A DNA stretch of 64,000 nt from Planctomycetota bacterium (GTDB lineage Bacteria > Planctomycetota > UBA8742 > UBA2392). Where the stretch lies: assembly GCA_022071975.1 (NCBI GenBank), contig JAJVIO010000035.1, positions 16,433 to 80,432 of the forward strand, written 5' to 3'. The stretch's first letter is position 1. Every line of letters starts with the position of its first letter. A program made the position numbers and the translations under genes. The notes under the pieces were generated by a model that was not told the DNA's origin, did not search any database, and saw nothing but the letters and a program-made list of their open reading frames with translations. This document shows, in pieces, positions 1 to 64,000 of the stretch.

Positions 1-1174
1 GCGGCAGATTGCGCTTCTCGATCGGCAGGAAGCCGCTGCTGGCGCCGCCCGGGCTGAAGGCCATCGGGTTTCCCTCGTAGCCGCCCGCCGCCTGCACCAG
101 CTCTTCCAACGTCGCGCCGAGGGGCAGCTCGTACACACCCGGCTTCTTCACGTGGCCGCTGATGCAGTACAGCTTGCTGCCGGCCTCAGTACGGCCGTGG
201 GCTTTGAACGCCTCGCCGCCGTGGCTGATGATGTAGGGTACACAGGCGAAGGTTTCGACGTTGCTGATCAGGGTGGGCTTGCCACGGAAGCCGACCTCGA
301 ACGGGAAGGGCGGCTTCAGGCGCGGCATGCCACGCTTGCCCTCCATGCTTTCCAGCAGCGCTGTTTCCTCGCCGCAGATGTAGGCGCCGTGGCCGCGGTG
401 GAAGTGCCAGTTCCAGTCCTGCACATGGGGTGCGGCCTGTTTCAGGGCCTGCTGCACCGCCTCGGCTTCGGCGTTGAATTCGCCGCGTATGTAGAAGTAG
501 ATGTCCTTCGCGCCCACCACCAGGGCGGCGATCGCCATGCCCTCGATCAGCTTGTCGGCGCGGCGCAGCATGGTTTCGCGGTCTTTGAAGGTCGCGGGCT
601 CGGCCTCGTCGGCGTTGCAGATCACGTAACGCACCGGGTCTTTCTGCCCGGCCACGCCCTTCCATTTGATGTGGGCCGGGAAGCCCGCGCCGCCACGCCC
701 CTGCAGGCCGGAGTCTTCCAGCGCCTTGATGATCGCCTCAGGGCCCATGGTGCGCGCCTTCTTGAGCGCGCCGAAGCTGAAATCGTGCTTGCCGCCCAGG
801 TTGATGGGCAGCTTGTCGTCGGCGGGCGTGATGCTGCGGGTTTGCCGGCTGGCGTCGAACACTTTCAGTGATTCATCCAGGGCCGCGGGGGCGCGGTCGC
901 ACTGGCCCAGGCAGCTGACTTCCTCTACTTCCTTGCCCTTGGCGCGCAGGTCGGCCGCCAGCTGGTCGCTGCCCATGATGCGGCAGGACAGGCCGTTGCA
1001 CACACGAACGCGGGGCCCGCCCTTGAGCAGTGTGTAGAAAGTGCCGGCACCCCAGATTTCAGCCTCGGGCACGCCTGCCTGCTGGCTGACGCGGCGGACG
1101 TTTTCCTCGGTGACGCCGCCCAGTTCCTCCAGCAGCGGCAGCACGTGTTCGCGGTCGGCAGTTTTCTTCAACAT
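1..1174 (-). CDS. NADH-oxidising flavoprotein, NuoE-NuoF fusion (partial)
   Basis: Runs off the left edge; 391 residues are visible from ATG 1174. The N-terminal part is a thioredoxin-like 2Fe-2S domain with C59-x4-C64 and C88-x3-C92, the NuoE spacing. It is followed by a NuoF-type NADH/FMN domain with GRGGAGFP at 159-166 and NADEAEP near 188-194. The family oxidises NADH on FMN and passes electrons to iron-sulfur clusters in complex I, bidirectional hydrogenase (HoxF) or NAD-linked formate dehydrogenase (FdsB). A single-chain NuoE-NuoF order is typical of HoxF and FdsB-like proteins, although some complex I operons also fuse them. The missing C-terminus should carry the 4Fe-4S cysteines. The partner complex cannot be decided from what is visible. 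Confidence 0.88.
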   Translation of the reverse strand, partial: MLKKTADREHVLPLLEELGGVTEENVRRVSQQAGVPEAEIWGAGTFYTLLKGGPRVRVCNGLSCRIMGSDQLAADLRAKGKEVEEVSCLGQCDRAPAALDESLKVFDASRQTRSITPADDKLPINLGGKHDFSFGALKKARTMGPEAIIKALEDSGLQGRGGAGFPAHIKWKGVAGQKDPVRYVICNADEAEPATFKDRETMLRRADKLIEGMAIAALVVGAKDIYFYIRGEFNAEAEAVQQALKQAAPHVQDWNWHFHRGHGAYICGEETALLESMEGKRGMPRLKPPFPFEVGFRGKPTLISNVETFACVPYIISHGGEAFKAHGRTEAGSKLYCISGHVKKPGVYELPLGATLEELVQAAGGYEGNPMAFSPGGASSGFLPIEKRNLP

Positions 1175-1260
1175 GAGCTGCCCTTCGAATAGCTGAGGCG
1201 AAAGGCCGTATCATAACCACAATTCGTTCCATGTGGCCATGCCGCATTAAAGATTGTCAC

Positions 1261-1277
1261 GTTAACGCCAAGTTAAC
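1261..1277. promoter_or_regulatory. Palindromic dyad between divergent genes
   Basis: GTTAAC occurs twice, separated by GCCAA. Because GTTAAC is itself palindromic the 17-bp site has dyad symmetry. It lies in the 271-bp divergent region between the NuoE-NuoF gene and the secreted protein at 1446. A dimeric repressor site is plausible, but no regulator is identified. Confidence 0.3.
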
Positions 1278-1445
1278 AAAGCACTTGCGACATTGCTGAC
1301 GAGTGTTGGCAACTTGGCTGAGTTTCCGACATTTCCACGAGCGGGTGGACCAAGTGTGGAACACCGCCACGCGCATTCCGAGACTTTCCTTGCAGGCTAC
1401 CCCCACTACACCCACAATCGTGGCCGTGCGGGCAGGAGGTTTGAT

Positions 1446-2489
1446 ATGCACAAATTGTTGCTGGTGCTGCTGGCGAGCTTCGCCGGCTGTCTGTTCCTGC
1501 CGGGACCGGCGCCGGTGAACGCCAAAGACGAAAAGAAAGCAGAGAAGGACAACTTTCGTCTGTACCGGATCGCAGGCCGCAAGTGGATGCTGCACCGGAT
1601 CCCTGCCACGGGCCAGGAAGGCGGGGACACCTCGCCGACCTTTCACAGCTACGAAGTTCGCAATGTGTACGAGGATCGGGCCGAAGTCGCGGAGGTCACG
1701 CTGGACGAAGGCAAAAAGGCCCCCGAGGGCGCCAACTTCGTGGTGAAGGTCAACTTTTCCGATGACGCGCCGCAACTGAAGGACCCGATCGGCTACACCA
1801 AGAGCAAGCAGGAGAAGCTTAAGACAGACGCCGGCACCTTCGACTGCATCCTGTGGGTAAGCCTGGGCCGTGAAGACGGCGACTCGCGCATCTGGCGCAG
1901 CATCGACTTCCCGGGCTTGATCGTGAAACAGAGCGACCGTTTCGGCACCCGCACCCTGGTGGAGTTCACCTGGGTCGAAGGTGACCCCGGCTACAAGGCG
2001 CCGGGCAAGAAGAAAAAGAAGAAGGACGACGACCCCGAAGAAATCGACCCCAAGCGCCTCTTCAGCAGCAAGGGCACAACCTGGGTGCACCATATCGACA
2101 CAGCCCGGGGTGAGCGCGGCACCCGCAGCATTGAGGTGCAGCAATACCAGGTCACCAAAGTCAGCGAAGAGGGCTGCGAGGTCGAGATCACCAAGCTGAC
2201 CCAGCTGCTGGAGAAGATCAAAGGCGAAGAGCCCCGGAAACTTGAAATCAAGTTCGACGACACCTTCAGCGCCAATCTCGAACCCGCCGAGCGCTCACGC
2301 GTCGAGCGCACGGAGCTACGCATCACCGATGTGGGCCTGTTCGAATGCACGGTTTACCTCTACAAAGATGAAGAAGGGCGCGAGGCTCGCGCCTGGTACG
2401 CCAAGGAGTGGCCGGGCCTGGTGGTGCGCCGCGTGATCGAAGGCGAGAACTACAGCCAGGTCACCAGGATCATCAAATTTGAAGAATAG
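1446..2489 (+). CDS. Secreted protein with two copies of a W/FPGL beta domain
   Basis: 347 aa from ATG 1446, preceded by AGGAGGT; upstream in-frame starts lack a ribosome site. Residues 1-26 form a Sec signal peptide ending near NAKDE. The rest is two related halves (about 35-175 and 205-347) joined by a lysine-rich linker near 185-195. Each half contains a G-x-F-[DE]-C strand followed by W-x4-[FW]-PGL-x-V-[KR]. The same pattern ends the EF-hand protein encoded next, so the two genes share a domain and probably a compartment. I do not recognise a named family. The function is unknown; an envelope or periplasmic structural or binding role is likely. Confidence 0.8.
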   Translation: MHKLLLVLLASFAGCLFLPGPAPVNAKDEKKAEKDNFRLYRIAGRKWMLHRIPATGQEGGDTSPTFHSYEVRNVYEDRAEVAEVTLDEGKKAPEGANFVVKVNFSDDAPQLKDPIGYTKSKQEKLKTDAGTFDCILWVSLGREDGDSRIWRSIDFPGLIVKQSDRFGTRTLVEFTWVEGDPGYKAPGKKKKKKDDDPEEIDPKRLFSSKGTTWVHHIDTARGERGTRSIEVQQYQVTKVSEEGCEVEITKLTQLLEKIKGEEPRKLEIKFDDTFSANLEPAERSRVERTELRITDVGLFECTVYLYKDEEGREARAWYAKEWPGLVVRRVIEGENYSQVTRIIKFEE

Positions 2490-2546
2490 CGCCGGCTTGG
2501 CTCGCCCGTGGGGCGGCGCAGCCGACGCAGGAAAACGGAGAGAAGT

Positions 2547-4097
2547 ATGAACTGGAAGGTGTGGGCATGCTTTGCGGCGGCCGCCATGTTCGGCGGGGCG
2601 CTGCACGCGCAGATGGAAGGCGACGAGACGGAAGAAACCGTCAATTACCTGATGGAGATGCTGGACGGCGACGGCGACGGCAAGATCACCAAGGCCGAGC
2701 TGAAGACAGCCGCAGAGGCTGACGCCGAGGGCGGCACGGAGTCCGAGAAGCTGGAAACCTACGGCAGCTACCTGCTCGAGTTCCTGGCCGAGGACGCCAA
2801 TGACGATGAAGTCGTCACTCGCGACGAGCTGAAGACCTTCTTGAAGAACTCCGAAGAAGGCAAGAAGGGCAAGATCAGCGCCAAGGACTGGGAGACCTAC
2901 ACCAAGGAGTATCTCGACCCGGGCTTCGCGGCGGAACTCAAGAACTACGATAAGGACAACGACTCGGCGATCAGCCGCAAAGAAGCCGAGGCCATCGAAG
3001 ACTTCCCCGAGGAGGCCTTCACCCAGCTCGATGCCGACAAGGACGGCAAGATCACGGCCGCCGAGTACAAGCAGTTCATCCGCACCGCCATGGCGGAGAG
3101 CTACGAGATCGAGGGTGATGCCGCCAAGCCCGAGCCGGAGAAGCTGGAAGTGCCCGAGAAAGTGAAACAGAACTTCTCGAAGGCGGACGGCGACGGCGAC
3201 GGCTTCATCAGCAAGGCGGAGATGAAGAAGGCCATGGCCGAGGGCCAGGCTAACCGCGCCTACTGGTGGGGCGTGTACATCGCGTTCCTGTCGATGGACA
3301 CCAACGACGACCTGAAGGTGGACATCAACGAGTACTACGTCTACGGCAAGGATGAGAACGAGGGCAAGGCCCACGTGTTCTATCCCAAGGACAAGACCGA
3401 GGCGATGACCGAAATCTGGGCCGACCTCGACGGCGACAAGGACGGCAAAGTCACCCAGGCAGAGTTCAGCAAGCTGTTCCCCAGCGGTGAAGGCTATGAC
3501 AGCGCCGAAGAGTTCAAAGGCATGGACGCCGACAACAGCGGCGATGTCTCGAAGGACGAAATGTGGGACGCGCTGAAGCCCCAGTTCGCGAAGGGCTTCA
3601 AGTTCCCCGACAAGGACAAAGACGGCAGCACCAGCAACGCCGGGGGCGACAACAGCGGCGGAGAAATCAACAAGGAAGCCTTCGCTCTCTACACCAAGGT
3701 CGGCCGCAGTTGGACGACCAAGACCACTGCCAACTACGGCGGGATCGAAATGGTGACCTATACCAAGACCGAGGTGCTCGAGGTCGGCGACGATTTCGCC
3801 AAGATCAAGACCACAGTCCTGGACAAAGACAAGAAGGAGATGATGCCCGGGACGGAAACCAAGATCAGCTTCCGCGTGGCCTCTGGATCCGGCGGTACCG
3901 CGCCCGAGGTGAAGACGGAGGAAGAAACCATCAAGGTGGAAGCCGGCGAGTACGAGTGCGTCAAGGTGACCGTGGAAGCCGCGGGCACCAAGACCACCAG
4001 CTGGACCGCCAAGAAGTTCCCCGGCCTGCTGGTGAAGTCCAGCAGTGAAGGCGGCGGCGGCAAGAGCAGCACTGAGCTGGTCGAGTTCAAGGAGTAA
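2547..4097 (+). CDS. Secreted multi-EF-hand protein with C-terminal W/FPGL domain
   Basis: 516 aa from ATG 2547 after GGAGAGAAGT. A signal peptide covers residues 1-21. EF-hand loops with the D-x-[DN]-x-[DG]-x-[IV]-x3-E pattern are visible at about 40-51, 83-94, 135-146, 162-173, 214-225, 251-262, 295-306 and 327-338, and an irregular acidic segment at 355-378 may be a ninth. The C-terminal 130 residues repeat the G-x-Y-E-C and W-x4-FPGL motif found twice in the upstream protein. This looks like an exported calcium-binding scaffold. It probably shares a transcript with the gene 57 bp upstream and is followed by a clear terminator. Confidence 0.9.
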   Translation: MNWKVWACFAAAAMFGGALHAQMEGDETEETVNYLMEMLDGDGDGKITKAELKTAAEADAEGGTESEKLETYGSYLLEFLAEDANDDEVVTRDELKTFLKNSEEGKKGKISAKDWETYTKEYLDPGFAAELKNYDKDNDSAISRKEAEAIEDFPEEAFTQLDADKDGKITAAEYKQFIRTAMAESYEIEGDAAKPEPEKLEVPEKVKQNFSKADGDGDGFISKAEMKKAMAEGQANRAYWWGVYIAFLSMDTNDDLKVDINEYYVYGKDENEGKAHVFYPKDKTEAMTEIWADLDGDKDGKVTQAEFSKLFPSGEGYDSAEEFKGMDADNSGDVSKDEMWDALKPQFAKGFKFPDKDKDGSTSNAGGDNSGGEINKEAFALYTKVGRSWTTKTTANYGGIEMVTYTKTEVLEVGDDFAKIKTTVLDKDKKEMMPGTETKISFRVASGSGGTAPEVKTEEETIKVEAGEYECVKVTVEAAGTKTTSWTAKKFPGLLVKSSSEGGGGKSSTELVEFKE

Positions 4098-4117
4098 CAC
4101 AGCACGAAATGCACTTG

Positions 4118-4149
4118 GGGCCGGGCCTTTGTGCCCGGCCCTTTTCTTT
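4118..4149 (+). terminator. Rho-independent terminator
   Basis: A 9-bp perfect stem GGGCCGGGC / GCCCGGCCC with a 6-nt loop is followed by TTTTCTTT. It lies 20 bp after the EF-hand gene. Confidence 0.85.
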
Positions 4150-4309
4150 GCACCGCTACGTCCGGTAACGGCTCTATTTCGCCCCGCGCGGATTTTCTTC
4201 AAAGTCGCAAAAGCCTCCCTGCCGAATGCAGGACTACCGCCCGGAGCCCGTGCTTCGGCGGATGAACCGCCACCCAACGTCGCAAGACGCAGCTGACAAG
4301 GAGGACCCC

Positions 4310-5059
4310 ATGACCAAAAGCCGCATTTCCATGATGGTTGCCGCGGCCGGTCTCGTGCTGGTAGGGCTGCTCGCCGCCGCCCTGTTCACCCCCAGTGACG
4401 AGGAACCGGCGACGGAGCAGACGTCAGAAGACACCGTGACACCCGTTGAGCCCAAGGCCGTCGAGATGAAGAGCCCGCTGGGCTACGAGCTGACGGTGCC
4501 GAAGATCGAAGAGAAGCCGGCGCCCGAAGTGAAACCCGAGCCCAAGCCGGAAGTAAAACCCGAGCCGGTCAAGCCTTCCGAAGAGGGCGGGGTGATCGAG
4601 TACAAGATCCAGCCCGGCGACATGATCAGCAAGCTGGCCGCCAAGCACGGCTGCACCAGCGAAGATATCTACAAGCTGAACGACGGCCTGAACAAGGACA
4701 CCGCCAGCAAGATTCGGGTGGGCCAGACCATCCGCATCCCGGTCGGCAAAAAAGGCGCTGAGGCCGTGGCGAACGCGGGTACGACGCAGCCCCAGCCGAG
4801 CGGCGACTACTTCCCCAAGCGCACGGTAGTGGCTGAGCCCGGCGACACCGCGTTCCAGCTCGCGATCGAGTACTACGGAGCGCGCAACCTGTTCCGCAAG
4901 ATCATGGATGCCAATCCGACCCTGGATTGGGGCGACCGCCTGAAGGGCGGCGAACAAGTGGTACTGCCCGAGCACGGCACAGCACCTGCAACGGCAAGCA
5001 AGGACAAGCCCGCGGAAACCACAGTTGAACGCGACAGCCTGATCCCGCCGCGCAAGTAA
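4310..5059 (+). CDS. Membrane-anchored LysM protein
   Basis: 249 aa from ATG 4310 with AAGGAGG upstream. One N-terminal membrane segment (about residues 8-26) leads into a Pro/Glu/Lys-rich stretch (about 60-95) that probably spans the periplasm. A canonical LysM domain follows, beginning YKIQPGDMISKLAAKHG and ending GQTIRIP. A second, weaker LysM-like stretch begins VVAEPGDTAFQLA. LysM domains bind N-acetylglucosamine polymers, so peptidoglycan attachment is the likely role. No catalytic domain is visible. The gene stands alone between two terminators. Confidence 0.85.
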   Translation: MTKSRISMMVAAAGLVLVGLLAAALFTPSDEEPATEQTSEDTVTPVEPKAVEMKSPLGYELTVPKIEEKPAPEVKPEPKPEVKPEPVKPSEEGGVIEYKIQPGDMISKLAAKHGCTSEDIYKLNDGLNKDTASKIRVGQTIRIPVGKKGAEAVANAGTTQPQPSGDYFPKRTVVAEPGDTAFQLAIEYYGARNLFRKIMDANPTLDWGDRLKGGEQVVLPEHGTAPATASKDKPAETTVERDSLIPPRK

Positions 5060-5077
5060 CGCACCGGCCTTAATCAA

Positions 5078-5105
5078 AACGCCCCCGCCAACCGGCGGGG
5101 GCGTT
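5078..5105. terminator. Bidirectional terminator hairpin
   Basis: A perfect 12-bp stem with a 4-nt loop (AACGCCCCCGCC / GGCGGGGGCGTT) lies between the convergent LysM and response regulator genes. Confidence 0.75.
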
Positions 5106-5115
5106 CGCGTTGAGG

Positions 5116-5583
5116 CTAGTTCGCGCTGGGGGGCGGCACTTTCACGAAGTGGGCCCAGAACTGGCCCAGCGCGCTCAGCAGTTCCACGAACTTTTCGTAC
5201 TCGGCCGGCTTGGTGACGAACGCGCTTGCGCCGCGCGCGTAGCTGGCGGTGGCATCCGCGTCCGCATTGCTGGTGGTCAGCACCGTCACCGGGATGTGCG
5301 CCAGTTTCGCATCCGACTTCAGCCGCGACAGGAACTCGTGGCCGTTCATGCGCGGCATGTTCAGGTCAAGCAGCACGATATCCGGCAGCGGATTCGCCGC
5401 CCGGTCCGCGTATTCGCCCTCACCGCGCAGGTACTGCAGCGCGGCCACGCCGTCGTCCACCACGCGCAGATCCGCCTCAAGCGTCGAGTCCTCGAGGGCT
5501 CGACGCGTCAAGGCCTGCTGCACGGGGCTGTCCTCCACCAGCAGGATCGTGAATGGACGCGTCTGTGTTGAAGCCTCGCTCAT
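5116..5583 (-). CDS. Single-domain response regulator (Rcp1-like)
   Basis: 155 aa receiver-only protein. Acidic pocket E17-D18, phospho-acceptor D73 in LLDLNMP, T103 in TVLTTS and K125 in TKP are all present. The long insert before the acceptor (LRGEGEYADRAANPLPD) is typical of the Rcp1/phytochrome-associated subfamily. There is no output domain, so it probably signals by protein-protein contact. Its ATG overlaps the stop of the histidine kinase by 4 nt, which makes the pair translationally coupled and almost certainly cognate. Confidence 0.93.
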   Translation of the reverse strand: MSEASTQTRPFTILLVEDSPVQQALTRRALEDSTLEADLRVVDDGVAALQYLRGEGEYADRAANPLPDIVLLDLNMPRMNGHEFLSRLKSDAKLAHIPVTVLTTSNADADATASYARGASAFVTKPAEYEKFVELLSALGQFWAHFVKVPPPSAN

Positions 5584-7334
5584 GCCTCTCCTGGTCTCAC
5601 CGCGGGCAGCGTCAACCGGAAACGGCTGCCTTGCCCCGGCGTGGAACTGACCTCGATGCTGCCGCCGTGGCGTTCCACTATCTTACGGCATACCGACAGC
5701 CCGATGCCAGACCCATCGTACTTGCCAACACCGTGCAGCCGCGTAAAGGGTTTGAATATCCGGTCCAGGTACTGCTCTTCAATACCGATGCCGTTGTCAC
5801 AAACCTCGACCCGCACCAGCTTACCGTCGGGCTCGGCGCGGATCGTGACCACCGGCGCTGCCCCCGGCCGTTGAAACTTCAGCCCGTTCGCTACCAGGTT
5901 CTGCAGCACCCGCCCGATCTGCATCTCATCGCCCAATACCTTCGGCAGCCCGTTGTACTCGATACGGCCGCCGGTTTCCTCCATGCGCGCGCGCAGGTCG
6001 CCTGCGACGCGTTTCATCACCTGCTGCAGGTCCACTTCGTCCAGCTTCAGTTCACGGTGACCGGAGCGGGAGTACTCGAGCAGGTCAGTGATCAACCGCT
6101 GCATACGCAGGCTGGCGCTCAGGATCGCCGCCAGGTCCTCATCGGCGCGCTTGGGCAGGTTGCCGCCGAGGTCGGCCTTCAGCAACCCGCAGTACGTGCT
6201 CATGGTTCTCAGCGGCTCCTGCAGGTCGTGGCTGGCGACGTAGTTGAATTCGTCCAGTTCGGTGACCAGCCGCTCCAGCTCGAGGTTCTGCTTCTGCAGC
6301 TGCTCTGCTTGTTGCCTCTCGAGGGCCTGGGCGCGCACGCGCTCGCTGATGTCGCGCACGAAGAGGCTTACGCGCGGCGAGCCTTCATAGTCATATGCGC
6401 TCACCGTGAACGAGAGCGGGAAATCCTTGCCGTCCTTGTGGCGCCCGTGCCACACGCGGTCAAACGGCCCCGTCGGCTTGCGGCGCGCGTAGCCGGCCAG
6501 CACCTGCAGGCGATCGCCGCTGTGGTGCTGGAACAGCTCGGGCAGCAGCAGGTCCACGTTGCGGCCCACGATCTCGTCGTGCTTCCAGCCGAACAGTTTT
6601 TCCATCGCCGGGTTCACGGCCTGCACGATGCCGCCCACCGCCACGATGATGATGGCGTCAGCGGCGCCATCCAGGATGGCGCGGGCGCGCCGTTCCTGGT
6701 GTCGCAGGTCCTCTTCCAGCTCTTTGGTTTCGGTGATGTCGCTGGCGTACAGCACGCCGGTCGAGTGGCCGGGCACGCCGCGCATATGGCAGATGTACCA
6801 GCGTCTCCCCCACTCCACTTGGCGCGGCTCGAGCACGCCGGCGCGGATGCACTGGCGCGCGTCGTCCAACGTCATGCCGGGCAGCAGGTCGGTGATCAGC
6901 CGCCCCTGCAAGGCTGCACCGCCGATCAGTTCGCTGGCAGCGCGGTTGCCCCGCACTACCCGGCCCTCAGCATCGAAGCGCAGCACAGGGCCGGGATACA
7001 GCTCGGGGAACAGCTCTTCTTCGCGCAGGCTGGCCTCGGCTTTTTCCCGCCGGGCCACCTGCTCGGCCAGCAGCTGCCCGGTGTTCCGGAGGTCGCTGCG
7101 GCTGGCGTCCACGTCGCGCTCGATACGGCGCAGGCGCCAGGTCACGGCCGCGAACACCAGCACCACCAGGGCGCAGAAGCCGAACACCGTGCCCCACACC
7201 AGCAGGTTGCTGCCGGCGCCGGGCACGAAGGCGGTCACGCCCACCAGCACGGCAAAGGCCAGCGCGGCGCCCAGCGCGAAGGCGTAGTACCAGCTGAGCT
7301 TGCGGCGGATTTCCGTAATGCGCTTGTCGGCCAT
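5580..7334 (-). CDS. Membrane PAS-PAS sensor histidine kinase
   Basis: 584 aa from ATG 7334; a TTG six codons upstream is possible, and neither has a clear ribosome site. Two membrane helices lie at about 15-65, a coiled segment at 70-105, then two PAS domains (about 110-205 and 215-335; the second has DISERVR at its end). The HisKA helix carries H369 in ASHDLQEPLR, and the ATPase domain has N-box LQNLVANG, G1 DNGIGI, F-box FKPF and G2 GSGIGLS. It autophosphorylates and should pass the phosphate to the coupled receiver protein downstream. The very short periplasmic loop suggests sensing through PAS rather than an external ligand. Confidence 0.93.
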   Translation of the reverse strand: MADKRITEIRRKLSWYYAFALGAALAFAVLVGVTAFVPGAGSNLLVWGTVFGFCALVVLVFAAVTWRLRRIERDVDASRSDLRNTGQLLAEQVARREKAEASLREEELFPELYPGPVLRFDAEGRVVRGNRAASELIGGAALQGRLITDLLPGMTLDDARQCIRAGVLEPRQVEWGRRWYICHMRGVPGHSTGVLYASDITETKELEEDLRHQERRARAILDGAADAIIIVAVGGIVQAVNPAMEKLFGWKHDEIVGRNVDLLLPELFQHHSGDRLQVLAGYARRKPTGPFDRVWHGRHKDGKDFPLSFTVSAYDYEGSPRVSLFVRDISERVRAQALERQQAEQLQKQNLELERLVTELDEFNYVASHDLQEPLRTMSTYCGLLKADLGGNLPKRADEDLAAILSASLRMQRLITDLLEYSRSGHRELKLDEVDLQQVMKRVAGDLRARMEETGGRIEYNGLPKVLGDEMQIGRVLQNLVANGLKFQRPGAAPVVTIRAEPDGKLVRVEVCDNGIGIEEQYLDRIFKPFTRLHGVGKYDGSGIGLSVCRKIVERHGGSIEVSSTPGQGSRFRLTLPAVRPGEA

Positions 7335-7406
7335 GGCCGACAGTTTGACCAAAAGCAGGCGCGCCCGCCACTGGGGCGGGCGCGTCAGATTTCTACGCGG
7401 GTTACG

Positions 7407-8453
7407 CTACCATCCTCGCGTTGACCAGGCGAAGCCCAGGGTGAAGGTGAAGCGGAAATCGTGGTGTTTGAATTTCTCGGGCGGCAGGTTGTCCCAGGCG
7501 TGCTCAATCAGCAGGCCGGCGGTGACGAAACTGCCCAGCTTGTGCTCGATCAGCAGCGACTGGTTGCCCGTAAGGTTCTTGGACTCGTCGAAGTCGAACA
7601 TCAGGGCGCCCTTGTAGTTCACGTGCAGCATGCCGCTGGGGCTGGACCAGTCGAACTCGGTCATCAGGCGCGCGCCCAGGTATCCGCGGTCCTCGGCGCC
7701 GGCGATCTGGTCCTCGTAAGTGTAGGTCAGGTGCGCGCCGACGTGCCAGGTCAGGCGCTCCTGGCGCAGGATGTAGTAGCCGGGGCCAAGGCCGGTGACG
7801 CTGCGGTAGTGGTAGCCCGCGAACTCGTTGAAGTACAGGTCTTCGGTGAAGTCGATGGTGAGGTTGAAGTCGAAGATGTAACGGTACAGGTAGCCGATAT
7901 GGTGCTTGCGTTCGCGAACCGGCTCTTCCTCCAGGTTGCGATCCTGGAAGTAGCTGCCGCGGCCGAACAGCGTCATGAAATTACGCTTGCCGGTGCGCTT
8001 GATGTCGAAGCGGTAACCGAGGCTGTAGGTTCGGGTGTTGCCCTCGGTCCACGAGAATGTCCCCAGCGCGCTGACGTCCCACACGGCGCGGTCGTCGGGC
8101 AGGGTTTCGTCGATGCCTTTAAGCCCGGCCAGCGACTCGACGTCGAGCTCGCCGGCTTCCAGCTTCACGACGAGCTTGCCGTCGCGGGTGCTCAGCTCGG
8201 CCTCCTGTTGCGCCTTGATGTCGTCGCCGGTGCGGATACGCGCCTTGCGCGTGGTATCCAGGCTCAGGCTCGCCACTTTATCAACGGGCACCTTCACGGC
8301 GCCGGCCGACTTTGTGGTGAAGTGCACTTCACCGTTCTCCAGCTTCTCGAAGGTGCCAACCAGCTTGTCGCCGTCGGTGGTGGTCAGTTCGTCCGCCGCC
8401 AGGGGCGCGGCCAGCATCAGCAGCATGGCCAGCAGAATGTACGCGATCCTCAC
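7407..8453 (-). CDS. DUF481 outer-membrane beta-barrel protein (YdiY-like)
   Basis: 348 aa from GTG 8453, chosen because AAGGAG lies 6 nt upstream and the start is followed at once by a signal peptide (RIAYILLAMLLMLAAPLAA); in-frame ATGs further upstream lack this. Residues 20-115 form a small beta domain (LTTTDGDKLVGTF). The rest alternates short amphipathic strands rich in Tyr/Phe/Trp (YSLGYRFDIKR, YLYRYIFDF) and resembles the DUF481 family of putative salt-induced barrels. The last strand ends FTFTLGFAWSTRGW. The substrate is unknown. It stands alone on its strand. Confidence 0.82.
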   Translation of the reverse strand: MRIAYILLAMLLMLAAPLAADELTTTDGDKLVGTFEKLENGEVHFTTKSAGAVKVPVDKVASLSLDTTRKARIRTGDDIKAQQEAELSTRDGKLVVKLEAGELDVESLAGLKGIDETLPDDRAVWDVSALGTFSWTEGNTRTYSLGYRFDIKRTGKRNFMTLFGRGSYFQDRNLEEEPVRERKHHIGYLYRYIFDFNLTIDFTEDLYFNEFAGYHYRSVTGLGPGYYILRQERLTWHVGAHLTYTYEDQIAGAEDRGYLGARLMTEFDWSSPSGMLHVNYKGALMFDFDESKNLTGNQSLLIEHKLGSFVTAGLLIEHAWDNLPPEKFKHHDFRFTFTLGFAWSTRGW

Positions 8454-8683
8454 TACACGCTCCTTTTCCGGATTCTGAGTCGTCTGTTCAAACTCCGTGA
8501 CAGTCACCGGCCATCCAGGCTTGCGCCAGTGGGCCGTCTGAACGCATTTGCTGCATAACTTCAATGACCTGCTTCTGTCCAGTGCGTCAGCCCGTATCTC
8601 GAATCTCGGGTGCCGCTCAAACGGCGGCAGCCACCGTGCGCTTCCCGCTAAGTTCAGATTTTTTGATCCGGGTGGCGCGAGCA

Positions 8684-9220
8684 TCAGCCGCCGCATGGGG
8701 AGTTGGCGGGGGCGGCGTCGTTGGCGGCCGGTGTGTCGCCCCCGTTGGCCGGAGGCTTCGGGGTCATCTGCTCAATCAGCTGCTTTGAAAGTGCGCGGCT
8801 GTAGCGCCAGGTGCCATCTTCGATCTTCTTGAACACCACCCAGCTGTTTTCGCGGCCTTGTTCCTTGCCGTCTTTCAGCCCGATGTACTGAACCTTGGCC
8901 TGCACCAGCGAATCCGACAGCTGCTGGGCGTCGCTGAATTCCAGTTTCCACTTGATGCCCTGTTTCTCGCTGGCCTGGAAGTTGGCGCGAAACTGAGCGA
9001 GCACAGCTTCGCGCTCCTCGTCAAGCACCACCAGCTCGGCCAGCGTGATGCTGCTGGTCTCGATGGCGCGGGCGTAGGTTTCCGTGACACCTTCCGGCGT
9101 GCTGACATCCGGAATGAAGGTCGCCTCGCGGTTGACCTGGTCTGCGGCGTTTTCACCGCCACCGCAGGCAGCGCAGAGCAGGACAAGCAAGGAAATCAGG
9201 ATCAGGACATGGCTTCGCAT
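8684..9220 (-). CDS. Putative lipoprotein with NTF2-like domain
   Basis: 178 aa from ATG 9220 with GGAAGAG upstream; an earlier in-frame start gives a poor signal sequence. The signal peptide ends in a lipobox-like LLCAAC-GGG. The mature part starts near TPEGVTETYARAIETSS and looks like the alpha+beta fold of NTF2/DUF4878-type lipoproteins. It ends in a short Pro/Ala-rich tail. No catalytic residues are evident and the function is unknown. Confidence 0.7.
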   Translation of the reverse strand: MRSHVLILISLLVLLCAACGGGENAADQVNREATFIPDVSTPEGVTETYARAIETSSITLAELVVLDEEREAVLAQFRANFQASEKQGIKWKLEFSDAQQLSDSLVQAKVQYIGLKDGKEQGRENSWVVFKKIEDGTWRYSRALSKQLIEQMTPKPPANGGDTPAANDAAPANSPCGG

Positions 9221-9265
9221 CGGCTCTTCCTTCGCGGCTGATTGCATACCATACCCAAAATCTAC

Positions 9266-9311
9266 GACCAACTGAACAAGCCCGGCTTTCGCCGGGCTTG
9301 TTCAGTTGGTC
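9266..9311 (-). terminator. 21-bp perfect hairpin after a tRNA tail copy
   Basis: A perfect 21-bp inverted repeat with a TTTC loop. On the minus strand its left arm begins GACCA, the final bases of the adjacent tRNA-Pro tail copy. The same arrangement is seen after tRNA-Pro(TGG) at 38247. A terminator or processing hairpin is likely, although no strong U-tract follows. Confidence 0.7.
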
Positions 9312-9340
9312 GGGGCGATGAGATTTGAACTCACGACCTC
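9307..9340 (-). pseudogene. Duplicated 3' part of tRNA-Pro(GGG)
   Basis: These 34 bases are identical to 9531-9564 and cover the variable region, T arm, 3' acceptor strand and CCA of the intact tRNA-Pro. There is no D arm or anticodon arm, so this cannot make a tRNA. It is joined on its 5' side (minus strand) to the tandem structured unit at 9346-9457. Confidence 0.93.
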
Positions 9341-9345
9341 AAACG

Positions 9346-9457
9346 CCGAAGGCGTTTGACAGCGAAGCAGCCCGGCCAAAGCCGGGCGTAAGCGTAGCGG
9401 CCCGAAGGCGTTTGACAGCGAAGCAGCCCGGCGAAGGCCGGGCGTAAGCGAAGCGGC
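9346..9457 (-). repeat. Two tandem copies of a 56-nt hairpin-forming unit
   Basis: 9346-9401 and 9402-9457 differ at only 3 of 56 positions. On the minus strand each unit reads GCCGCT, ACGCTTACGC-type sequence, a GC hairpin (CCCGGC / GCCGGG), CTGCTTCGCTG, then TCAAACGC. In the copy next to the tRNA tail, TCAAACGC pairs with GCGTTTGA to form a second hairpin. A closely related unit stands at 36993-37054 before the tRNA-Phe tail copy. Confidence 0.9.
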
Positions 9458-9498
9458 GCGGGCGCAGCCCGCTGAGGTCGTGAGCTGGCACAAATGGA

Positions 9499-9526
9499 GA
9501 ACGCCTCCCGGCAAAGAGAGGCGTTC
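9499..9526 (-). terminator. Hairpin following tRNA-Pro(GGG)
   Basis: Stem GAACGCCTC / GAGGCGTTC (9 bp) with a 10-nt loop starts five bases after the tRNA CCA on the minus strand. It is the probable terminator of the intact tRNA gene. Confidence 0.6.
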
Positions 9527-9530
9527 ATAA

Positions 9531-9607
<77 letters not shown>

Positions 9608-9665
9608 ATCCGTCTGGAAGCTAACGCACCACTGTTGCAGCGTCAAGGACAGGCGAGCCGACTAC

Positions 9666-10658
9666 TTATCGAGCCAGCCAGTCCGCGATCTCGTGCGCCT
9701 TCAGGATTCCGTCCTCCGTGATCCAGCCGCTGATCAGCCCGGCGGGCGTCACGTCAAAGGCCGGGTTGTACACCTTCACGCGATCCGGCGCCGTGCGCAC
9801 GGTGCCAATGTAACGCAGCTCGCGGGCGTTGCGCTCTTCGATCGGAATCTGCGCGCCGGCCGCCAGCTCAGGGTCGAAGGTGCTTTTCGGTGCCGCAACG
9901 TAAAAAGGAACACCGTGCGCCTTGGCCAGCGTCGCCACGCCGTAGGTGCCGATGTTGTTGGCCGCGTCGCCATTGCGTGCGATGCGGTCAGCCCCGGTGA
10001 TCACCAGGTCCACCTTGCCGTCCCGCATCACCACGGCCGCCATCGAATCCGTGATCAGGGTGACATCCAGGCCGTTCTCGGCCAGCTCAAAGCTCGTCAG
10101 CCGCGCCCCCTGCAGCAGGGGCCGGGTTTCGTCGGCGAACACCCGGAACTTGCGCCCGTGCTCATGCGCAACGTACATGGGCGCCAGTGCGGTTCCCATG
10201 CCCGCCGTGGCCAGCGCGCCGGCATTGCAGTGGGTCAGCACGCCCATGCCGGCCTGGATCAGCGCCGCCCCGTGCTCGCCGATAGCGCGGCAGGTGCGCA
10301 CATCTTCAGCGTCGATGGCCTTTGCCTCGGCCAATGCCCGCTCCGGGTCGCCCTTGGCTGCGCGGCGTACGCGCTCAACCCCCCAGCGCAGGTTCACGGC
10401 CGTGGGGCGGGCGGAGGCCAGTTTTTCCAGGCCTGCGTCGCCCAGGCCCGCGCGCAGGGCGATCACTGCCCCGTAAGCGCCGGCCACGCCCAGCGCCGGG
10501 GCCCCCCGCACGGCCAGGCGCTCGATGGCGTCGATCACGGGCTCCAGCTCGGAAAGCTCCAGCAGCTTGAGTTCGGAGGGCAGCAGGGTCTGTTCAATGA
10601 TGACCAAACGGCCGGTGGCCGCGTCGCCTTGCCAATCTACGGTTCTGGGCAATGCCAT
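9666..10658 (-). CDS. mtnA: S-methyl-5-thioribose-1-phosphate isomerase
   Basis: 330 aa, the usual family length. It converts methylthioribose-1-phosphate to methylthioribulose-1-phosphate in methionine salvage. The family signatures are complete: RGAPALGVAGAYG at 51-63, catalytic C144 in THCNAGALAT and D224 in ITGADRIARNGD. No other salvage genes are adjacent. It begins at ATG 10658 and is divergent from the CII-like regulator. Confidence 0.96.
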   Translation of the reverse strand: MALPRTVDWQGDAATGRLVIIEQTLLPSELKLLELSELEPVIDAIERLAVRGAPALGVAGAYGAVIALRAGLGDAGLEKLASARPTAVNLRWGVERVRRAAKGDPERALAEAKAIDAEDVRTCRAIGEHGAALIQAGMGVLTHCNAGALATAGMGTALAPMYVAHEHGRKFRVFADETRPLLQGARLTSFELAENGLDVTLITDSMAAVVMRDGKVDLVITGADRIARNGDAANNIGTYGVATLAKAHGVPFYVAAPKSTFDPELAAGAQIPIEERNARELRYIGTVRTAPDRVKVYNPAFDVTPAGLISGWITEDGILKAHEIADWLAR

Positions 10659-10736
10659 GGGCGTATCCTGTGAATCAGTGAACCGGGAATCTATATTGGA
10701 TTCGTCACGTTACGACCATCGGGGCAGGGTGCAGGC

Positions 10737-11330
10737 ATGGCCAAATCTGGCGCCAGCAGGGATACGTCGTCCGAACAGGCACGACTCGAACAGGAAGAGC
10801 AGCTCGCCGACGAGCAGGTGCTCGAGGATCTGCTGGAGGACACCCATGCGATCCTCAAGCAGGCGGTCGACCGTGCGGGGCCCAAGCGGGTGGCCCGCGC
10901 GCTGGATGTGAGCCTGAGCCTGGTCTACAAGTGGACCCAGCCGCCGCGCACCAAGAAGAACCCGGGCGCCAGCGGCGCGCGCAACCCGCTGGACAAGCTT
11001 GTCACCATCTTCCACCTGTCCGAGGACATCGAGCTGGTGCAGTTCCTGTGCCGCATCGCGCGCGGATACTACACCTCGAACCCGCTGCTTATGGGCCAGG
11101 CCGGGCACAGCTTCGTGACGGCTACCGTCTCAGCGCTCAACGACTTCGCCGACCTGATGCAGATGGCCGAGAAGTCGCTGACCGACGACGGCAGAATCGA
11201 CGAAGCCGAAGCCAAGAAGCTGCGCAAGAACTGGGACCGGCTGAAAGGCCGCCTTGAGCACTTCATCGTCAGCTGTGAAGAAGGCGCATACGACCTGAAC
11301 GGCAAGCAGGCATCGGGCGAAGAGGAATAG
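10737..11330 (+). CDS. Phage CII-like DNA-binding protein
   Basis: 197 aa from ATG 10737. The centre contains a helix-turn-helix of the phage regulatory CII type (RVARALDVSLSLVYKWTQPP, about residues 49-68), followed by N-P-L-D-K-L. The N-terminal 35 residues are strongly acidic and the C-terminal 70 are helical and charged. It may regulate the 151-aa gene that starts 10 bp after it, with which it probably forms an operon. No other phage genes are nearby, so it looks domesticated rather than part of a prophage. Confidence 0.7.
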   Translation: MAKSGASRDTSSEQARLEQEEQLADEQVLEDLLEDTHAILKQAVDRAGPKRVARALDVSLSLVYKWTQPPRTKKNPGASGARNPLDKLVTIFHLSEDIELVQFLCRIARGYYTSNPLLMGQAGHSFVTATVSALNDFADLMQMAEKSLTDDGRIDEAEAKKLRKNWDRLKGRLEHFIVSCEEGAYDLNGKQASGEEE

Positions 11331-11340
11331 CCGGATCACC

Positions 11341-11796
11341 ATGAGCGACAGGCTGCCCATCCCTGAAATCGACGACGAAGAGCTCAGGCAGCATATCCTG
11401 AAGCTCCGCGGCCTCGTTGCGGAAGAAACCATCGAGACGCTGAAGATGGTGCGCCTCGACCACATCGTGAACCCGCGCGGCAAGCTGACCGCCGAGTACG
11501 ACCAGCAAGCCTTCCGCGCGTGGGTGATCGCCTGGCTGAACGCCCTCGAGACCGTGGTGTGCGCCCACATGGCCATGATGACCAAGCGCCTTTGGGACGA
11601 GCAGACGCCCCTTGAGCCGATCGTCGCCCACCCCAAGCTGCTGCTCGACCAGGTCGAAGACATCAAACGCGCGCTCGAGATCATCCTGCACGCCGAGCCC
11701 GAGATGACGCCCCAGCCCGTCACCGGCCAGCACCGCAAGCTCTCCGACGAAGAAGAAGCCGCCGCGGTCAAGGATGCGGCCGACAAAGACGCCTAG
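11341..11796 (+). CDS. Hypothetical helical protein, operon partner of CII-like gene
   Basis: 151 aa from ATG 11341. It is predicted to be mostly alpha-helical, with an acidic N-terminus and an acidic/alanine-rich C-terminal tail. There is no signal peptide or membrane helix. I recognise no family. The 10-bp gap to the CII-like regulator suggests co-expression and perhaps a complex. Confidence 0.7.
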   Translation: MSDRLPIPEIDDEELRQHILKLRGLVAEETIETLKMVRLDHIVNPRGKLTAEYDQQAFRAWVIAWLNALETVVCAHMAMMTKRLWDEQTPLEPIVAHPKLLLDQVEDIKRALEIILHAEPEMTPQPVTGQHRKLSDEEEAAAVKDAADKDA

Positions 11797-11811
11797 GCCC
11801 CGATTCAACAG

Positions 11812-11892
11812 CAAAATTCCAATAACCAATTACCAATGCCCAATTGGCCCTGGCGGGGTTGCTGCTACTGGTAGTTGGTAACTGGTTATTGC
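11812..11892. repeat. Two opposed arrays of degenerate heptamers
   Basis: 11812-11846 reads as five 7-bp units, mostly CCAATNN. 11865-11892 reads as four 7-bp units of the complementary type, TANTTGG/TTATTGC. The arrays form a 17-bp inverted repeat with one mismatch (11820-11836 against 11875-11891). The segment is AT-rich against the surrounding DNA and lies upstream of the methyltransferase start. Confidence 0.75.
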
Positions 11893-11952
11893 CTTTTCGC
11901 TGTTCCCGCCCACCCATTGCCCTTGCGCCTGCCGCTGGTAGATACCCCGCAT

Positions 11953-12744
11953 ATGGAATCGCTGCCCAAATCCCGCGCCAAGCAGCTGCGCGCCTTGAAG
12001 CTTCGCAAGTCACGCGAAGAACAGGGCCTGTTCGTGGCTGAGGGCCCGCTGTTGCTTGAGGAAGCCTTCAAGGCCGGCGTGTTCCCGCGTTACGTGGTGG
12101 TCTGCCCGGAGCTGATCGAGAGCACGCGCGAAAAGGTCGAAGCACTGCTGGCGCGCTGCAGGCAGGAAGGCGTCGAGGCCTTCGAGACCGACAGCGGCGA
12201 ATTCATGGCCGCCAGCGACACCGTCAACAGCCAGGGCATCCTTGGCGTGTTCGGCATGCCCGCCTGGGACCTGACCGCCCTGCTGTCACGGCCGCAGCTC
12301 ACTCTGCTGGTGCTCGACAACCTGCGCGACCCGGGCAACCTCGGCACCATCCTGCGCCAGGCGGCCGCGTTCGATTGCGGCGGGCTGCTGCTGCTTAAGG
12401 GCTGCGTGGACGCCTACAACCACAAGGCCGTTCGCGCCAGCATGGGCGGCATCTACCACGTGCCGGTGTTCGGCGACCTGACGCCCGAGGACGTGATGTC
12501 CAAGCTGACCGAGGCCGGCGTGTGGCCCTACGTGACGGGCACGAAAGGGCAGAACGCGTTTACGATCAGCTACCCGCCCAAGACGGCGTTCATCATCGGC
12601 GGCGAGAGCGAAGGCGTGCAGCCCTTCTGGAAAGACCACGAGGTCATCCAGGTAAGCATCCCCCAGACCGACAAGGTCGAAAGTCTCAACGCGGCGGTGG
12701 CAGCCAGCATTCTCATCGCTTACCGTTACCAGGCCCGGCAGTAG
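11953..12744 (+). CDS. TrmH/SpoU-family RNA 2'-O-methyltransferase
   Basis: 263 aa from ATG 11953; a longer frame reaches into the heptamer repeats and is unlikely to be translated. An N-terminal substrate-binding domain (1-105) precedes the SPOUT knot, whose three motifs are intact: LDNLRDPGNLGTILRQ at 121-136, IGGESEG at 215-221 and IPQTDKVESLNAAVAASI at 236-253. It uses SAM to methylate a ribose in rRNA or tRNA. Family members include RlmB and TsnR-like enzymes, and the target cannot be fixed from sequence. Its stop codon TAG coincides with the start of the multi-hairpin element. Confidence 0.92.
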   Translation: MESLPKSRAKQLRALKLRKSREEQGLFVAEGPLLLEEAFKAGVFPRYVVVCPELIESTREKVEALLARCRQEGVEAFETDSGEFMAASDTVNSQGILGVFGMPAWDLTALLSRPQLTLLVLDNLRDPGNLGTILRQAAAFDCGGLLLLKGCVDAYNHKAVRASMGGIYHVPVFGDLTPEDVMSKLTEAGVWPYVTGTKGQNAFTISYPPKTAFIIGGESEGVQPFWKDHEVIQVSIPQTDKVESLNAAVAASILIAYRYQARQ

Positions 12745-12840
12745 CATCGGCTTCCAGCCGATGGAGTACCGGCGGGCTTCCAGCCCGCCGCGCATTGGCC
12801 GAAGGCCAATGCGCACGACATGGCCTGGAAGGCCATGCTA
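12742..12840. repeat. Multi-hairpin intergenic element carrying both flanking stop codons
   Basis: Four consecutive perfect hairpins: 12745-12763 (loop TTCCA), 12771-12789 (loop TTCCA), 12790-12814 (loop GAA) and 12819-12837 (loop TGGAA, the complement of TTCCA). The element starts with the TAG stop of the plus-strand methyltransferase and ends with CTA, the intended TAG stop of the minus-strand permease. A relative lies at 35341-35441. Confidence 0.85.
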
Positions 12841-15052
12841 CCCCCGCCGGCTGATCAGCATTACCGCGTGGGTGGTTTTCTGCACGATCTGCATGGCGAA
12901 GCGGCCGAAGTGTTTCTTTACTTTTACCGATGCGCTGTACGCCGATGATCGTGAGGTCGGCCTGCTCGCACTGCTTCGCCACCTGCTCGATGGCGTTGTT
13001 ACTGCGGATGATGCGCACGCGGCCGAAGCCGGGGGCCTCGCTCATGGCCACGCGCTCCAGTTCTTCCTCGATCTTCAGCGCGTCCGGGTCGGACACGTCG
13101 GTGTCGATCACGCGCAGGTAAATCACCTCGCGCTGCGCCTCGCGGCTCAGGCTGCCGAGCATGCGGGCGCGCAATTCGTCCTGGACGCCGCCGCCCCCCA
13201 CCGGCACCAGGATGGTCTTCGCGCTCGCCACCTGCCACTCGGGCTGGGCGCGCAGCACCACCACATCGGCGTCCACGCTGCTCATCAGCGTCTCGAGGTG
13301 TTCGCCGTGCTCGGTCTCGGTCAGCTTGCTCATGCCCAGCAGCAGGCTCTGGCAGTCGCGGGTGCGCGCCACGCGCGCGATTTCAGCCCAGGGGTCCGCG
13401 GCCACGGTGGTCAGCGCCTCGGGGTACAGCGCCTGCCCGAGCGCCGCCTCCAGCGTCTGGCCCAGCACCTCCCGTGTGCCGTTTAACGCCTCGGCCGTAC
13501 CCTCCAGGTCCGGCTTGCGGATCACGAACAGCAGCAGCACACGCCCCACCATGGGCGGTGTGAGCGCATGGGCCACGCTGACCAGCGCGTTGGCGCTGGC
13601 CGGGTTGGCGATCGGCAGCAGCACCAGCGGGTTTTCACCGCGGGCCTGGCTGCGCAGCGGGTTGCGCGCAACGTCGGCGGCGTCCAGCGCTTCGGCGCGC
13701 CGCGCGAACAGCGTCACGTAGATGCCCACCCCGATTGCCATCCAGACCACGGTGATCACGCCGGCCTGCGGCACTACCACGCCCTGGAACACCGCCAGCC
13801 CCACACACGCCAGTCCGCCCAGCACAGGCAGCACATTCAGCCGCAGTCGCCCCTCCACCGTGCCGCGGCGACGCGCCAGGAACTCGGTCCAGTGCACCAG
13901 GGCGTAGGTAACCAGAAAGATCAGGCCGGCCGCGGCGCCCGCGCTGGCAACGTCGCTCATGACCGGCAGGATTGCCAGCAGCAGCACGGCGCTGGCCAAC
14001 ACGCCGCCCGCGGGGATGCCCCGCTCCTGGTTCAGCTTGGCCAGGCCCCAGGGCAGCATGCGGTCCTGCGCCATTTTCTGCGCGATGCGCGAAGCCACGA
14101 ACAGGTTGGCCTGCAGGGCGCTCAGCATCGAAAGCAGAGCAGCAACAGCCACCAGCCAGAAACCGGGCGCGCCCAGGAAGTTGCGCGCTGCCACCACGAT
14201 CAGGTCGTCGCGGTGCCGCTCACCCATGCTGACGACGCTTTCGCCCTCGCTGATGCCGGCCAACACCACCACGACCAGCAGCGGGATGTAGATCGCAAGC
14301 GCGATCGCCAGCGCCAGGTACATCGCGCGCGGGACCGTACGCCGCGCGTCGCGGATCTCGCCGGACACCGCCGGTATCAGCCCGAAGCCCTGCACGGCAA
14401 TGAACGTGAAGCCCATGGCCTCCAGCAATCCGGCCGCCCCGCCATGGAAGAACGGCGACGGCTGCGGCCCAGGAGTGTCCGCGGCCAGCGCAGCCCAGAT
14501 GCCGAAACCGATGATCATCAGGAAGACGACAACCTTGCCGACCGATTCAAGCGTGCCGCCGCCGGCCGCGCGGCGCAGCAGCAGCAGCGTGTAGAAGCAG
14601 GTTGCACTCGCTGCCAGCGCGAGCACTGTGGTGTTGAAGGCCAGCCAGGCGGGCGGCTCAGTGCCGGCGAGCAGGAACGCCTCGCGCGCGATGATCAGCG
14701 CGTAGACCGCAAAACCCAGCGCGTACAGTACGCCGGCGACAATGCCCGCGAACCAGACCATCCAGCCCACGGCGAAGGCCGAACGCACGGACAGGATCAT
14801 CTTGGCGAACACGTAGGACCCGCCCGATTGCGGGTAGGCGCGCGTCATCACGGCGAAGCTGCGCGCGGTTGCGAACGCGATCACGCCATTCAGCACGAAT
14901 GCCAGAATCGCCGCCAGCCCGGCGCTCGCGAACGCAGTCCCCGCCAGTGCCAGCACGCCGCCGCCGACGATGGCGCCGACGCCGACCAGCGTGGCGCGAA
15001 ACAGGCCAAGTTTGCGGTTGGATTCCGGCGCGTCCAACGGCCCCCCGTCCAT
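12838..15052 (-). CDS. APC-family amino acid permease with two UspA domains (apparent frameshift)
   Basis: From ATG 15052. Residues about 10-440 form a 12-helix APC transporter beginning KLGLFRATLVGVGAIVGGGVLALAGTAF. The C-terminal region holds two universal-stress-protein domains (about 465-600 and 605-737). The reading frame goes wrong near the end: after VQRIGK it continues in a frame unlike UspA into the hairpin element. Deleting one A from the AAAA run (plus strand TTTT 12922-12925) restores VKKHFGRFAMQIVQ and a UspA-like end stopping at TAG 12838, giving 737 aa. This may be a sequencing error, a real mutation or slippage. APC-UspA fusions are known amino acid transporters with nucleotide-binding control domains. 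Confidence 0.82.
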
Positions 15053-15088
15053 GGTTTCGGCAGTTTGGCCGTGCGCGTCCAGCCAAGC

Positions 15089-15586
15089 TCAAGCCTGGCG
15101 CAGAATCAACTTCGGAGTGGCAAGCCACAACAGACCGCCCTTGCCGGCCGCGGGCTTGCCGCTGAACTCAAGGCAGGCGATGCCGCCCTTCTTCATGCTG
15201 CCCAGCGGCGCGGCGCCGGCGCCGACCAACAGGTGCGCCAGCAGCTGCGACAAGTTGGGCTCGTGACCGACCAGGGCCAGCGCGTCTTCCTTGCGGCCTG
15301 CAAGTGCCTTCACCACTTCGGCCGGCGTGGCGCCGGGCTCGAGGCTCGGGAATTCTTCGGCCTCGGGCCAGCCCGCCCGCTCGTTCAGGATCTTGGCCGT
15401 CTGCCAGGCGCGCGCCAGCGGGCTGCTGAGGCAGGCGTCCACCTGCAGGCCCAGCTTGCGCAGCACCGCGGCAACCTTGCGGAAGCGGGCGGCGCCCTTT
15501 TCGGTCAGCGGGCGCTCGCGGTCGTCTGCCCACCGTGCAGCGTCGCGGTCGAATGCCACCGCGTGGCGAACAAGAAAGACGATCAT
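15089..15586 (-). CDS. sixA: SixA-type phosphohistidine phosphatase
   Basis: 165 aa from ATG 15586 with GGAGG upstream. This is a histidine phosphatase fold: the RHA motif (R7-H8) near the N-terminus and the second catalytic histidine in LVGHEPNLSQ. The short length without a cap domain matches SixA, which removes phosphate from histidine on phosphotransfer proteins. The start overlaps the stop of the CHAD gene by 4 nt, so it is the last gene of a HIT-CHAD-SixA operon. Confidence 0.9.
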   Translation of the reverse strand: MIVFLVRHAVAFDRDAARWADDRERPLTEKGAARFRKVAAVLRKLGLQVDACLSSPLARAWQTAKILNERAGWPEAEEFPSLEPGATPAEVVKALAGRKEDALALVGHEPNLSQLLAHLLVGAGAAPLGSMKKGGIACLEFSGKPAAGKGGLLWLATPKLILRQA

Positions 15587-16491
15587 CTCTTCCTCCGCTT
15601 GCGGCCGGTGATGGCTTCCAGCACTTCGGCCCAGCGCCTGGAATCGAGTTCGTCCAGCAACTCCGGCATCTCGGCCAGGCGCGTGCGGGCGCGCTCGCGG
15701 CAGGTCTCGACCAGCTTTGCGCATGCGCGGCGAGTGGCGGGCTTGAACTCGGGCTCGGCGCTCAGGTGCGAAAGCACATCGGCGGCGTGGGAGGCGTCGA
15801 GGTAGTCGCCGAATCCCTCCTGGATCGCCGCCAGGGCTTTCAATGTCGGCTTGGCGGGTTCGCCGTAATGGCCTGCGAGCGCCATCAGCGCGTAGCGCAG
15901 CTTTTTCCCCGCGATGCGCAGTCGGTGATACTCCTCAAGCGTCCGGCGCCGGCGCGCACGCTCCAGGGCCTTTCGAAAGCGGCCGTGCGAAACTTCAAGA
16001 AGCTCGGGCGCCACCCGGTCGATTGAGGCCTTCGCCGATGGCGGCCACTCAGCCCGCTGCTGTACAAGCAATTTATAAACCTTGAACTCCGCCGAAGCGC
16101 GCCAGGCGGCCAGTGCGGCGTCGGCGTCAGGCAGCATGTGTTCTCGGCGCTCGGCCAGGCGCTGCAAAAGCGGCTCCAGCGCCTTTGCATCACGGCTGGT
16201 CAGTTCACCGCGCCAGGCCTCGAGATTCGCGCGCAGCACATCAAGGTCGCGCAGGGCCGAGAACGCGTCGGCCAGCTCGCGCAGACGGTCGCGCACCTGG
16301 CGCGCGCCGGGCGGCAGGTAATCACGGAACAGGGAAAGCAGCGAGCGCAGGCGCCGCGCCGAGACACGCACCTGGTGGATGCCCTCGACTTCCGGCACGG
16401 CCTTGCAGGCGGCGTCTAGGCGCTCGCTCAACTGCTCCAGGGAGTCACGCAGGAAGGCGCTGGTGGCCAGGCTGGTGGGTTTGAGATTCAT
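15583..16491 (-). CDS. CHAD domain protein
   Basis: 302 aa, nearly all one CHAD domain. The two signature helices with conserved His, Arg and Lys are visible: HQVRVSARRLRSLL near 39-52 and YHRLRIAGKKLRYALMAL near 187-204. The family is helical and strongly basic and binds polyphosphate; some members sit in polyphosphate granules. CHAD genes often accompany SixA phosphatases or CYTH triphosphatases, and here the 4-nt overlap with sixA repeats that association. No CYTH domain is fused. Confidence 0.92.
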   Translation of the reverse strand: MNLKPTSLATSAFLRDSLEQLSERLDAACKAVPEVEGIHQVRVSARRLRSLLSLFRDYLPPGARQVRDRLRELADAFSALRDLDVLRANLEAWRGELTSRDAKALEPLLQRLAERREHMLPDADAALAAWRASAEFKVYKLLVQQRAEWPPSAKASIDRVAPELLEVSHGRFRKALERARRRRTLEEYHRLRIAGKKLRYALMALAGHYGEPAKPTLKALAAIQEGFGDYLDASHAADVLSHLSAEPEFKPATRRACAKLVETCRERARTRLAEMPELLDELDSRRWAEVLEAITGRKRRKR

Positions 16492-16874
16492 GAGCTCAGG
16501 CGCTTGGCGAGTGCGGCAAGGTCGGGCTTGTTCTTCATCTGGAACTCAGCGGGGTTGGCAAACTCGGTGATACGGTTGGTGGGCAACAGATGGATGTGCA
16601 CGTGCGGGACTTCGTAGCCGATCACCATGGTGCAGACGCGCTTGCAGCCCAGCTTTGCTTTCAGCAGCGCGGCGACCTGCTTGGCGGCCAGGTGCAGCTG
16701 CGCATAGGCGTCGTCGTCCATGTCGAACAGGTAGTCGTGCTCTCGCTTCGGGATCACCAGCGTGTGCCCCTCGACCCAGGGGTTGATGTCAAGGAACGCC
16801 AGGTGGTGATCGTCTTCCCAAACCTTGTGGCAGGGAATCTCACCGGCAACGATTCTGCTGAAGATGGAAGCCAT
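16488..16874 (-). CDS. HIT-family nucleotide hydrolase
   Basis: 128 aa from ATG 16874. The histidine triad HVHIHLL at 91-97 (H91, H93, H95) and the upstream FLDINPWVEGHTLVIPK segment identify a Hint-type HIT protein that hydrolyses nucleoside phosphoramidates or dinucleotides. It is the first gene of the leftward operon, with a 4-nt overlap to CHAD. The 295-bp region upstream (16875-17169) is divergent and contains a short ACCACGAAG-type repeat remnant and no gene. Confidence 0.93.
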   Translation of the reverse strand: MASIFSRIVAGEIPCHKVWEDDHHLAFLDINPWVEGHTLVIPKREHDYLFDMDDDAYAQLHLAAKQVAALLKAKLGCKRVCTMVIGYEVPHVHIHLLPTNRITEFANPAEFQMKNKPDLAALAKRLSS

Positions 16875-17169
16875 GCACGTCTCCTTGCGCGATGTTTAAC
16901 CACGAAGCGCCGCGTAGCACTACGAATAACCGGCAGATCAAGGCCGTGTGAACGGCCGCCGATTTGGAACGAGCGACGCCGGCAACTACGCGCTGAGGGG
17001 CAAAGGCCCAGAAAACCGCCCAGGTCCGAAGAAATGCCGGCTGCAATTCCGTAAGCGATTCATACTCAATGGTTTACGCATTGCCGCAGGCGCGGGAATC
17101 GCCCTGCGCCCGATTGACAGCCCGCCTTGCCCCGCTACCATTCCGCATTCGTTTGTGAAGGAAGTAGCC

Positions 17170-18276
17170 TTGAAACACGCTTTTCGCATCGGAATTCCGG
17201 CCCTGCTGATCGCCGCGGGCGTGGCTGCCTTCGTGCTGGCGCAGCCCGAAGCGGACGACCTCAACAAGCCCTACGAGTTCAAGCTTGGCCCTGACATCAC
17301 CGCCCAGGCCGCCGACGTCGTGATTGAGCCGCGCTTCCGCGCCATCGCCGACGACCGCTTCGCCTACGAATGCTACTCAAACGCCGTGCGCAGCGGCACC
17401 GTGACCGACGCCGACAAGCCGGTGGAAAGCTTCCGCATCAGCGAAAACTGGATCAACCATTTCACCATGGTGGCCAGTGAAGACCCGCTTGACGGTCGCA
17501 AAGACCTGCAACTGCGTTTCCAGTTCGACGTCATGCAGTTCACGATCGACAACGGCGAGGCGCGCTACACCGGCTTTGTGGGCCCGACATCCGAGCTGCA
17601 CAAGCCCGGCTTCCAGGAAGTGCTGCCCGGCGGCGAGCGCAGCGACGTCACCAACATCCCCGGCTGGGTCGGCATCAACGCCAACAGCCTAGAGCAGAAC
17701 CGCGGCACACAGGCCCGCGACTTCAGCGCCAGCGCCTGGTTCAGCGCGTCTGAGACCGGCCGCCTGTACCGCGAAACTTACTACGCCGAGTACGGCTTCG
17801 CCGACCAGGCCAACTACCCCGGCCGCCTGCAGGACCCGCTGCACATCGCGCTCAGCGTGCAGCCGGAGTTCAGCGCCGGCGCGAAGCTGAAGCTGGGAGA
17901 AACCCTTACGCTGCGCCGCCGCTTCCCGGTCGGCGCCAGCTTCGGCGGCACCATCGAGTACGACTTCACCTACAAGCTGGAAAAACTGTACGGCACAGTC
18001 GCCGAGCCCACGGCCGCGCGCCTGAGTTTTGACGCCGTGCCTGTGAAGCGCGAGCATGAGTTGACCGTAAATGGCCTCAAGACCCGTTTCAGCGCCCCGG
18101 ACATCAAGGGCGGCAAGCTGCTGCTGGACCTGGTGAAGGGCGTGGCCGCCCACGTGCAGTGGGAGTACAGGCTGGGCGGGACGATCAGCCAGGCGGGCAC
18201 GGAGCTGGTGACCGTGTTCGACGTGAAGTTCGAATTCTCCGCTTCGCTGCGCGCGAGCGCCCCGAAGCAGGAATAG
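17170..18276 (+). CDS. Hypothetical exported protein
   Basis: 368 aa from TTG 17170, chosen because GAAGGAAG lies just upstream and the start is followed by a signal sequence or anchor (KHAFRIGIPALLIAAGVAAFVLAQ). The mature protein is beta-rich with many aromatic and acidic residues, including EYDFTYKLEKLYG and an immunoglobulin-like C-terminal part ending FDVKFEFSASL. I recognise no family. It is monocistronic and followed by a GC hairpin at 18283-18302. Confidence 0.72.
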   Translation: MKHAFRIGIPALLIAAGVAAFVLAQPEADDLNKPYEFKLGPDITAQAADVVIEPRFRAIADDRFAYECYSNAVRSGTVTDADKPVESFRISENWINHFTMVASEDPLDGRKDLQLRFQFDVMQFTIDNGEARYTGFVGPTSELHKPGFQEVLPGGERSDVTNIPGWVGINANSLEQNRGTQARDFSASAWFSASETGRLYRETYYAEYGFADQANYPGRLQDPLHIALSVQPEFSAGAKLKLGETLTLRRRFPVGASFGGTIEYDFTYKLEKLYGTVAEPTAARLSFDAVPVKREHELTVNGLKTRFSAPDIKGGKLLLDLVKGVAAHVQWEYRLGGTISQAGTELVTVFDVKFEFSASLRASAPKQE

Positions 18277-18282
18277 TTCGCG

Positions 18283-18302
18283 GGCGGGGCGTGTGCCCCG
18301 CC
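18283..18302 (+). terminator. Hairpin after hypothetical exported protein
   Basis: GGCGGGGC and GCCCCGCC pair across a GTGT loop 6 bp after the stop codon. There is no clear U-tract. Confidence 0.45.
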
Positions 18303-18427
18303 GCATTGGAAAATTACCGGAAGAACTCCGGAGCTAAGGGCGGGAGTACCGCCCCCGTAAGGCCCGGGATGGGCCGGAGGATCACAAGTTCGACGGAAGG
18401 CCCAAGGGCCGGCCAACGAATGGGACG

Positions 18428-19099
18428 ATGACCGTCAGCCGGTATCGCATGCGCTTTGAAAAGCGCGAGGCGCTGAGGTTCATCTCGCACCACGACCTGA
18501 TGCGAGTGTTTGAACTGGCGCTGAGAAGGTCCGGCCTGAGGGTCGCGCATACGCAGGGTTTCAACCCGCACCCCAAAGTCTCGTTCGCGCTGGCAATACC
18601 CCTGGGCGTTGAAAGCCTCGACGAGATCGTCGATATCGACATCGTGCACGAGGCTGAAGCACCCGCACCCGAAGCCATTGTGGCGCAGCTGGGGGCGGTG
18701 ATGCCCCCGGGTCTCAGGCTGTTGTGGGCCGAGATCGCGAAGGGCCGGCCGCGGGTAGTCGCGGTCGAATACGAGTGCGAGCTTCCGCCGGACTTTGCAG
18801 AACTGACTGAGCTTCAGGCCAGGCTGGATCGGTTCAACGAATCGGACAGCCATCCCTTCACCCGCAGTCGCGGCAAGGGAAAGACGCCACGAAGCTTTGA
18901 CGCGCGCGCTTTCACGCAAAGCGCAAGGCTGGAGGGCAGGACGCTCAAGATGCGCCTGGCCATCGGCCAGGAGGGCGGCATGAAGCCCTCCGACCTGCTG
19001 CAGATTCTGCAACTCGATCCCAACCGGCACCTGGTCACCAAGACCAGGACCATCCTTGCCGAGCTTCCGGAAATACAGGACGACCCGTCGTCCGAGTGA
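18428..19099 (+). CDS. DUF2344 / radical SAM-linked protein (TIGR03936 type)
   Basis: 223 aa from ATG 18428. The N-terminal YRMRFEKREALRFISHHDLMRVFELALRRSGL and QGFNPHPKVSFALAIPLGVES segments are diagnostic of the TIGR03936/DUF2344 family. In many bacteria it follows, or is fused to, a B12-dependent radical SAM protein and precedes an RNase E/G gene. Here the RNase gene follows 10 bp downstream, but the radical SAM partner is not adjacent. The molecular function is unknown; a role in RNA modification or processing is suggested by context. Confidence 0.9.
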   Translation: MTVSRYRMRFEKREALRFISHHDLMRVFELALRRSGLRVAHTQGFNPHPKVSFALAIPLGVESLDEIVDIDIVHEAEAPAPEAIVAQLGAVMPPGLRLLWAEIAKGRPRVVAVEYECELPPDFAELTELQARLDRFNESDSHPFTRSRGKGKTPRSFDARAFTQSARLEGRTLKMRLAIGQEGGMKPSDLLQILQLDPNRHLVTKTRTILAELPEIQDDPSSE

Positions 19100-19109
19100 A
19101 TGGAAGAAC

Positions 19110-22100
19110 ATGGCACGCAAGATTTACATGAACGTCGCCGAGGGCGACGAATGCCGCATCGCAGTGCTTGAAGACGGCCGGCTGTACGAGTTTTTCATCG
19201 ACCGCCCCAGCCAGCTCAAGCACGTCGGCAACATCTACAAGGGAATCGTCAATAACGTCGAGCCCGGGATCCAGGCGGCCTTTGTAGACATCGGCCTGGA
19301 GCGCAACGGCTTTCTGCACGTGAGCGACGTGAGCTACAGCTACCAGGGCAACAACGACATCCGCGAACTGTTCCCGCGCACCCTGCGCATCAAGGAGCCG
19401 CTGCCCGAGGAAACCCTGCTCAGCACCGAGGACGAACGCGACGTCGAGCAGGTTGAAGAGTACGTTGGTGACGGCACCACCGCTCACGAAGCACGCAGCG
19501 GCGCGGTCGAGGCCGAGTTCCTGGAAAAGCTGGAAGAAGAGCACCCGGGGCACCAGGTCACCGATTCACCGCTCACCATCGAGCCGCCCGAGAGAGAAGC
19601 ACCCCAGGCCCTGACCCCGCCCGCGCCGGGCGAAGCAACCGCGGCGGCCCCGGCGATTGAGCCCGCCCCAGCCGCACCCGCGCCGACGACATCTGCCCCC
19701 GCCGCACCTGCAGCCTCTCCGGCTCAACCGGGCGCGCAGCCGCCGACCGGCGACAAGAAGCGCCGCCGCCGGCGCCGCAAAAAGAAGAACGGCGGCAACG
19801 CCCAACTGGGTACGCCGTCAACGCCAGGCGCGCAGCCTGCGACACCGGCAGAGCCGCAGCCTGCCCCGACCCAACCCGCGACGCCGACATCGGCCGAGGT
19901 CGCATCGCAGCCGGCCGAGCCCGCTGCTTCCGTCGCAACGGAAAGGCCGACTGAGGCTGGTACAGCCACACCGGAAGCGCCTGCGGCAATGGCGGAAAGC
20001 AAACCAACCGAAGCTGCACGCAAGCGGCGCCGCCGCACGCCCAAGCGCCGCGGAGGCAGACTGCCCAAACGCGTTGCGGATGAGCTGGGCGGCAACTCAA
20101 GCCCGTCCGAAGCCCCCGCTCCGTCGCCTGAAAAGCCGAAAGACATCGACGGCCAGGGCTCCGGCGGCGAAGGCCCACTGCCCGGTCCCATGTACCGCTA
20201 CCACCGCCCCCCGCTGCCCAAGCTGCAGAACCTGCTTCGCCGCAACCAGGAAGTAGTCGTGCAGGTCACCAAGGCCAGCCAGGGCGGCAAGGGCCCGGGT
20301 CTGAGCACATTCGTCAGCCTGCCCGGCCGCTACATGGTGCTGACACCCAACAGCAACCGCGGCGGCGTGAGCCGCAAGATCGAAGACGGCGGCGCGCGCA
20401 GCGACCTGCGCAAGATGCTGGACCGCCTGCCGGTGCCCGAGGGAATGGGCGTGATCGTGCGCACGGCCGCCATCAACCGCAGCTTCGAGGACCTGAACCG
20501 CGACCTCAACTACCTGCTGCGCGTCTGGAACGTGATCAGTGAGCGCATCCACGACGCCGAGGCGCCGGCGCTGCTGTACACCGACAGCGACCCCGCCATC
20601 CGCGCGGTGCGCGACTACTTCACGGCCGACACAAGCGAGATCGTGATCGACGACAAGACGGTGTTCGATCGCGTGGTGGCTTTCTTCGACCAGCTGATGC
20701 CCAGCTTCCGCGACCGCGTGAAGCTGTATGAATCCGACGTGCCGCTGTTCTTCAGCATCGGCCTGGAAAGCCAGCTCGACCACATCTTCGACAAGAAGGT
20801 GAATCTCAAGTCGGGCGGCTACCTGTACGTCGAGCAGACCGAGGCGCTGATCAGCATCGACGTGAACTCCGGCAAGTTCACCTCGGCCGGCGACGCCGAG
20901 AAGACCGCGTACCAGACCAACATGGAGGCGATCCCCGAGATCTGCCGCCAGCTGCGCCTGCGCGACCTGGGCGGCATCGTGTGCTGCGACCTGATCGACA
21001 TGGCCAGCGCCAAGCACCGCAGCGACGTCGAGCACGCCCTGCGCCGCGAACTGCGCAAGGACCGCGCCCGCACCAAGGTGGCGAAGATGAGCCCCTTCGG
21101 CGTCATCGAAATGACGCGCCAACGGGTGCGCCCCAGTATCAAGAACTACACCTACGTCGGCTGCCCCACCTGCGGCGGCTTCGGCATGGTGCGCAGCGCC
21201 GAGACCATGTGCCTGTCACTGCTGCGCCGCATGAAGCTGGCCCTGCTTGAGGAACGGGTGGTCGAGCTGGCCGTGCAGGTTCACCCCCACGTGCTGTCGC
21301 ACCTGCACAGCGAGTTCCGCGACGACATCAACGAGCTCGAGGACACGTTTGAGAAGCGCATCGTGTTCGAGTACGCGAAAGACCTGATCCTGGGCCAATC
21401 CCGCTTCTTCTACGTGAACGACCGCGGCGTGCGCGTGCTGTACGACATGGATCAGCGCATCAACAGCTTCGCCCAGGGCGGCCCCAAGGCCAAGACCAAC
21501 GTGCCATTGCCGCCCACGCCCTCCGGCGCCGCAAGCCCGGCCACGACACAGGCACAGGGCGAAAGCAGAGGCCGCCGTCGCCGTCGCGGCGGTCGCCGCC
21601 AGCGCGAACGTGAGCTGGAGCGCCAGGCGCGCGATCAGCGCATCAAGCAGGACGCCGGCAAGGCTGTCAGCTTCGGCGACCAGTTGCCCGAAGTGAAGAT
21701 GGAGGTCGTGAAGGAAGCGCCCAGGGCCCCTGCGCCCGCCAAGCCGGGCGAGCCGGCCCAGGCAGGCGAAGGCAAGCGTCGTCGCGGTCGTCGCGGCGGA
21801 CGCAAAGCCCGCGAGCGCGAAGCGGCTCGTACCGGACGGCCCGAGGCCGAAGCAGGCCGGAAGTCCGAGCCGAATGTGGTCGAGAAGCCGCAGCCCGCAC
21901 AGGCAACAGCGCCTGCAGCCGCCGAGACTCCCAAGCCGACAGAGCCCGCAAAGGCCAAGCCCCGCAGGGCCCCGGCACGCAAGCCGGCAAAGGCAGCCAC
22001 AAAGGAATCGGCAGCAAAACCGGCCAGGAGCACCGGGCGTAGACGCACCGAGGCCTCGGCCAAGGCGGGGGAGTCACCCAGGTCCACCACGAAAACGAAC

Positions 22101-22232
22101 GTGGCGAAAAGCCCGGCAAAGAAGGCGGCTACCAAAAAAGCGGCAGCTCCGAAGAAGACGCCTGCAAAGAAGACGGCCTCTGCAAAAGCCACAACCAGGA
22201 AAACTCCGGCGAAGAAGAAACCCGCCAAGTGA
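19110..22232 (+). CDS. RNase E/G family endoribonuclease with large insert and basic tail
   Basis: 1040 aa from ATG 19110. The N-terminus is the S1 RNA-binding domain (VGNIYKGIVNNVEPGIQAAFVDIG at 39-62). It is split by about 270 residues of Pro/Ala/Glu-rich sequence with two Arg/Lys clusters (roughly 95-370) and resumes at NQEVVVQVTKAS. The catalytic DNase-I-like region has D584 (ISIDVNSG) and D627 (CCDLIDM), and the Zn-link C686-P-T-C689 is present. The last ~180 residues are lysine/alanine/proline-rich, like histone H1. The enzyme cuts single-stranded 5'-monophosphate RNA for decay and processing; the basic regions probably bind RNA. Confidence 0.92.
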   Translation: MARKIYMNVAEGDECRIAVLEDGRLYEFFIDRPSQLKHVGNIYKGIVNNVEPGIQAAFVDIGLERNGFLHVSDVSYSYQGNNDIRELFPRTLRIKEPLPEETLLSTEDERDVEQVEEYVGDGTTAHEARSGAVEAEFLEKLEEEHPGHQVTDSPLTIEPPEREAPQALTPPAPGEATAAAPAIEPAPAAPAPTTSAPAAPAASPAQPGAQPPTGDKKRRRRRRKKKNGGNAQLGTPSTPGAQPATPAEPQPAPTQPATPTSAEVASQPAEPAASVATERPTEAGTATPEAPAAMAESKPTEAARKRRRRTPKRRGGRLPKRVADELGGNSSPSEAPAPSPEKPKDIDGQGSGGEGPLPGPMYRYHRPPLPKLQNLLRRNQEVVVQVTKASQGGKGPGLSTFVSLPGRYMVLTPNSNRGGVSRKIEDGGARSDLRKMLDRLPVPEGMGVIVRTAAINRSFEDLNRDLNYLLRVWNVISERIHDAEAPALLYTDSDPAIRAVRDYFTADTSEIVIDDKTVFDRVVAFFDQLMPSFRDRVKLYESDVPLFFSIGLESQLDHIFDKKVNLKSGGYLYVEQTEALISIDVNSGKFTSAGDAEKTAYQTNMEAIPEICRQLRLRDLGGIVCCDLIDMASAKHRSDVEHALRRELRKDRARTKVAKMSPFGVIEMTRQRVRPSIKNYTYVGCPTCGGFGMVRSAETMCLSLLRRMKLALLEERVVELAVQVHPHVLSHLHSEFRDDINELEDTFEKRIVFEYAKDLILGQSRFFYVNDRGVRVLYDMDQRINSFAQGGPKAKTNVPLPPTPSGAASPATTQAQGESRGRRRRRGGRRQRERELERQARDQRIKQDAGKAVSFGDQLPEVKMEVVKEAPRAPAPAKPGEPAQAGEGKRRRGRRGGRKAREREAARTGRPEAEAGRKSEPNVVEKPQPAQATAPAAAETPKPTEPAKAKPRRAPARKPAKAATKESAAKPARSTGRRRTEASAKAGESPRSTTKTNVAKSPAKKAATKKAAAPKKTPAKKTASAKATTRKTPAKKKPAK

Positions 22233-22244
22233 CATCAAAATCCC

Positions 22245-22283
22245 GTCAAGGTTCATCGAGCGTCTCGCCCGGTGAACCTTGAC
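22245..22283. terminator. Hairpin between convergent genes
   Basis: Perfect 11-bp arms GTCAAGGTTCA / TGAACCTTGAC with a 17-nt loop lie between the RNase E/G stop and the MocR stop. Confidence 0.6.
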
Positions 22284-22293
22284 GGCCGTGTCA

Positions 22294-23781
22294 CTATGTC
22301 CAGGCCCGCACCAGGCGGTGGGCGGCTTCTTTCACTTTCTCGATCGGCAGGGCCGTGAAGCCTATAGTGAGCCGGTTGGGCGCCTGCTCCTGCTCGAAGT
22401 AGCAGGCGCTCTGGTCGTAGACCCTGACGCCCGCCTCCATCGCCTTCTGGTACGCATCTTGACGTGTCAAGTGCGACGGCACGTTCAGCATCATTTTCAT
22501 GCCGCCCGCGGGCACCGGCTGCGGTAGCGCCGCCGGCAGGTTCTGCTGCAGGATGTCGTTGAAAGCAGCGCGCTTCTCAGCGTACAGGGTGCGCATGCGG
22601 CGCAGGTGTCGCTCGAAGTGCCCCTCCTCGATGAACTGGGCCAGCGCCGCGCTTTCCAGCATGGGCGGCATGAAGTCGATGTGCCAGCGCAGGCCCACCA
22701 TCGCCTCGATCAGCCACTCCGGCGCCACCACGTAACCCACCCGCAGGCTCGGGTACATCACCTTGCTGAAGCTGCCCACGTAGATCACCGAGTCCGCCCC
22801 GTCGATCCCCGCCAGCGCGCGCACCGGCCGACCCTCGTAACGGAACTCGGAGTCGTAGTCATCCTCCACGATCATGAAGCCGTGCTCGGCCGCGAGCTCC
22901 AGCATCTCCATGCGGCGCGCGGCGGAAAGCGTTACGCCGGTCGGGTACTGGTGGCTTGGGGTCAGGTGCAGCAGCTTGGGCTGCAGTCCCTCGGCCAGAT
23001 TGCGCGCGACAACGGCGGCGTCAGCCCCCGCGTCGTCCACCGGGATCGGCAGCTGCCGCGCGCCCAGCGCGCTGAAGATGCTGCGCGCGCCCAGGTAGCC
23101 CGGGTCCTCCACCATCACGGCGTCGCCCTCGCCCACCAGCAGCGACGCGGCCAGCCACAGGCCCTGCTGGCTGCCGCTGGTGACCAGCACATTGCGATAG
23201 CCGCAGTCAATGCCGCGCGCGCGCCCCAGGTAGGCGGCAATCTGTTCGCGCAGTTCCTGCAGGCCGTAGGCGCTGCCGTAGTTCATGCGGTCGCGGCGGG
23301 CTACCAGCAGTTGATTGCCCACGATGCGCCGCCACTGGCGAAGCGGGAACGCGCTGATGTCAGGCGCACCCAGCCGCATGTCGATGTCCACGCCCGGCAC
23401 GGGTGCCGGGTTCTCGGCCTGCAGCACGCGGTGGTAGAAGGCCGGCGGCACCGGCGAGTTGGCCAGGGCCACGCGCCGGAGCTTCTGCTGTGTACGCAGG
23501 CCCGACTTCACGTTGAAGTTGGCCTGGGGCAGCTCGCGCGCGACATAGGTGCCGCTGCCGTGTTTGCCTTCCAGGAAGCCCTCGGCCACCAGTTGCTCGT
23601 AGGCCTGGGCCACGGTGTTGCGGTTGACGTCCAGCTCTTTGGCCAGCGTGCGCGTTGAGGGCACGCGTTCGCCCCGGCGCAGGCGCCCCGCAAGTACGTC
23701 GGCGCGGATCGAATCCGCAATTCGCTGGTACAACGGCGCTTCGTTCTGCGGTGTTTCGAGATCAACCAGCAGGTCCGGCAT
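22294..23781 (-). CDS. MocR/PdxR-type regulator (GntR HTH + aminotransferase domain)
   Basis: 495 aa from ATG 23781. The N-terminal GntR winged helix (residues 14-80) includes RVPSTRTLAKELDVNRNTVAQAYEQL. It is joined to a fold-type I aminotransferase domain (about 130-490) with the PLP lysine K340 in YVGSFSKVMYPSLR, N-terminal substrate loop MNYGSAYG and D-Y-D at 308-310. MocR proteins act as PLP-sensing transcription regulators. The likely target is its own promoter or the divergent gene at 24012, since 230 bp separate them. No pdx gene is adjacent, so the effector is uncertain. Confidence 0.93.
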   Translation of the reverse strand: MPDLLVDLETPQNEAPLYQRIADSIRADVLAGRLRRGERVPSTRTLAKELDVNRNTVAQAYEQLVAEGFLEGKHGSGTYVARELPQANFNVKSGLRTQQKLRRVALANSPVPPAFYHRVLQAENPAPVPGVDIDMRLGAPDISAFPLRQWRRIVGNQLLVARRDRMNYGSAYGLQELREQIAAYLGRARGIDCGYRNVLVTSGSQQGLWLAASLLVGEGDAVMVEDPGYLGARSIFSALGARQLPIPVDDAGADAAVVARNLAEGLQPKLLHLTPSHQYPTGVTLSAARRMEMLELAAEHGFMIVEDDYDSEFRYEGRPVRALAGIDGADSVIYVGSFSKVMYPSLRVGYVVAPEWLIEAMVGLRWHIDFMPPMLESAALAQFIEEGHFERHLRRMRTLYAEKRAAFNDILQQNLPAALPQPVPAGGMKMMLNVPSHLTRQDAYQKAMEAGVRVYDQSACYFEQEQAPNRLTIGFTALPIEKVKEAAHRLVRAWT

Positions 23782-24011
23782 GGGCAGGTCCCAGGTACAA
23801 AGTGCCGAGTCCGGCCGTCAAAAACACGGCGGCCGGGCTGTTCGACGTTCCAAGAAAGTGTCTGCTGTCAATTTGAACGGACAGGCAGGCCAAAAGGCCC
23901 AGTCAATCGTGCCCGTTTTGCACACACTGCCATGCCACTTGGGGATCAAGCCTTGGGCTGGCCCTCCGAAAGCGGTATCCTGCTGAATTCAGGAACAACT
24001 AAGGAGAAGCC

Positions 24012-24641
24012 ATGGGCGACCCGAAGAAGGGCAAGAAAGGCAGCAAAGTCGGTGGACTTGTGCTGGTGCTGCTGTTGGCGGTGATCGGCGTCGGCGCGGT
24101 CGGCTGGTTTTTCCCCGACACCCCGGTGATCGGCGACCTGGTGCACGGATTCTTCAGCGCGGGCGCCAAGGGCGTGGACAAGAGCGGCGTGTACACCGTC
24201 AAGATCACCAGCGTCAGCGTGGACAAAGACGAGTTCGATGAAGGCGAAAAGGTGGACCTGCAGGTGCTGATCAAACGGGTCAACAAAGACGGCAAAGAAG
24301 AGACCCTGTGGGACAGCCGCGAATACGGCGAGCGCCTGGCCACCGTAGGCAAAGATCCGCTCACGGCCTCGTGGTCGGACCGTCCCTTCGAAGTCACCTG
24401 GCAACAGGGCGAGCAGGTCGTGCTGGAGGTGTGGGACCGCCGGGGCATGAGCGACACGCGCATCGCCTGGCTGAAGTCCGCGCCGGACGGCAAAGAGTTC
24501 CCGCTCACGGGCACGCAGTCGCTTACGCTGCTCAAGAACGGCGACACCCCGATCGCGGAACGCCGGGGCGCCACCAACCAGATCGTGTTCGAAACCGCGC
24601 GTAAGGGCGACATCCCGCCCGCGGACGGCGCCTCAAAGTAG
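24012..24641 (+). CDS. Hypothetical membrane-anchored protein
   Basis: 209 aa from ATG 24012 with AAGGAG upstream. A lysine-rich N-terminus and one membrane helix (about 13-35) are followed by an exported domain with a beta-sandwich look (YTVKITSVSVDKDEFDEGEKVDLQVLIKRV, near 57-86). A second segment has VTWQQGEQVVLEVWDRRG, reminiscent of C2-like sandwiches. There is no known family match. It precedes kdsA by about 80 bp and may share its transcript. Confidence 0.7.
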   Translation: MGDPKKGKKGSKVGGLVLVLLLAVIGVGAVGWFFPDTPVIGDLVHGFFSAGAKGVDKSGVYTVKITSVSVDKDEFDEGEKVDLQVLIKRVNKDGKEETLWDSREYGERLATVGKDPLTASWSDRPFEVTWQQGEQVVLEVWDRRGMSDTRIAWLKSAPDGKEFPLTGTQSLTLLKNGDTPIAERRGATNQIVFETARKGDIPPADGASK

Positions 24642-24720
24642 CCCGGAACCCTGAAGGTGGCGGGCGCTGGCGCGCTCGCCGCCTTTTGCTTTGATGGCCG
24701 CGGCTAACCGGAGCAACCCC

Positions 24721-25530
24721 ATGAAGCTCGGCAAGTTCAACCTGGACGGCAAGAAGCTCTTCCTGATCGCCGGCCCCTGCGTGCTCGAAAACGAGGACAC
24801 GCCGCGGCGCATCGCGGCCGCCATGAAAAAGGCCTGCGCCGAGCTGGGCCTGCCATACATCTTCAAGGCCAGCTTTGACAAGGCCAACCGCACCAGCGGC
24901 AAATCGTTCCGCGGCCCCGGCATCGAGGCGGGGCTGAAGCAACTCGAGGCCATCAAGAAGGAGTTCGACGTTCCGGTACTGACCGACGTGCATTTGCCCG
25001 AGCATTGCGCACCCACAGCCGAAGTCTGCGACATCCTGCAGATCCCGGCGTTCCTGTGCCGCCAGACCGACCTGCTTGAGGCAGCAGCCCGCACCAGCGC
25101 GGTGATCAACATCAAGAAGGGCCAGTTCCTGGCGCCCTGGGATATGGCCCAGGTAGTGCAGAAAATGAACGCCTTCGGCAGCGAGGGCAAAGTGATGCTG
25201 ACCGAGCGCGGCGCCAGCTTCGGCTACAACAACCTGGTCAGTGACATGCGCAGCATCCCGATCATGAAGCGCACCGGCTGCCCGGTTGTCTTCGACGCCA
25301 CCCACAGCGTGCAGCTGCCCGGCGGCTCGGGCGACAAGTCCGGCGGCCAGCGCGAGTTTGCCCCGGTGCTAGCGCGCTCGGCCGTGGCGGCCGGCGCCGA
25401 CGGCATCTTCGCCGAGACGCACCCGGAGCCTGACAAGGCCCTCAGCGACGGCCCCAACATGATCCCGCTGAATGAAATGCCGGCCGTGCTGCGCACCCTG
25501 GACGCCATCCACCAGCTGGTGAATCAGTAG
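24721..25530 (+). CDS. kdsA: 3-deoxy-8-phosphooctulonate (KDO-8-P) synthase
   Basis: 269 aa from ATG 24721 with CGGAG upstream; an in-frame ATG at 24694 is less likely. It condenses arabinose-5-phosphate with phosphoenolpyruvate to make the Kdo precursor of lipopolysaccharide, so the cell is Gram-negative. Motifs include [21 protein letters not shown] and [12 protein letters not shown]20 in IAGPC replaces the asparagine of the E. coli type, which marks the metal-dependent class. Active-site H and E/D ligands (FAETHPEPD) are present. Kdo genes kdsB, kdsC or kdsD are not adjacent. Confidence 0.96.
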
Positions 25531-25587
25531 CCGGGTAACGTTCGCCCCGGCGGCGGTCACGTGGTATGCTTTCCGGCGGAGGCAGCC

Positions 25588-26310
25588 ATGCGGATGTCGC
25601 GGATTTACCTGGTGCTTTCCATTGTCTCGATGGTCGCGGCCGTGTTCGTCGGCGCCGCCCACAAGCAATACAAGAAGAAGAAGCGCGAAGCCCGCGAATG
25701 CCGGGTTGAGCGCCAGTACCAGTCCGCCGACGCCAACATCCATGATCTGCAGCGCGACGCCTTCCGCATGGTGCAGACGCGCGACTACAAGGCCATGCAG
25801 GCCCGCGCCGAGCGGCTGCTGCAGCTGGATGCAGACGATCCCCTGAACCACGAAATCAGCGCCTACGCCCTGCGCGGCCAGAAGCTGCACCGGCTGTCGG
25901 CCGAAGCTTACGAAGCGGCCATCCAGCGCGCGCTGGCGGAAGGTTCAGAGGACGGGCTGGTGCTGTGCGACTGCTACATCGGTTTGGCGGCTTGCCAGTT
26001 CGCGGCGGGCGACAGGGCCGAGGCATTGCAGAACATTGAGTTGGCGCTGGCGCTGACGGAGCAGCGCCGCCGCGCCGAGCAATCGGAAGACGCCTACTAC
26101 CAGCTGGCCTGCGCCTACGCCGTGCGTTCCACCATGGTGGATGAAACCGAGCGCGCCAAGGAGCGCGGCCGAGCCATCGCCAACCTGAAGTTCGCCATCG
26201 CGGCCGGATACGACGGCTGGGACCACATGCGCAACGACCTCGACCTCGCGCCGTTGCACGGCTACGCCAGCTTCGAGGAACTGTTCCCCACCAGCCCGCT
26301 GGACGATTAA
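25588..26310 (+). CDS. TPR-like membrane-anchored hypothetical protein
   Basis: 240 aa from ATG 25588 after GGCGGAGG. An N-terminal membrane helix (about 5-20) is followed by a lysine/arginine-rich patch and a helical solenoid. Repeated patterns such as YKAMQARAERLLQLDADDPLNHEISAY and CYIGLAACQFAAGDRAEALQNIE resemble tetratricopeptide repeats. The C-terminal part matches the short TPR-end motif seen in many planctomycete proteins (FAIAAGYDGWDHMRNDLDLAPL). It is probably a scaffold protein facing the cytoplasm or periplasm. Confidence 0.75.
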   Translation: MRMSRIYLVLSIVSMVAAVFVGAAHKQYKKKKREARECRVERQYQSADANIHDLQRDAFRMVQTRDYKAMQARAERLLQLDADDPLNHEISAYALRGQKLHRLSAEAYEAAIQRALAEGSEDGLVLCDCYIGLAACQFAAGDRAEALQNIELALALTEQRRRAEQSEDAYYQLACAYAVRSTMVDETERAKERGRAIANLKFAIAAGYDGWDHMRNDLDLAPLHGYASFEELFPTSPLDD

Positions 26311-26314
26311 GTCT

Positions 26315-27058
26315 TCAACGAATCAGGTGCTGGGCGGGGCCTTCGTCGAACAGCTTGATCGGGTCATTGACCAGCGGCGCTACCTCGACGCGATAAGCCT
26401 CAGCGTGCAGGCAGCCGCACTTCAGGCCGAACATGGCGGTGATGCTCATGAACTGGTCGATGAAGCCGTCCTTGCTCATGCGCGTCAGCGGCTTGCCGTC
26501 TTCGACCATCACGGTCTGGAACTGGCTCTTGTAGGCCAGAATCGCCTGTTTCTTCTGTTCGATCACCCCGCTGATATCGATGTAAAAACTCGGCTCGAAG
26601 TGCTGGCTGTAACGCGCCGTCACAAGGCGCTGGATGCGGTGCGCCGGCAGCCCGGCCTCGTAGCCCTTCAGCGACGCGAAGTGCACGGCCTTGCGCGCCA
26701 TGCGCGCGGCCGCCTCGTGGTCGGGGTGGTGGCACACGACATGCGGGGCGATCACCACCTTGGGCTGCAGCCTGCGGATGATGCCGACCACCGTGCGCAC
26801 GCTGTCGGCGTCGTCGTCCAGGAAGCCGTCGCGCATGCCCGCGAACTCGATGGCCGCGCAGCCCATAATCTTCGCGGCTTCGCGGGCTTCCTGCTCGCGC
26901 TGCTCGGGCGTGCCGTGGGTACCCATTTCGCCGCGGGTCAGCAGCAGCAGGCCGGTGCGGTAGCCCTGTTTGGCGGCCAGACACAGCCAGCCGCCGGAGG
27001 TCATCTCGGCGTCGTCGGGGTGGGCGCCAATGGCAAGCAGGTCAAGTGGTTCCGTCAT
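26315..27058 (-). CDS. bshB1: PIG-L family deacetylase, BshB1-like
   Basis: 247 aa from ATG 27058; an upstream ATG at 27085 is possible. The metal-binding AHPDDAE motif is at about 11-17 and the second metal histidine lies in HHPDHEAAARMARKAV. RGEMGTHGTPEQRE and FAGMRDGFLDDD are typical of BshB1, which removes acetate from GlcNAc-malate in bacillithiol synthesis. bshA and bshC are not in the window, so the substrate is inferred. It is the last gene of the leftward group 29589-26315. Confidence 0.82.
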   Translation of the reverse strand: MTEPLDLLAIGAHPDDAEMTSGGWLCLAAKQGYRTGLLLLTRGEMGTHGTPEQREQEAREAAKIMGCAAIEFAGMRDGFLDDDADSVRTVVGIIRRLQPKVVIAPHVVCHHPDHEAAARMARKAVHFASLKGYEAGLPAHRIQRLVTARYSQHFEPSFYIDISGVIEQKKQAILAYKSQFQTVMVEDGKPLTRMSKDGFIDQFMSITAMFGLKCGCLHAEAYRVEVAPLVNDPIKLFDEGPAQHLIR

Positions 27059-27119
27059 GGCTGCATTTCCGTCAGTTCGTTCCATGTATAACGATCGGCG
27101 CGCCGCTTGTCATTCTCGC

Positions 27120-27968
27120 TTACCAGGCCAGCACTGGCGCAAGCCGCCGCAGCGCCCCCGGTATGCGCGAGCCGAACCAGCACAGGTCCTGCCCGTCGCA
27201 AAGGCGCAGGCGGTTTTCCTTCACGGCCGGAAGCTGCTCGAAGTTCTCGCGCCAGAACTGCAGGTCGGCTTCGGTGAAATGGTAGGGCTCATCGGGGAAC
27301 AGCAGGATGTCCGGCTTGAGGGCCGCGATATCAACGGGGTCCATGGCAAAGTAGCGCTCGGTGGCCTGCTCCAGCACGTGGTCGCCTCCCAGGCTTCTGA
27401 TCATGTCGCCGATGTAGGTGTCGAGGCCCGCCACCATCCAGGGGTCGTGCCAGACGAACGCGACCACGCGCGGGTGCACGTGGTCACGGGGCTTGACGCG
27501 TAAAGAGTTATGCTCTTCCAGCTGGCGCAGGCGCTCCTGTGCGGCCACGATCTCGCGAGCGCCTTCCCGCACAATTGCATCGGCAAGCTCTTCGGCCTGG
27601 AACAGCCGCCCGCAGGTGGAGACATAGGCCAGGCCTTCCTCGACGGTGGTTGGGTGCCCCACGTGCACCGCCAGGCCCGCCGCGCGCAGGGCCTCGATGT
27701 CGGCGCGCCGGTTCTCCTCTTTGTTGGCGAGCACGAGTTGAGGCTGCAGCGCGATGATCTTCTCGACATCCGGGTCTTTGGTGCCGCCGACTTTCTCGAT
27801 GGCGCGCACTTCGGGGTCCGGGCTGACGCAGTAGCGCGTGCGCCCCACCAGCGTGCCGCCCCTGCCCAGGGCGAACAAAGTTTCCGTCACGCTGGGCACC
27901 AGGCTGACCACGCGGTTCAGCGGCTGCGGCACGTCAATCTCGGTGAAGGTCAGGTCGGTGATCTTCAT
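27120..27968 (-). CDS. BtuF/TroA-like cobalamin or metal-chelate binding protein without signal peptide
   Basis: 282 aa. The fold is recognisable from RVVSLVPSVTETLFALGRGGTLVGRT near 19-44, KDPDVEKIIALQPQLVLANKEEN and GDMIRSLGGDHVL. These are the two lobes of helical-backbone ABC solute receptors of the BtuF type. There is no signal peptide or lipobox, so the protein is probably cytoplasmic, a known stand-alone variant of the family. No ABC permease is adjacent. It lies 30 bp downstream of the cytochrome gene and 61 bp upstream of bshB1, so co-transcription is likely. Confidence 0.82.
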   Translation of the reverse strand: MKITDLTFTEIDVPQPLNRVVSLVPSVTETLFALGRGGTLVGRTRYCVSPDPEVRAIEKVGGTKDPDVEKIIALQPQLVLANKEENRRADIEALRAAGLAVHVGHPTTVEEGLAYVSTCGRLFQAEELADAIVREGAREIVAAQERLRQLEEHNSLRVKPRDHVHPRVVAFVWHDPWMVAGLDTYIGDMIRSLGGDHVLEQATERYFAMDPVDIAALKPDILLFPDEPYHFTEADLQFWRENFEQLPAVKENRLRLCDGQDLCWFGSRIPGALRRLAPVLAW

Positions 27969-27998
27969 GCCTCAAGCCTGCCCGCTTGTTCGCGCCGG

Positions 27999-28286
27999 TC
28001 AAGGGGCGTCGCTTGCGTTCTCGAGCAGGTACTGTTCGACATAGGGCCGGTCCTCGCGTTTCAGCCCCGCGCGCGGGGCATAGCGCTTGAGCGCACGGGA
28101 AAGCGCGCGCTGGCTGAACTCGCGCGGGTTGTACAGCTCATGGCAGGTTGCGCACTTGCGCTCGTACATCACCTGGCCGTAACCGACCGGGTCCACGGCA
28201 GGGTCGGGGGCCGCGGGCAGGCTTTCGCAAGCGGCCAGGAAGCTGAGCAGTGCGACAAGACCGAGGATTGCAGTCAGGGTGCGCAT
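27999..28286 (-). CDS. Small monohaem cytochrome c lipoprotein
   Basis: 95 aa from ATG 28286. The signal peptide ends in LAAC (a lipobox), so the protein should be lipid-anchored outside the cytoplasm. A single CATCH haem-binding motif lies near residue 45. The rest is a short helical segment (FSQRALSRALKRYAPRAGL) with no obvious distal methionine. It probably carries electrons. It sits between the porin and the BtuF-like gene and may be under the same Fur-like control. Confidence 0.85.
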   Translation of the reverse strand: MRTLTAILGLVALLSFLAACESLPAAPDPAVDPVGYGQVMYERKCATCHELYNPREFSQRALSRALKRYAPRAGLKREDRPYVEQYLLENASDAP

Positions 28287-28300
28287 GTTTGAACCTCAGT

Positions 28301-28331
28301 GCCGTGGGGCGGGAGAGCGCCGCCCCACGGC
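28301..28331 (-). terminator. Hairpin between porin and cytochrome genes
   Basis: A 12-bp perfect stem (GCCGTGGGGCGG and its complement) with a 7-nt loop. It could attenuate expression or stabilise the 3' end of the porin transcript; no U-tract follows. Confidence 0.5.
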
Positions 28332-28362
28332 TTTGGGTTGCCACGGAGAGAGCAGTCCGCGG

Positions 28363-29589
28363 CTAGAAGCCGATGCTCAAGCTGAACACCAGGCGGGTTT
28401 CGTCGCCATCGTCGCGGCGCTTGCTCTGCTGGTGTTTGAACTCGGCGCGCAGGACCAGCTTGCTGATCGGGCGGAAGCTGATTCCCACGGTCATGCCGAT
28501 GCGGTCGTCGCGAGCCGCGGCGCCGACGTGGTCGTCGTTCAGGTCGTTCTGCTCAAGGCGGAAGATCAGGCCGATGTACGGGTTGTTGCCGAACGACTTG
28601 CCGCGCCAGCTTGCGGGGAACGGGTCGAACTTGAACAGCACGTCGACGAAGTAACCCCACAGGCCGTTGGGCGTGGTGATGCTGCTGTCGCGGTTGATCC
28701 AGAAGCGCGACCATTCGCCGGTGATGTCGATGCCGAAGCGCTCCATGATCTTGATCTTGACCGCGCCATCGACGCCGGCGCCGCGCAGGGACTGGGTGTT
28801 GTCGGGTCCGATCTCCTGGTAGGTGTAGCTGAAGCCGAAGTCGGCCGTGACGACGTCGGTGCCCATTTCGTCGATGCGTGGCGTAATGCCGAGCCTGGCC
28901 CAGATCGCCTTGTTGCCGTTGTTGTCTTCACGGAAGCTCTGGCGCGCGTCGCGGCTGCCGCCGTTGTTGCTGAACTGGTCGTCGAAGCCCTGGGTAATGC
29001 TGATGTCGTAGCTGAAGCTGACGAAGGGCAGCTGGTTGAAACTGCCGTAGACGCCTACGCCGGGCTGGTCGAAAGCGCTGGGCACCACGCGACGAGCGGC
29101 GTAGGGGCGGTCGGCCAGGTCCCAGTTGATGTCGTCGTGCTCGACGTTGTAGCGTCCGAAGGCAATCAGCAGGATGCCGGTCTTGAAGTTGAGTTCGTCG
29201 AGTGGGGTGATGCGGACTTCGGCGTACTCGATCAGTATCTCGTTCTCGGTCAGGAACCCGGCGTCTGCGCCGCCGCCTTCAAACTCGACTTCCATGCCGA
29301 AGCCGAGCCAGTCCATGATCTGCCATTCGAACTGGGGCACGATGCGGATGGCGTCGAAGAAGTTCACGCTCTGCCCGCCGTTGTAGCGGTCGAGCGTCTT
29401 GTGCATGAAAGTCGCATAGCCGCCGATGTGGAACTCTCCAAGGGGCGTGTCGAACTCACCGAGTTGGCCGTCGTCCCACTTTTCGATGGGCGTTTCGTCG
29501 GTCTCGGGCTCCTGGTTGAGTGCGAGGTCGGCCTGGGCTTGCACGGAAGCGGCAAAGCAGAGGAACAGCAGCGGAATCAGCAGTCTCAC
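28363..29589 (-). CDS. Outer-membrane porin-like beta barrel
   Basis: 408 aa from GTG 29589 with AAAGGAG upstream. The signal peptide ends at VQAQA. The mature protein begins with a short acidic segment and then alternates amphipathic strands (HIGGYATFMHKTLDRYN, VVTADFGFSYTYQEIG), ending in the C-terminal phenylalanine IGF expected of barrels inserted by BamA. It resembles phosphate- or iron-regulated porins but no specific family is certain. Two Fur-like dyads lie directly upstream, which suggests that it moves iron or another metal complex. Confidence 0.82.
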   Translation of the reverse strand: MRLLIPLLFLCFAASVQAQADLALNQEPETDETPIEKWDDGQLGEFDTPLGEFHIGGYATFMHKTLDRYNGGQSVNFFDAIRIVPQFEWQIMDWLGFGMEVEFEGGGADAGFLTENEILIEYAEVRITPLDELNFKTGILLIAFGRYNVEHDDINWDLADRPYAARRVVPSAFDQPGVGVYGSFNQLPFVSFSYDISITQGFDDQFSNNGGSRDARQSFREDNNGNKAIWARLGITPRIDEMGTDVVTADFGFSYTYQEIGPDNTQSLRGAGVDGAVKIKIMERFGIDITGEWSRFWINRDSSITTPNGLWGYFVDVLFKFDPFPASWRGKSFGNNPYIGLIFRLEQNDLNDDHVGAAARDDRIGMTVGISFRPISKLVLRAEFKHQQSKRRDDGDETRLVFSLSIGF

Positions 29590-29621
29590 GATGGTCTCCT
29601 TTCAAGGGGCCCATCTCTTAC

Positions 29622-29665
29622 TGCGACTCATTCGCATTTGCAACAGTAAATGAGAACGTTTCTCA
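29622..29665 (-). promoter_or_regulatory. Two Fur-like operator dyads
   Basis: Box 1 (29622-29636) reads TGCGA-N5-TCGCA and box 2 (29651-29665) reads TGAGAA-CGT-TTCTCA. Both resemble the TGANAAN-type Fur box, and both lie just upstream of the porin start. Together they suggest iron-responsive repression of the porin-cytochrome-BtuF-like group. Confidence 0.55.
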
Positions 29666-29684
29666 GTTTTCCTCCCCAAAAGAA

Positions 29685-29710
29685 AACCGGCCCGCCGAAG
29701 CGGGCCGGTT
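29685..29710 (-). terminator. Rho-independent terminator
   Basis: An 11-bp stem AACCGGCCCGC / GCGGGCCGGTT with a 4-nt loop. On the minus strand it is followed by TTCTTTT. It serves the P-domain lipoprotein gene. Confidence 0.85.
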
Positions 29711-29727
29711 CTGTGACTTGATTCCAA

Positions 29728-30825
29728 CTACGACACGCCGTCCAGGCGCAGCGTCAGGTTCGCGCCGCCAGGCACGATCACGCCGCCTGTCGAGTCCGCC
29801 TGGTCCGTGGTCAGCTCCGAGGTGTTGTTGTCCTTCAGCGTGTCCACCAGGTACAGCGTCCAGGTACCGGCCGACGGCTCGCCGTTCAGGTTCATCAGCG
29901 GGCCCGCCGGAGTGCTGCCCACGGAGAACGTGAAGGTTTTCAGCGCCAGCTCGTCGTTGATGGTGATCTCATCCGTCGGCGTGTCCGGGAAGCCCAGCGC
30001 GATCCAGTTGCCGGTGGGCGACACCAGCACCCAGTTCGTGCGGGTGTCAAACTCCGTTCCCGAGCGCACGTACACCGAAAGTGTCAGCGTGAAGCTGCGC
30101 ACAAAGAACGAGGCGCCCGTGAACGTGAACTGGTTGGCCAGCATACGGCCGGTGCCGAACCAGCCGATATCCAGCGGCTGCCTGACACCCTGGGCTTCCG
30201 GGATGATGCTGTAGTTGCCGCTGGCGGCGTCGAGGCTCTGCGTTTCGTTCGGTGTGCCGCCCAGGCCGGCCTGTTCACCACGGTTGATGTGCAGGCTGGC
30301 GTTGCGGAACAGGCAGCGCCCGTCGTCGTCTTCCAGGTAATCCTTCAGCTGGATGCGCCAGGTGCCGTCGCTGCTCAGGCCGTCAAACTCGAAGAGGAAG
30401 GTCACTTCAACCTGCGGGTCCCACACCGAGCTCTGCTGGATGTCCAGCGGCTTCCAACTCGAGGCGGTGCCGTTGGGCGCGACGCAGCGGCACAGCAGCT
30501 CCACCTCGTCGAACTCTTTGCCCTTGGGCGGCATCAGGTACAGGTGCGTACGAACTTCTTCAACGGTCGCGCTGCCGCCCATGTCGAATTGGACGGTAAG
30601 GTGATCATCGTCGAAATCATCACCCTCAGGGATCTTCAGCTCGCGCATCTCTTCAGGAAAGGTGCGCGTGTCGTAGTAGGCGCGCAGCAGTGGTGAAGAA
30701 GCCAATGCCCGGGTCGGAAGCGGACGCTCTTCGTCGTCATCCTCATCCCACGGAGCCTGGCAGTCCGCGCCCAGCAGGGCGAAGACGCTCAGCAGCAGCA
30801 ACAACGCCAGCTTGTCCTTGTGCAT
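29728..30825 (-). CDS. Lipoprotein with two P/Homo-B (proprotein convertase P)-like domains
   Basis: 365 aa from ATG 30825. The signal peptide ends in LLGADC, a lipobox, followed by an acidic stretch. Two beta-sandwich domains follow. Each ends in the P-domain signature G-T-W-x-[LI]-x-[LV]-x-D (DGTWRIQLKDYLEDDDG and AGTWTLYLVDTLKDNN) and then a strand with LxLxLDG or LHIN. No protease domain is present. Such domains are common as adhesion or stabilising modules in surface proteins of marine bacteria and planctomycetes. It probably sits on the cell surface. Confidence 0.75.
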   Translation of the reverse strand: MHKDKLALLLLLSVFALLGADCQAPWDEDDDEERPLPTRALASSPLLRAYYDTRTFPEEMRELKIPEGDDFDDDHLTVQFDMGGSATVEEVRTHLYLMPPKGKEFDEVELLCRCVAPNGTASSWKPLDIQQSSVWDPQVEVTFLFEFDGLSSDGTWRIQLKDYLEDDDGRCLFRNASLHINRGEQAGLGGTPNETQSLDAASGNYSIIPEAQGVRQPLDIGWFGTGRMLANQFTFTGASFFVRSFTLTLSVYVRSGTEFDTRTNWVLVSPTGNWIALGFPDTPTDEITINDELALKTFTFSVGSTPAGPLMNLNGEPSAGTWTLYLVDTLKDNNTSELTTDQADSTGGVIVPGGANLTLRLDGVS

Positions 30826-31246
30826 GGTTTCCCCCGACACACGTACCGCTAACATTTGAAGGCAATAAGATTTACAAACTTAACCCCGGCCGCCGTCGCG
30901 GTCAACCGTGTCAGGCCGCTGCAAATGGCGGGTGCCCCATTCCAGCTGCCGGTGGCCGGGGCAGACGGAACACACTGGTCGCTCACATACAGTGTGCTTT
31001 TGTCCAACCTCGGTCCCGACAACTGGAATGAGGCACTCGCTGAAACTCGGGGAGGGGGGCCACCCCGAGCTGCTATCATTCCTGCCGCTCGGTACAGCAG
31101 AACAATACCACACGTAATGCTAGTGGCAAACAGGATCGCTCGTTTTGATAAGATTTTTATCGTGTAAGAAAGTAGATTCGCACATACTGTGCGATTATCT
31201 TACATTTCAGCTAACAAGATGTCATGCTAGGCGCCGAGGCTGAATC
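30826..31246. other. 421-bp gene-free region rich in dyads
   Basis: No credible ORF; a 103-codon frame from TTG 30856 has no ribosome site and no protein-like composition. The stretch is less GC-rich than its surroundings. It contains CACATACAGTGTG (near 30982) and a nested hairpin at about 31165-31204 with CGCACA-TAC-TGTGCG at its core, closed by GTAAGA / TCTTAC. It separates nadC (leftward, ending 31247) from the P-domain lipoprotein start, so it could hold an operator or a small RNA. Confidence 0.5.
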
Positions 31247-32119
31247 TCAGCGACGCACCTTCAAAGACACGTCCAGAGCCGGTGCGGAGTGGGTCAGCGC
31301 ACCCACACTGATGCGCTCCACGCCCGTCTGCGCGTAATCTCGAACCGTGGCCAGTGTCACGCCGCCCGACACCTCAAGCTGCGTTTTCTTTACATCCGCG
31401 TCGCTGCTGCCCCGGTATGTCACGGCCGCCCGGATGTCATCGAGCGAAAAGTCATCCAGCAGAACGATGTCGGCCCCGGCATCAATGGCGGCTTTCGCCT
31501 CGGACAGGTTCTCGGCCTCTGCGGTCAGGCGCCTGCCGGGGTTGGCTTCGCGCAGCATGGCGATCGCCTCGGGGAGCTTGAGACCACTGAGGTACAGGTG
31601 ATTCTCCTTGATCATCATCTCGTCGTAGAGGCCCATGCGGTGGTTGGCGCCGCCGCCGCAGCGCACGGCGTACTTTTCGAAGGCGCGCAAGCCGGGCGTA
31701 GTCTTGCGGGTGTCGAACACCATGCAGCGCGTGCCCTCGATGGCGTCCATAAAGCGCCCGGTCAGCGTGGCAATGCCGCTCAAGCGCTGGATCAGGTTCA
31801 GGGCCGTGCGTTCGCCGGCCACCAGTTGCGGCAGCCTTGAGCTCACGCTGGCCGCAACCGTGCCGGCGCGCAGCCGGTCGCCGTCCACGGCCTGGAACTC
31901 GACTTTCGCCTCCGGGTCCAGCCTGTGGAACACGACCTCGAGCCATTGCAGGCCGGAAATCACGCCGTCCTGCTTGATCTTGAGGTCGGCGATGCCTTCG
32001 CGTTCGGGGTCAAGCAGCGTGCCGCCGGTCAGGTCGCCGGGGCCCAGGTCTTCCTGCAATGCCACGGCCGCCAGCGTCTCGGCCAGCATCAGCAGGGTTT
32101 CATCCATGTAGTGGCGCAT
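31247..32119 (-). CDS. nadC: Nicotinate-nucleotide pyrophosphorylase (carboxylating)
   Basis: 290 aa. It converts quinolinate and PRPP to nicotinate mononucleotide in de novo NAD synthesis. Signatures: LQEDLGPGDLT near the start, LNLIQRLSGIATLT, FDTRKTTPGLRAFEKYAVRCGGGANHRMGL and VLLDDFSLDDI. Length and motifs are normal. nadA and nadB are not adjacent. ATG 32119 and ATG 32107 are both possible starts; neither has a strong ribosome site. Degenerate heptamer repeats lie immediately upstream. Confidence 0.96.
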   Translation of the reverse strand: MRHYMDETLLMLAETLAAVALQEDLGPGDLTGGTLLDPEREGIADLKIKQDGVISGLQWLEVVFHRLDPEAKVEFQAVDGDRLRAGTVAASVSSRLPQLVAGERTALNLIQRLSGIATLTGRFMDAIEGTRCMVFDTRKTTPGLRAFEKYAVRCGGGANHRMGLYDEMMIKENHLYLSGLKLPEAIAMLREANPGRRLTAEAENLSEAKAAIDAGADIVLLDDFSLDDIRAAVTYRGSSDADVKKTQLEVSGGVTLATVRDYAQTGVERISVGALTHSAPALDVSLKVRR

Positions 32120-32124
32120 AGAGT

Positions 32125-32199
32125 GATTTCGGACTTTGGATTCTGGATTGCACAGCCCCAGCCTGCATCGGCAACCCAGAATCGAAAATCCAAAATCAC
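32125..32199. repeat. Opposed degenerate heptamer arrays
   Basis: 32125-32152 is four 7-bp units of the form GANTNTG or GATTNCN. 32172-32199 is four 7-bp units of the form NAATCNA, roughly the reverse complement. The two arms can pair imperfectly. They lie between the lipoprotein stop and the nadC start. Confidence 0.65.
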
Positions 32200-32753
32200 C
32201 CGCGGGAGGCTTTTTCGATCAGCGCGTCGTACTTGGCTTGCAGCTCGCGGGGCAGGGGCTGTGTGCCCATGCGGTTGGCGAGCAGGTTGACGCAGTCCTC
32301 GTTGCGCCCGAGCTGGTGGTACTCAAGCGCCATCTCGTAGCGCAGCCAGGGCGCCAGCTCGTCGGTCGAATCCACGTGCATGAAAGCGCGTTCAAACCAG
32401 TTGAAGGCTTCCTGGTGCAGGCCGGCCTTCGACAGCGCGGCACCATAGCGTCGCGCGCCGACCGCAGACTTGGTGCGCGTGCCCCACAGGCTGGCCATGA
32501 AGCGGTGGTCGCGTTCGTCGCCGGCGGCCGCTTTCTCGGCGGCGGCGACGCCGATCGACTCGTTTTCTGCACCCATGCGGTCGTAAAAGCGCGTCAACTC
32601 GGCCTGGCGGTTCGCCGCGGGCGGCACCATGTCGTCGGCGGGCTCCTCAATGCTGGCGCAAGCGCCCAGCAGCATGAAGGCGACGACCAACAGTGCGGCC
32701 CACTTCTGCCGCCTGCCGCCTGCCGCCTGCCGCCTCAAAACGGTTTCTCTCAT
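32196..32753 (-). CDS. TPR-like lipoprotein with a heptamer repeat at its 5' end
   Basis: 185 aa from ATG 32753 with GAGGAATGG upstream. Residues 1-17 are basic and partly encoded by tandem 7-bp repeats; the signal helix ends in LLGAC, a lipobox. The mature part contains helical repeats (YGAALSKAGLHQEAFNWFERAFMHVDSTDELAPWLRYEMALEYHQLG) of tetratricopeptide type. Its function is unknown. The non-triplet repeat in the coding region makes on/off phase switching conceivable. Confidence 0.72.
   Translation of the reverse strand: MRETVLRRQAAGGRRQKWAALLVVAFMLLGACASIEEPADDMVPPAANRQAELTRFYDRMGAENESIGVAAAEKAAAGDERDHRFMASLWGTRTKSAVGARRYGAALSKAGLHQEAFNWFERAFMHVDSTDELAPWLRYEMALEYHQLGRNEDCVNLLANRMGTQPLPRELQAKYDALIEKASRG
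32706..32735. repeat. Perfect heptamer repeat CTGCCGC, about 4.3 copies
   Basis: Four exact tandem copies of CTGCCGC plus a partial copy, lying in codons 7-16 of the lipoprotein gene. Gain or loss of one unit changes the reading frame. Confidence 0.9.
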
Positions 32754-32778
32754 CCATTCCTCGCAGGCAATGTAACGC

Positions 32779-33732
32779 TCAGCTGCCCAGTCCGTTTGCC
32801 GATTCCTTGCGCTCAGCCTCCGACCCGCCGGCCCGGCGCTTCAGCCGCCAGAAATACACCCAGCGGCAGTAGGAATCAAACTGCGCCAGGTCTTCAAACA
32901 GGTAATCGCCCGAATCCGCACCATCAGCCAGCGCCAGCGTGGCGCCCGGCTGCGTGGCAGCGCCCGCGCAGGCCGCGATCTCTTTTACCGCCAGGTGCAG
33001 GTTGCGCGCGCGGCTGGCCGAATGCTCCAGCCCCGTGATGCGTGAGTTGCCCGTGATGCGCAGGCGCTCAAACGGCCGCGTAAACACCAGGTCAAGCACC
33101 GTGCCGACCTTGCCGAAGCCTTCCACCTCCGTCTGCACGCCGGGTGACTTTCCGGCCAGGGCGGCCTCAAGCGCTTCCCCCACCGCCTGGCCGCCGCGCG
33201 CGATTTCGTTGGCCAGCGGGAACACGCGGCTGCGCGCTTTCTCAAGCTGCCGGGCCGCCATGCTTTGGCGGTCCGTGGCGTCGCTGAAGCCGGCCTCTTC
33301 GATCTTGTCAATCAGCCCGGCGGTCTGCACGGCCGGGTCCATCAGGATGCCGCCGGCCAGCATGGCCAGGTCGTCCCACTTCCAGAGTTTCGGCAGCCCC
33401 GCGCCGGCAATCGACGGCGTCGCAAAGCCCTCGGGCGTGACCTGCGACAGCGAAACCTGCACGGCCTTGGGCAGCAGCGGCAGCTCGGCGTCGGGCACGC
33501 ACAGCGCTTCCACACCGAAGTCGCCCAGCACCTTCACGGCCGCCTCGGCAGCGGTTTGCTCGGCCCCTTCAAACAGGATACCGCGCTGCAGGCGGCAGGC
33601 GCGCACGGTGTCGGAGCGCGGCAGTTTCAAAGCACGCGAAAGCTCCGGCGCCACCAAGGCCGGATCCAGCCACGCCGCAGCCTGCAACAGAACGCAGAAA
33701 CGCCCCGGTCCACGAGAAAGTCGCACAGCCAT
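32779..33732 (-). CDS. Hypothetical protein
   Basis: 317 aa from ATG 33732. There is no signal peptide or membrane helix. The N-terminal 90 residues (SRGPGRFCVLLQAAAWLDPALVAPELSRALKLPRSD) look like a ribosomal- or ACT-like alpha/beta domain that compares paired inputs; the remainder is mixed. I recognise no catalytic motif. It lies 26 bp upstream of the lipoprotein gene and probably shares its transcript. Confidence 0.7.
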   Translation of the reverse strand: MAVRLSRGPGRFCVLLQAAAWLDPALVAPELSRALKLPRSDTVRACRLQRGILFEGAEQTAAEAAVKVLGDFGVEALCVPDAELPLLPKAVQVSLSQVTPEGFATPSIAGAGLPKLWKWDDLAMLAGGILMDPAVQTAGLIDKIEEAGFSDATDRQSMAARQLEKARSRVFPLANEIARGGQAVGEALEAALAGKSPGVQTEVEGFGKVGTVLDLVFTRPFERLRITGNSRITGLEHSASRARNLHLAVKEIAACAGAATQPGATLALADGADSGDYLFEDLAQFDSYCRWVYFWRLKRRAGGSEAERKESANGLGS

Positions 33733-33746
33733 GCAAGCATTAGAGA

Positions 33747-33774
33747 GAGGTCAGAGGCCGGAGGCCAGAGGCCA
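33747..33774. repeat. Degenerate heptamer array (GAGGNCN)
   Basis: Four consecutive 7-bp units GAGGTCA, GAGGCCG, GAGGCCA and GAGGCCA lie between the hypothetical gene and the TPR gene. Confidence 0.8.
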
Positions 33775-33867
33775 CCCGCGCTGCGTCCGTCCGCGCTACA
33801 TCTCGGGAGGCTGTGCCCCTTGCCCGCGCATGATGCGCCGAACGCGTGCGGTCAATAACATGCTCCT

Positions 33868-35271
33868 ATGCACGCCGAGGAAGCCTACCTGTTCCGCCAC
33901 GCTCTGTTGCGTGAGGCTGCCTATGAGCTGCAGCCGCCAAGCCTGCGTGCCCGGTTGCACGCAACGGTGGTCGAAATCATCGAGCAGGAGTTGAGCAGCC
34001 CTCCCGATTTGTCCGCCATTGTGGCCGACGAAACACAGCCCATTGATCACTGGGCCGAAGAACTGCTCCTTCACTGCCGCGTGGCGGAACAGAACGGCCT
34101 GACAGCATTGGCAGAGCGCAGGATGTTCTACGCTGGCCGAGCTGCGCGCCAGTGCCTGAAGGAACATCGGCTCGCGCAAGCGGAAGCCTACGCGCTCGAT
34201 GTTGCCCAGGGTCACGGCGAGCCGGCGATTCGCTGCACTGCTCTGCTGCTCGCCTCGGATGCGGCGGGTTTCCTGGGCGACTGGAACCGGGCCACCCGTT
34301 ACGCCGAAGACGGTACCGCCATTGCGCGGTCGCCGGAGGTGCAGTTCCTCAGCTCGAAGGCCCTGCTGCAACTCGCGTGGTGTCGCCTGGCGATCGGCGA
34401 AGTTTCAATCGCCGAGCAGCTCTTCCAGCGCGGCTTGGCTGCGGCTCGCGCCGCGAAACAGGCACGGGAGGTGATGGCCGCACTGAACGGCCTGGCATCG
34501 CTGTTCCGTCAGACCTCTCGGGCCGCTGAAGCGGAAGCCGCTGCCACCGAGGCGCTCAAACTTGCGCGTGCGCGCGGTGAGGCGGTTGACGAGGCTGGTG
34601 TCCTGGTGGGTCTGGCGTCGATCCACCAGGACTTCGGGTCTCCGTCGGAAGCCCTCCCCCTGTGCGAGGCGGCGCTGGCGGTCTTCAGGCAACGGAACAT
34701 GGCGCGTGAACTTTCCTTGACACTTTCCAACCTGGCGAACATCAAGAAGCAGCTCGGACACCGGACTGAGGCCGAGAACCACCTGCGCGAGTCAATCAGC
34801 ATCGCGCGCGCGATTGGCGACCGGCGCTCGGAAGCCGTATCCTTGTCGAACCTGGCGAACCTGCTGCGGGATGTCGGTCAACTGGACAAGGCGATGGAGG
34901 CCTTCTCCCGCGCAATCGCCATGCACACGGAACTCAACAACCCGCACTCCTGCGCGATCGCCACCTTCAACCTGGCCCTGGCCCACGAGCAAGCCGGCGA
35001 CCCGAACCACGCGGCCGCGTTGATGCAGAAGGCCGGCGAGACATTTGCCGCGCTGGGCAACCCCCGCCTTGCGCGCATCGCGGACGGCCAGCTGGGTTTG
35101 ATCCGGCTGGCGGCGGAAAGCGCTCCGGCTGCAGCCAGGGTGCGCCAGGCCGCCCAAGCCCTGCGGGATACTGGCGCCGAGAAAGATTCCGCGGATCTGC
35201 TGGAAGAACTGGGACGCAGGCTCAATGCGTCGCAGCCCGTGAACCAAGCAGACGGTCAGCACCTGAGCTAA
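33868..35271 (+). CDS. TPR protein resembling the C-terminal part of a signalling ATPase
   Basis: 467 aa from ATG 33868. The opening AEEAYLFRHALLREAAYELQPPSLRARLH is normally internal, joining an AAA/STAND ATPase to a TPR region in large planctomycete and actinobacterial signalling proteins. At least seven TPRs follow (for example ALLQLAWCRLAIGEVSIAEQLFQRGLAAARAA and AVSLSNLANLLRDVGQLDKAMEAFSRAIAMH). No kinase or ATPase lies upstream, so this is either a truncated remnant that still has an open frame or a stand-alone derivative. The upstream 135 bp contain the GAGGNCN repeat. Confidence 0.75.
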   Translation: MHAEEAYLFRHALLREAAYELQPPSLRARLHATVVEIIEQELSSPPDLSAIVADETQPIDHWAEELLLHCRVAEQNGLTALAERRMFYAGRAARQCLKEHRLAQAEAYALDVAQGHGEPAIRCTALLLASDAAGFLGDWNRATRYAEDGTAIARSPEVQFLSSKALLQLAWCRLAIGEVSIAEQLFQRGLAAARAAKQAREVMAALNGLASLFRQTSRAAEAEAAATEALKLARARGEAVDEAGVLVGLASIHQDFGSPSEALPLCEAALAVFRQRNMARELSLTLSNLANIKKQLGHRTEAENHLRESISIARAIGDRRSEAVSLSNLANLLRDVGQLDKAMEAFSRAIAMHTELNNPHSCAIATFNLALAHEQAGDPNHAAALMQKAGETFAALGNPRLARIADGQLGLIRLAAESAPAAARVRQAAQALRDTGAEKDSADLLEELGRRLNASQPVNQADGQHLS

Positions 35272-35340
35272 TCAGCATTGACGCCCGGCTCCGCGGAAAA
35301 GTCGACCTGCCATACATGCACCGGATAAAGGGCAACGTGG

Positions 35341-35441
35341 CACGCGCTTCCAGCGCGTGTGTCGTTCCACGCGCATCCTGCGCGTGTCCGGCCATGTGCT
35401 GGAAGCACATGGCACGACTCACGGCCTTGAAGGCCGTGCTA
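35341..35441. repeat. Multi-hairpin intergenic element ending in a TAG stop codon
   Basis: Four perfect hairpins: 35341-35359 (loop TTCCA), 35369-35385 (loop TCC), 35391-35413 (loop TGGAA) and 35420-35438 (loop TGA). CTA at 35439-35441 is the thiolase TAG stop on the minus strand. Arm sequences differ from the 12742-12840 element, but the loops, order and end are alike. Confidence 0.85.
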
Positions 35442-36623
35442 CTCGCGGGTGATGCTCAGAGCCACGCCGAGGCCTCCGCTTACGCACAGGGTTGCCAGGC
35501 CGCGCTTGGCGTTGCGGTGTTTCAGGGCGTAGGCGAGGGTGGTTACGATTCTTGCGCCGGTGTTGCCGATCGGGTGGCCCAGCGCGATCGCGCCGCCGTT
35601 CACGTTCAGGCGCTCGCGCGGGATCTTCAGCTCGCGGTCACAGGCCAGCACCTGGGCGGCGAAGGCCTCGTTCAGCTCCACCAGGTCGTAATCCTCGATC
35701 TTCAGCCCCAGCGCCTCATTCAGCTTGCGCGTGGCCGGCACCGGGCCGATCCCCATCACCTTCGGGTCCACGCCGGCGAAGGCGAAACCCTCCAGGTGCG
35801 CGAGCACGGGCAAGCCCAACTCTTTGGCCTTCGTGCCGCTCATTAACAGCACCGCGCTGGCGCCGTCCGTGATGCCGCTGGCGTTGCCCGGATGCACCGT
35901 GCCGCCATCCATGAACACCGGCTTCAGCTTGGCCATGCTGGCGGCCGTGGCGCCCTCGCGCACGGGCTCATCAGCTTCAATCAGCGTGTCGCCCTTCTTG
36001 CCCTTGATCACGATGGGGCTGATCTCGGCCTTGAAGGCGCCGGCCTTGATGGCCGCTTCCGCCTTGTTGTGGCTGGCGGCCGCGAACTCATCCTGCTCTT
36101 CGCGAGGGATGCTGTATTGCTCGCGCAGGGTTTCGGCCGTGCGGCCCATGAGCTGGTCGGCGAGCGGGCAGTGGAAGCCGTCGCGGTACATCAGGTCGAT
36201 CACCTCGCCGTGGCCGAGGCGATAGCCGTCGCGCATGCCGGCCAGCATGTGCGGCACGTTGGACATACTCTCCATGCCGCCGGCGACCACGACCTGCGCG
36301 ACGCCAAGCTGGATCTGCTGGGCGCCCAGCACGATGGCCTTGATGCCGCTGGCGCAGGCCTGGTTCACCGTGGTCGCGACCGCGGTCTCGGGTATGCCGG
36401 CGCGGATCGTCACCTGGCGCGCGGGGTTGGGGCCGCAGCCGGCCTGGCGCGCGTGGCCCATGTAGACTTCGTCGATCAGCTTGGGATCGATGTCGGATTC
36501 GGTCAGCACGGCCTGCACGGCGTGGACGCCCATATCCACGGCGCCCAAAGATGCCAGGCCGCCGGCGAATTTTCCGATCGGCGTGCGCTTGGCGTGCGTG
36601 ATGACGATGTCGTTGAATTTCAT
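35439..36623 (-). CDS. Acetyl-CoA acetyltransferase (thiolase)
   Basis: 394 aa from ATG 36623 with AAGGAG upstream, the normal length for biosynthetic thiolases. The nucleophile cysteine is in [12 protein letters not shown] (about residue 90), H in [17 protein letters not shown] and the second C in [24 protein letters not shown] is also typical. It condenses two acetyl-CoA to acetoacetyl-CoA or acts in beta-oxidation of short chains. No other fatty acid or polyhydroxybutyrate genes are adjacent. Confidence 0.95.
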
Positions 36624-36775
36624 GGCTCGGCTCCTTGGGTCCGTGTTTAACAAACAGGTGGGCGGGTTACAGTCCCTGTGGGTGCTGCAACCAGCGGGCG
36701 TTCCTGTGCTTGACGGGCATAGGTGCGTTGGTACGCTCGCGCCCCGCTTTACGACTTCCGCTCTTGAAGGGCCTG

Positions 36776-36803
36776 CCCTGAGCGAGCGTAGCGAGTCGAA
36801 GGG
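36776..36803. repeat. REP-like palindrome upstream of tRNA-Phe
   Basis: CCCTGAGCGAGCG, then TAGCGAGTCGAAGGG. The ends CCCT...AGGG and GCGA/TCGA segments are partly palindromic and resemble the CCCTGAGC...TCGAAGGG repeats common in many bacterial genomes. Its last two bases are the first two of tRNA-Phe. Confidence 0.55.
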
Positions 36804-36877
36804 TCAGGTAGCTCAGTTGGTAGAGCAGCGCATTGAAAATGCGCGGGTCGCCGGTTCAAGTCCGGCCCTGACCACCA
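36802..36877 (+). tRNA. tRNA-Phe(GAA)
   Basis: A 76-nt cloverleaf: acceptor GGTCAGG / CCTGACC, D stem GCTC / GAGC, anticodon stem GCGCA / TGCGC with loop TTGAAAA (anticodon GAA), T stem GCCGG / CCGGC, and an encoded CCA. Confidence 0.97.
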
Positions 36878-36940
36878 TCAAACACGGCCTCCTGCGGGAG
36901 GCCGTGTTTGATAACCGCCGATGCCTTGGCGGTGGCGGAA
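36853..36940 (+). repeat. 88-bp direct repeat, copy 1 (tRNA-Phe 3' end plus hairpins)
   Basis: Identical to 37056-37143 except position 36914. It covers the T arm, acceptor 3' strand and CCA of tRNA-Phe, its terminator hairpin, and a CCGCC...GGCGG palindrome resembling part of the REP around the transposase at 54.6 kb. Confidence 0.95.
36877..36912 (+). terminator. tRNA-Phe terminator hairpin
   Basis: A 16-bp perfect stem with TGCG loop that starts at the last base of the tRNA CCA. Confidence 0.75.
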
Positions 36941-36973
36941 CACCGTCCCCATTGACGCACCCCTTGAACCGAT

Positions 36974-37055
36974 CGGTTGCCTGCGGCAACCGGCCGCTAC
37001 GCTTACGCTCGGCCTATGGGCCGAGCTGCTTCGCTTTCAAACGCAGTGCGTTTGA
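36974..37055 (+). repeat. Structured unit preceding the tRNA-Phe tail copy
   Basis: Hairpin 36974-36992 (CGGTTGCC / GGCAACCG) is followed by a unit at 36993-37054 that aligns with the 56-nt units at 9346-9457. The GC stem here is TCGGCC / GGCCGA instead of CCCGGC / GCCGGG, so changes in one arm are matched by the other. The last hairpin TCAAACGC / GCGTTTGA is conserved exactly. Confidence 0.85.
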
Positions 37056-37143
37056 GGTTCAAGTCCGGCCCTGACCACCATCAAACACGGCCTCCTGCGG
37101 GAGGCCGTGTTTGATAGCCGCCGATGCCTTGGCGGTGGCGGAA
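37056..37143 (+). pseudogene. 88-bp direct repeat, copy 2: duplicated tRNA-Phe tail
   Basis: Copy 2 of the repeat starting at 36853, one mismatch. It carries the T-arm and acceptor end of tRNA-Phe without the 5' half, then the same terminator hairpin. It ends 7 bp before the stop codon of the rhomboid-like gene on the other strand. Confidence 0.92.
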
Positions 37144-37150
37144 TGCGATG

Positions 37151-38044
37151 TCACTGGATGTTGGCTTCTTCCGATTCGCTGGCCTTGAGGCGCTGGCTGG
37201 CGCTGCGCAGGAAGCGATGTTCTTCGGGGTCCAGCGCGTTCAGGCCCTGGGCGCCGATCTTGTCCAGCAGCCGGTCCATGCGCGCCTCGATTTCTTCGCG
37301 CGTCAGCAGGTCGATCTCTTCTACAAAGTACAGGTTGCCGACCTTGCCCTCGCCCTTCAGGCGCACTTCGCGCATCTGCAGCTTCCAGTTCACGACGAAG
37401 CCCACCACCGCGAACACCGGGCCCACCCCCACCGCCGCCAGCAGGCCATCGTAGGACGCATGCGGCAGGAAACCGGCCGTCATCGCCGCCAGCACGACCG
37501 AGGCCATCAGCAACAGCATGCGCAGGTCGTTCTCGGCTTCCACGCGGGACTCCCGACGCTCGAGCTGCACCAGCAGCGAGGTCACGATCAAGAAGGTCGC
37601 GAAAGCCAGGGTGCTGAAGGCGAACTTGCCGGGCAGCGCGGACGCCACGGCGCCGTGCCCCAGCGTGCAGAGCGCAAACGCGAGGAATGTGCGGCGCGTG
37701 CCGTAATGGCCTTCCACCACGGGGCCGCAGGTCATCAAACTGAGCGCGCACACAAAGAACAGCGTCAGGCTGGCCAGGAAATCCAGGCCCTGGAAGCCAG
37801 CACCGGTGGTCAGGTTGCCGGCAATCGGCGCATAGTGCGTCAGCGGAAACAGCAGCCCGCCAACCTGGAAATCATGCAGGTTCAAGGCCAGCCAGCTACC
37901 GAACGGGACGCCCGAAATCTCCCCCACCATCACCATGACCTGCGCGAACACGATCACGGCGCCCAGCGACAGCGACAACGGATGCGCTGTCAGGCGCTCA
38001 ACGATCTGCTCGCGTTTCAGGACGGATGACACCAGGCGGGACAT
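37151..38044 (-). CDS. Rhomboid-like membrane protein with DUF6576-like tail
   Basis: 297 aa from ATG 38044, with about six membrane helices (residues 25-215) arranged as in rhomboid proteins. A cytoplasmic tail includes LDKIGAQGLNALDPEEHRFLRSASQRLK, the motif found at the C-terminus of many bacterial rhomboid-family proteins (DUF6576). I do not see the catalytic G-x-S-G serine motif. The segment where it should be reads ALPGKFAFSTLAF, so it may be an inactive homologue. The expected partner function is membrane protein binding or trafficking. Confidence 0.68.
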   Translation of the reverse strand: MSRLVSSVLKREQIVERLTAHPLSLSLGAVIVFAQVMVMVGEISGVPFGSWLALNLHDFQVGGLLFPLTHYAPIAGNLTTGAGFQGLDFLASLTLFFVCALSLMTCGPVVEGHYGTRRTFLAFALCTLGHGAVASALPGKFAFSTLAFATFLIVTSLLVQLERRESRVEAENDLRMLLLMASVVLAAMTAGFLPHASYDGLLAAVGVGPVFAVVGFVVNWKLQMREVRLKGEGKVGNLYFVEEIDLLTREEIEARMDRLLDKIGAQGLNALDPEEHRFLRSASQRLKASESEEANIQ

Positions 38045-38174
38045 GCAAACACCCTCAGCTCCGATTCGGCCTCGCCCCTGATTGTATCCGGCCGAGAAGC
38101 CTTCAACAACGTCACATCATTGGCAGAGGCGGAAATGACGGGTACATTACGCGGGCCAGTGTCAGGAAAGACGT

Positions 38175-38251
38175 CGGGGCGTAGCTCAGCCTGGTAGAGC
38201 GCCACGTTTGGGACGTGGAAGCCGCTGGTTCAAATCCAGTCGCCCCGACCA
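38175..38251 (+). tRNA. tRNA-Pro(TGG)
   Basis: A 77-nt cloverleaf: acceptor CGGGGCG / CGCCCCG, D stem GCTC / GAGC, anticodon stem CCACG / CGTGG with loop TTTGGGA (anticodon TGG), T stem GCTGG / CCAGT with TTCAAAT loop, and encoded CCA. Its acceptor matches tRNA-Pro(GGG) at 9531. Confidence 0.96.
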
Positions 38252-38288
38252 TGCAAATGGGACCCGCAAGGGTCCCATTTGCATGGTC
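38247..38288 (+). terminator. tRNA-Pro(TGG) hairpin overlapping the mature tRNA end
   Basis: A perfect 19-bp stem with a GCAA loop. Its left arm starts with GACCA, the last acceptor base, discriminator and CCA of the tRNA. Its right end touches the stop codon of the minus-strand gene at 38288. Confidence 0.75.
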
Positions 38289-39214
38289 TAGAACAGTGTG
38301 ATCACGCCCACCCGCACCAGCGCGCCAAGCATGATGGCCGCGCCGGCTACGGCCACCAGCAGCGTACCCAGCATCCGGCGGCCGTCCTTGCCGGGCAAAA
38401 ACGCGCGCCTTGCCGCGCTGCCGATCCCGAACAGCAGCATGCACAACCCGGCCGTGAAGGTCAGCCATGCAGGCAGCTCAGCAATGCCTTCGGGCGTGTT
38501 GCCTTCATCAAGCGGAACGTAACCGGGTGCCGGCGCGACTTTGGGCGGCGTGCTGGCGGGCTGGGGCTCCGGTCTGGGCGGGTTTACGTTCCACTCGAAA
38601 CTCAGTTTGGGGAAGGGCAGGCCGTCCTGGTGGTAGCTGACTTCCGTCAAGCGCCGGCGCGGCTGTTCGCGGGTGTCGAAGGCGATCATCTGCTGCTCCG
38701 GCGTGTGCACTACGCTCTGCTGGCCGCTGAAGATGTACTCCAGGCGATGCGGCCCCGGCGCCAACGGTTGTTTGGGTTCCCACCAGAACACAAATCGATA
38801 GTGAATGCGCACGGTGTCGATGGCCACGCCGTTGGCTAAATCTAACGGCGCGTCGGGCTTATCCAGGTCAGCGAACAGGAAACGTTGAAAGTCGGGCTCA
38901 AAGCTGACGTCCTGCCCATCCACCTTGAAGGTGACGGCAAAGATCAGCCGGTCAATCAACAGGTTATAGCGCTGTTTCAACTCGGCGCTGGTGACCATGC
39001 CGTCGCCGTTGTTGTCGAGCCCCTGGCCGGTGATGCCGCCGCTGATCTCGGTGTAGCTGGCCAGCACGCTGACGTAGCGAAAATCCAGCACGTACTCCAG
39101 ACGCTGGTCGGAAACGATCACTACCTCGCTGGCCAGCTGCGCGTTGTCATCCAAAGGATGCGCGGCCGCAAGCGGGGCCAAAAGAAGCGCAAGGATGAGT
39201 GCAATCAGCCGCAT
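38288..39214 (-). CDS. Exported protein with EF-hand loop and two C-terminal membrane helices
   Basis: 308 aa from ATG 39214. The signal peptide ends at AAAHPLDD. A calcium-binding loop DNNGDGMVTSAE is at about 67-78. A proline-rich segment (PPRPEPQPASTPPKVAPAPG) precedes two membrane helices at about 245-265 and 285-303. The layout, with the N-terminal H-P-L-D-D and a beta domain before helices, recalls the periplasmic part of HupE/UreJ-like or nickel/cobalt transport accessory proteins. The family is not certain. Confidence 0.65.
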   Translation of the reverse strand: MRLIALILALLLAPLAAAHPLDDNAQLASEVVIVSDQRLEYVLDFRYVSVLASYTEISGGITGQGLDNNGDGMVTSAELKQRYNLLIDRLIFAVTFKVDGQDVSFEPDFQRFLFADLDKPDAPLDLANGVAIDTVRIHYRFVFWWEPKQPLAPGPHRLEYIFSGQQSVVHTPEQQMIAFDTREQPRRRLTEVSYHQDGLPFPKLSFEWNVNPPRPEPQPASTPPKVAPAPGYVPLDEGNTPEGIAELPAWLTFTAGLCMLLFGIGSAARRAFLPGKDGRRMLGTLLVAVAGAAIMLGALVRVGVITLF

Positions 39215-39233
39215 GGAGGCAGCATACAGGCGC

Positions 39234-39296
39234 CAGTCGGCAGGCGGCAGGCCGTATGACCCCTACAACCTACAACCTGAAACCTATAACCTGTGC
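39234..39296. repeat. Nine heptamers in register
   Basis: Nine consecutive 7-bp units: three of the form CAGNCNG, then TATGACC, then CCTACAA twice, CCTGAAA, CCTATAA and CCTGTGC. The unit changes inside the array but the 7-bp register is kept. It ends 3 bp before the hemB start codon. Confidence 0.78.
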
Positions 39297-39299
39297 TCC

Positions 39300-40277
39300 A
39301 TGAGTGACCTCGACCTTCCCATCCGGCCGCGCCGCAACCGCCGCAGTGAGGCGATCCGCGGCCTGGTGCGCGAAACGCGCCTTTCGCCCCAGCAGCTGAT
39401 CTACCCGCTGTTCCTGCATGAGGACAAGGGCGACACCCCGCTGGAATCGCTGCCCGGCCAGACGCGCTGGGGGCTCGACGGCCTGGTGCGCGAGGTCGAG
39501 CGCGCCCACAAGCTGGGCATCAACGCCGTGGTGCTGTTCCCCAAGGTGCCCGAAACGAAGAAAAACCCCAGCGGCGACGAAAGCTGGAACGACAAGGGCC
39601 TGATTCCCCGCGCCATCCGCGCCATCAAGGAAAGCGTGCCCGGCGTGGCCGTGATCACCGACGTGGCCCTCGACCCCTACAACAGCGACGGCCACGACGG
39701 CATCGTGCGCGGTGGCGTGATCGTCAACGACGAAACCGTCGACGTGCTGTGCAAACAGGCCCTCTGCCAGGCCCGCGCCGGCGCCGACATCGTGGCGCCT
39801 TCCGACATGATGGACGGCCGCGTGGGAGCCATCCGCGCGGCGCTTGATGCCGAGGGTTTCAGCGACGTCGCGATCCTTGCCTACACGGCCAAGTATGCCA
39901 GCGCCTACTACGGGCCGTTCCGCGGCGCGCTGGATTCCGCGCCCAAGGCCGGCGACAAGAAAACCTACCAGATGGACCCGGCCAACGCCCGCGAGGCCCT
40001 GCGCGAGGCCGCGCTGGATGAAGACGAAGGCGCGGACATGCTGATGGTGAAGCCGGCCGGGCCGTATCTGGATGTGATCGCAGCCCTGCGCGATTTCAGC
40101 CCCCTGCCGATCGCGGCCTACCAGGTCAGCGGCGAATACCTGATGATCAAGGCCGCGGCGCAGAGCGGCTGGCTGAACGAGCGAGCGGTGGTGCTGGAGA
40201 GCCTGACCGGCATCGCACGCGCGGGCGCGGACATGATCCTGACCTATTTCGCGGCCCAGGCGGCCGAGTGGCTGTGA
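39300..40277 (+). CDS. hemB: Delta-aminolevulinic acid dehydratase (porphobilinogen synthase)
   Basis: 325 aa from ATG 39300. It joins two 5-aminolevulinate molecules in haem and corrin synthesis. The two Schiff-base lysines are in [15 protein letters not shown] and [11 protein letters not shown]. The metal site reads [14 protein letters not shown]. It has aspartate and alanine where zinc enzymes have cysteines, so it is the magnesium-type enzyme without the catalytic zinc. yidD follows with a 1-nt overlap. The start codon is separated from the heptamer array by only 3 bp, so no clear ribosome site is seen. Confidence 0.97.
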
Positions 40278-40654
40278 TGGACTTCAAGCTTGACGAGTCA
40301 AGATCACCGCTGCAGCGAGCCTGGGAGGCGCGCAAGCTGCCGCTGCTGGCGCCGATCTGGTTCTACAAGCGGGCAATCAGCCCGTTGCTGCCGCCGGCCT
40401 GCCGCCACTACCCCACCTGCAGCGAATACGCCTTCACGGCGATCCGCCAGAAAGGCGTGCTGAAGGGCAGCGTGATGGCCACCTGGCGCGTGCTGCGCTG
40501 CAACCCCTGGGGCACGTCAGGTTACGACCCGGTGGAGGCCTTCCGCTGGCCGTGGCAATCAGAGGTCAGAGACCAGAGTTCAGAGGGCAGGGAAACGCCC
40601 GAACACACCGAAGAGGCGCCCCTGGCTTCGACGACATCACCCAACGGAAGCTGA
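40277..40654 (+). CDS. yidD: Membrane protein insertion efficiency factor YidD
   Basis: 125 aa from ATG 40277, overlapping the hemB TGA by one base. Core signatures: [29 protein letters not shown] and [16 protein letters not shown], with the three conserved cysteines. The protein sits at the inner membrane and assists YidC/SecY insertion. The last 35 residues (after [10 protein letters not shown]) are encoded by heptamer repeats (NNNCAGA) and are unlikely to matter. rnpA, rpmH and yidC, its usual neighbours, are absent. Confidence 0.93.
40557..40591. repeat. Degenerate heptamer array (NNNCAGA) inside yidD
   Basis: Five units of seven bases, four ending CAGA and the last ending CAGG. They are translated as the C-terminal tail of YidD. 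Confidence 0.8.
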
Positions 40655-40660
40655 TCAGGT

Positions 40661-43600
40661 TCAGTCATCCGCAGCCAGCCGGTCGCGCAGGGCGTGCATG
40701 CGATCCAGCAGCGCGCGGTCTTCAACGTCTTCTTCGGGCTTTGATGCCGCCAGGCGGTCCAGCACCTCGCGCGCTTCGCTGCGTTCACCCAACGCGGCGA
40801 GACATTCCGCCATGGCCAGGCGAGCGCCTCGCGCGCGGCCGGCGCCCATCTGGTCCAGTACCTCGATCGCGCCTCGCAGGCGCGTGACCGCCTCATGCAT
40901 CAGCCCGCTGTCGCCGCTCCTGATCGCGCGCTCGGCCTGGGCCGCGCCCAGGTCGCCGGAGCGCTCGGCCACCATGTAGCGATCCCCCACCTGCTCGGCC
41001 AGTGCGATCACCTTTTTCAGGCCTTCCTCGAATTCCTGCTGCTGTCCCATCTCGCGCTTGACCAGCATCAGCTGCGTCAAGTGCGTCGCCTGCCCGCGCA
41101 GGTTGCCGGTCTCGGCGTCGATCTCCAGCGCCTGCTGCGCCAGTTCCTGCGCCTTCTCGAAATCCTTGCGTTTGCCGGCCACTTCGGCCAGCGCGCCGAG
41201 CGCGCCGGCCGTCACCTCGCGCAGGCCGTTCTCGCGCCCGATGTTCAGCGCGCGGGTCAGCTTGCGCTCGGCCTCGTCGTATTCGCCGCGCAGCTCATGG
41301 ATGCCGCCGATGTTCACCAGCCAGTAGGCTTCGGCAAGCTGGTGCTCCTGGGCCTGCATCAGCTCAAGCGCGCGGTTGAAGTAGCCCAGCGCGGTCTCGG
41401 GCTCGCCCTTCATGTTGTAGACCACGCCGATGTTGCCGGTGACCTGCCCGGCGAGCACCGGGTCGCCCAGGTCTTCCGCCACCCGCAGGGCTTCCAGGTA
41501 GTACTCGAGGCCGCGGTTCATGTCGCCGGTCATCAGCGAGGCGTTGCCCAGGCCCGCGCAGATGCGCCCGCGCTGCAGGGGCGCCAGGTCGCCGCGTTTC
41601 TGCAGCTCGAGCAGCAGCTCTTTCCTCACTTTGCCGTTGCCGCGGTTCTGGTAGGTCTGCCCCAGCGCGAGGATCGCCTCGATGTACAGCGATGACTCCT
41701 TCGGCACATTGGCGAGGATCCTCTCCGCGCCCGCGGGGTCCGTGTGCACCAGCGCCATGGCGTGGGCGATGTGCAGGCGCTGCTTGAGCTCACCTTCGGG
41801 GCAGTGGTCGGCGGCGTTCTTCAACAGCTCGCGCGCGGCCTTGGGCGAGCCCATGCGCTGCAGCATCGGCCCGGCGATCAGCGCCGCGTGGCAGGCGTGC
41901 TCGTCGCGGCCGCGGGCGATTTCGGCCAGGGCTTCCAGCTCGAGCTGCAGGCGCAGACGGGACTCGTCGGTGCCGGTTCGCTTGTGCCAGTCGCGGGCGT
42001 AGTCGGTCAGCGCCTTGCGCCAGCGCGCCTCAGTTGCTTCCGCGCGCCCCCGCTCGTGCAGTTGCTCAAGGGCGAAGGCGCGCACGGACTCGAACATGTT
42101 GAAGCGCCGCTCGCCGCCCAGGCGGGCCAGCTCGGTGCTGTCCAGCAGGCTCTTGTCGTGCAGGCTTTCCACCACGTCCATCACCATCGGCGCGTCGGGC
42201 AACGCTGCCAGGTCCACCACCTGCTCGGCCAGCTCGAGGAAAAACCCGCCCCGGCACACTGCCAGCTGCGCGAGGGTTTCGCGCTCGGGCTCATCCAGCA
42301 GTTCCCAGCTCCATTCCAGGGCGCCGCGCAGGGTGGACTGGCGGGCGTTGGTGCCGCGCTGGTCGCGCAGCAGGGCGAAGCGCTGGTTCAGGCGCTCGAC
42401 CATCTTCTGGGGCGAGAGCACCTTGGCGCGCGCGGCCGCCAGCTCGATCGCGAGCGGAATCCCGTCCAGCCGCACGCACAGCTGGCCGACGGCGTCGGCG
42501 TTTTCCTTCGTGAGTTCAAAACGCGGGTCGCGCTCGCGGGCGCGCGCCACGAACAGCTCTACGCTGGGCATCTTGGCCAGGGCGCGCAGGGTGGGCTCGT
42601 CCACCGGCTCGATGCGCGCGGTCTTTTTGCGCACGGGCACACGCAAGGGTCGCAGGGCGACGGCCCGCTCGCCGGGCAGCCCCAGCGCCCCGCGGCTGGT
42701 GGCCAGCACCACCACCCCCGGCGCCAGCGCGCGCCACTGCGCGACCAGCTCGTTCACGGCCAGCCGGCACTGGTCGGCGTTGTCCAGGATCAGCAGCAGG
42801 CGCCCGCCGCGCGTGCGGGTGCGGCCCTGCAGCGCCAGCCCCACGCGCTCAGCGCCGTCGGCACTTGACAGGTCAACGCCCAACGCGGCGCCCACCTGCT
42901 TGCAGACGCCCTCGGCGTCTTCCACTTCGCCCAGGTCCGCCAGCCAGGCGCCGGCCGGGTAGGCGCCCAGGGCCAGGCTGGCGGCGCCCAACGCCACGCG
43001 CGTCTTGCCGATGCCGGCCATGCCGGTCACCGTCACCACCCCGGTGTCGGCATCGGTCAGCAGCTCCAGCAACTCAGAGACTTCCTGCTCACGCCCGACC
43101 AGGCTGGTGGCGTGTGCGGGCAGGTTGGTTTCCGGCGCGCCGTGCGCCGACTGCAGCGGCGCGCGCTCGCCCTCAAACGCAACCGGGCGAAACACCACCA
43201 GCGCCTCGTCGTCGTTCTGGGCGGCGCCCTCGCGGAACGCGTCCACGCTGGTCAGCAGCCGCTGCAGCACCGCGTCGGCGGCGGTGTCCTGCAGGCCCGC
43301 CAGCGCCTCGTGCATGCGGGCGTTGGTCCACATCTCGCGGCGCGGGTTCTCGGCCTCGGTCAGTCCGTCGGTGTAAATCACCACCACGTCGCCGCTGCCC
43401 AGCGTCAGGTTGTGCTCGTCCAGCCGCTCTGCCAGCGCGGTTGAGGGCATCACGCCCAGCACCGTGCCGGCCGGGGCGTGCAGCTCGGGCTTCGGCGCGC
43501 CCGCGCGCACGACCAGCAGCGGGTTGTGTCCGGCGCGCGCGAAGGTGAACGCGTTGTCGCGGATGTCCAGCACGCCATAGAACACGCTGACGAACATGCC

Positions 43601-43921
43601 GCGCGGGATTTCGCGCGCCAGGCTCTCGTTGGCCGCCAGCAGCGCCTCGCGCGGGCTCAGGCAGCCGCGCCCGCACAGCTGCAGGGTCTTCTTGGCGGCC
43701 GCCATCACCAGCGCCGCCGCAGTCCCGTGGCCGGAAACGTCGGCCATCACGAAGCCCAGCCGCCACTGGTCCACGGTGACGAAATCGTAGAAATCGCCGC
43801 CCACGTGCTCGCAGGCGCGGTAGCTCGCGGCGATCTCCAGCCCCGGCACGCTGGGTGCGGGCGGAAGCATTGCGGCCTGCACGCTGCGGGCGCGTTCGAG
43901 TTCTTTGCCGTGGTTGGCCAA
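40661..43921 (-). CDS. PP2C (RsbU/SpoIIE) phosphatase fused to STAND ATPase and TPR domains
   Basis: 1086 aa from TTG 43921 with CGGAG upstream. Residues 1-250 form an SpoIIE-type PP2C phosphatase with metal-site aspartates in GGDFYDF (41-47), D61 (ADVSGHG), D185 (YTDGLTEA) and D237/D238. A STAND/NB-ARC ATPase follows (about 270-640) with Walker A GMAGIGKT at 300-307, Walker B LLLILDN at 375-381 and a winged-helix region. The rest (about 690-1070) is a TPR array, e.g. GNIGVVYNMKGEPETALGYFNRALEL. RsbU-like phosphatases switch sigma-factor regulators; here an ATPase sensor and protein-binding repeats appear to control the phosphatase. The adjoining gene set does not reveal a partner. Confidence 0.9.
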   Translation of the reverse strand: MANHGKELERARSVQAAMLPPAPSVPGLEIAASYRACEHVGGDFYDFVTVDQWRLGFVMADVSGHGTAAALVMAAAKKTLQLCGRGCLSPREALLAANESLAREIPRGMFVSVFYGVLDIRDNAFTFARAGHNPLLVVRAGAPKPELHAPAGTVLGVMPSTALAERLDEHNLTLGSGDVVVIYTDGLTEAENPRREMWTNARMHEALAGLQDTAADAVLQRLLTSVDAFREGAAQNDDEALVVFRPVAFEGERAPLQSAHGAPETNLPAHATSLVGREQEVSELLELLTDADTGVVTVTGMAGIGKTRVALGAASLALGAYPAGAWLADLGEVEDAEGVCKQVGAALGVDLSSADGAERVGLALQGRTRTRGGRLLLILDNADQCRLAVNELVAQWRALAPGVVVLATSRGALGLPGERAVALRPLRVPVRKKTARIEPVDEPTLRALAKMPSVELFVARARERDPRFELTKENADAVGQLCVRLDGIPLAIELAAARAKVLSPQKMVERLNQRFALLRDQRGTNARQSTLRGALEWSWELLDEPERETLAQLAVCRGGFFLELAEQVVDLAALPDAPMVMDVVESLHDKSLLDSTELARLGGERRFNMFESVRAFALEQLHERGRAEATEARWRKALTDYARDWHKRTGTDESRLRLQLELEALAEIARGRDEHACHAALIAGPMLQRMGSPKAARELLKNAADHCPEGELKQRLHIAHAMALVHTDPAGAERILANVPKESSLYIEAILALGQTYQNRGNGKVRKELLLELQKRGDLAPLQRGRICAGLGNASLMTGDMNRGLEYYLEALRVAEDLGDPVLAGQVTGNIGVVYNMKGEPETALGYFNRALELMQAQEHQLAEAYWLVNIGGIHELRGEYDEAERKLTRALNIGRENGLREVTAGALGALAEVAGKRKDFEKAQELAQQALEIDAETGNLRGQATHLTQLMLVKREMGQQQEFEEGLKKVIALAEQVGDRYMVAERSGDLGAAQAERAIRSGDSGLMHEAVTRLRGAIEVLDQMGAGRARGARLAMAECLAALGERSEAREVLDRLAASKPEEDVEDRALLDRMHALRDRLAADD

Positions 43922-44082
43922 GCGGGTCTCCGGGTGCAGCTTAGCAGCCTGTGACTACATGCAAACTCCCGCGAGCGTATTCCGCCGGCCGTGCACAGAA
44001 GAAACCCTGACCGAAACTTTTCCCGGCATGCGGGGTTGGATGTTTCGAAGGGGCGGCATTCCAATTCGAGTGAGGAAACATC

Positions 44083-44469
44083 ATGAGATACGCATGGATA
44101 CTGGGCCTGGTGCTGGCCGTGGTGGTGGGCGCCACAAGCCTTTCGGCCAAGGCGCCGCAGCGCGAACCCCAGCGTAAACAGGGCGAGAAGCAGGCCGGCA
44201 AGAAACACCACAAGCAAGCACGAAAGGGCAAGGCCGACCAGCGCGGTGAACAGAAGGCCCGCAAGGGCAAGCACAAGGGCAAAGCCGATAAGGGCAAAGC
44301 TCGCGCCCGCAACGGCAAGCACAAAGGCAAGGCCGGCAAAGACAAGGGCCGCGCAGGTAAGGGCAAAGGCCGCGCAGGTAAGGGCAAGCCGCAGGGCAGG
44401 GCCGGCAAACACAAGGGCAAGCGCGGCAAGGGCCATGGCAAGAATCACGGCCGTAAGGGCCGCCGCTAG
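44083..44469 (+). CDS. Secreted lysine/glycine-rich repetitive protein
   Basis: 128 aa from ATG 44083 with GAGGAAA upstream. The signal peptide ends at SLSAKAP (about residue 24). The mature part is nearly all Lys, Gly, Arg, Ala and His in short repeats such as GKHKGKA and GRAGKGK, with no hydrophobic core, so it is probably disordered and extremely basic. It could bind polyanions (DNA, polysaccharide, polyphosphate, lipopolysaccharide). It lies alone between the phosphatase fusion and the repeats at 44529-44710. Confidence 0.78.
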   Translation: MRYAWILGLVLAVVVGATSLSAKAPQREPQRKQGEKQAGKKHHKQARKGKADQRGEQKARKGKHKGKADKGKARARNGKHKGKAGKDKGRAGKGKGRAGKGKPQGRAGKHKGKRGKGHGKNHGRKGRR

Positions 44470-44528
44470 ATCGCTACCGCACGCAGCATGGGTAGCGCCT
44501 TTCGCACCGCGGCCTTGCGAACAGCAGG

Positions 44529-44602
44529 AACCACGGGTGAACACAGGTAAACACGGAGTATCTGCGAATCTGTCCGTGTGCACTCGTGTTGACCCGTGGT
44601 TT
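44529..44602. repeat. Imperfect inverted repeat with 10-bp internal period
   Basis: Left arm 44529-44557 and right arm 44573-44602 pair with few mismatches. Each arm is made of three units about 10 bp apart containing CACGG or CACAGG (left) and CGTGT or CGTGG (right). Confidence 0.65.
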
Positions 44603-44676
44603 CATCTCCCCGGCCGTGCGAGGTGCTCTCAGTCAGGCTGCGTTTCAAACGATTCTGAAGACACCGTCCTCCGACG

Positions 44677-44710
44677 TGACAACGGGCGATCCTTGGATCG
44701 CCTGTTGTCA
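44677..44710. terminator. 16-bp hairpin downstream of radical SAM gene
   Basis: TGACAACGGGCGATCC pairs with GGATCGCCTGTTGTCA (one G-T mismatch) across a TT turn, directly after the minus-strand radical SAM stop. No U-tract is visible. Confidence 0.5.
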
Positions 44711-44711
44711 T

Positions 44712-45584
44712 TTACAGGCCGCGGGCCCACTCCGGGCGCAGGGGGATTTCGCCGCTGAGGGCCGCGTCCAGCACCTGCACGATGCGTTCGCGGTCGCGGG
44801 GCAGGCGTCCGGCCAGCGGCAGGTAGTTGCTGGCGTGGTTGCTGCGGAAGATGGCGTCTGTCGGGCGGGCGAGGTCCACAAACGTGCGCAGCTCGCGCAG
44901 CAGGCCCATGATGTCGGGCAGCTCGAAGCGCCCAGTCTCCTCCAGCTTCGCGATCGGCGTGCCGGGCACCACGGTCAGCGTCAGGCACGACACAAAACGC
45001 GGGTCCATGGCGCTCGCCAGCCTGGCCGATGCCTCCGTGTGCTCGGCACTGCGCTCAGTACCGCCGGCGCCCAGCAGGAAAATGGCCGACAGCTTGATGT
45101 CGGCCGCGTGGGCCTTCTGCGCAGCCGTTACGTGCTCGGCGAAGTTCGCGCCCTTGGCGATGCGCTTGAGGGTGACGTCGTCACCGGATTCGGGCCCTAT
45201 ATATAGAAGAGACAGGCCCCACTCGCGCAGTTGCCTGAGCTCGGCCTCGCTCTTTTCGTTCAGGTTGCGGGCAGTGGCATAGGCGCTGACGCGGCGCAGG
45301 CGCGGGAACTGTTCGCGGCAGGCGCGCAAAATCGGCTCCCATTCATCCAGCGTCATCACCAGCGCGTCGCCGTCGGCCACGAACACCTTGTCGATCCGCT
45401 CGCCGTATGCGCTTGCCGCCATGGCGATGTCTTCCAGCGTCTCGGCCTGCGCGCGCACGCGGAACTTCTTGTCGCGGTACATGTCGCAGTAGGTGCAATG
45501 GTTCCAGCTGCAGCCGACGGTGGCCTGCAGGATGTAGCTGTTTGCCTCGCTGGGCGGGCGGTAGATGCTGCCTTCGTAGCGCAT
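44712..45584 (-). CDS. Radical SAM protein with CX4CX2C cluster motif
   Basis: 290 aa from ATG 45584. The iron-sulfur cysteines are C25, C30 and C33 in GCSWNHCTYC, a CX4CX2C spacing rather than the usual CX3CX2C. That spacing is found in an uncharacterised radical SAM group with TVGC-[ST]-x3-C-T-[FY]-C-x-MY. SAM-binding GGDAL-type and SAYAT motifs follow. The chemistry is unknown. It is divergently transcribed from the ClpB-like trio with starts within about 60 bp, so the two may share a regulatory region. Confidence 0.85.
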   Translation of the reverse strand: MRYEGSIYRPPSEANSYILQATVGCSWNHCTYCDMYRDKKFRVRAQAETLEDIAMAASAYGERIDKVFVADGDALVMTLDEWEPILRACREQFPRLRRVSAYATARNLNEKSEAELRQLREWGLSLLYIGPESGDDVTLKRIAKGANFAEHVTAAQKAHAADIKLSAIFLLGAGGTERSAEHTEASARLASAMDPRFVSCLTLTVVPGTPIAKLEETGRFELPDIMGLLRELRTFVDLARPTDAIFRSNHASNYLPLAGRLPRDRERIVQVLDAALSGEIPLRPEWARGL

Positions 45585-45599
45585 GGCCGCATCATCCAC

Positions 45600-45605
45600 T
45601 ATGAT
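45600..45605 (+). promoter_or_regulatory. Possible -10 element (TATGAT)
   Basis: TATGAT lies in the intergenic gap between the radical SAM and ClpB-like genes. If used, transcription would start near 45612 and the coding start would be GTG 45640. No good -35 is visible. Confidence 0.3.
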
Positions 45606-48600
45606 GCGCGCCCCATGCAACCCTGAGACGTTACGCGCCGTGACCGAACGCCGCCTGCAACTTCACACGCTGATCCAGGCGTTCGAGAACGACAGCGTGC
45701 TCGCAGAGGCGCTGCATTACCCCGAAATCTCGCGGTTTGAGGCCACGCCGGCCAAGGCGCGCCGCGCCGTGCTGACCAACGCGCGCGGCCTGGCCGAGCG
45801 CAGCCCGCTGCTGGAGCTGTTCCGGCGCTGCTCGCCCTCAACGCCCGTGGCCCGCGAGTTCCGCGTTACCCTGCCGCCCCCGCGCGAGTTGCCGCTCTGG
45901 AGTGAGCCCCTTGAGCTCAGCTTCCACGCGGCCGTCTTCGAGTTCCCCGGCGAGGCCTGGGCCGCGTATTTCCCGGCGCTGCAGGTCGAAGTGATTGCGC
46001 CCGACGAGGCCGAGCTGAACCGCCGCGTGCCCGACGAGCTCAGGCTCGCGCTGCACCGCACACGCGCCGACGCCACGCTCTGGAACCTGGCGGCTCTGCA
46101 GCGCAGCCAGTCGCTCAGCATCGAAAGCGCAAAATTCACGGCCGACATCCCCACGCCCAAGGACCTGGCGATGCGCGAGGCGCGCGCGCCCAAGGAGCCC
46201 TCGGTGCTGGAGAACGTGGCCGTGGACCTCACCCAGCAGAAGCTGCAACAGGCCCACGAGTACGAGGCACACGCGCGCCGCCTGGCTGAAGCGCTGTCTG
46301 AGCCCGGCCCGCAGAGCGTGCTGCTGGTGGGCCCCAGCGGTGTGGGCAAGACGGCCGTGTTCCATGAGCTGGTGCGCATGCGCCAGCATTACAGGTTCGG
46401 GCGCACGCCCTTCTGGGCGACCAGCGGCTCAAGGCTGGTGGCGGGCATGTCGGGCTTTGGCATGTGGCAGGAGCGCTGCGATAAGTTGCGCAAGGAAGCT
46501 TCTCGCACACGCGCCATCCTGCACCTCGGCAACCTGGTCGAGCTCATGGAAGTGGGCAAGGGCGTGATGATCCAGCAGGGTATCGCCGGCTTCCTGCGCC
46601 CCTTCATCGCGCGCGGCGAGCTGCTGTGCGTGGTGGAGTGCACGCCCGAGCAACTGCCCATCATTGAACGCCAGGACCCCCACCTGCTGGGTGTCTTCCA
46701 CAAGCTGGAAATCACCGAGCCTGAGCCCGACACCGCGGCCGCCATCCTGCTTTCCGTGGCGCACGAAATCTCGCAGGCCAAGGGGCGCGAGCTGATCGAG
46801 CTGCACACGCTCGAGACCATCGACCGCCTGCACCGCCGCTACGCCACCTACTCGGCCTACCCCGGCCGGCCGTTGCGTTTTCTGCGCAACCTGCTGGCCG
46901 ACCGCGAGCAGCCCGCCACGGACGCCGACGTCTACGCCGCCTTTTCGCGCGAGACCGGCCTGCCGCGCCTGATGCTGGACAGCGCCTTGCCCATGCAACC
47001 GGGGCCCGTGCAGCAGTTCTTCACTGAGCGCATCATCGGCCAGCCGGGCGCCATCGGGCTGGTCACCGACCTGCTCGCCACGGTCAAGGCCGGCCTGTCG
47101 CGCCCGCGCAAGCCCCTGGCCAGCCTGCTGTTCGTCGGCCCCACCGGCGTGGGCAAAACCGAGACCAGCAAGGCGCTGGCCGAGTTTCTGTTCAATGACC
47201 GGCGCCGCATCACCCGCTTCGACATGAGCGAGTACGCCAGCCCGGCCGCCGTGCAGCGGCTGATCGGCGGCGCATTCGGCGAAGAAGGCCTGCTGACCGC
47301 GCGCGTGCGCGAACAGCCGTTCGCCGTGCTGCTGTTCGACGAGTTCGAGAAGGCCCACCCGCTGTTCTTCGACCTGCTGCTGCAGGTGCTGGGCGAGGCG
47401 CGCCTTACGGACGCCGCCGGGCGCCTGGCCGACTTCAGCAACGCCGTGGTGATCATGACCAGCAACCTCGGCGCAGAGGGCTTCATGCAGGGCGCCATCG
47501 GCTTCGGCAAAAACGCGGCCGACGCCGCCGGCCACTTCACCCGCGCTCTGCGCGATTTCGTGAGGCCGGAGTTGCTGAACCGCATCGACCGCGTCGTGCC
47601 GTTCCTGCCGCTGGATGAAACCTCGGTGCTGCGGATCGTGCGGCGCGAAGTCGAGCTGCTGAAGCAGCGCCCCGGCCTGCGCGACACCGGCACGCGCCTC
47701 GAGGTCGGCGACGACGCCCTGCAACTGGTGGCGCGCAAGGCCTATCAGCCCGCGCTGGGGGCGCGGCCGCTGAAGCGCGAGATCGAAAGCGGCCTGCTGG
47801 TGCCGCTGGCGGAGGCGCTCAACACCCAGCCCACCGAGTACGCGCTGAGCGCCGTGGTGGCGGCCGGCGACAAGAAGCTGGAGCTGGCAACCGCGCCGCT
47901 GACCGGCGCGGATTCACGCCCGCAGGCGCGCTCGTTCGCGGAGGCCTGGCTGGCGGGCCTGCGCCAGGACGTCACGCAGCTGCGCCGCAAGCTGCAAACC
48001 GCGCTGGTTTCGCCGGCCGCGCTGCGCCTGCGCAACGAGATCTACCGGCTCAACCGCACGCTCGAAATGGAGAAGCGCCGCCGCCGAAAGAAGCCGGACC
48101 AGCCCATACCCGCCAAGGTGTTCGAGACCGAGCAGCGGCTGGCCAAGGTGCGCGAGGTGCTGCACGCTTTTGAGGCGTGCATGGAAGCCGCCGTCGCCGC
48201 CGAGGATCGGCTGGCGCTGGCGTCATTGGGCGGCGCGCGCACGCAGGAACAGCCCGCCCGCGCGGAAGTCGAGAGCTGCAAGGTCGCGTGGTCGAGCGCC
48301 CTGCGGGCGCTGATGCGCCTCGACGGCGGGGGCGCGAACCTGGCCAGCCTGTGGGTCTACTCGCACCACAACGAGCTGATGTTCGAGCTGGCATCGGCAT
48401 ACCACGCCTGGGCGGTCGCGAGCGGCATGCAGGTCGAAGTGCTGTGGGCCACCCGCGAGTTCAGCCAAGCCGAGCAGCGCGAGCTGCAACGGCGCGCTGA
48501 CTTTGACGGCCGCGCGTCTGAAGCTCCGCGCCACGCGGTGACGCTGCAGGCCCACGGCACTGAAGAGCAGCGCCCGCTGCTGTTCCCGCCCGCGGACATC

Positions 48601-48969
48601 GAGAACTTCCTTGCCAATCCTCGTGAGGAGACCGGCGCGATCGTGCTGGAGCTGCGGGGCGACGATGCCGCGCTGATGCTGCGGCTTGAGGCCGGGACGC
48701 ACCGCTTCCGGTTCGACAGCGAATCGGAGCCGATCAACGTGGAAGTCGGCTGCCACGCGCAATCCGCCTGGCGCGCGAAGTTCCCGCTGCCGCGCGGCAT
48801 GGCGAGCGCCGAGCCCGTACGCCGCCGCTACGACATGGCGCAGCACCAGGCCAAGGACGAGCGCCTGGAAGAAATCCTCGCCTGGACCGGCAGCCGCATC
48901 GACGCCGTGCTGGCGCGCTGCATCAAGGCGGGCTTCGAGCTCGAGCTGGAAAAGCAGGTGGGCCTGTGA
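45601..48969 (+). CDS. Double-AAA+ ClpB-like ATPase with C-terminal release-factor-like extension (trio, gene 1)
   Basis: About 1122 aa from ATG 45601; ATG 45583, ATG 45604 and GTG 45640 are alternative starts. An N-terminal ~190-residue domain precedes NBD1: Walker A GPSGVGKT at 244-251, but the Walker B region reads LHLGNLVEL with no D-E pair. NBD2 is canonical: GPTGVGKT at 513-520, LLFDEFEK near 577, sensor MTSNLG, arginine finger RPELLNRID and sensor 2 GARPLKREIE. The C-terminal 300 residues contain a coiled region (LRNEIYRLNRTLEMEKRR) and a domain ending LRLEAGTHRFRF that resembles the PCRF domain of peptide chain release factors. It lacks the ClpB N-terminal Clp repeats and any ClpP-docking loop. 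It is the first of three genes with 4-nt overlaps. Confidence 0.88.
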   Translation: MMRAPCNPETLRAVTERRLQLHTLIQAFENDSVLAEALHYPEISRFEATPAKARRAVLTNARGLAERSPLLELFRRCSPSTPVAREFRVTLPPPRELPLWSEPLELSFHAAVFEFPGEAWAAYFPALQVEVIAPDEAELNRRVPDELRLALHRTRADATLWNLAALQRSQSLSIESAKFTADIPTPKDLAMREARAPKEPSVLENVAVDLTQQKLQQAHEYEAHARRLAEALSEPGPQSVLLVGPSGVGKTAVFHELVRMRQHYRFGRTPFWATSGSRLVAGMSGFGMWQERCDKLRKEASRTRAILHLGNLVELMEVGKGVMIQQGIAGFLRPFIARGELLCVVECTPEQLPIIERQDPHLLGVFHKLEITEPEPDTAAAILLSVAHEISQAKGRELIELHTLETIDRLHRRYATYSAYPGRPLRFLRNLLADREQPATDADVYAAFSRETGLPRLMLDSALPMQPGPVQQFFTERIIGQPGAIGLVTDLLATVKAGLSRPRKPLASLLFVGPTGVGKTETSKALAEFLFNDRRRITRFDMSEYASPAAVQRLIGGAFGEEGLLTARVREQPFAVLLFDEFEKAHPLFFDLLLQVLGEARLTDAAGRLADFSNAVVIMTSNLGAEGFMQGAIGFGKNAADAAGHFTRALRDFVRPELLNRIDRVVPFLPLDETSVLRIVRREVELLKQRPGLRDTGTRLEVGDDALQLVARKAYQPALGARPLKREIESGLLVPLAEALNTQPTEYALSAVVAAGDKKLELATAPLTGADSRPQARSFAEAWLAGLRQDVTQLRRKLQTALVSPAALRLRNEIYRLNRTLEMEKRRRRKKPDQPIPAKVFETEQRLAKVREVLHAFEACMEAAVAAEDRLALASLGGARTQEQPARAEVESCKVAWSSALRALMRLDGGGANLASLWVYSHHNELMFELASAYHAWAVASGMQVEVLWATREFSQAEQRELQRRADFDGRASEAPRHAVTLQAHGTEEQRPLLFPPADIENFLANPREETGAIVLELRGDDAALMLRLEAGTHRFRFDSESEPINVEVGCHAQSAWRAKFPLPRGMASAEPVRRRYDMAQHQAKDERLEEILAWTGSRIDAVLARCIKAGFELELEKQVGL

Positions 48970-51900
48970 AGCTGACCATCCCGCTCTACCAGGAGAAGTT
49001 CAGCCACGAAGGCCGCGACGTCTTCTTCGTGCGCCCGCTGTTCTACTGCGACGTGGAAGCCCTGCGCCCCGAGCTGCGCCGCGCCACCGACTCCGTGCGC
49101 ACCGCCCTGCGCAAGCTGCTGCAGAAGCTGTCTGAAGAAGCGCGCCACGACGCGCTGGCCTGGCACGCCCAGTGCCCCGAGGTCAGCGAGCAGCACGTCA
49201 GCCTGCGCCTGCAGCTCAAGCGCCGCAGCGTGGAGACGCGCTTCCTGTTCGCCGTTTACCAGCAGGGTGAGCAGCGCATAGCCTTCACGCCGCGCCTGCC
49301 GGCGCTGGCCTTCACGCTGGCCCGCGGCGAAAGCCTGGAAACCCGCGCCGAGCAGGTGCTCACCGCCCACTACCGCAAGCTCGAGCGCGAGCACGGCGAG
49401 GTGGACCCCGCCCTCGACGCCATGCGCGGCACGGCCTGGATCTCGCACCTCGACATCGATCTCGCCATCGAGGCCACCCACGTGCCGCCGCGCAAGAAAG
49501 ACCGCGCCGAGATCGGCAGCTTCGAGCAGATGCGCGGCGCCGATGAACTGCAGCGCGTGGGCCGCCAGCTCAACGCCCTCTACCCCGACGACCTCGAGCG
49601 CGCCGTGCGCCGCGAAGAGCCCGTGGCCGAGCTGCTGCGCCTGCTCGAGCACCCAGACAAGCGCCCGCTGCTGCTGCTCGGCCGTTCCGGCGCAGGCAAG
49701 ACCGCCCTGGTGCATGAGGCCGTGCGCCGCCGCATCGAGGCCAGGGGCGAAGACGGCCAGGGCGCGCGCGGCCAGGTGTGGCTGCTTTCGCCGCAGCGGC
49801 TGATCTCGGGCATGAGCTTCGTGGGCCAGTGGGAGAACCGCGTGCACGCGATTCTCGCCGAGTGCAAGCGCCGCGGCCACGTGCTGTATTTTGACGATTT
49901 CATCGGCCTGTTCCGGGCCGGCATTTCCGCCAGCAGCAAGGTCAGCGCCGCGCAGGTGCTGAAGCCGCACATCGAAAAGCACGAAGTGCGCCTGCTGGTG
50001 GAAATGACGCCCGACCAGTTCCGCGTGCTGAACGAGCTGGATCGCGGCTTCGCCGACCTGTTCCACGTGCTGCGCCTCGACGAGCCCGCCGAAGAAGAAA
50101 ACCTGCGCATCCTGCTGCACGTGCAGCGCGAGCTGGAGGCCCGCCACCCGTGCCGCTTCAGCCACGACGTGCTGCCCACGGCGCTGGACCTGATGCAGCG
50201 CTACCAGCGCGAGGTCGCCATGCCGGGCAAGGTCGCCGGCTTCCTGCAGCAGCTGGCGGTCAAGCACCGCAACGGGGCGATCCACCGCTTCCAGGCGCTC
50301 AGTGAGTTCGAAGCCCGCAGCGGCCTGCGCGTGATGTTCCTGGATGCCAACTCGCGCCTGTCGCGCGACATGGTCACCTACGGCCTGCGCGAGCGCGTAA
50401 TCGGCCAGGACGCCGCTGTGGAAGCCCTGGCCGACGTGGTGGCCGTGGCCAAGGCGCGGCTGAACGATCCCGAGCGGCCGTTGGGTTCGCTGCTGTTTCT
50501 CGGCCCTACGGGCGTGGGCAAAACCGAAACCGCCAAGGCGCTGGCCCACTGGCTGTACGGCGACGCCTCGCGCCTGCTGCGTTTCGACATGAACGAGTTC
50601 GTGGACGGCGCCTCGGTCGCGCGCCTGGTCGGCACGCTCAGCGAGCCCGAGGGCCTGCTCACCAGCGCCGTGCGCCGCCAGCCCTTCGCCACGATCTTGC
50701 TCGACGAAATCGAGAAGGCCCACCCGGCCGCCTTTGACGTGCTGCTGCAGGTGCTGGGCGAAGGCCGCCTCACCGACGCGCTGGGTCGCACGGCCGACTT
50801 CACCAACTGCGTGATCATCATGACCAGCAACCTCGGCGTGCGTGAAGCCCAGGGCGGCCTCGGGCTCGGCGGCCACGAGCAGCGCGGCGACGAGGCCTAC
50901 GTGCAGGCGGCGCGGCGCTTCTTCCGGCCGGAGTTCTTCAACCGCATCGACCGCATCGTGCCCTTCCAGCGCCTGCAGCGCCCGCAGATCGAGCGCATCG
51001 CGCAGCTGCTGCTGCGCGAGGTGTTCACGCGCGAGGGGCTTGCGCGGCGGCGCTGCGTGCTGCAGGTGGACGCGCTGGCCATGGAGCGCGTGGTGGACAA
51101 GGGCTTCCACCCGGCCCTGGGCGCGCGCGCCATCAAGCGCGAGATCGAGCGGCAGCTCACGCGCCCGCTGTCGGCGCGGCTCAGCGAGTTGAACCCGGAG
51201 GTGCCCACCATCGTGCACCTGATGGCGCGCGGTGACGATATCGACGTCGGGCTGATCCCGATGCAACCCGCGCAACCGGCGCAAACCGTCAACCTGGACG
51301 ACCCGGACGCCGTGGTGGCTCGCATCGACGACGTGCTGAACCGCGCCGAAGACCAGCTGCACGCCCTGCAGCCGCAGGGCGCGATCCCGGTCGAGGCCGT
51401 CACGCCCGAGCTGCGCCGCTACTTCGCCCTGCGCGAGCAGCTGCAGTACCTGGACGACGCCGTCGAGCGCTTCCTTGATTGGCGCGAGCGCGAGGCTCTG
51501 CGCCCGGCCCCCGTTGAGGCCAGCGCCAGCGCGCTCAGCGAAGAGCGTCCGCGCCGCTCGCAGCTTTCCGAGGCCCTGCCGGTCGGGCCCACGGCGTGGC
51601 TGGAGCTGCGCACACCCAACGAGCTGGCGGCCTGGCTGGCCCAGCGCGCCGAAGAGCAGGGCGAAAGCGAACTTCACGGCCGTCTGCGCCGCCTGCTGGC
51701 GTCGGCCTGCCTGCTCAACCTGATGGTCGAGCGCCCGCCCGTTGAGGACGAACGCGCCCTGCTGATCGTGCGCACTGTGGACGGCAGCATGGCCAGCATC
51801 CCCGAGATGCTGGCGGAGACCTTCGGCGCCCTGATGCGCCACCGCTTCGACCTCGGCGCCAGCGAGCTGAAGCTGAAGCAGCCGGGCGCCGCGGGCTGCG

Positions 51901-52262
51901 TGGTCTCGGGCTACCTGGCCCATGCGCTGTGCGGCGCGCTCGCCGGCCTGCACCTGTGGTGCTGGGACGGCGGCCTGCTGCCCCTGCAGGTGATCGCACT
52001 GCCGCTACAGCAAGGCGCCGACCCGGCCGAAGTCGCGGCCGGCGTTGACGCGCAGCGCCGCGCCTGGGCCGAGGCCGTGGCGAAGGGCGAAGCGGGCGCC
52101 GACGACGACCCGCTGCCCCACGGTCCGGTAGTGCAGCAGCACTACACCAACGGCAGCACGCTCGACCTGCGCGCCGGCCAGGTCTCCCGCGAGCGTCCGT
52201 CGCTGAGCCTGCTGGCGAGTTGGCTGCTGGGCGGCTTCAAGCTGCCGGAGGTGCAGCCATGA
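48966..52262 (+). CDS. Double-AAA+ ClpB-like ATPase (trio, gene 2)
   Basis: 1098 aa from GTG 48966, which overlaps the previous stop by 4 nt. The N-terminal domain (1-215) is followed by NBD1 with Walker A GRSGAGKT at 239-246 and a Walker B reading LYFDDF, so the catalytic glutamate is changed to aspartate. NBD2 is intact: GPTGVGKT at 513-520, LLDEIEK near 578, MTSNLG, RPEFFNRID and GARAIKREIE. The C-terminal ~330 residues form a separate domain (LRRYFALREQLQYLDDAVERF then LLIVRTVDGSMASIPEMLAETFGALMRH) that is placed like the C-terminal domain of gene 1. Its role may be to remodel or unfold a target together with genes 1 and 3. Confidence 0.88.
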   Translation: MKLTIPLYQEKFSHEGRDVFFVRPLFYCDVEALRPELRRATDSVRTALRKLLQKLSEEARHDALAWHAQCPEVSEQHVSLRLQLKRRSVETRFLFAVYQQGEQRIAFTPRLPALAFTLARGESLETRAEQVLTAHYRKLEREHGEVDPALDAMRGTAWISHLDIDLAIEATHVPPRKKDRAEIGSFEQMRGADELQRVGRQLNALYPDDLERAVRREEPVAELLRLLEHPDKRPLLLLGRSGAGKTALVHEAVRRRIEARGEDGQGARGQVWLLSPQRLISGMSFVGQWENRVHAILAECKRRGHVLYFDDFIGLFRAGISASSKVSAAQVLKPHIEKHEVRLLVEMTPDQFRVLNELDRGFADLFHVLRLDEPAEEENLRILLHVQRELEARHPCRFSHDVLPTALDLMQRYQREVAMPGKVAGFLQQLAVKHRNGAIHRFQALSEFEARSGLRVMFLDANSRLSRDMVTYGLRERVIGQDAAVEALADVVAVAKARLNDPERPLGSLLFLGPTGVGKTETAKALAHWLYGDASRLLRFDMNEFVDGASVARLVGTLSEPEGLLTSAVRRQPFATILLDEIEKAHPAAFDVLLQVLGEGRLTDALGRTADFTNCVIIMTSNLGVREAQGGLGLGGHEQRGDEAYVQAARRFFRPEFFNRIDRIVPFQRLQRPQIERIAQLLLREVFTREGLARRRCVLQVDALAMERVVDKGFHPALGARAIKREIERQLTRPLSARLSELNPEVPTIVHLMARGDDIDVGLIPMQPAQPAQTVNLDDPDAVVARIDDVLNRAEDQLHALQPQGAIPVEAVTPELRRYFALREQLQYLDDAVERFLDWREREALRPAPVEASASALSEERPRRSQLSEALPVGPTAWLELRTPNELAAWLAQRAEEQGESELHGRLRRLLASACLLNLMVERPPVEDERALLIVRTVDGSMASIPEMLAETFGALMRHRFDLGASELKLKQPGAAGCVVSGYLAHALCGALAGLHLWCWDGGLLPLQVIALPLQQGADPAEVAAGVDAQRRAWAEAVAKGEAGADDDPLPHGPVVQQHYTNGSTLDLRAGQVSRERPSLSLLASWLLGGFKLPEVQP

Positions 52263-54493
52263 GCGTTACCCGCCTGCCGGTATTAGTCTGGCGCGACCAC
52301 GAAGGCCACTTCACGGCCGCGCTCGTGGACCAGCCCGAGTATGCCGCCTTCGGCACTTCGGCCCAGGACTGCCTGCAGCAGTTGCGCCATCACCTGACCT
52401 GGCTGCAGCGCAACGAGCCGTGGTATTTCCCGGAATCCAGCGGCGACGAGTGCAAACTGATTCGCGTGGCCGTGGACGTGCGCCCCGAGTACGTGGTCGG
52501 CCGCCAGCGCCACCCCAGCGAGCCGATCCGCGTGACCGTGCCCTGCGTGCACAGCGAGCTGACGGGCGGCCTGCACGCCTGCGCGATCCCGCCGTTGCAG
52601 TTGTGGTTCTCGTTCCATGAGGCCGACAAGCTGCGCGAGCTTGCCGCCCACTACGTGCGCGAGGCGCTGCAGGGCAAGTCGCCGGCGCAGGTGGCGCGGC
52701 TGCTGAACGCGGCCGAGTACGAGCTCGCGGATGTGCTGGTCACCGCGCCTGAAGAGCGCAAGACGCGGGCCGAGCGGCGCTACGAGTCGCTGGAAACCGT
52801 GGCCGAGGCGCTGGGCGAGCGCGCCCTGCGCCGCCAGTTCAGTCGCGCCTGGGAGCGCGAGCGCGAAATCCACGAGCTCTCGCGCCGGGTGAAAAACGAC
52901 CGCGCCAACGTGCTGCTGGTGGGCCCGCCCGGCGTGGGCAAGACCTCGGTGCTGGCCAGCGCCGCCCGCGAGCTCGAGCGCCAGCTTGAGGGCGACGTCG
53001 AGCGCCGACGCTTCTGGCTGACGAACGGCTCAAGGCTGATCGCCGGCACGCCCTACCTGGGCCAGTGGGAAGAGCGCCTGGAGGCCGTGATCGCCGAGCT
53101 GCAGGGCTTCCAGGGCGTGCTGTGCATCGAGAACCTGCTTGAGCTGGTGCGCCTCGGCGGCCACGACGCCAGCGACAGCGTGGGCGCATTCCTGATTCCG
53201 TACATGAACCACCGCGAGCTGCAGGTGGTGGCCGAGGCCACGCCCGAAGAGCTGGACGCCTGCCGCCGCCTGCTGCCCGGCCTGGCGGACGCCTTCCAGG
53301 TGCTGCGCGTGGAGCCCTTTGACGCGTCAAGTGCCCTGCGCGTGCTGGACCGCATCGCGCAGGCGGGTGCTCGCAACCTGCGCGTGGAGACCGGCAACGA
53401 CGTGGTGCACACGGTGTTCCGCCTGTTCCGGCGTTTCCGGCCCTACGACGCCTTCCCCGGCAAGGCGGCCGCGTTCACTTCCGGCCTGATCCAGCAGGCC
53501 GCGAGCGCCGAGCAGCGCAAGCTGGAGCAGCAGGCCGTGACCGACCGCTTCGTGGATGAAACCGGCCTGCCCGAACTGCTGCTGCGCGACGACCTGCCGC
53601 TCGCCGAGCCCGACGTGCTGGCCGCCCTGTCCGCCCGGGTGATCGGCCAGGAAGCCGCCTGCCGCGCGGCCGCCGGTGTGATCACCACCTTCAAGGCCGG
53701 GCTGAACGATCCCGGCCGGCCCCTGGGCGTGCTGCTGTTCAGCGGCCCCACGGGCGTCGGCAAGACCGAGCTGGCCCGCGCCATGGCCGACTACCTGTTC
53801 GGCCACGGCGAAACACACGAGCGCCTGGTGCGCCTGGATATGAGCGAGTACACCGGCCACGGCGCGAGCGAGCGCCTGGTGTCGGACGCAAGCGGCGGCC
53901 CCAGCGACTTCATCAAGCGCGTGCGCAGCCAGCCCTTCTGCGTGGTGCTGCTGGATGAAATCGAGAAAGCCTCGCCGGACGTGTTCGACATGCTGCTTGC
54001 GGTGTTCGATGAAGGCCGGCTCACGGACCGCTTCGGCCGCGTCACCAGCTTCCAGTCCAGCGTGCTGATCATGACCAGCAACCTCGGGGCCGGGCGCGAA
54101 GGCGGCCTGGGCTTCGGCAAGGCGCGCGGCCCGGACTACGACGCCGAAGTGATGCGCTTTTTCCGGCCGGAGTTCTACAACCGGCTGGACGCGGTGGTGG
54201 CGTTCGCGCCACTGCACGAGCAGACCATCCGCGCGATCGCCGAGAAGGAGCTGCGTGAGCTGGCCGCGCGCGAAGGCATGGCAGGGCTGAGCCTGAGTTG
54301 GGATGAAGCAGTGGCCGCACTGGTGGCATCGGCCGGCTTCGACCAGCGCTACGGCGCGCGCCCCCTCCAGCGCGCGCTCGAAGAGCTGGTGGTAACGCCC
54401 ATCGCCCGCGAGCTGGCATCCAACCCGGATCGCCGCCAGGCCAGGCTGCATCTGTCAGTCCAGCAAGGCCGAGTAGTCCTGCAGTGGGCGTAG
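52259..54493 (+). CDS. Double-AAA+ ClpB-like ATPase (trio, gene 3)
   Basis: 744 aa from ATG 52259, overlapping gene 2 by 4 nt. The N-terminal part (FTAALVDQPEYAAFGTSAQDCLQQLRHHL) recalls HicB-like beta domains and is longer than a simple cap. NBD1 has Walker A GPPGVGKT at 222-229 and Walker B reading LCIENLLEL instead of a D-E pair. NBD2 is canonical: GPTGVGKT near 497, LLDEIEK near 566, MTSNLG, RPEFYNRLD and YGARPLQRALEE. Unlike genes 1 and 2 it ends soon after the D2 small domain, with no C-terminal extension. All three are likely subunits of one assembly. Confidence 0.88.
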   Translation: MSVTRLPVLVWRDHEGHFTAALVDQPEYAAFGTSAQDCLQQLRHHLTWLQRNEPWYFPESSGDECKLIRVAVDVRPEYVVGRQRHPSEPIRVTVPCVHSELTGGLHACAIPPLQLWFSFHEADKLRELAAHYVREALQGKSPAQVARLLNAAEYELADVLVTAPEERKTRAERRYESLETVAEALGERALRRQFSRAWEREREIHELSRRVKNDRANVLLVGPPGVGKTSVLASAARELERQLEGDVERRRFWLTNGSRLIAGTPYLGQWEERLEAVIAELQGFQGVLCIENLLELVRLGGHDASDSVGAFLIPYMNHRELQVVAEATPEELDACRRLLPGLADAFQVLRVEPFDASSALRVLDRIAQAGARNLRVETGNDVVHTVFRLFRRFRPYDAFPGKAAAFTSGLIQQAASAEQRKLEQQAVTDRFVDETGLPELLLRDDLPLAEPDVLAALSARVIGQEAACRAAAGVITTFKAGLNDPGRPLGVLLFSGPTGVGKTELARAMADYLFGHGETHERLVRLDMSEYTGHGASERLVSDASGGPSDFIKRVRSQPFCVVLLDEIEKASPDVFDMLLAVFDEGRLTDRFGRVTSFQSSVLIMTSNLGAGREGGLGFGKARGPDYDAEVMRFFRPEFYNRLDAVVAFAPLHEQTIRAIAEKELRELAAREGMAGLSLSWDEAVAALVASAGFDQRYGARPLQRALEELVVTPIARELASNPDRRQARLHLSVQQGRVVLQWA

Positions 54494-54501
54494 TACGGAG
54501 C

Positions 54502-54547
54502 GCGGACGTCACGTCCGCAAATCAAAGCCCAGCCCGCAAGGGCTGGG
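54502..54547 (+). terminator. Paired hairpins after the ClpB-like operon
   Basis: GCGGACG-TCA-CGTCCGC (54502-54518) and CCCAGCCC-GCAA-GGGCTGGG (54528-54547) begin 9 bp after the third stop codon. No strong U-tract is present. Confidence 0.55.
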
Positions 54548-54551
54548 GTGT

Positions 54552-54650
54552 GCAGTTCAGCCGGCGCGGCCGGCGTCTCCCTCGGTCAGCCCCCGGCGCA
54601 GCGACCCGCCCGCCAAAGCCTTGGCGACGGCGGGAGCGGAGCCTGGGGAC
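54552..54650. repeat. Left inverted repeat of transposase element
   Basis: See the right copy at 55221-55317; about 90% matching after inversion. It includes the GCCGGC-GCG-GCCGGC palindrome. Confidence 0.8.
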
Positions 54651-54729
54651 ACGGACGGATCCAATTCCCGAGCCGCGCAGCGGCGGCTCTTGTGAGGGCG
54701 CACAACTATCAGCCCGGTATCATGCCGCC

Positions 54730-55179
54730 ATGAGCCATGCCTACACGCGCCAGCTGCTGCACATTGTGTTCAGCACCAAGGAACGCAGGTCGTTCCTGCA
54801 CGTGGAGCTCCGGCCTCGCATGCTGGGCTACCTGCGCACCTTGGCCAACGACTTGAACACCACCGCGCTGGCGCTTAACGGCGTGGACGATCACGTTCAC
54901 ATTCTGGTGGATATGCCGGCCGCGCTTAGCACGGCGGAGTTTCTGACCAAGCTGAAGGCGAACTCCTCGCGTTGGTTTCGCAGCCTGTTCCCGAAAGTCG
55001 ATTTCCGCTGGCAACGCGGTTACGGCGCGTTCAGCGTCAGCCCATCGAAACTCGAGGAAGTGCGGGGCTACATCGACCGCCAGGAAGCGCATCACCAGAA
55101 ACATTCATTCGAGGGCGAGATACGAAAGCTGGCGAAGAACCACGGCCTGGAGTTTGACGAGCGCTTCTTCCTGGGATGA
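54730..55179 (+). CDS. Y1 (IS200/REP-associated) tyrosine transposase
   Basis: 149 aa from ATG 54730; longer frames run into the repeat. The HUH motif H55-V-H57 (GVDDHVHIL) and the nucleophile tyrosine Y114 (VRGYIDRQEAHH) are intact, and WQRGYGAFSVSPS is typical of IS200-like TnpA. It should cut and join single-stranded DNA at a hairpin. No tnpB or second ORF is present. A 9-bp hairpin (GAGAGCCGC / GCGGCTCTC) begins one base before the TGA stop codon. The frame is open, so the element may be active. Confidence 0.9.
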   Translation: MSHAYTRQLLHIVFSTKERRSFLHVELRPRMLGYLRTLANDLNTTALALNGVDDHVHILVDMPAALSTAEFLTKLKANSSRWFRSLFPKVDFRWQRGYGAFSVSPSKLEEVRGYIDRQEAHHQKHSFEGEIRKLAKNHGLEFDERFFLG

Positions 55180-55201
55180 GAGCCGCCGCTTCGCGGCTCT
55201 C
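55178..55201 (+). terminator. Hairpin at the end of the transposase gene
   Basis: GAGAGCCGC / GCGGCTCTC with a 6-nt loop, starting in the stop codon. Confidence 0.5.
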
Positions 55202-55220
55202 TGACTTTGCCACAACCCAA

Positions 55221-55317
55221 CCCCCGGCTCCGCTCCCGCCGTCGCCAAGGCTTTGGCGGGCGGGTCGCTGCGCCGGGGGCTTACCAAGGGAGACGCCGGC
55301 TTCGCCGGCTGCACTGC
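55221..55317. repeat. Right inverted repeat of transposase element
   Basis: Inverted copy of 54552-54650, containing GCCAAGGCTTTGGC and the CGCCGGGGGC segment. Confidence 0.8.
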
Positions 55318-55390
55318 GGGTCTACCAGGCGATACTGCGCCCAGACTCGGGCACCGAGAATGGACCATCTCAATCTGTCTGCCCCACGGG

Positions 55391-56227
55391 CTACTGACCC
55401 AGTTGCAACAGGTTGACGTGGTAGGCGCGCTTTAGCGGCGGGTAGACGGCGCCGAGCAGCGGCCCCAGGTACCGGTAATAGGCCGGCAGGCGGCGCGGGT
55501 GGGCGTAGAGCATGTGGTAGAAACTGCGGCTGTCCACCATACGAAAGCGCGGATCCCAACCCTCCACCTCGCGCGCGTCCCCCACCGCCCAGGTGAACTG
55601 CGCCTCGAAATGCCGCATCGCGTCGTGCCGGCGCTGGTGGCGCAGCACCAGCGGGCTCATGGAATCATAGGCCAGGCGCGCGGCGGGAAACGCGTCGGCG
55701 GCGCGCTCGAACAGTTCACGCACCTGCCCGGGCTCGAAATACACCAGCACACCCTCACTGGCGATGAACCATGGTCCCTGGCTATGGGCGCGCACGTGCT
55801 CAATCCAGTCTTCGCCCAGCGCCGAGGCGCTGAGCATGGTGCGCCGCGGCGTGTCTTCAAAGAACTCGCGACGCAGCTCGATGGCATCCGGCAGATCCAG
55901 CTCGAACCAGCGGGCACGGCCGTTGTCCACGCGCTCAAATCGGCTGTTGAGGCCGACGCCGAGCTCGATCACCGTGCCCTCCGGGTGCTCGGCCAAAAAC
56001 GCGCGCACCCAGCGGTCCACCTGCGCGCCGCGCACGCAGCAGCCGAGCTGGCTGGCGCGGGCGGCATCCAGCGGCGAGAAGTCATAATCCAGCGCGTGAA
56101 GGATCTCGCGCGACTTCGGGTCATGCAGCACCGGCCGTGGCTCGTCACATTCCCGCGCCCGTGCCCACAAGGGGACCAGCAGGGTTTCCTGCACGGTGCC
56201 GAGCTTGACCGGAATTTTGGCCGTCAT
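55391..56227 (-). CDS. Class I SAM-dependent O-methyltransferase (LCM/TcmP family)
   Basis: 278 aa from ATG 56227. The SAM-binding motif is VIELGVGLNSRFERVD near 85-100, followed by FELDLPDAIELRREF and ASEGVLVYFEPGQV, which are characteristic of the leucine carboxyl methyltransferase/TcmP family. These methylate carboxyl or phenolic oxygens of small molecules or proteins. No polyketide or phosphatase partner is adjacent. Its TAG stop is followed by GCCCGTGGGGC, another hairpin-like end. Confidence 0.87.
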   Translation of the reverse strand: MTAKIPVKLGTVQETLLVPLWARARECDEPRPVLHDPKSREILHALDYDFSPLDAARASQLGCCVRGAQVDRWVRAFLAEHPEGTVIELGVGLNSRFERVDNGRARWFELDLPDAIELRREFFEDTPRRTMLSASALGEDWIEHVRAHSQGPWFIASEGVLVYFEPGQVRELFERAADAFPAARLAYDSMSPLVLRHQRRHDAMRHFEAQFTWAVGDAREVEGWDPRFRMVDSRSFYHMLYAHPRRLPAYYRYLGPLLGAVYPPLKRAYHVNLLQLGQ

Positions 56228-56488
56228 CGCAAGTCCTGAGGCAAAGGCCGGATACTACGGAAATCAACTCCGCCGCCAATGCCCGTGATGAATGCTAAGG
56301 CGGGCAAATCTGAGAATTTCGAAACCGCGCCCCGGCATGCCCCGTTTCAAGGGCGTTGGAGATTCGCGTCCGAAGTACCGAGGCCCGCGTTTTACGAAGC
56401 GGTTACAGGGATTGAGCACCAGGGCGAATTCCAGCGCGTACTATTCATGTGTGGCCGCGGGGGCCACGAACAACCAAGGAGCGCTGTT

Positions 56489-57022
56489 ATGAAAAACCTG
56501 TTGAGCATGCTGGGAATCGCCGCCTTCACCATGGTCGCCTCACTGGCCGTGCTGGGCCCCACGTCCGCCGATGCCGCCGACGGCGAAGAGGCCAAGACGG
56601 CTGAAACACTGAAAAAGGTCAACGCCGTCATCTCCATGCCGAAGCTTGAGGAAGACAACTGCGTCGTCACCCTCAAGGCCGACAAGGAGTCCTACGCCGC
56701 GGGCGAGAAGCCGGTACTGACTGTCGAGGTCAAGAACGACGGCAAGGAAGCAGTCGAGAAGAAGATCACCGTCTCGATGTCCACCCGCGACCTGGAAAGC
56801 CGCGGCCGCATGCCGGCCATGACCCGCGTGGTCTGGACCAAGACCACCACGGTGTCGCTGGCCGCCGGCGAATCCAAGAGCGTGACGCTCGAGACCGAAA
56901 CCGAGATCGACGCCAGCAAGGCCACCTCGTTCAGCATGTCGGGCGACGAGAGCGAAGAGGTCGTGAAGGAAGCGCGCCTGCGCAAGGCCGTTGAAGAGGT
57001 AGTGCGCCGCAACGCGAACTAA
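56489..57022 (+). CDS. Small secreted hypothetical protein
   Basis: 177 aa from ATG 56489 with AAGGAG upstream. The signal peptide ends at ADAADGEE. The mature domain has strands LTVEVKNDGKEAVEKKITVSM and SKSVTLETETEIDAS that look like an immunoglobulin-type fold for a beta-sandwich of conserved NDGK type. The C-terminal helix is charged. The 261 bp upstream hold no other gene. It lies 28 bp upstream of the deiminase-like gene and may share its transcript. Confidence 0.72.
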   Translation: MKNLLSMLGIAAFTMVASLAVLGPTSADAADGEEAKTAETLKKVNAVISMPKLEEDNCVVTLKADKESYAAGEKPVLTVEVKNDGKEAVEKKITVSMSTRDLESRGRMPAMTRVVWTKTTTVSLAAGESKSVTLETETEIDASKATSFSMSGDESEEVVKEARLRKAVEEVVRRNAN

Positions 57023-57049
57023 CGCAGGGGAACGGGCGGGAGAATGGCC

Positions 57050-58189
57050 ATGAGCGCAACCGGCAAGCCGTTTCGCCTGCACTGGCCCCTCGGGGTGATC
57101 TTGGGACTTATTGCCGCGCTGCTTGCGATGCCTCTGCTCAAGAGCACGCCGCGCGCGGAGACCACGGTCGGCCCGGTGCTCAGTGACTGCGACGGCGAGA
57201 TCCGGGAGCTGGTGATCCAGTACACCAGCGACTCGGCCGAGATTGTCGCCAATCCCTTCCGCGATTTCCTTACCCAGTTGCCGAAAGCGGTCACGGTGCA
57301 CGTGGTGTGCCGTGACCGCGCGGCATTTGACGACCTGAAAAGCCGCGTGGGCGAAACCGCCTGCACGCTCAACCCGATCTTCGTGGACCACCCCATCACT
57401 TCATGGTCGCGCGACCGCTGGATCTGCCTGCGGCCGGCGGGCAGCGCGGTCGCCTACACCGTGCTGTCGCCCCAGGGCGAAATGGGCGCCGACGCCTGGC
57501 CCGAACGCAAGGGCGACGAGCAGATCGGCGACGACCTGGCGGCCGCCCTGGCGCCTCACGTCACGGCCGTGCGCAGCCCTCTGTGGTTTGATGGCGGCGA
57601 CTTCGTGTGCGACGAGGAGACGGCGTTCGTCACGCCCAACGTGCGCAAGCGCAACATGCAGAACACCGTCAAGTCCGAAGAGGAGCTGCTGGCGCGGCTG
57701 CGGGAAATCACAGGGCGAAAGGTCGTGCTGCTGAAGAACGCGCCGGACCACCACGCGGGCATGTACATGATGGCCGTGGGCAACCGCACCGTGCTGGTCG
57801 GCGACCCGCGCCTTACCCGCGAGTTGCTGGGCGATGAGGCCGAGAAGCTTCCCCTGCCCCCCGGCCTCGACAACAGCGACGAGTGCCAGGCTCGCTTCGA
57901 CGCCGTGGCCGAACAATGCCGCGAGGCCGGCTACAACGTGGTGCGCATCCCCATCGCGCCGGGCAAAGACGGCCGCATGTTCATCACCTACCTGAACGTG
58001 ATCCTGGACCAGCGCGACGGCAAGCGCGTGGTGTTCATGCCCTGGATCGATCATGCCCAGCGCTTGAACGAGGCCGCTGAGCAGGTATGGGAAAAGGCCG
58101 GCTACGAAGTGAAACGCGTGAATTGCACGGACTGCTACAAGTTCTTCGGCAGCCTGCGCTGCCTGGTAAACGTGCTGAAACGCGGCTAA
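57050..58189 (+). CDS. Membrane-anchored arginine-deiminase-superfamily (agmatine deiminase-like) protein
   Basis: 379 aa from ATG 57050 (GGGAG 7 nt upstream); ATG 57044 is too close to it. A membrane helix lies at about 11-30, so the enzyme part is outside the cytoplasm or membrane-tethered. Superfamily signatures are D122 in SWSRDRW, FDGGDFVCDE near 180-189, H235 in DHHAGMYMM and the nucleophile C371 in SLRCLVNV, close to the C-terminus. Family members hydrolyse guanidino groups on agmatine, arginine or peptidyl-arginine. The order and spacing fit the agmatine/peptidyl-arginine deiminase branch. A membrane anchor is unusual, and the substrate is unknown. Confidence 0.8.
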   Translation: MSATGKPFRLHWPLGVILGLIAALLAMPLLKSTPRAETTVGPVLSDCDGEIRELVIQYTSDSAEIVANPFRDFLTQLPKAVTVHVVCRDRAAFDDLKSRVGETACTLNPIFVDHPITSWSRDRWICLRPAGSAVAYTVLSPQGEMGADAWPERKGDEQIGDDLAAALAPHVTAVRSPLWFDGGDFVCDEETAFVTPNVRKRNMQNTVKSEEELLARLREITGRKVVLLKNAPDHHAGMYMMAVGNRTVLVGDPRLTRELLGDEAEKLPLPPGLDNSDECQARFDAVAEQCREAGYNVVRIPIAPGKDGRMFITYLNVILDQRDGKRVVFMPWIDHAQRLNEAAEQVWEKAGYEVKRVNCTDCYKFFGSLRCLVNVLKRG

Positions 58190-58279
58190 CCAAAGCCCGG
58201 GGTGCGAACCCCGGGCGTGTTACGATTGATCCGCGGCAACACCCTGATTCGCCCGGGATTGGCATCCCGGGCTTTGGTT
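58188..58279. repeat. Nested palindrome with 14-bp outer arms
   Basis: AACCAAAGCCCGGG (starting in the stop codon of the deiminase gene) is perfectly complementary to CCCGGGCTTTGGTT at 58266-58279. Two smaller hairpins (58195-58216 and 58251-58272) lie within. Confidence 0.75.
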
Positions 58280-58282
58280 TTT
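58251..58282 (+). terminator. Rho-independent terminator
   Basis: GCCCGGGAT / ATCCCGGGC stem with TGGC loop, followed by TTTGGTTTTT. It terminates the 57050 gene. Confidence 0.8.
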
Positions 58283-58400
58283 GTGCACCTAACCCGTTTG
58301 ACCGCCGCGACTTTCGTTCATCGTGATCTTTTCTGCTTTTCCGGAACCTCGCCACCGCACCTGCGTCCAAAACGAACTGGTTCTGTTCAAGGGGAACGTT

Positions 58401-61400
58401 ATGGGCTCTTCCTTTAATCTACGGCGCTGGCGCGGGCCTTTGCTGGGCGGCGCGTTCGCCCTGGCCGTGATGGCCGGCCTTTCGCCATTTAACGGCCAGG
58501 ACAAAACGCCTGACCTGGGCGGCAACGACCGCTACCTCGCCCACATCTCAACCGACAAGCCGATCTACCGGCCGGGCGAAACCCTCTACCTGCGCTCGGT
58601 GCTGCTGCACGCCTTCAAGCACACGCCATTGAAAGGCGCCCAGTACGCGCAAGCCAAGGTCACCAATTCGCGCGGCTCGGTGGTGATGGAGTCCAACTTC
58701 CGCATCGATGACTCCGCGGGCGGCGCAAGCTGGGAAATTCCCAAAAACATTGCCGGCGGCGAATACACCGTGAAGGTCACCTTCCCCAACAGCGGCTACG
58801 CGCCCGCCGAGCGCAAGTTCGACATCCGCGCCTACCGCGCCCCGCGCATCAAGAGCCAGCTCGAGTTCGTGCGTAAGGCCTACGGCCCCGGCGACACCGT
58901 AAGCGCCGTGCTGAACGCCACCCGCGCCGAGGGCGGCGCGCCCAGCGGCGCCAAGGTCACGGCCGTGGCGCGCATCGACGGCGCCGAGGTGTGGCGCGGC
59001 GAAACCAGGGTTGACGCCAAGGGCAACTGCTCGGTCTCGTTTGACCTGCCGGAGAAGATCGAAACCGGCGTGGGCTCGCTCTCGCTGGTGATTGAAGATG
59101 GCGGTGTGGTCGAGACGGCATCCAAGACCCTGCCGATCCTGCTGCAGCAGATTCCCATCGCCTTCAGCCCCGAGGGCGGCGACCTGGTCGCCGGCCTGGA
59201 GTGCGGCCTGTACTTCGAGGCGCTGACGCCCTGGGGCGACCCGGCGGACGTCAGCGGCGAAATCCGCGACGCCAAGGGCAACCGCGTGGCCGACTTCGCA
59301 ACCACGCACGAAGGGCGCGGCAGCCTGAAGTTCACGCCCGCCGCGGACACCGAGTACTTCGCCCACATCACCAGCCCCAAGGGCATCACCGTGGCGGCGC
59401 CGCTGCCCAAAGTATTGAAGGAAGGCGCCAGCCTGCGCGCCGCGCAGCCGGTGTACGGCGCGGGCGAGGCGCTGGGCTTCAACGTCGCCAGCAGCAAGGG
59501 CGGCGCCTGCAAGCTGGTGCTGTCCCAGCGCGAGACCGAAGTGGCCGCGCAGAAACTTGACCTGAAGGCCGGGGAAAGCGCGCTGGTCAGCCTGACGCCG
59601 GCCACCGACATCGACGGCGTGCTGCGCGCCACCCTGTTTGACGCCAACGACAAGCCACTGGCCGAGCGCCTGGTGTTCCGCAGGCCGCAGCGCGAGCTGA
59701 ACATAGAGATCGTCGCCAGCCCCGAGCACGCGGTGCCCGGCGACAAGGTGGAGCTCACGATCCGCACGACCACGTCTAAGGGCGAGCCGGTCGCGGCCAC
59801 CGTGGGCCTGACCGTCACCGACGACGCGGTGCTGCAGATGATCGAGACCCGCAAGCAGGCCCCGCGCCTGCCGGTGATGGCGCTGCTCGAGAACGAGGTC
59901 GATCACCTCGAGGACGCACACGTTTACCTCAGCGCCGACCCCAAGGCCGCGGCGGGCATCGACCTGCTGCTCGGCACCCAGGGCTGGCGCCGCTTCAGCT
60001 ACCTGAACGCCGAGGAGTTCATGCGCAAGCACGGCGACAAGGCCAAGCGCGCCCTGGCCTTCCGCAACCCGCCCCCGCCCGCGATGCCGCGCGGCGGTGG
60101 TTGCTGGGGAGGCGGCGGCGTCGCAGGCAGGCCGCGTCCGGCCGCAGGTCCGCAACCGGAAGACGCCCGCGATGAAGTCAACGAAGACGGCGCCGTCGAG
60201 GGCCAGGGTGAAGCCCCGCCGGAGCCGAACAACGCGGCGCCCGCCGAGGAGCCGGCCGAGGAAAAGGCTGCCAGCAAGGTCCACCGCGACGCGGAAGAAG
60301 CTGAGATGGCCGACGACAAGATCGCGGGCGAACGCCTGCGCCGCAAGGCCCAGGCCATGGTCGCAATTCGCGAGTACGCCCACCAGTTGCGCGCAGGCCG
60401 TCAGGCCGGCGACCGCAAGGATTTCACCGAGACGCTGTACTGGAACGCCGGCGTGAAAACCAACGAGCGCGGCGAGGCCAAGGTCAGCTTCTTCCTCAGT
60501 GACTCGGTCACCAGCTTCCGCGTGATGGCCGACGGCTTCAACGACGCCGGCGCGCTCGGCCAGGCCGACGCGCTGGTCACCTCGCGCAAGCCCTTCTACC
60601 TCGAGCCCAAGCTGCCGCTTGAAGTCACCGCGGGCGACGTGGTGATGCTGCCCGTCTCCCTGGTGAACTCCACCAGCGGCGGCATGAAGGTTGTGCTGGA
60701 AGCCAGCGGCGGCGAGGCCATCTCCCTGCCGGAAAACTTCAACGGCGAGCTGGAGCTCAAGTCCGACTCGCGCGGCCGTCTGCTGCTGCCGGTCCGTGTC
60801 GGCCGCGCCAACGGCATGCTGACCCTGACGCTGGACGGCAAGGCCGGCGCCTTCAGCGACCGCGTGACGCGCGAGTTCGCGGTCAAGCCGCTCGGCTTCC
60901 CCATGAGCTTCACGGCCGGCGGCATGATGGACAAGCCGCAGGCGATCACCGTGACGATCCCCGAGGACGTGCACCGCAGCACGATCACCACCTCGGCCAA
61001 GGTGTACCCCACGCCGGCGGCCAACCTGATGGCGGCCATGGAGCGGCTGATCACCGAGCCCTATGGCTGATTCGAGCAGTGTAGCTCGGTGAGCTACCCG
61101 CTTGTGATGGCCCAGCAGTACATGACCACCCACACCGGCGTTGACCCCAAGCTGGTGGTGCGCGCCAACGAGATGCTGGAGAAGAGCTACAAGATCCTCA
61201 CCAGCTTCGAGTGCGACAAGGGCGGCTTCGAGTGGTTCGGCCAGGGCGCCGGCCACGAGAGCCTCACGGCCTACGGCGTGTTGCAGTTCCAGGACATGGC
61301 CAAGGTCTACCCGGTAGATGAAGCGATGCTGAAGCGCACCAAGGAATGGCTGCTGAGCCGCAAGAACGACAAGGGCGGCTTCGACGTCAACCCGCGCTTC

Positions 61401-62477
61401 CTGCACGACTGGGGCTGCCCGCAGTACATCGCGGACGCCTACATCGTGTGGTCGCTGACCGAGGGCGGCGACCGCAACCTCGACCAGCAGATCGACGTGC
61501 TGGTGCGCGACGCGGCCGAACGGGATGACCCGTACTACAACGGCCTGGTCGCTCTCAGCCTGTTCAACGTCGATCGCCCCGAGGACGCCCGCAAGCTGCT
61601 GGCCCGCGTGGCCAAGCACCTGAAGGAAGACGGCAGCGTGGTTGACAGCAAGACCACCGTGGTGAACTCGAGCGGCGACGCGCTGCTGATCGAGACCACG
61701 GCCGTGGCGGCGCTGGCCTTCCTGCGCGACCGCGAATACGCGGGCCACGTCGAGCAGGCCATGCAGTGGCTGACCACGCGCTGCAAGGACGGCCGTTTCG
61801 GCTCGACCCAGTCCACGGTGCTGGCGCTGAAGGCGATCGTCGCCTATGACGCCGCGCGCGCCGTGCCCAAGGCCGACGGCACCCTGCTGCTGATCGTGGA
61901 CGGCAGCGAGTGGGCCAAAGTGCCCTTCACCAAGGAGACCACCGGCACCATCGAGCTGCCGAACTTCGCCGAGGCGCTGTCGCCCGGCAAGCACCGCATC
62001 GAGCTGCGCATGAAAGATGGCTCGCCGATGCCGTACTCGTTCGACGTCAGCTTCTACTCGACCAAGCCGGTGAACGACCCGGAGTGCGAACTGGACCTGA
62101 CTGTCACGCTGGCCAGCAGCGAAATCAGCGAGGGTGAGTCCACCGAGGTCAACGTCACCCTGCTCAACACCGACAAGCTGGAAGGCCAGAACATGGCCAT
62201 GGCCATCGTCGGCCTGCCGGGCGGGCTCGAGCCCCGCCACGAGAAACTGAAGGAGCTGGTCAAGGCCGGTACCATCAACGCCTACGAGGTCCGCGGCCGT
62301 GACGTGATCTTCTACTTCACGACCATGCAGCCGGGCCAGGAAGCGAAGTTCAGCTTCGACGTGATCGCGGCGATCCCCGGCGAGTACAAGGGCCAGGCCA
62401 GCCGCGCCTACTGCTACTACGCGGACGAATACCGCAAGTGGGTGGACGGCCTGAGCGTCAAGATCAACGCCCGCTAA
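58401..62477 (+). CDS. Alpha-2-macroglobulin with in-frame TGA at the thioester cysteine (candidate selenoprotein)
   Basis: 1358 residues if TGA 61068-61070 is read through; otherwise 889. An N-terminal signal or anchor (about 8-32) precedes MG2 (TDKPIYRPGETLYLRS, 51-66) and further macroglobulin domains. A Pro/Gly/Glu-rich bait-like stretch is near 556-630, and the family signature ETLYWNAGVKTNERGEAKVSF near 677. The thioester motif should read PYG-C-FEQ; here codon 890 is TGA, giving PYG-U-FEQ if selenocysteine. The thioester domain (890-1190) and C-terminal receptor-like domain continue in the same frame with no other defect. A2M traps proteases through an internal Cys-Gln thioester; a selenoester would be more reactive. 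A nonsense mutation or sequencing error remains possible. Confidence 0.8.
61073..61104 (+). promoter_or_regulatory. Candidate bacterial SECIS hairpin
   Basis: Upper stem GTAGCTC / GAGCTAC (61081-61087 with 61091-61097) is closed by the loop GGT (61088-61090). The lower stem CGAGC / GCTTG (61073-61077 with 61100-61104, one G-U pair) is separated by an AGT/CC internal loop. The loop starts 17 nt after the TGA and has G in its first two positions, which fits the general bacterial SECIS model (16-37 nt spacing, small G-containing loop). Confidence 0.6.
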
Positions 62478-62492
62478 GGGCGGCAATCGCAA

Positions 62493-62527
62493 GCGGCCCG
62501 GGGAGCGTTCCCCGGGCCGCTTCGTTT
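62493..62527. terminator. Strong terminator
   Basis: A 12-bp stem GCGGCCCGGGGA / TCCCCGGGCCGC with a GCGT loop, then TTCGTTTT. It lies between the convergent A2M and leuB genes. Confidence 0.85.
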
Positions 62528-62545
62528 TATCATTGACACGTCAAG

Positions 62546-63472
62546 TCAGCGCGCCAGCCGCGCAAGCACACGCGCGCTGATCTCGCGCGTGCCGACAACC
62601 CCGGTTCCCGGCAGGTCCGCCGTGTGGGCGCCTTCGGCCAGCGTATTGAGCACCGCCGCCTCGATCGCATTGGCCTCGCGCTCCAGGCCCAGACCGTGGC
62701 GGCACAGCATGGCAGCAGAGAGCATCGCGCCGACCGGGTTGGCCACACCCTGCCCCGCAATGTCAGGAGCCGAGCCGTGCACCGGCTCGAACAGCCCCGG
62801 GCCTGAAGCACCCAGCGAAGCGCTGGGCAGCATGCCGAGGCTGCCGGCCAGAGCGCCGGCCTGGTCGGAGAGGATGTCGCCGAACAGGTTCTCGGTCAGC
62901 AGCACGTCGAAGCGCGCCGGCCTGCGCACCAGCTCCATGGCCGCGGCGTCCACCAGCAGGTGATTGAGTTCCACGTCCGGGTAGTCTGCAGCGACGCGAG
63001 TTACCACTTCACGCCACAGCCGTGACGATTCGAGCACGTTGGCCTTGTCCACCGAGGTCACCCTGTGCCTGCGACCGCGGGCGAGCTCAAAGGCGACCCG
63101 CGCCACGCGCGCCACTTCGGCGCTCGTGTACAGCATGGTGTCGAAGGCGCGCTCGGGCGTGCGTCCGCGAGGTTCCCCGAAGTACACGCCGCCGGTCAGC
63201 TCCCGCACAATCAGCAGGTCCACGCCGCGCGCCAGCTCAGGCCTCAGCGGCGAGTAGTGCAGCAGCGCCGCATCGGATTCGAGGCAGGCCTGCAGCGTGG
63301 ACTGCGGCAGCGGCGTGCCGTGGCGGTCGATCGCATCGCCGCCGATCGCGTGGCCGGCGAACTCCAGCCTGTGGCCGAATCGTTCCGCCACTGCCTCTAA
63401 CACGACCCGCGCGGCCTGTGTGACCTCGGGGCCGATGCCGTCACCCGGCAGCAGCACGATGCTCGCTTTCAT
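62546..63472 (-). CDS. leuB: 3-isopropylmalate dehydrogenase with an internal ~45-residue deletion
   Basis: 308 aa from ATG 63472; LeuB is usually about 345-360 aa. [66 protein letters not shown] and [13 protein letters not shown] identify it clearly. Between DAALL and SPLRPEL, where other LeuBs have about 45 residues (GAVGGPKW... LRPEQGLL.LRK... NLRPVKVFP), there is nothing. That segment holds substrate-binding arginines, so the enzyme may be inactive, altered or reconstructed wrongly. leuD lies immediately upstream with a 4-nt overlap. Confidence 0.85.
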
Positions 63473-64000
63473 GGCCGGCCTCCTTCGTAGGCTTCGATCT
63501 GCGGTGTGTGAGCCAGCAGGTAGCCCAGCTCGTCCACGCCATCCAGCAGGCAAAGCCGCGCGAACGGATCCGGCTTGAAGCGGAAGGTCGGTCCGCCCGA
63601 TACCGAAAGCGTCTCCGCCTGCAAATCAATGGTGACGGGGTTGCCTCCTCGTTTCAGGCGTTCCAGCAGGCCGCGCCACGCCGGCTCCGGCAACTCCACG
63701 GGAAGCAGGCCGTTCTTCATGGCGTTCGCCTTGAAGATGTCGCCAAAGGACGGCGCAACCACGGCCCGGAAGCCCCAGCCCGTCAGCGCCCAAACCGCAT
63801 GCTCTCGCGAAGAACCGCAGCCGAAGTTGCGGCCAGCCACCAGCACTTGCGAGCCGCGCGCGTGGGGCTGATCCAGCCCGCAGCCCGGCGTGCCGCGCCG
63901 CCCCGCGAACAGGCCGTCTTTCAGCCCCTCGCGATCCAGCGCCGTCAGGTAGCGCGCCGGGATGATCTGGTCGGTGTCAATGTCATGCTGCGGCATCAGC
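63469..64000 (-). CDS. leuD: 3-isopropylmalate dehydratase small subunit (partial)
   Basis: Runs off the right edge; the visible protein begins [18 protein letters not shown], which is internal to most LeuD sequences, so a short N-terminus is outside the window. [36 protein letters not shown] and GNPVTIDL are diagnostic. LeuD pairs with LeuC in the isomerisation of isopropylmalate in leucine synthesis. leuC probably lies just upstream. The 4-nt overlap with leuB indicates an operon. Confidence 0.95.

Follow-up and report, generated by a model that had tools for sequence, protein, structure and literature searches.

A single cysteine defines the thioester proteins, a group that extends from complement C3 to bacterial protease traps, and the locus described here raises the question of what a bacterium makes of an alpha-2-macroglobulin (A2M) gene that carries TGA at exactly this position. 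The gene lies in a stretch of 64,000 nucleotides from a Planctomycetota bacterium (contig JAJVIO010000035.1), which we refer to as a whole as the window. A sequence-only reading of this DNA had proposed that the TGA encodes selenocysteine (Sec).

The A2M gene and its in-frame TGA

The A2M frame runs from ATG 58401 to TAA 62475–62477, and its sole in-frame TGA is residue 890, in the context PYG-TGA-FEQCSS. Read-through translation confirmed that the gene is open for 889 codons, reaches TGA at 61068–61070, and continues in the same frame for 468 more, as had been proposed. The translated protein matched Pfam PF01835, PF07703, PF00207, PF07678, PF07677, and PF17973 (MG2, bait-region, A2M, thioester-containing or TED, receptor-binding, and bMG10 domains), the domain set of A2M/thioester proteins with bait region and TED included. 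No NCBIfam model matched this read-through protein, and the best matches among solved structures were CD109 and A2M. The PF07678 match crossed the TGA and the CD109 cysteine aligned with it, upholding the earlier placement of the TGA at the reactive cysteine of an intact TED. The Cys codon of G-C-x-E-Q is absent, with TGA in its place and E and Q retained, and on this sequence evidence we filed the protein as a putative Sec variant of the A2M family and not as a Cys member. TGA is otherwise an ordinary stop in this DNA, as the sequence-only reading had stated, ending three of the six neighbouring ORFs examined. The features of the gene are as follows.

58389..58394, + strand: AAGGGG, Shine-Dalgarno-like motif judged by eye, 6 nt 5' of the ATG
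58401..62477, + strand: A2M coding frame with one TGA read through; 1358 residues with predicted Sec890, six Pfam A2M-type domains in the read-through translation
61032..61847, + strand: TED, residues 878–1149, with the TGA inside (PF07678, 88.1 bits, E = 7.3e-25)
61068..61070, + strand: predicted Sec codon TGA at the thioester cysteine position, aligned with the PYGCGEQ cysteine of CD109
61077..61079, + strand: Gln893 codon, predicted from sequence to be the acyl partner of Sec890; EQ in 34/34 TGA domains found by profile
61080..61082, + strand: Cys894, present in 3/33 Sec rows of the alignment, window clade only
61404..61406, + strand: His1002, aligned with a CD109 histidine; His in 19/33 Sec and 13/39 Cys rows, a mixed and gappy column given no weight
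62491..62522, + strand: terminator-like hairpin of 14 pairs a short way 3' of the TAA, from a hairpin scan in which the class was not enriched (5 sites vs 4.2 expected in shuffles)

Upstream, three consecutive large ORFs encode ClpB-type AAA_2 ATPase domains (45583–48969, 48966–52262, and 52220–54493) and are followed by an IS200-type transposase gene (54484–55179). The ORF that precedes the A2M gene (57044–58189) matched the peptidyl-arginine deiminase model PAD_porph at 30.7 bits (cut-off 25). Among the six upstream ORFs scanned with Pfam, there was neither a pbp1C-like neighbour nor an obvious partner.

The same TGA recurs in Planctomycetota

We searched 392 Planctomycetota genomes with the Pfam TED model and took counts from the 150 matches listed. 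A single TGA lay inside 34 of these 150 listed matches, and TAA or TAG inside none. In all 34, the TGA sits at the thioester cysteine, each as P-x-G-TGA-x-E-Q, which bears out the earlier argument that a random stop would be improbable at exactly this codon. The 34 genes are spread over 25 genomes, the window's included, with three genes each in G030, G055, and G097 and two each in G136, G158, and G172. For the codon count, 33 of the 34 loci were located; L119 failed the length filter and was checked separately, and L010 and the G002 locus, which share the compared context, were counted once. Alignment of relatives showed that other genera carry TGA, and in the 88 genes fetched the thioester-site codon was TGA (33), TGC (40), or TGT (15) and nothing else, in a count that would miss domains without EQ and that excludes 18 off-site EQ strings.

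Read-through searches, centred on Planctomycetota as the window's phylum, gave a concordant picture. Across 60 genomes, including the window's, ten A2M matches were listed with an internal stop, and in each this was one TGA at the thioester cysteine. A contig scan found one locus (L010), in the Planctomycetota FR_29 metagenome assembly; its best segment is 93% identical, and it has the same TGA and hairpin DNA identical to that of the window. A sequencing error or private mutation, which the sequence-only reading had named as the main alternative, is unlikely given that this assembly and other genera carry the same TGA.

Database proteins tell a similar story. The GC-x-EQ motif was present in 120 of 120 relatives in a first listing and in 148 of 202 further listed relatives; the remaining 54 stop exactly at the P-x-G before the site. 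That 54 proteins end at one residue is not chance, and some of these ends may be contig edges. The A2M entry of Candidatus Uabimicrobium amorphum ends at residue 1197, at the LPGG preceding the TGA, and an entry from Uabimicrobium sp. HlEnr_7 has the same end point. The former matches L108, a TGA-type A2M on one single contig of 9,503,417 bases, with 100% identity across a compared stretch of 284 residues, and we have taken the two as one genome. This single-contig genome (G121) also encodes a Cys-type A2M (L129), forming with L108 a natural pair for comparison.

Reading frames and selection past the TGA

Most TGA genes have long frames ahead of the codon: 25 of the 33 examined are open for at least 900 codons up to the TGA, and four are short through a contig edge (L044, L045, L118, and L122). 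A further frame break upstream of the TGA occurs in 4/34 copies. The L010/G002 copy is frameshifted at about residue 150 (in L010, a lesion or an assembly error), L049 has an in-frame TAG, and in L050 and L117 the front of the gene lies in another frame than the back; gene damage, a split gene, or an assembly error may account for each of these four. For the window gene, dN/dS after the TGA was 0.17 in comparison with G002 and 0.26 with G015, and hence the second part is under purifying selection as protein. Before the TGA, the values were 0.24 for G002, whose front part was counted past its frameshift, and 0.34 for G015.

Selenocysteine machinery

All four components of Sec machinery that we sought in the window's genome were found: selA (482.9 bits), selB (334.2 bits), selD (391 bits), and tRNA-Sec (73.1 bits). 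The selD gene itself holds a TGA (LSHGAG-U-GCK). Among the 25 genomes with TGA-type A2Ms, selA was strong (E 1e-89 or better) in 23; the exceptions were G136 (59% complete), with an E-value of 2.5e-4 that we scored as a miss, and G221 (67% complete), with no match. For selD, 23 of the 25 were also over the cut-off (6/6 and 17/19), G144 and G248 being below it. The selA and selD gaps never coincide, and all 25 genomes have a strong match to one or the other. tRNA-Sec scored at least 67 bits in 11 of the 19 genomes searched, the weaker matches overlapping ordinary tRNAs. Because selA is common in the phylum, being over cut-off in 262/392 Planctomycetota genomes (Fisher p = 0.003 for the comparison with TGA genomes), the machinery is a matter of consistency and not of strong association.

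Several features of the machinery genes stood out. Two tRNA-Sec matches in the window's genome (L002 and L003) have equal scores and lie at the end of G000:C28 and the start of C48, 0.8 kb after selA; they are probably one gene at an assembly break. Upstream of selD in the same genome, L070:1296–1399 contains a 66-base copy of the selD start, 89% identical, that repeats the LSHGAG-TGA; a perfect 13-bp hairpin comes after it. Seven other selD loci in which the motif could be located had no second copy, and the one here may have been left by an insertion or may serve as a leader that responds to selenium. Among the selD matches at G304:C225:19805–20722 and G288:C243:24809–25732, one has both TGA and TAG, and the other genome has a second selD match without TGA.

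A predicted SECIS hairpin follows the TGA

Just past the TGA lies one further feature.

61073..61104, + strand: predicted SECIS hairpin with a 7-bp upper stem, GGU loop at 61088–61090, and 5-bp lower stem

Refolding reproduced this hairpin as first described, with 17 nt between the TGA and the loop and a free energy of −15.3 kcal/mol. It satisfies the loop, stem, spacing, G, and energy rules drawn from a published account of bacterial SECIS elements (PMC13188914). Taken alone, the window hairpin is not exceptional: compared to dinucleotide shuffles, its z-score was −1.78 and 10 of 200 shuffles were equally stable, and compared to synonymous recodings of the same stretch, p was 0.21.

Across the family, the energy rule held in 33/33 TGA genes; the early-G loop rule held in 12/33 and separated TGA genes weakly from Cys genes (11/55), and many hairpins outside the window clade have loops that exceed the model's 9 nt. 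The best in-range hairpin had a median energy of −18.4 kcal/mol in the 33 TGA genes vs −7.8 in 55 Cys genes, and p-values for this comparison are a guide only, as the genes are related. Against synonymous recodings, p = 0.05 was reached by 14/33 TGA genes vs 7/55 Cys genes, and the other 19 TGA genes fell short. In a shared base-pair model of hairpins outside the window clade (30 TGA and 30 Cys genes), 61% vs 39% of pairs were standard, but the model was drawn from one TGA member, is biased to that member for this reason, and is not proof of covariation.

The sequence-only reading had asked whether the hairpin is conserved, and the window gene was therefore compared with that of genome G015, from another genus of the same family. 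The two A2Ms are 69% identical as proteins and their hairpins nearly identical. Over the whole gene, no stretch of identical codons is longer than the 14 that extend from P-Y-G through the TGA to just past the upper stem; 14-codon stretches average 72% nucleotide identity, and the TGA/hairpin stretch reaches 98%, a value attained by 5 of 1300. Hairpin DNA is retained between genera, in contrast to the divergence elsewhere in the gene. Compared to the close relative G002, the hairpin region is identical, as are many others (147/1181). The distance between TGA and loop is 17 nt in the window clade and 20–36 nt elsewhere, a difference that fits separate origins. The hairpin is predicted to act as a SECIS element in UGA decoding.

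Probable exchanges between Sec and Cys

The tree contained 72 rows (33 Sec and 31 Cys rows from the loci and 8 database Cys proteins) and was built by a quick method and left unrooted. The EQ motif was used to pick the rows for both the tree and the column counts, and Gln conservation in them is by construction; EQ in 34/34 TGA domains is independent of this choice, since those domains were found by the TED profile. Ten changes between Sec and Cys are needed on the tree, at least six of which are forced by well-supported branches. The window clade is nested in a Cys family, where the G015 Sec form and the Cys protein P0002 make a pair; L127 (G221) carries Sec amid Cys rows, with no other Sec row beside it; and the remaining 29 Sec rows form a second group together with 12 Cys rows. 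The tree suggests that Sec and Cys were likely switched several times, gain and loss not being separable on an unrooted tree.

A selenoester model for the protease trap

None of the sequence-based checks that were run and could have spoken against Sec at the TGA did so, and we regard Sec decoding of UGA at the A2M warhead as strongly supported by the comparisons above. Our preferred reading, to which we assign a probability of about 0.8, is that the gene encodes an A2M protease trap in which UGA is read as Sec with the help of the hairpin and in which a predicted internal selenoester joins Sec890 to Gln893. In this model, SelB and tRNA-Sec would decode UGA at residue 890, and Sec890 would attack the side chain of Gln893 and release ammonia, the reaction that Cys undergoes in A2M, C3, and CD109. 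We infer the Sec890–Gln893 selenoester, the same ring with selenium, because each of the 34 TGA domains that the profile found retains the Glu-Gln partner. Cleavage of the bait region by an attacking protease would then expose the selenoester, which would acylate the protease. In C3, a histidine forms an acyl-imidazole, and His1002 could do likewise here, with His present in only 19/33 Sec rows. For A2Ms in general, bait cleavage is described as uncovering a thioester that captures the protease (PMC4498604). A selenium trap would be expected to fire faster, because peptide chemistry shows selenoesters to be more reactive than thioesters; the price would be a bond that hydrolyses more readily and a dependence on selenium. 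Selenoesters are reported to react with amines more quickly than thio- or oxoesters, and activated ones to hydrolyse more (PMC7232547). We also think it probable that Planctomycetota, Candidatus Uabimicrobium included, repeatedly and reversibly made the A2M warhead a Sec-Gln selenoester used for covalent capture and not for redox chemistry.

Alternative explanations

Sec might be inserted without forming a selenoester and serve a redox or sensing role, for example through a selenenyl-sulfide with Cys894 in the window clade, where a Cys lies four residues downstream of Sec. Most catalogued selenoproteins are judged to be redox proteins (PMC13188914), which lends this explanation some appeal, but the Glu-Gln partner accompanies the TGA in every domain found by profile, Cys894 occurs in just 3/33 Sec rows, and the site aligns with the thioester Cys of CD109; we consider a redox role unlikely.

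The explanations that dispense with Sec were weighed as well and rated low, namely sequencing error, nonsense mutation, a changed code, and an internal start. Were the TGA a true stop or a lesion, whether by nonsense mutation, pseudogene formation, or sequencing error, only the 889-residue front part would be made. Gene callers do terminate the protein at the TGA, and 4/34 copies have another frame break. Such a stop is nevertheless very improbable, given that 34 genes from 25 genomes, one of these a single contig, share the codon, that the stop is TGA throughout, with TAA or TAG in 0/150 listed matches, that selection past the TGA is purifying, and that frames of at least 900 codons lead to it in 25/33 cases. 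Codes in which UGA means Cys or Trp occur in other bacteria, and selenium-free insertion of either residue, by such a code or by near-cognate read-through, would also restore the frame; yet TGA ends three of six neighbouring ORFs, there is one TGA per TED domain and always at the Cys site, and the genome encodes dedicated Sec machinery, its selD gene containing a TGA of its own, leaving this explanation little credence. Finally, an ORF of 462 codons begins at GTG 61089, from which the part after the TGA might start independently as a second protein. By eye, no Shine-Dalgarno-like site precedes this GTG, the bases before it form the hairpin stem, and the product would begin within the TED domain; two separate proteins are the least probable outcome of all. 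The selenoester trap remains our preferred reading.

Relationship to known systems

If the selenoester model is correct, selenium is used for covalent trapping and not for redox catalysis, and chemists gain a natural protein selenoester for study. Gene callers cut the putative Sec A2Ms at the TGA, as in the Uabimicrobium entry of 1197 residues, with the result that many are mis-annotated. Candidatus Uabimicrobium is a cell-engulfing member of the Planctomycetota. A direct test would be possible, since isolation has been reported for one carrier at least, Candidatus Uabimicrobium amorphum (PMC11032199).

Table 1 of PMC13188914, dated May 2026, covers 119 families and subfamilies and has no A2M, TED, or thioester family among them, and 'macroglobulin' occurs 0 times in PMC12013277, PMC9312934, PMC4807772, and PMC11481906. 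We met no Sec form of CD109-, A2M-, or C3-type thioester proteins in the open literature searched. On sequence grounds, and within the literature covered, we call the putative Sec A2M a new prokaryotic selenoprotein family; its selenoester chemistry, once demonstrated, would likewise be new.

Like the bacterial A2Ms of E. coli (ECAM/YfhM) and Salmonella, the window protein has MG2, bait-region, A2M, and TED domains, keeps a thioester-type motif followed by Glu-Gln, and matches YfhM and 4u48 in sequence, but those proteins have a Cys codon where the window has TGA. CD109, A2M, and complement C3 also have Cys at the warhead, and in CD109 it is the PYGCGEQ cysteine that lines up with the predicted Sec890. 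With the catalogued prokaryotic selenoproteins (PMC13188914), the window gene shares a UGA at the reactive Cys, a downstream hairpin, Sec machinery, many Cys homologues, and interchange of Sec and Cys. The catalogued selenoproteins are mostly judged to be redox proteins, whereas the window protein would be an acyl-transfer warhead.
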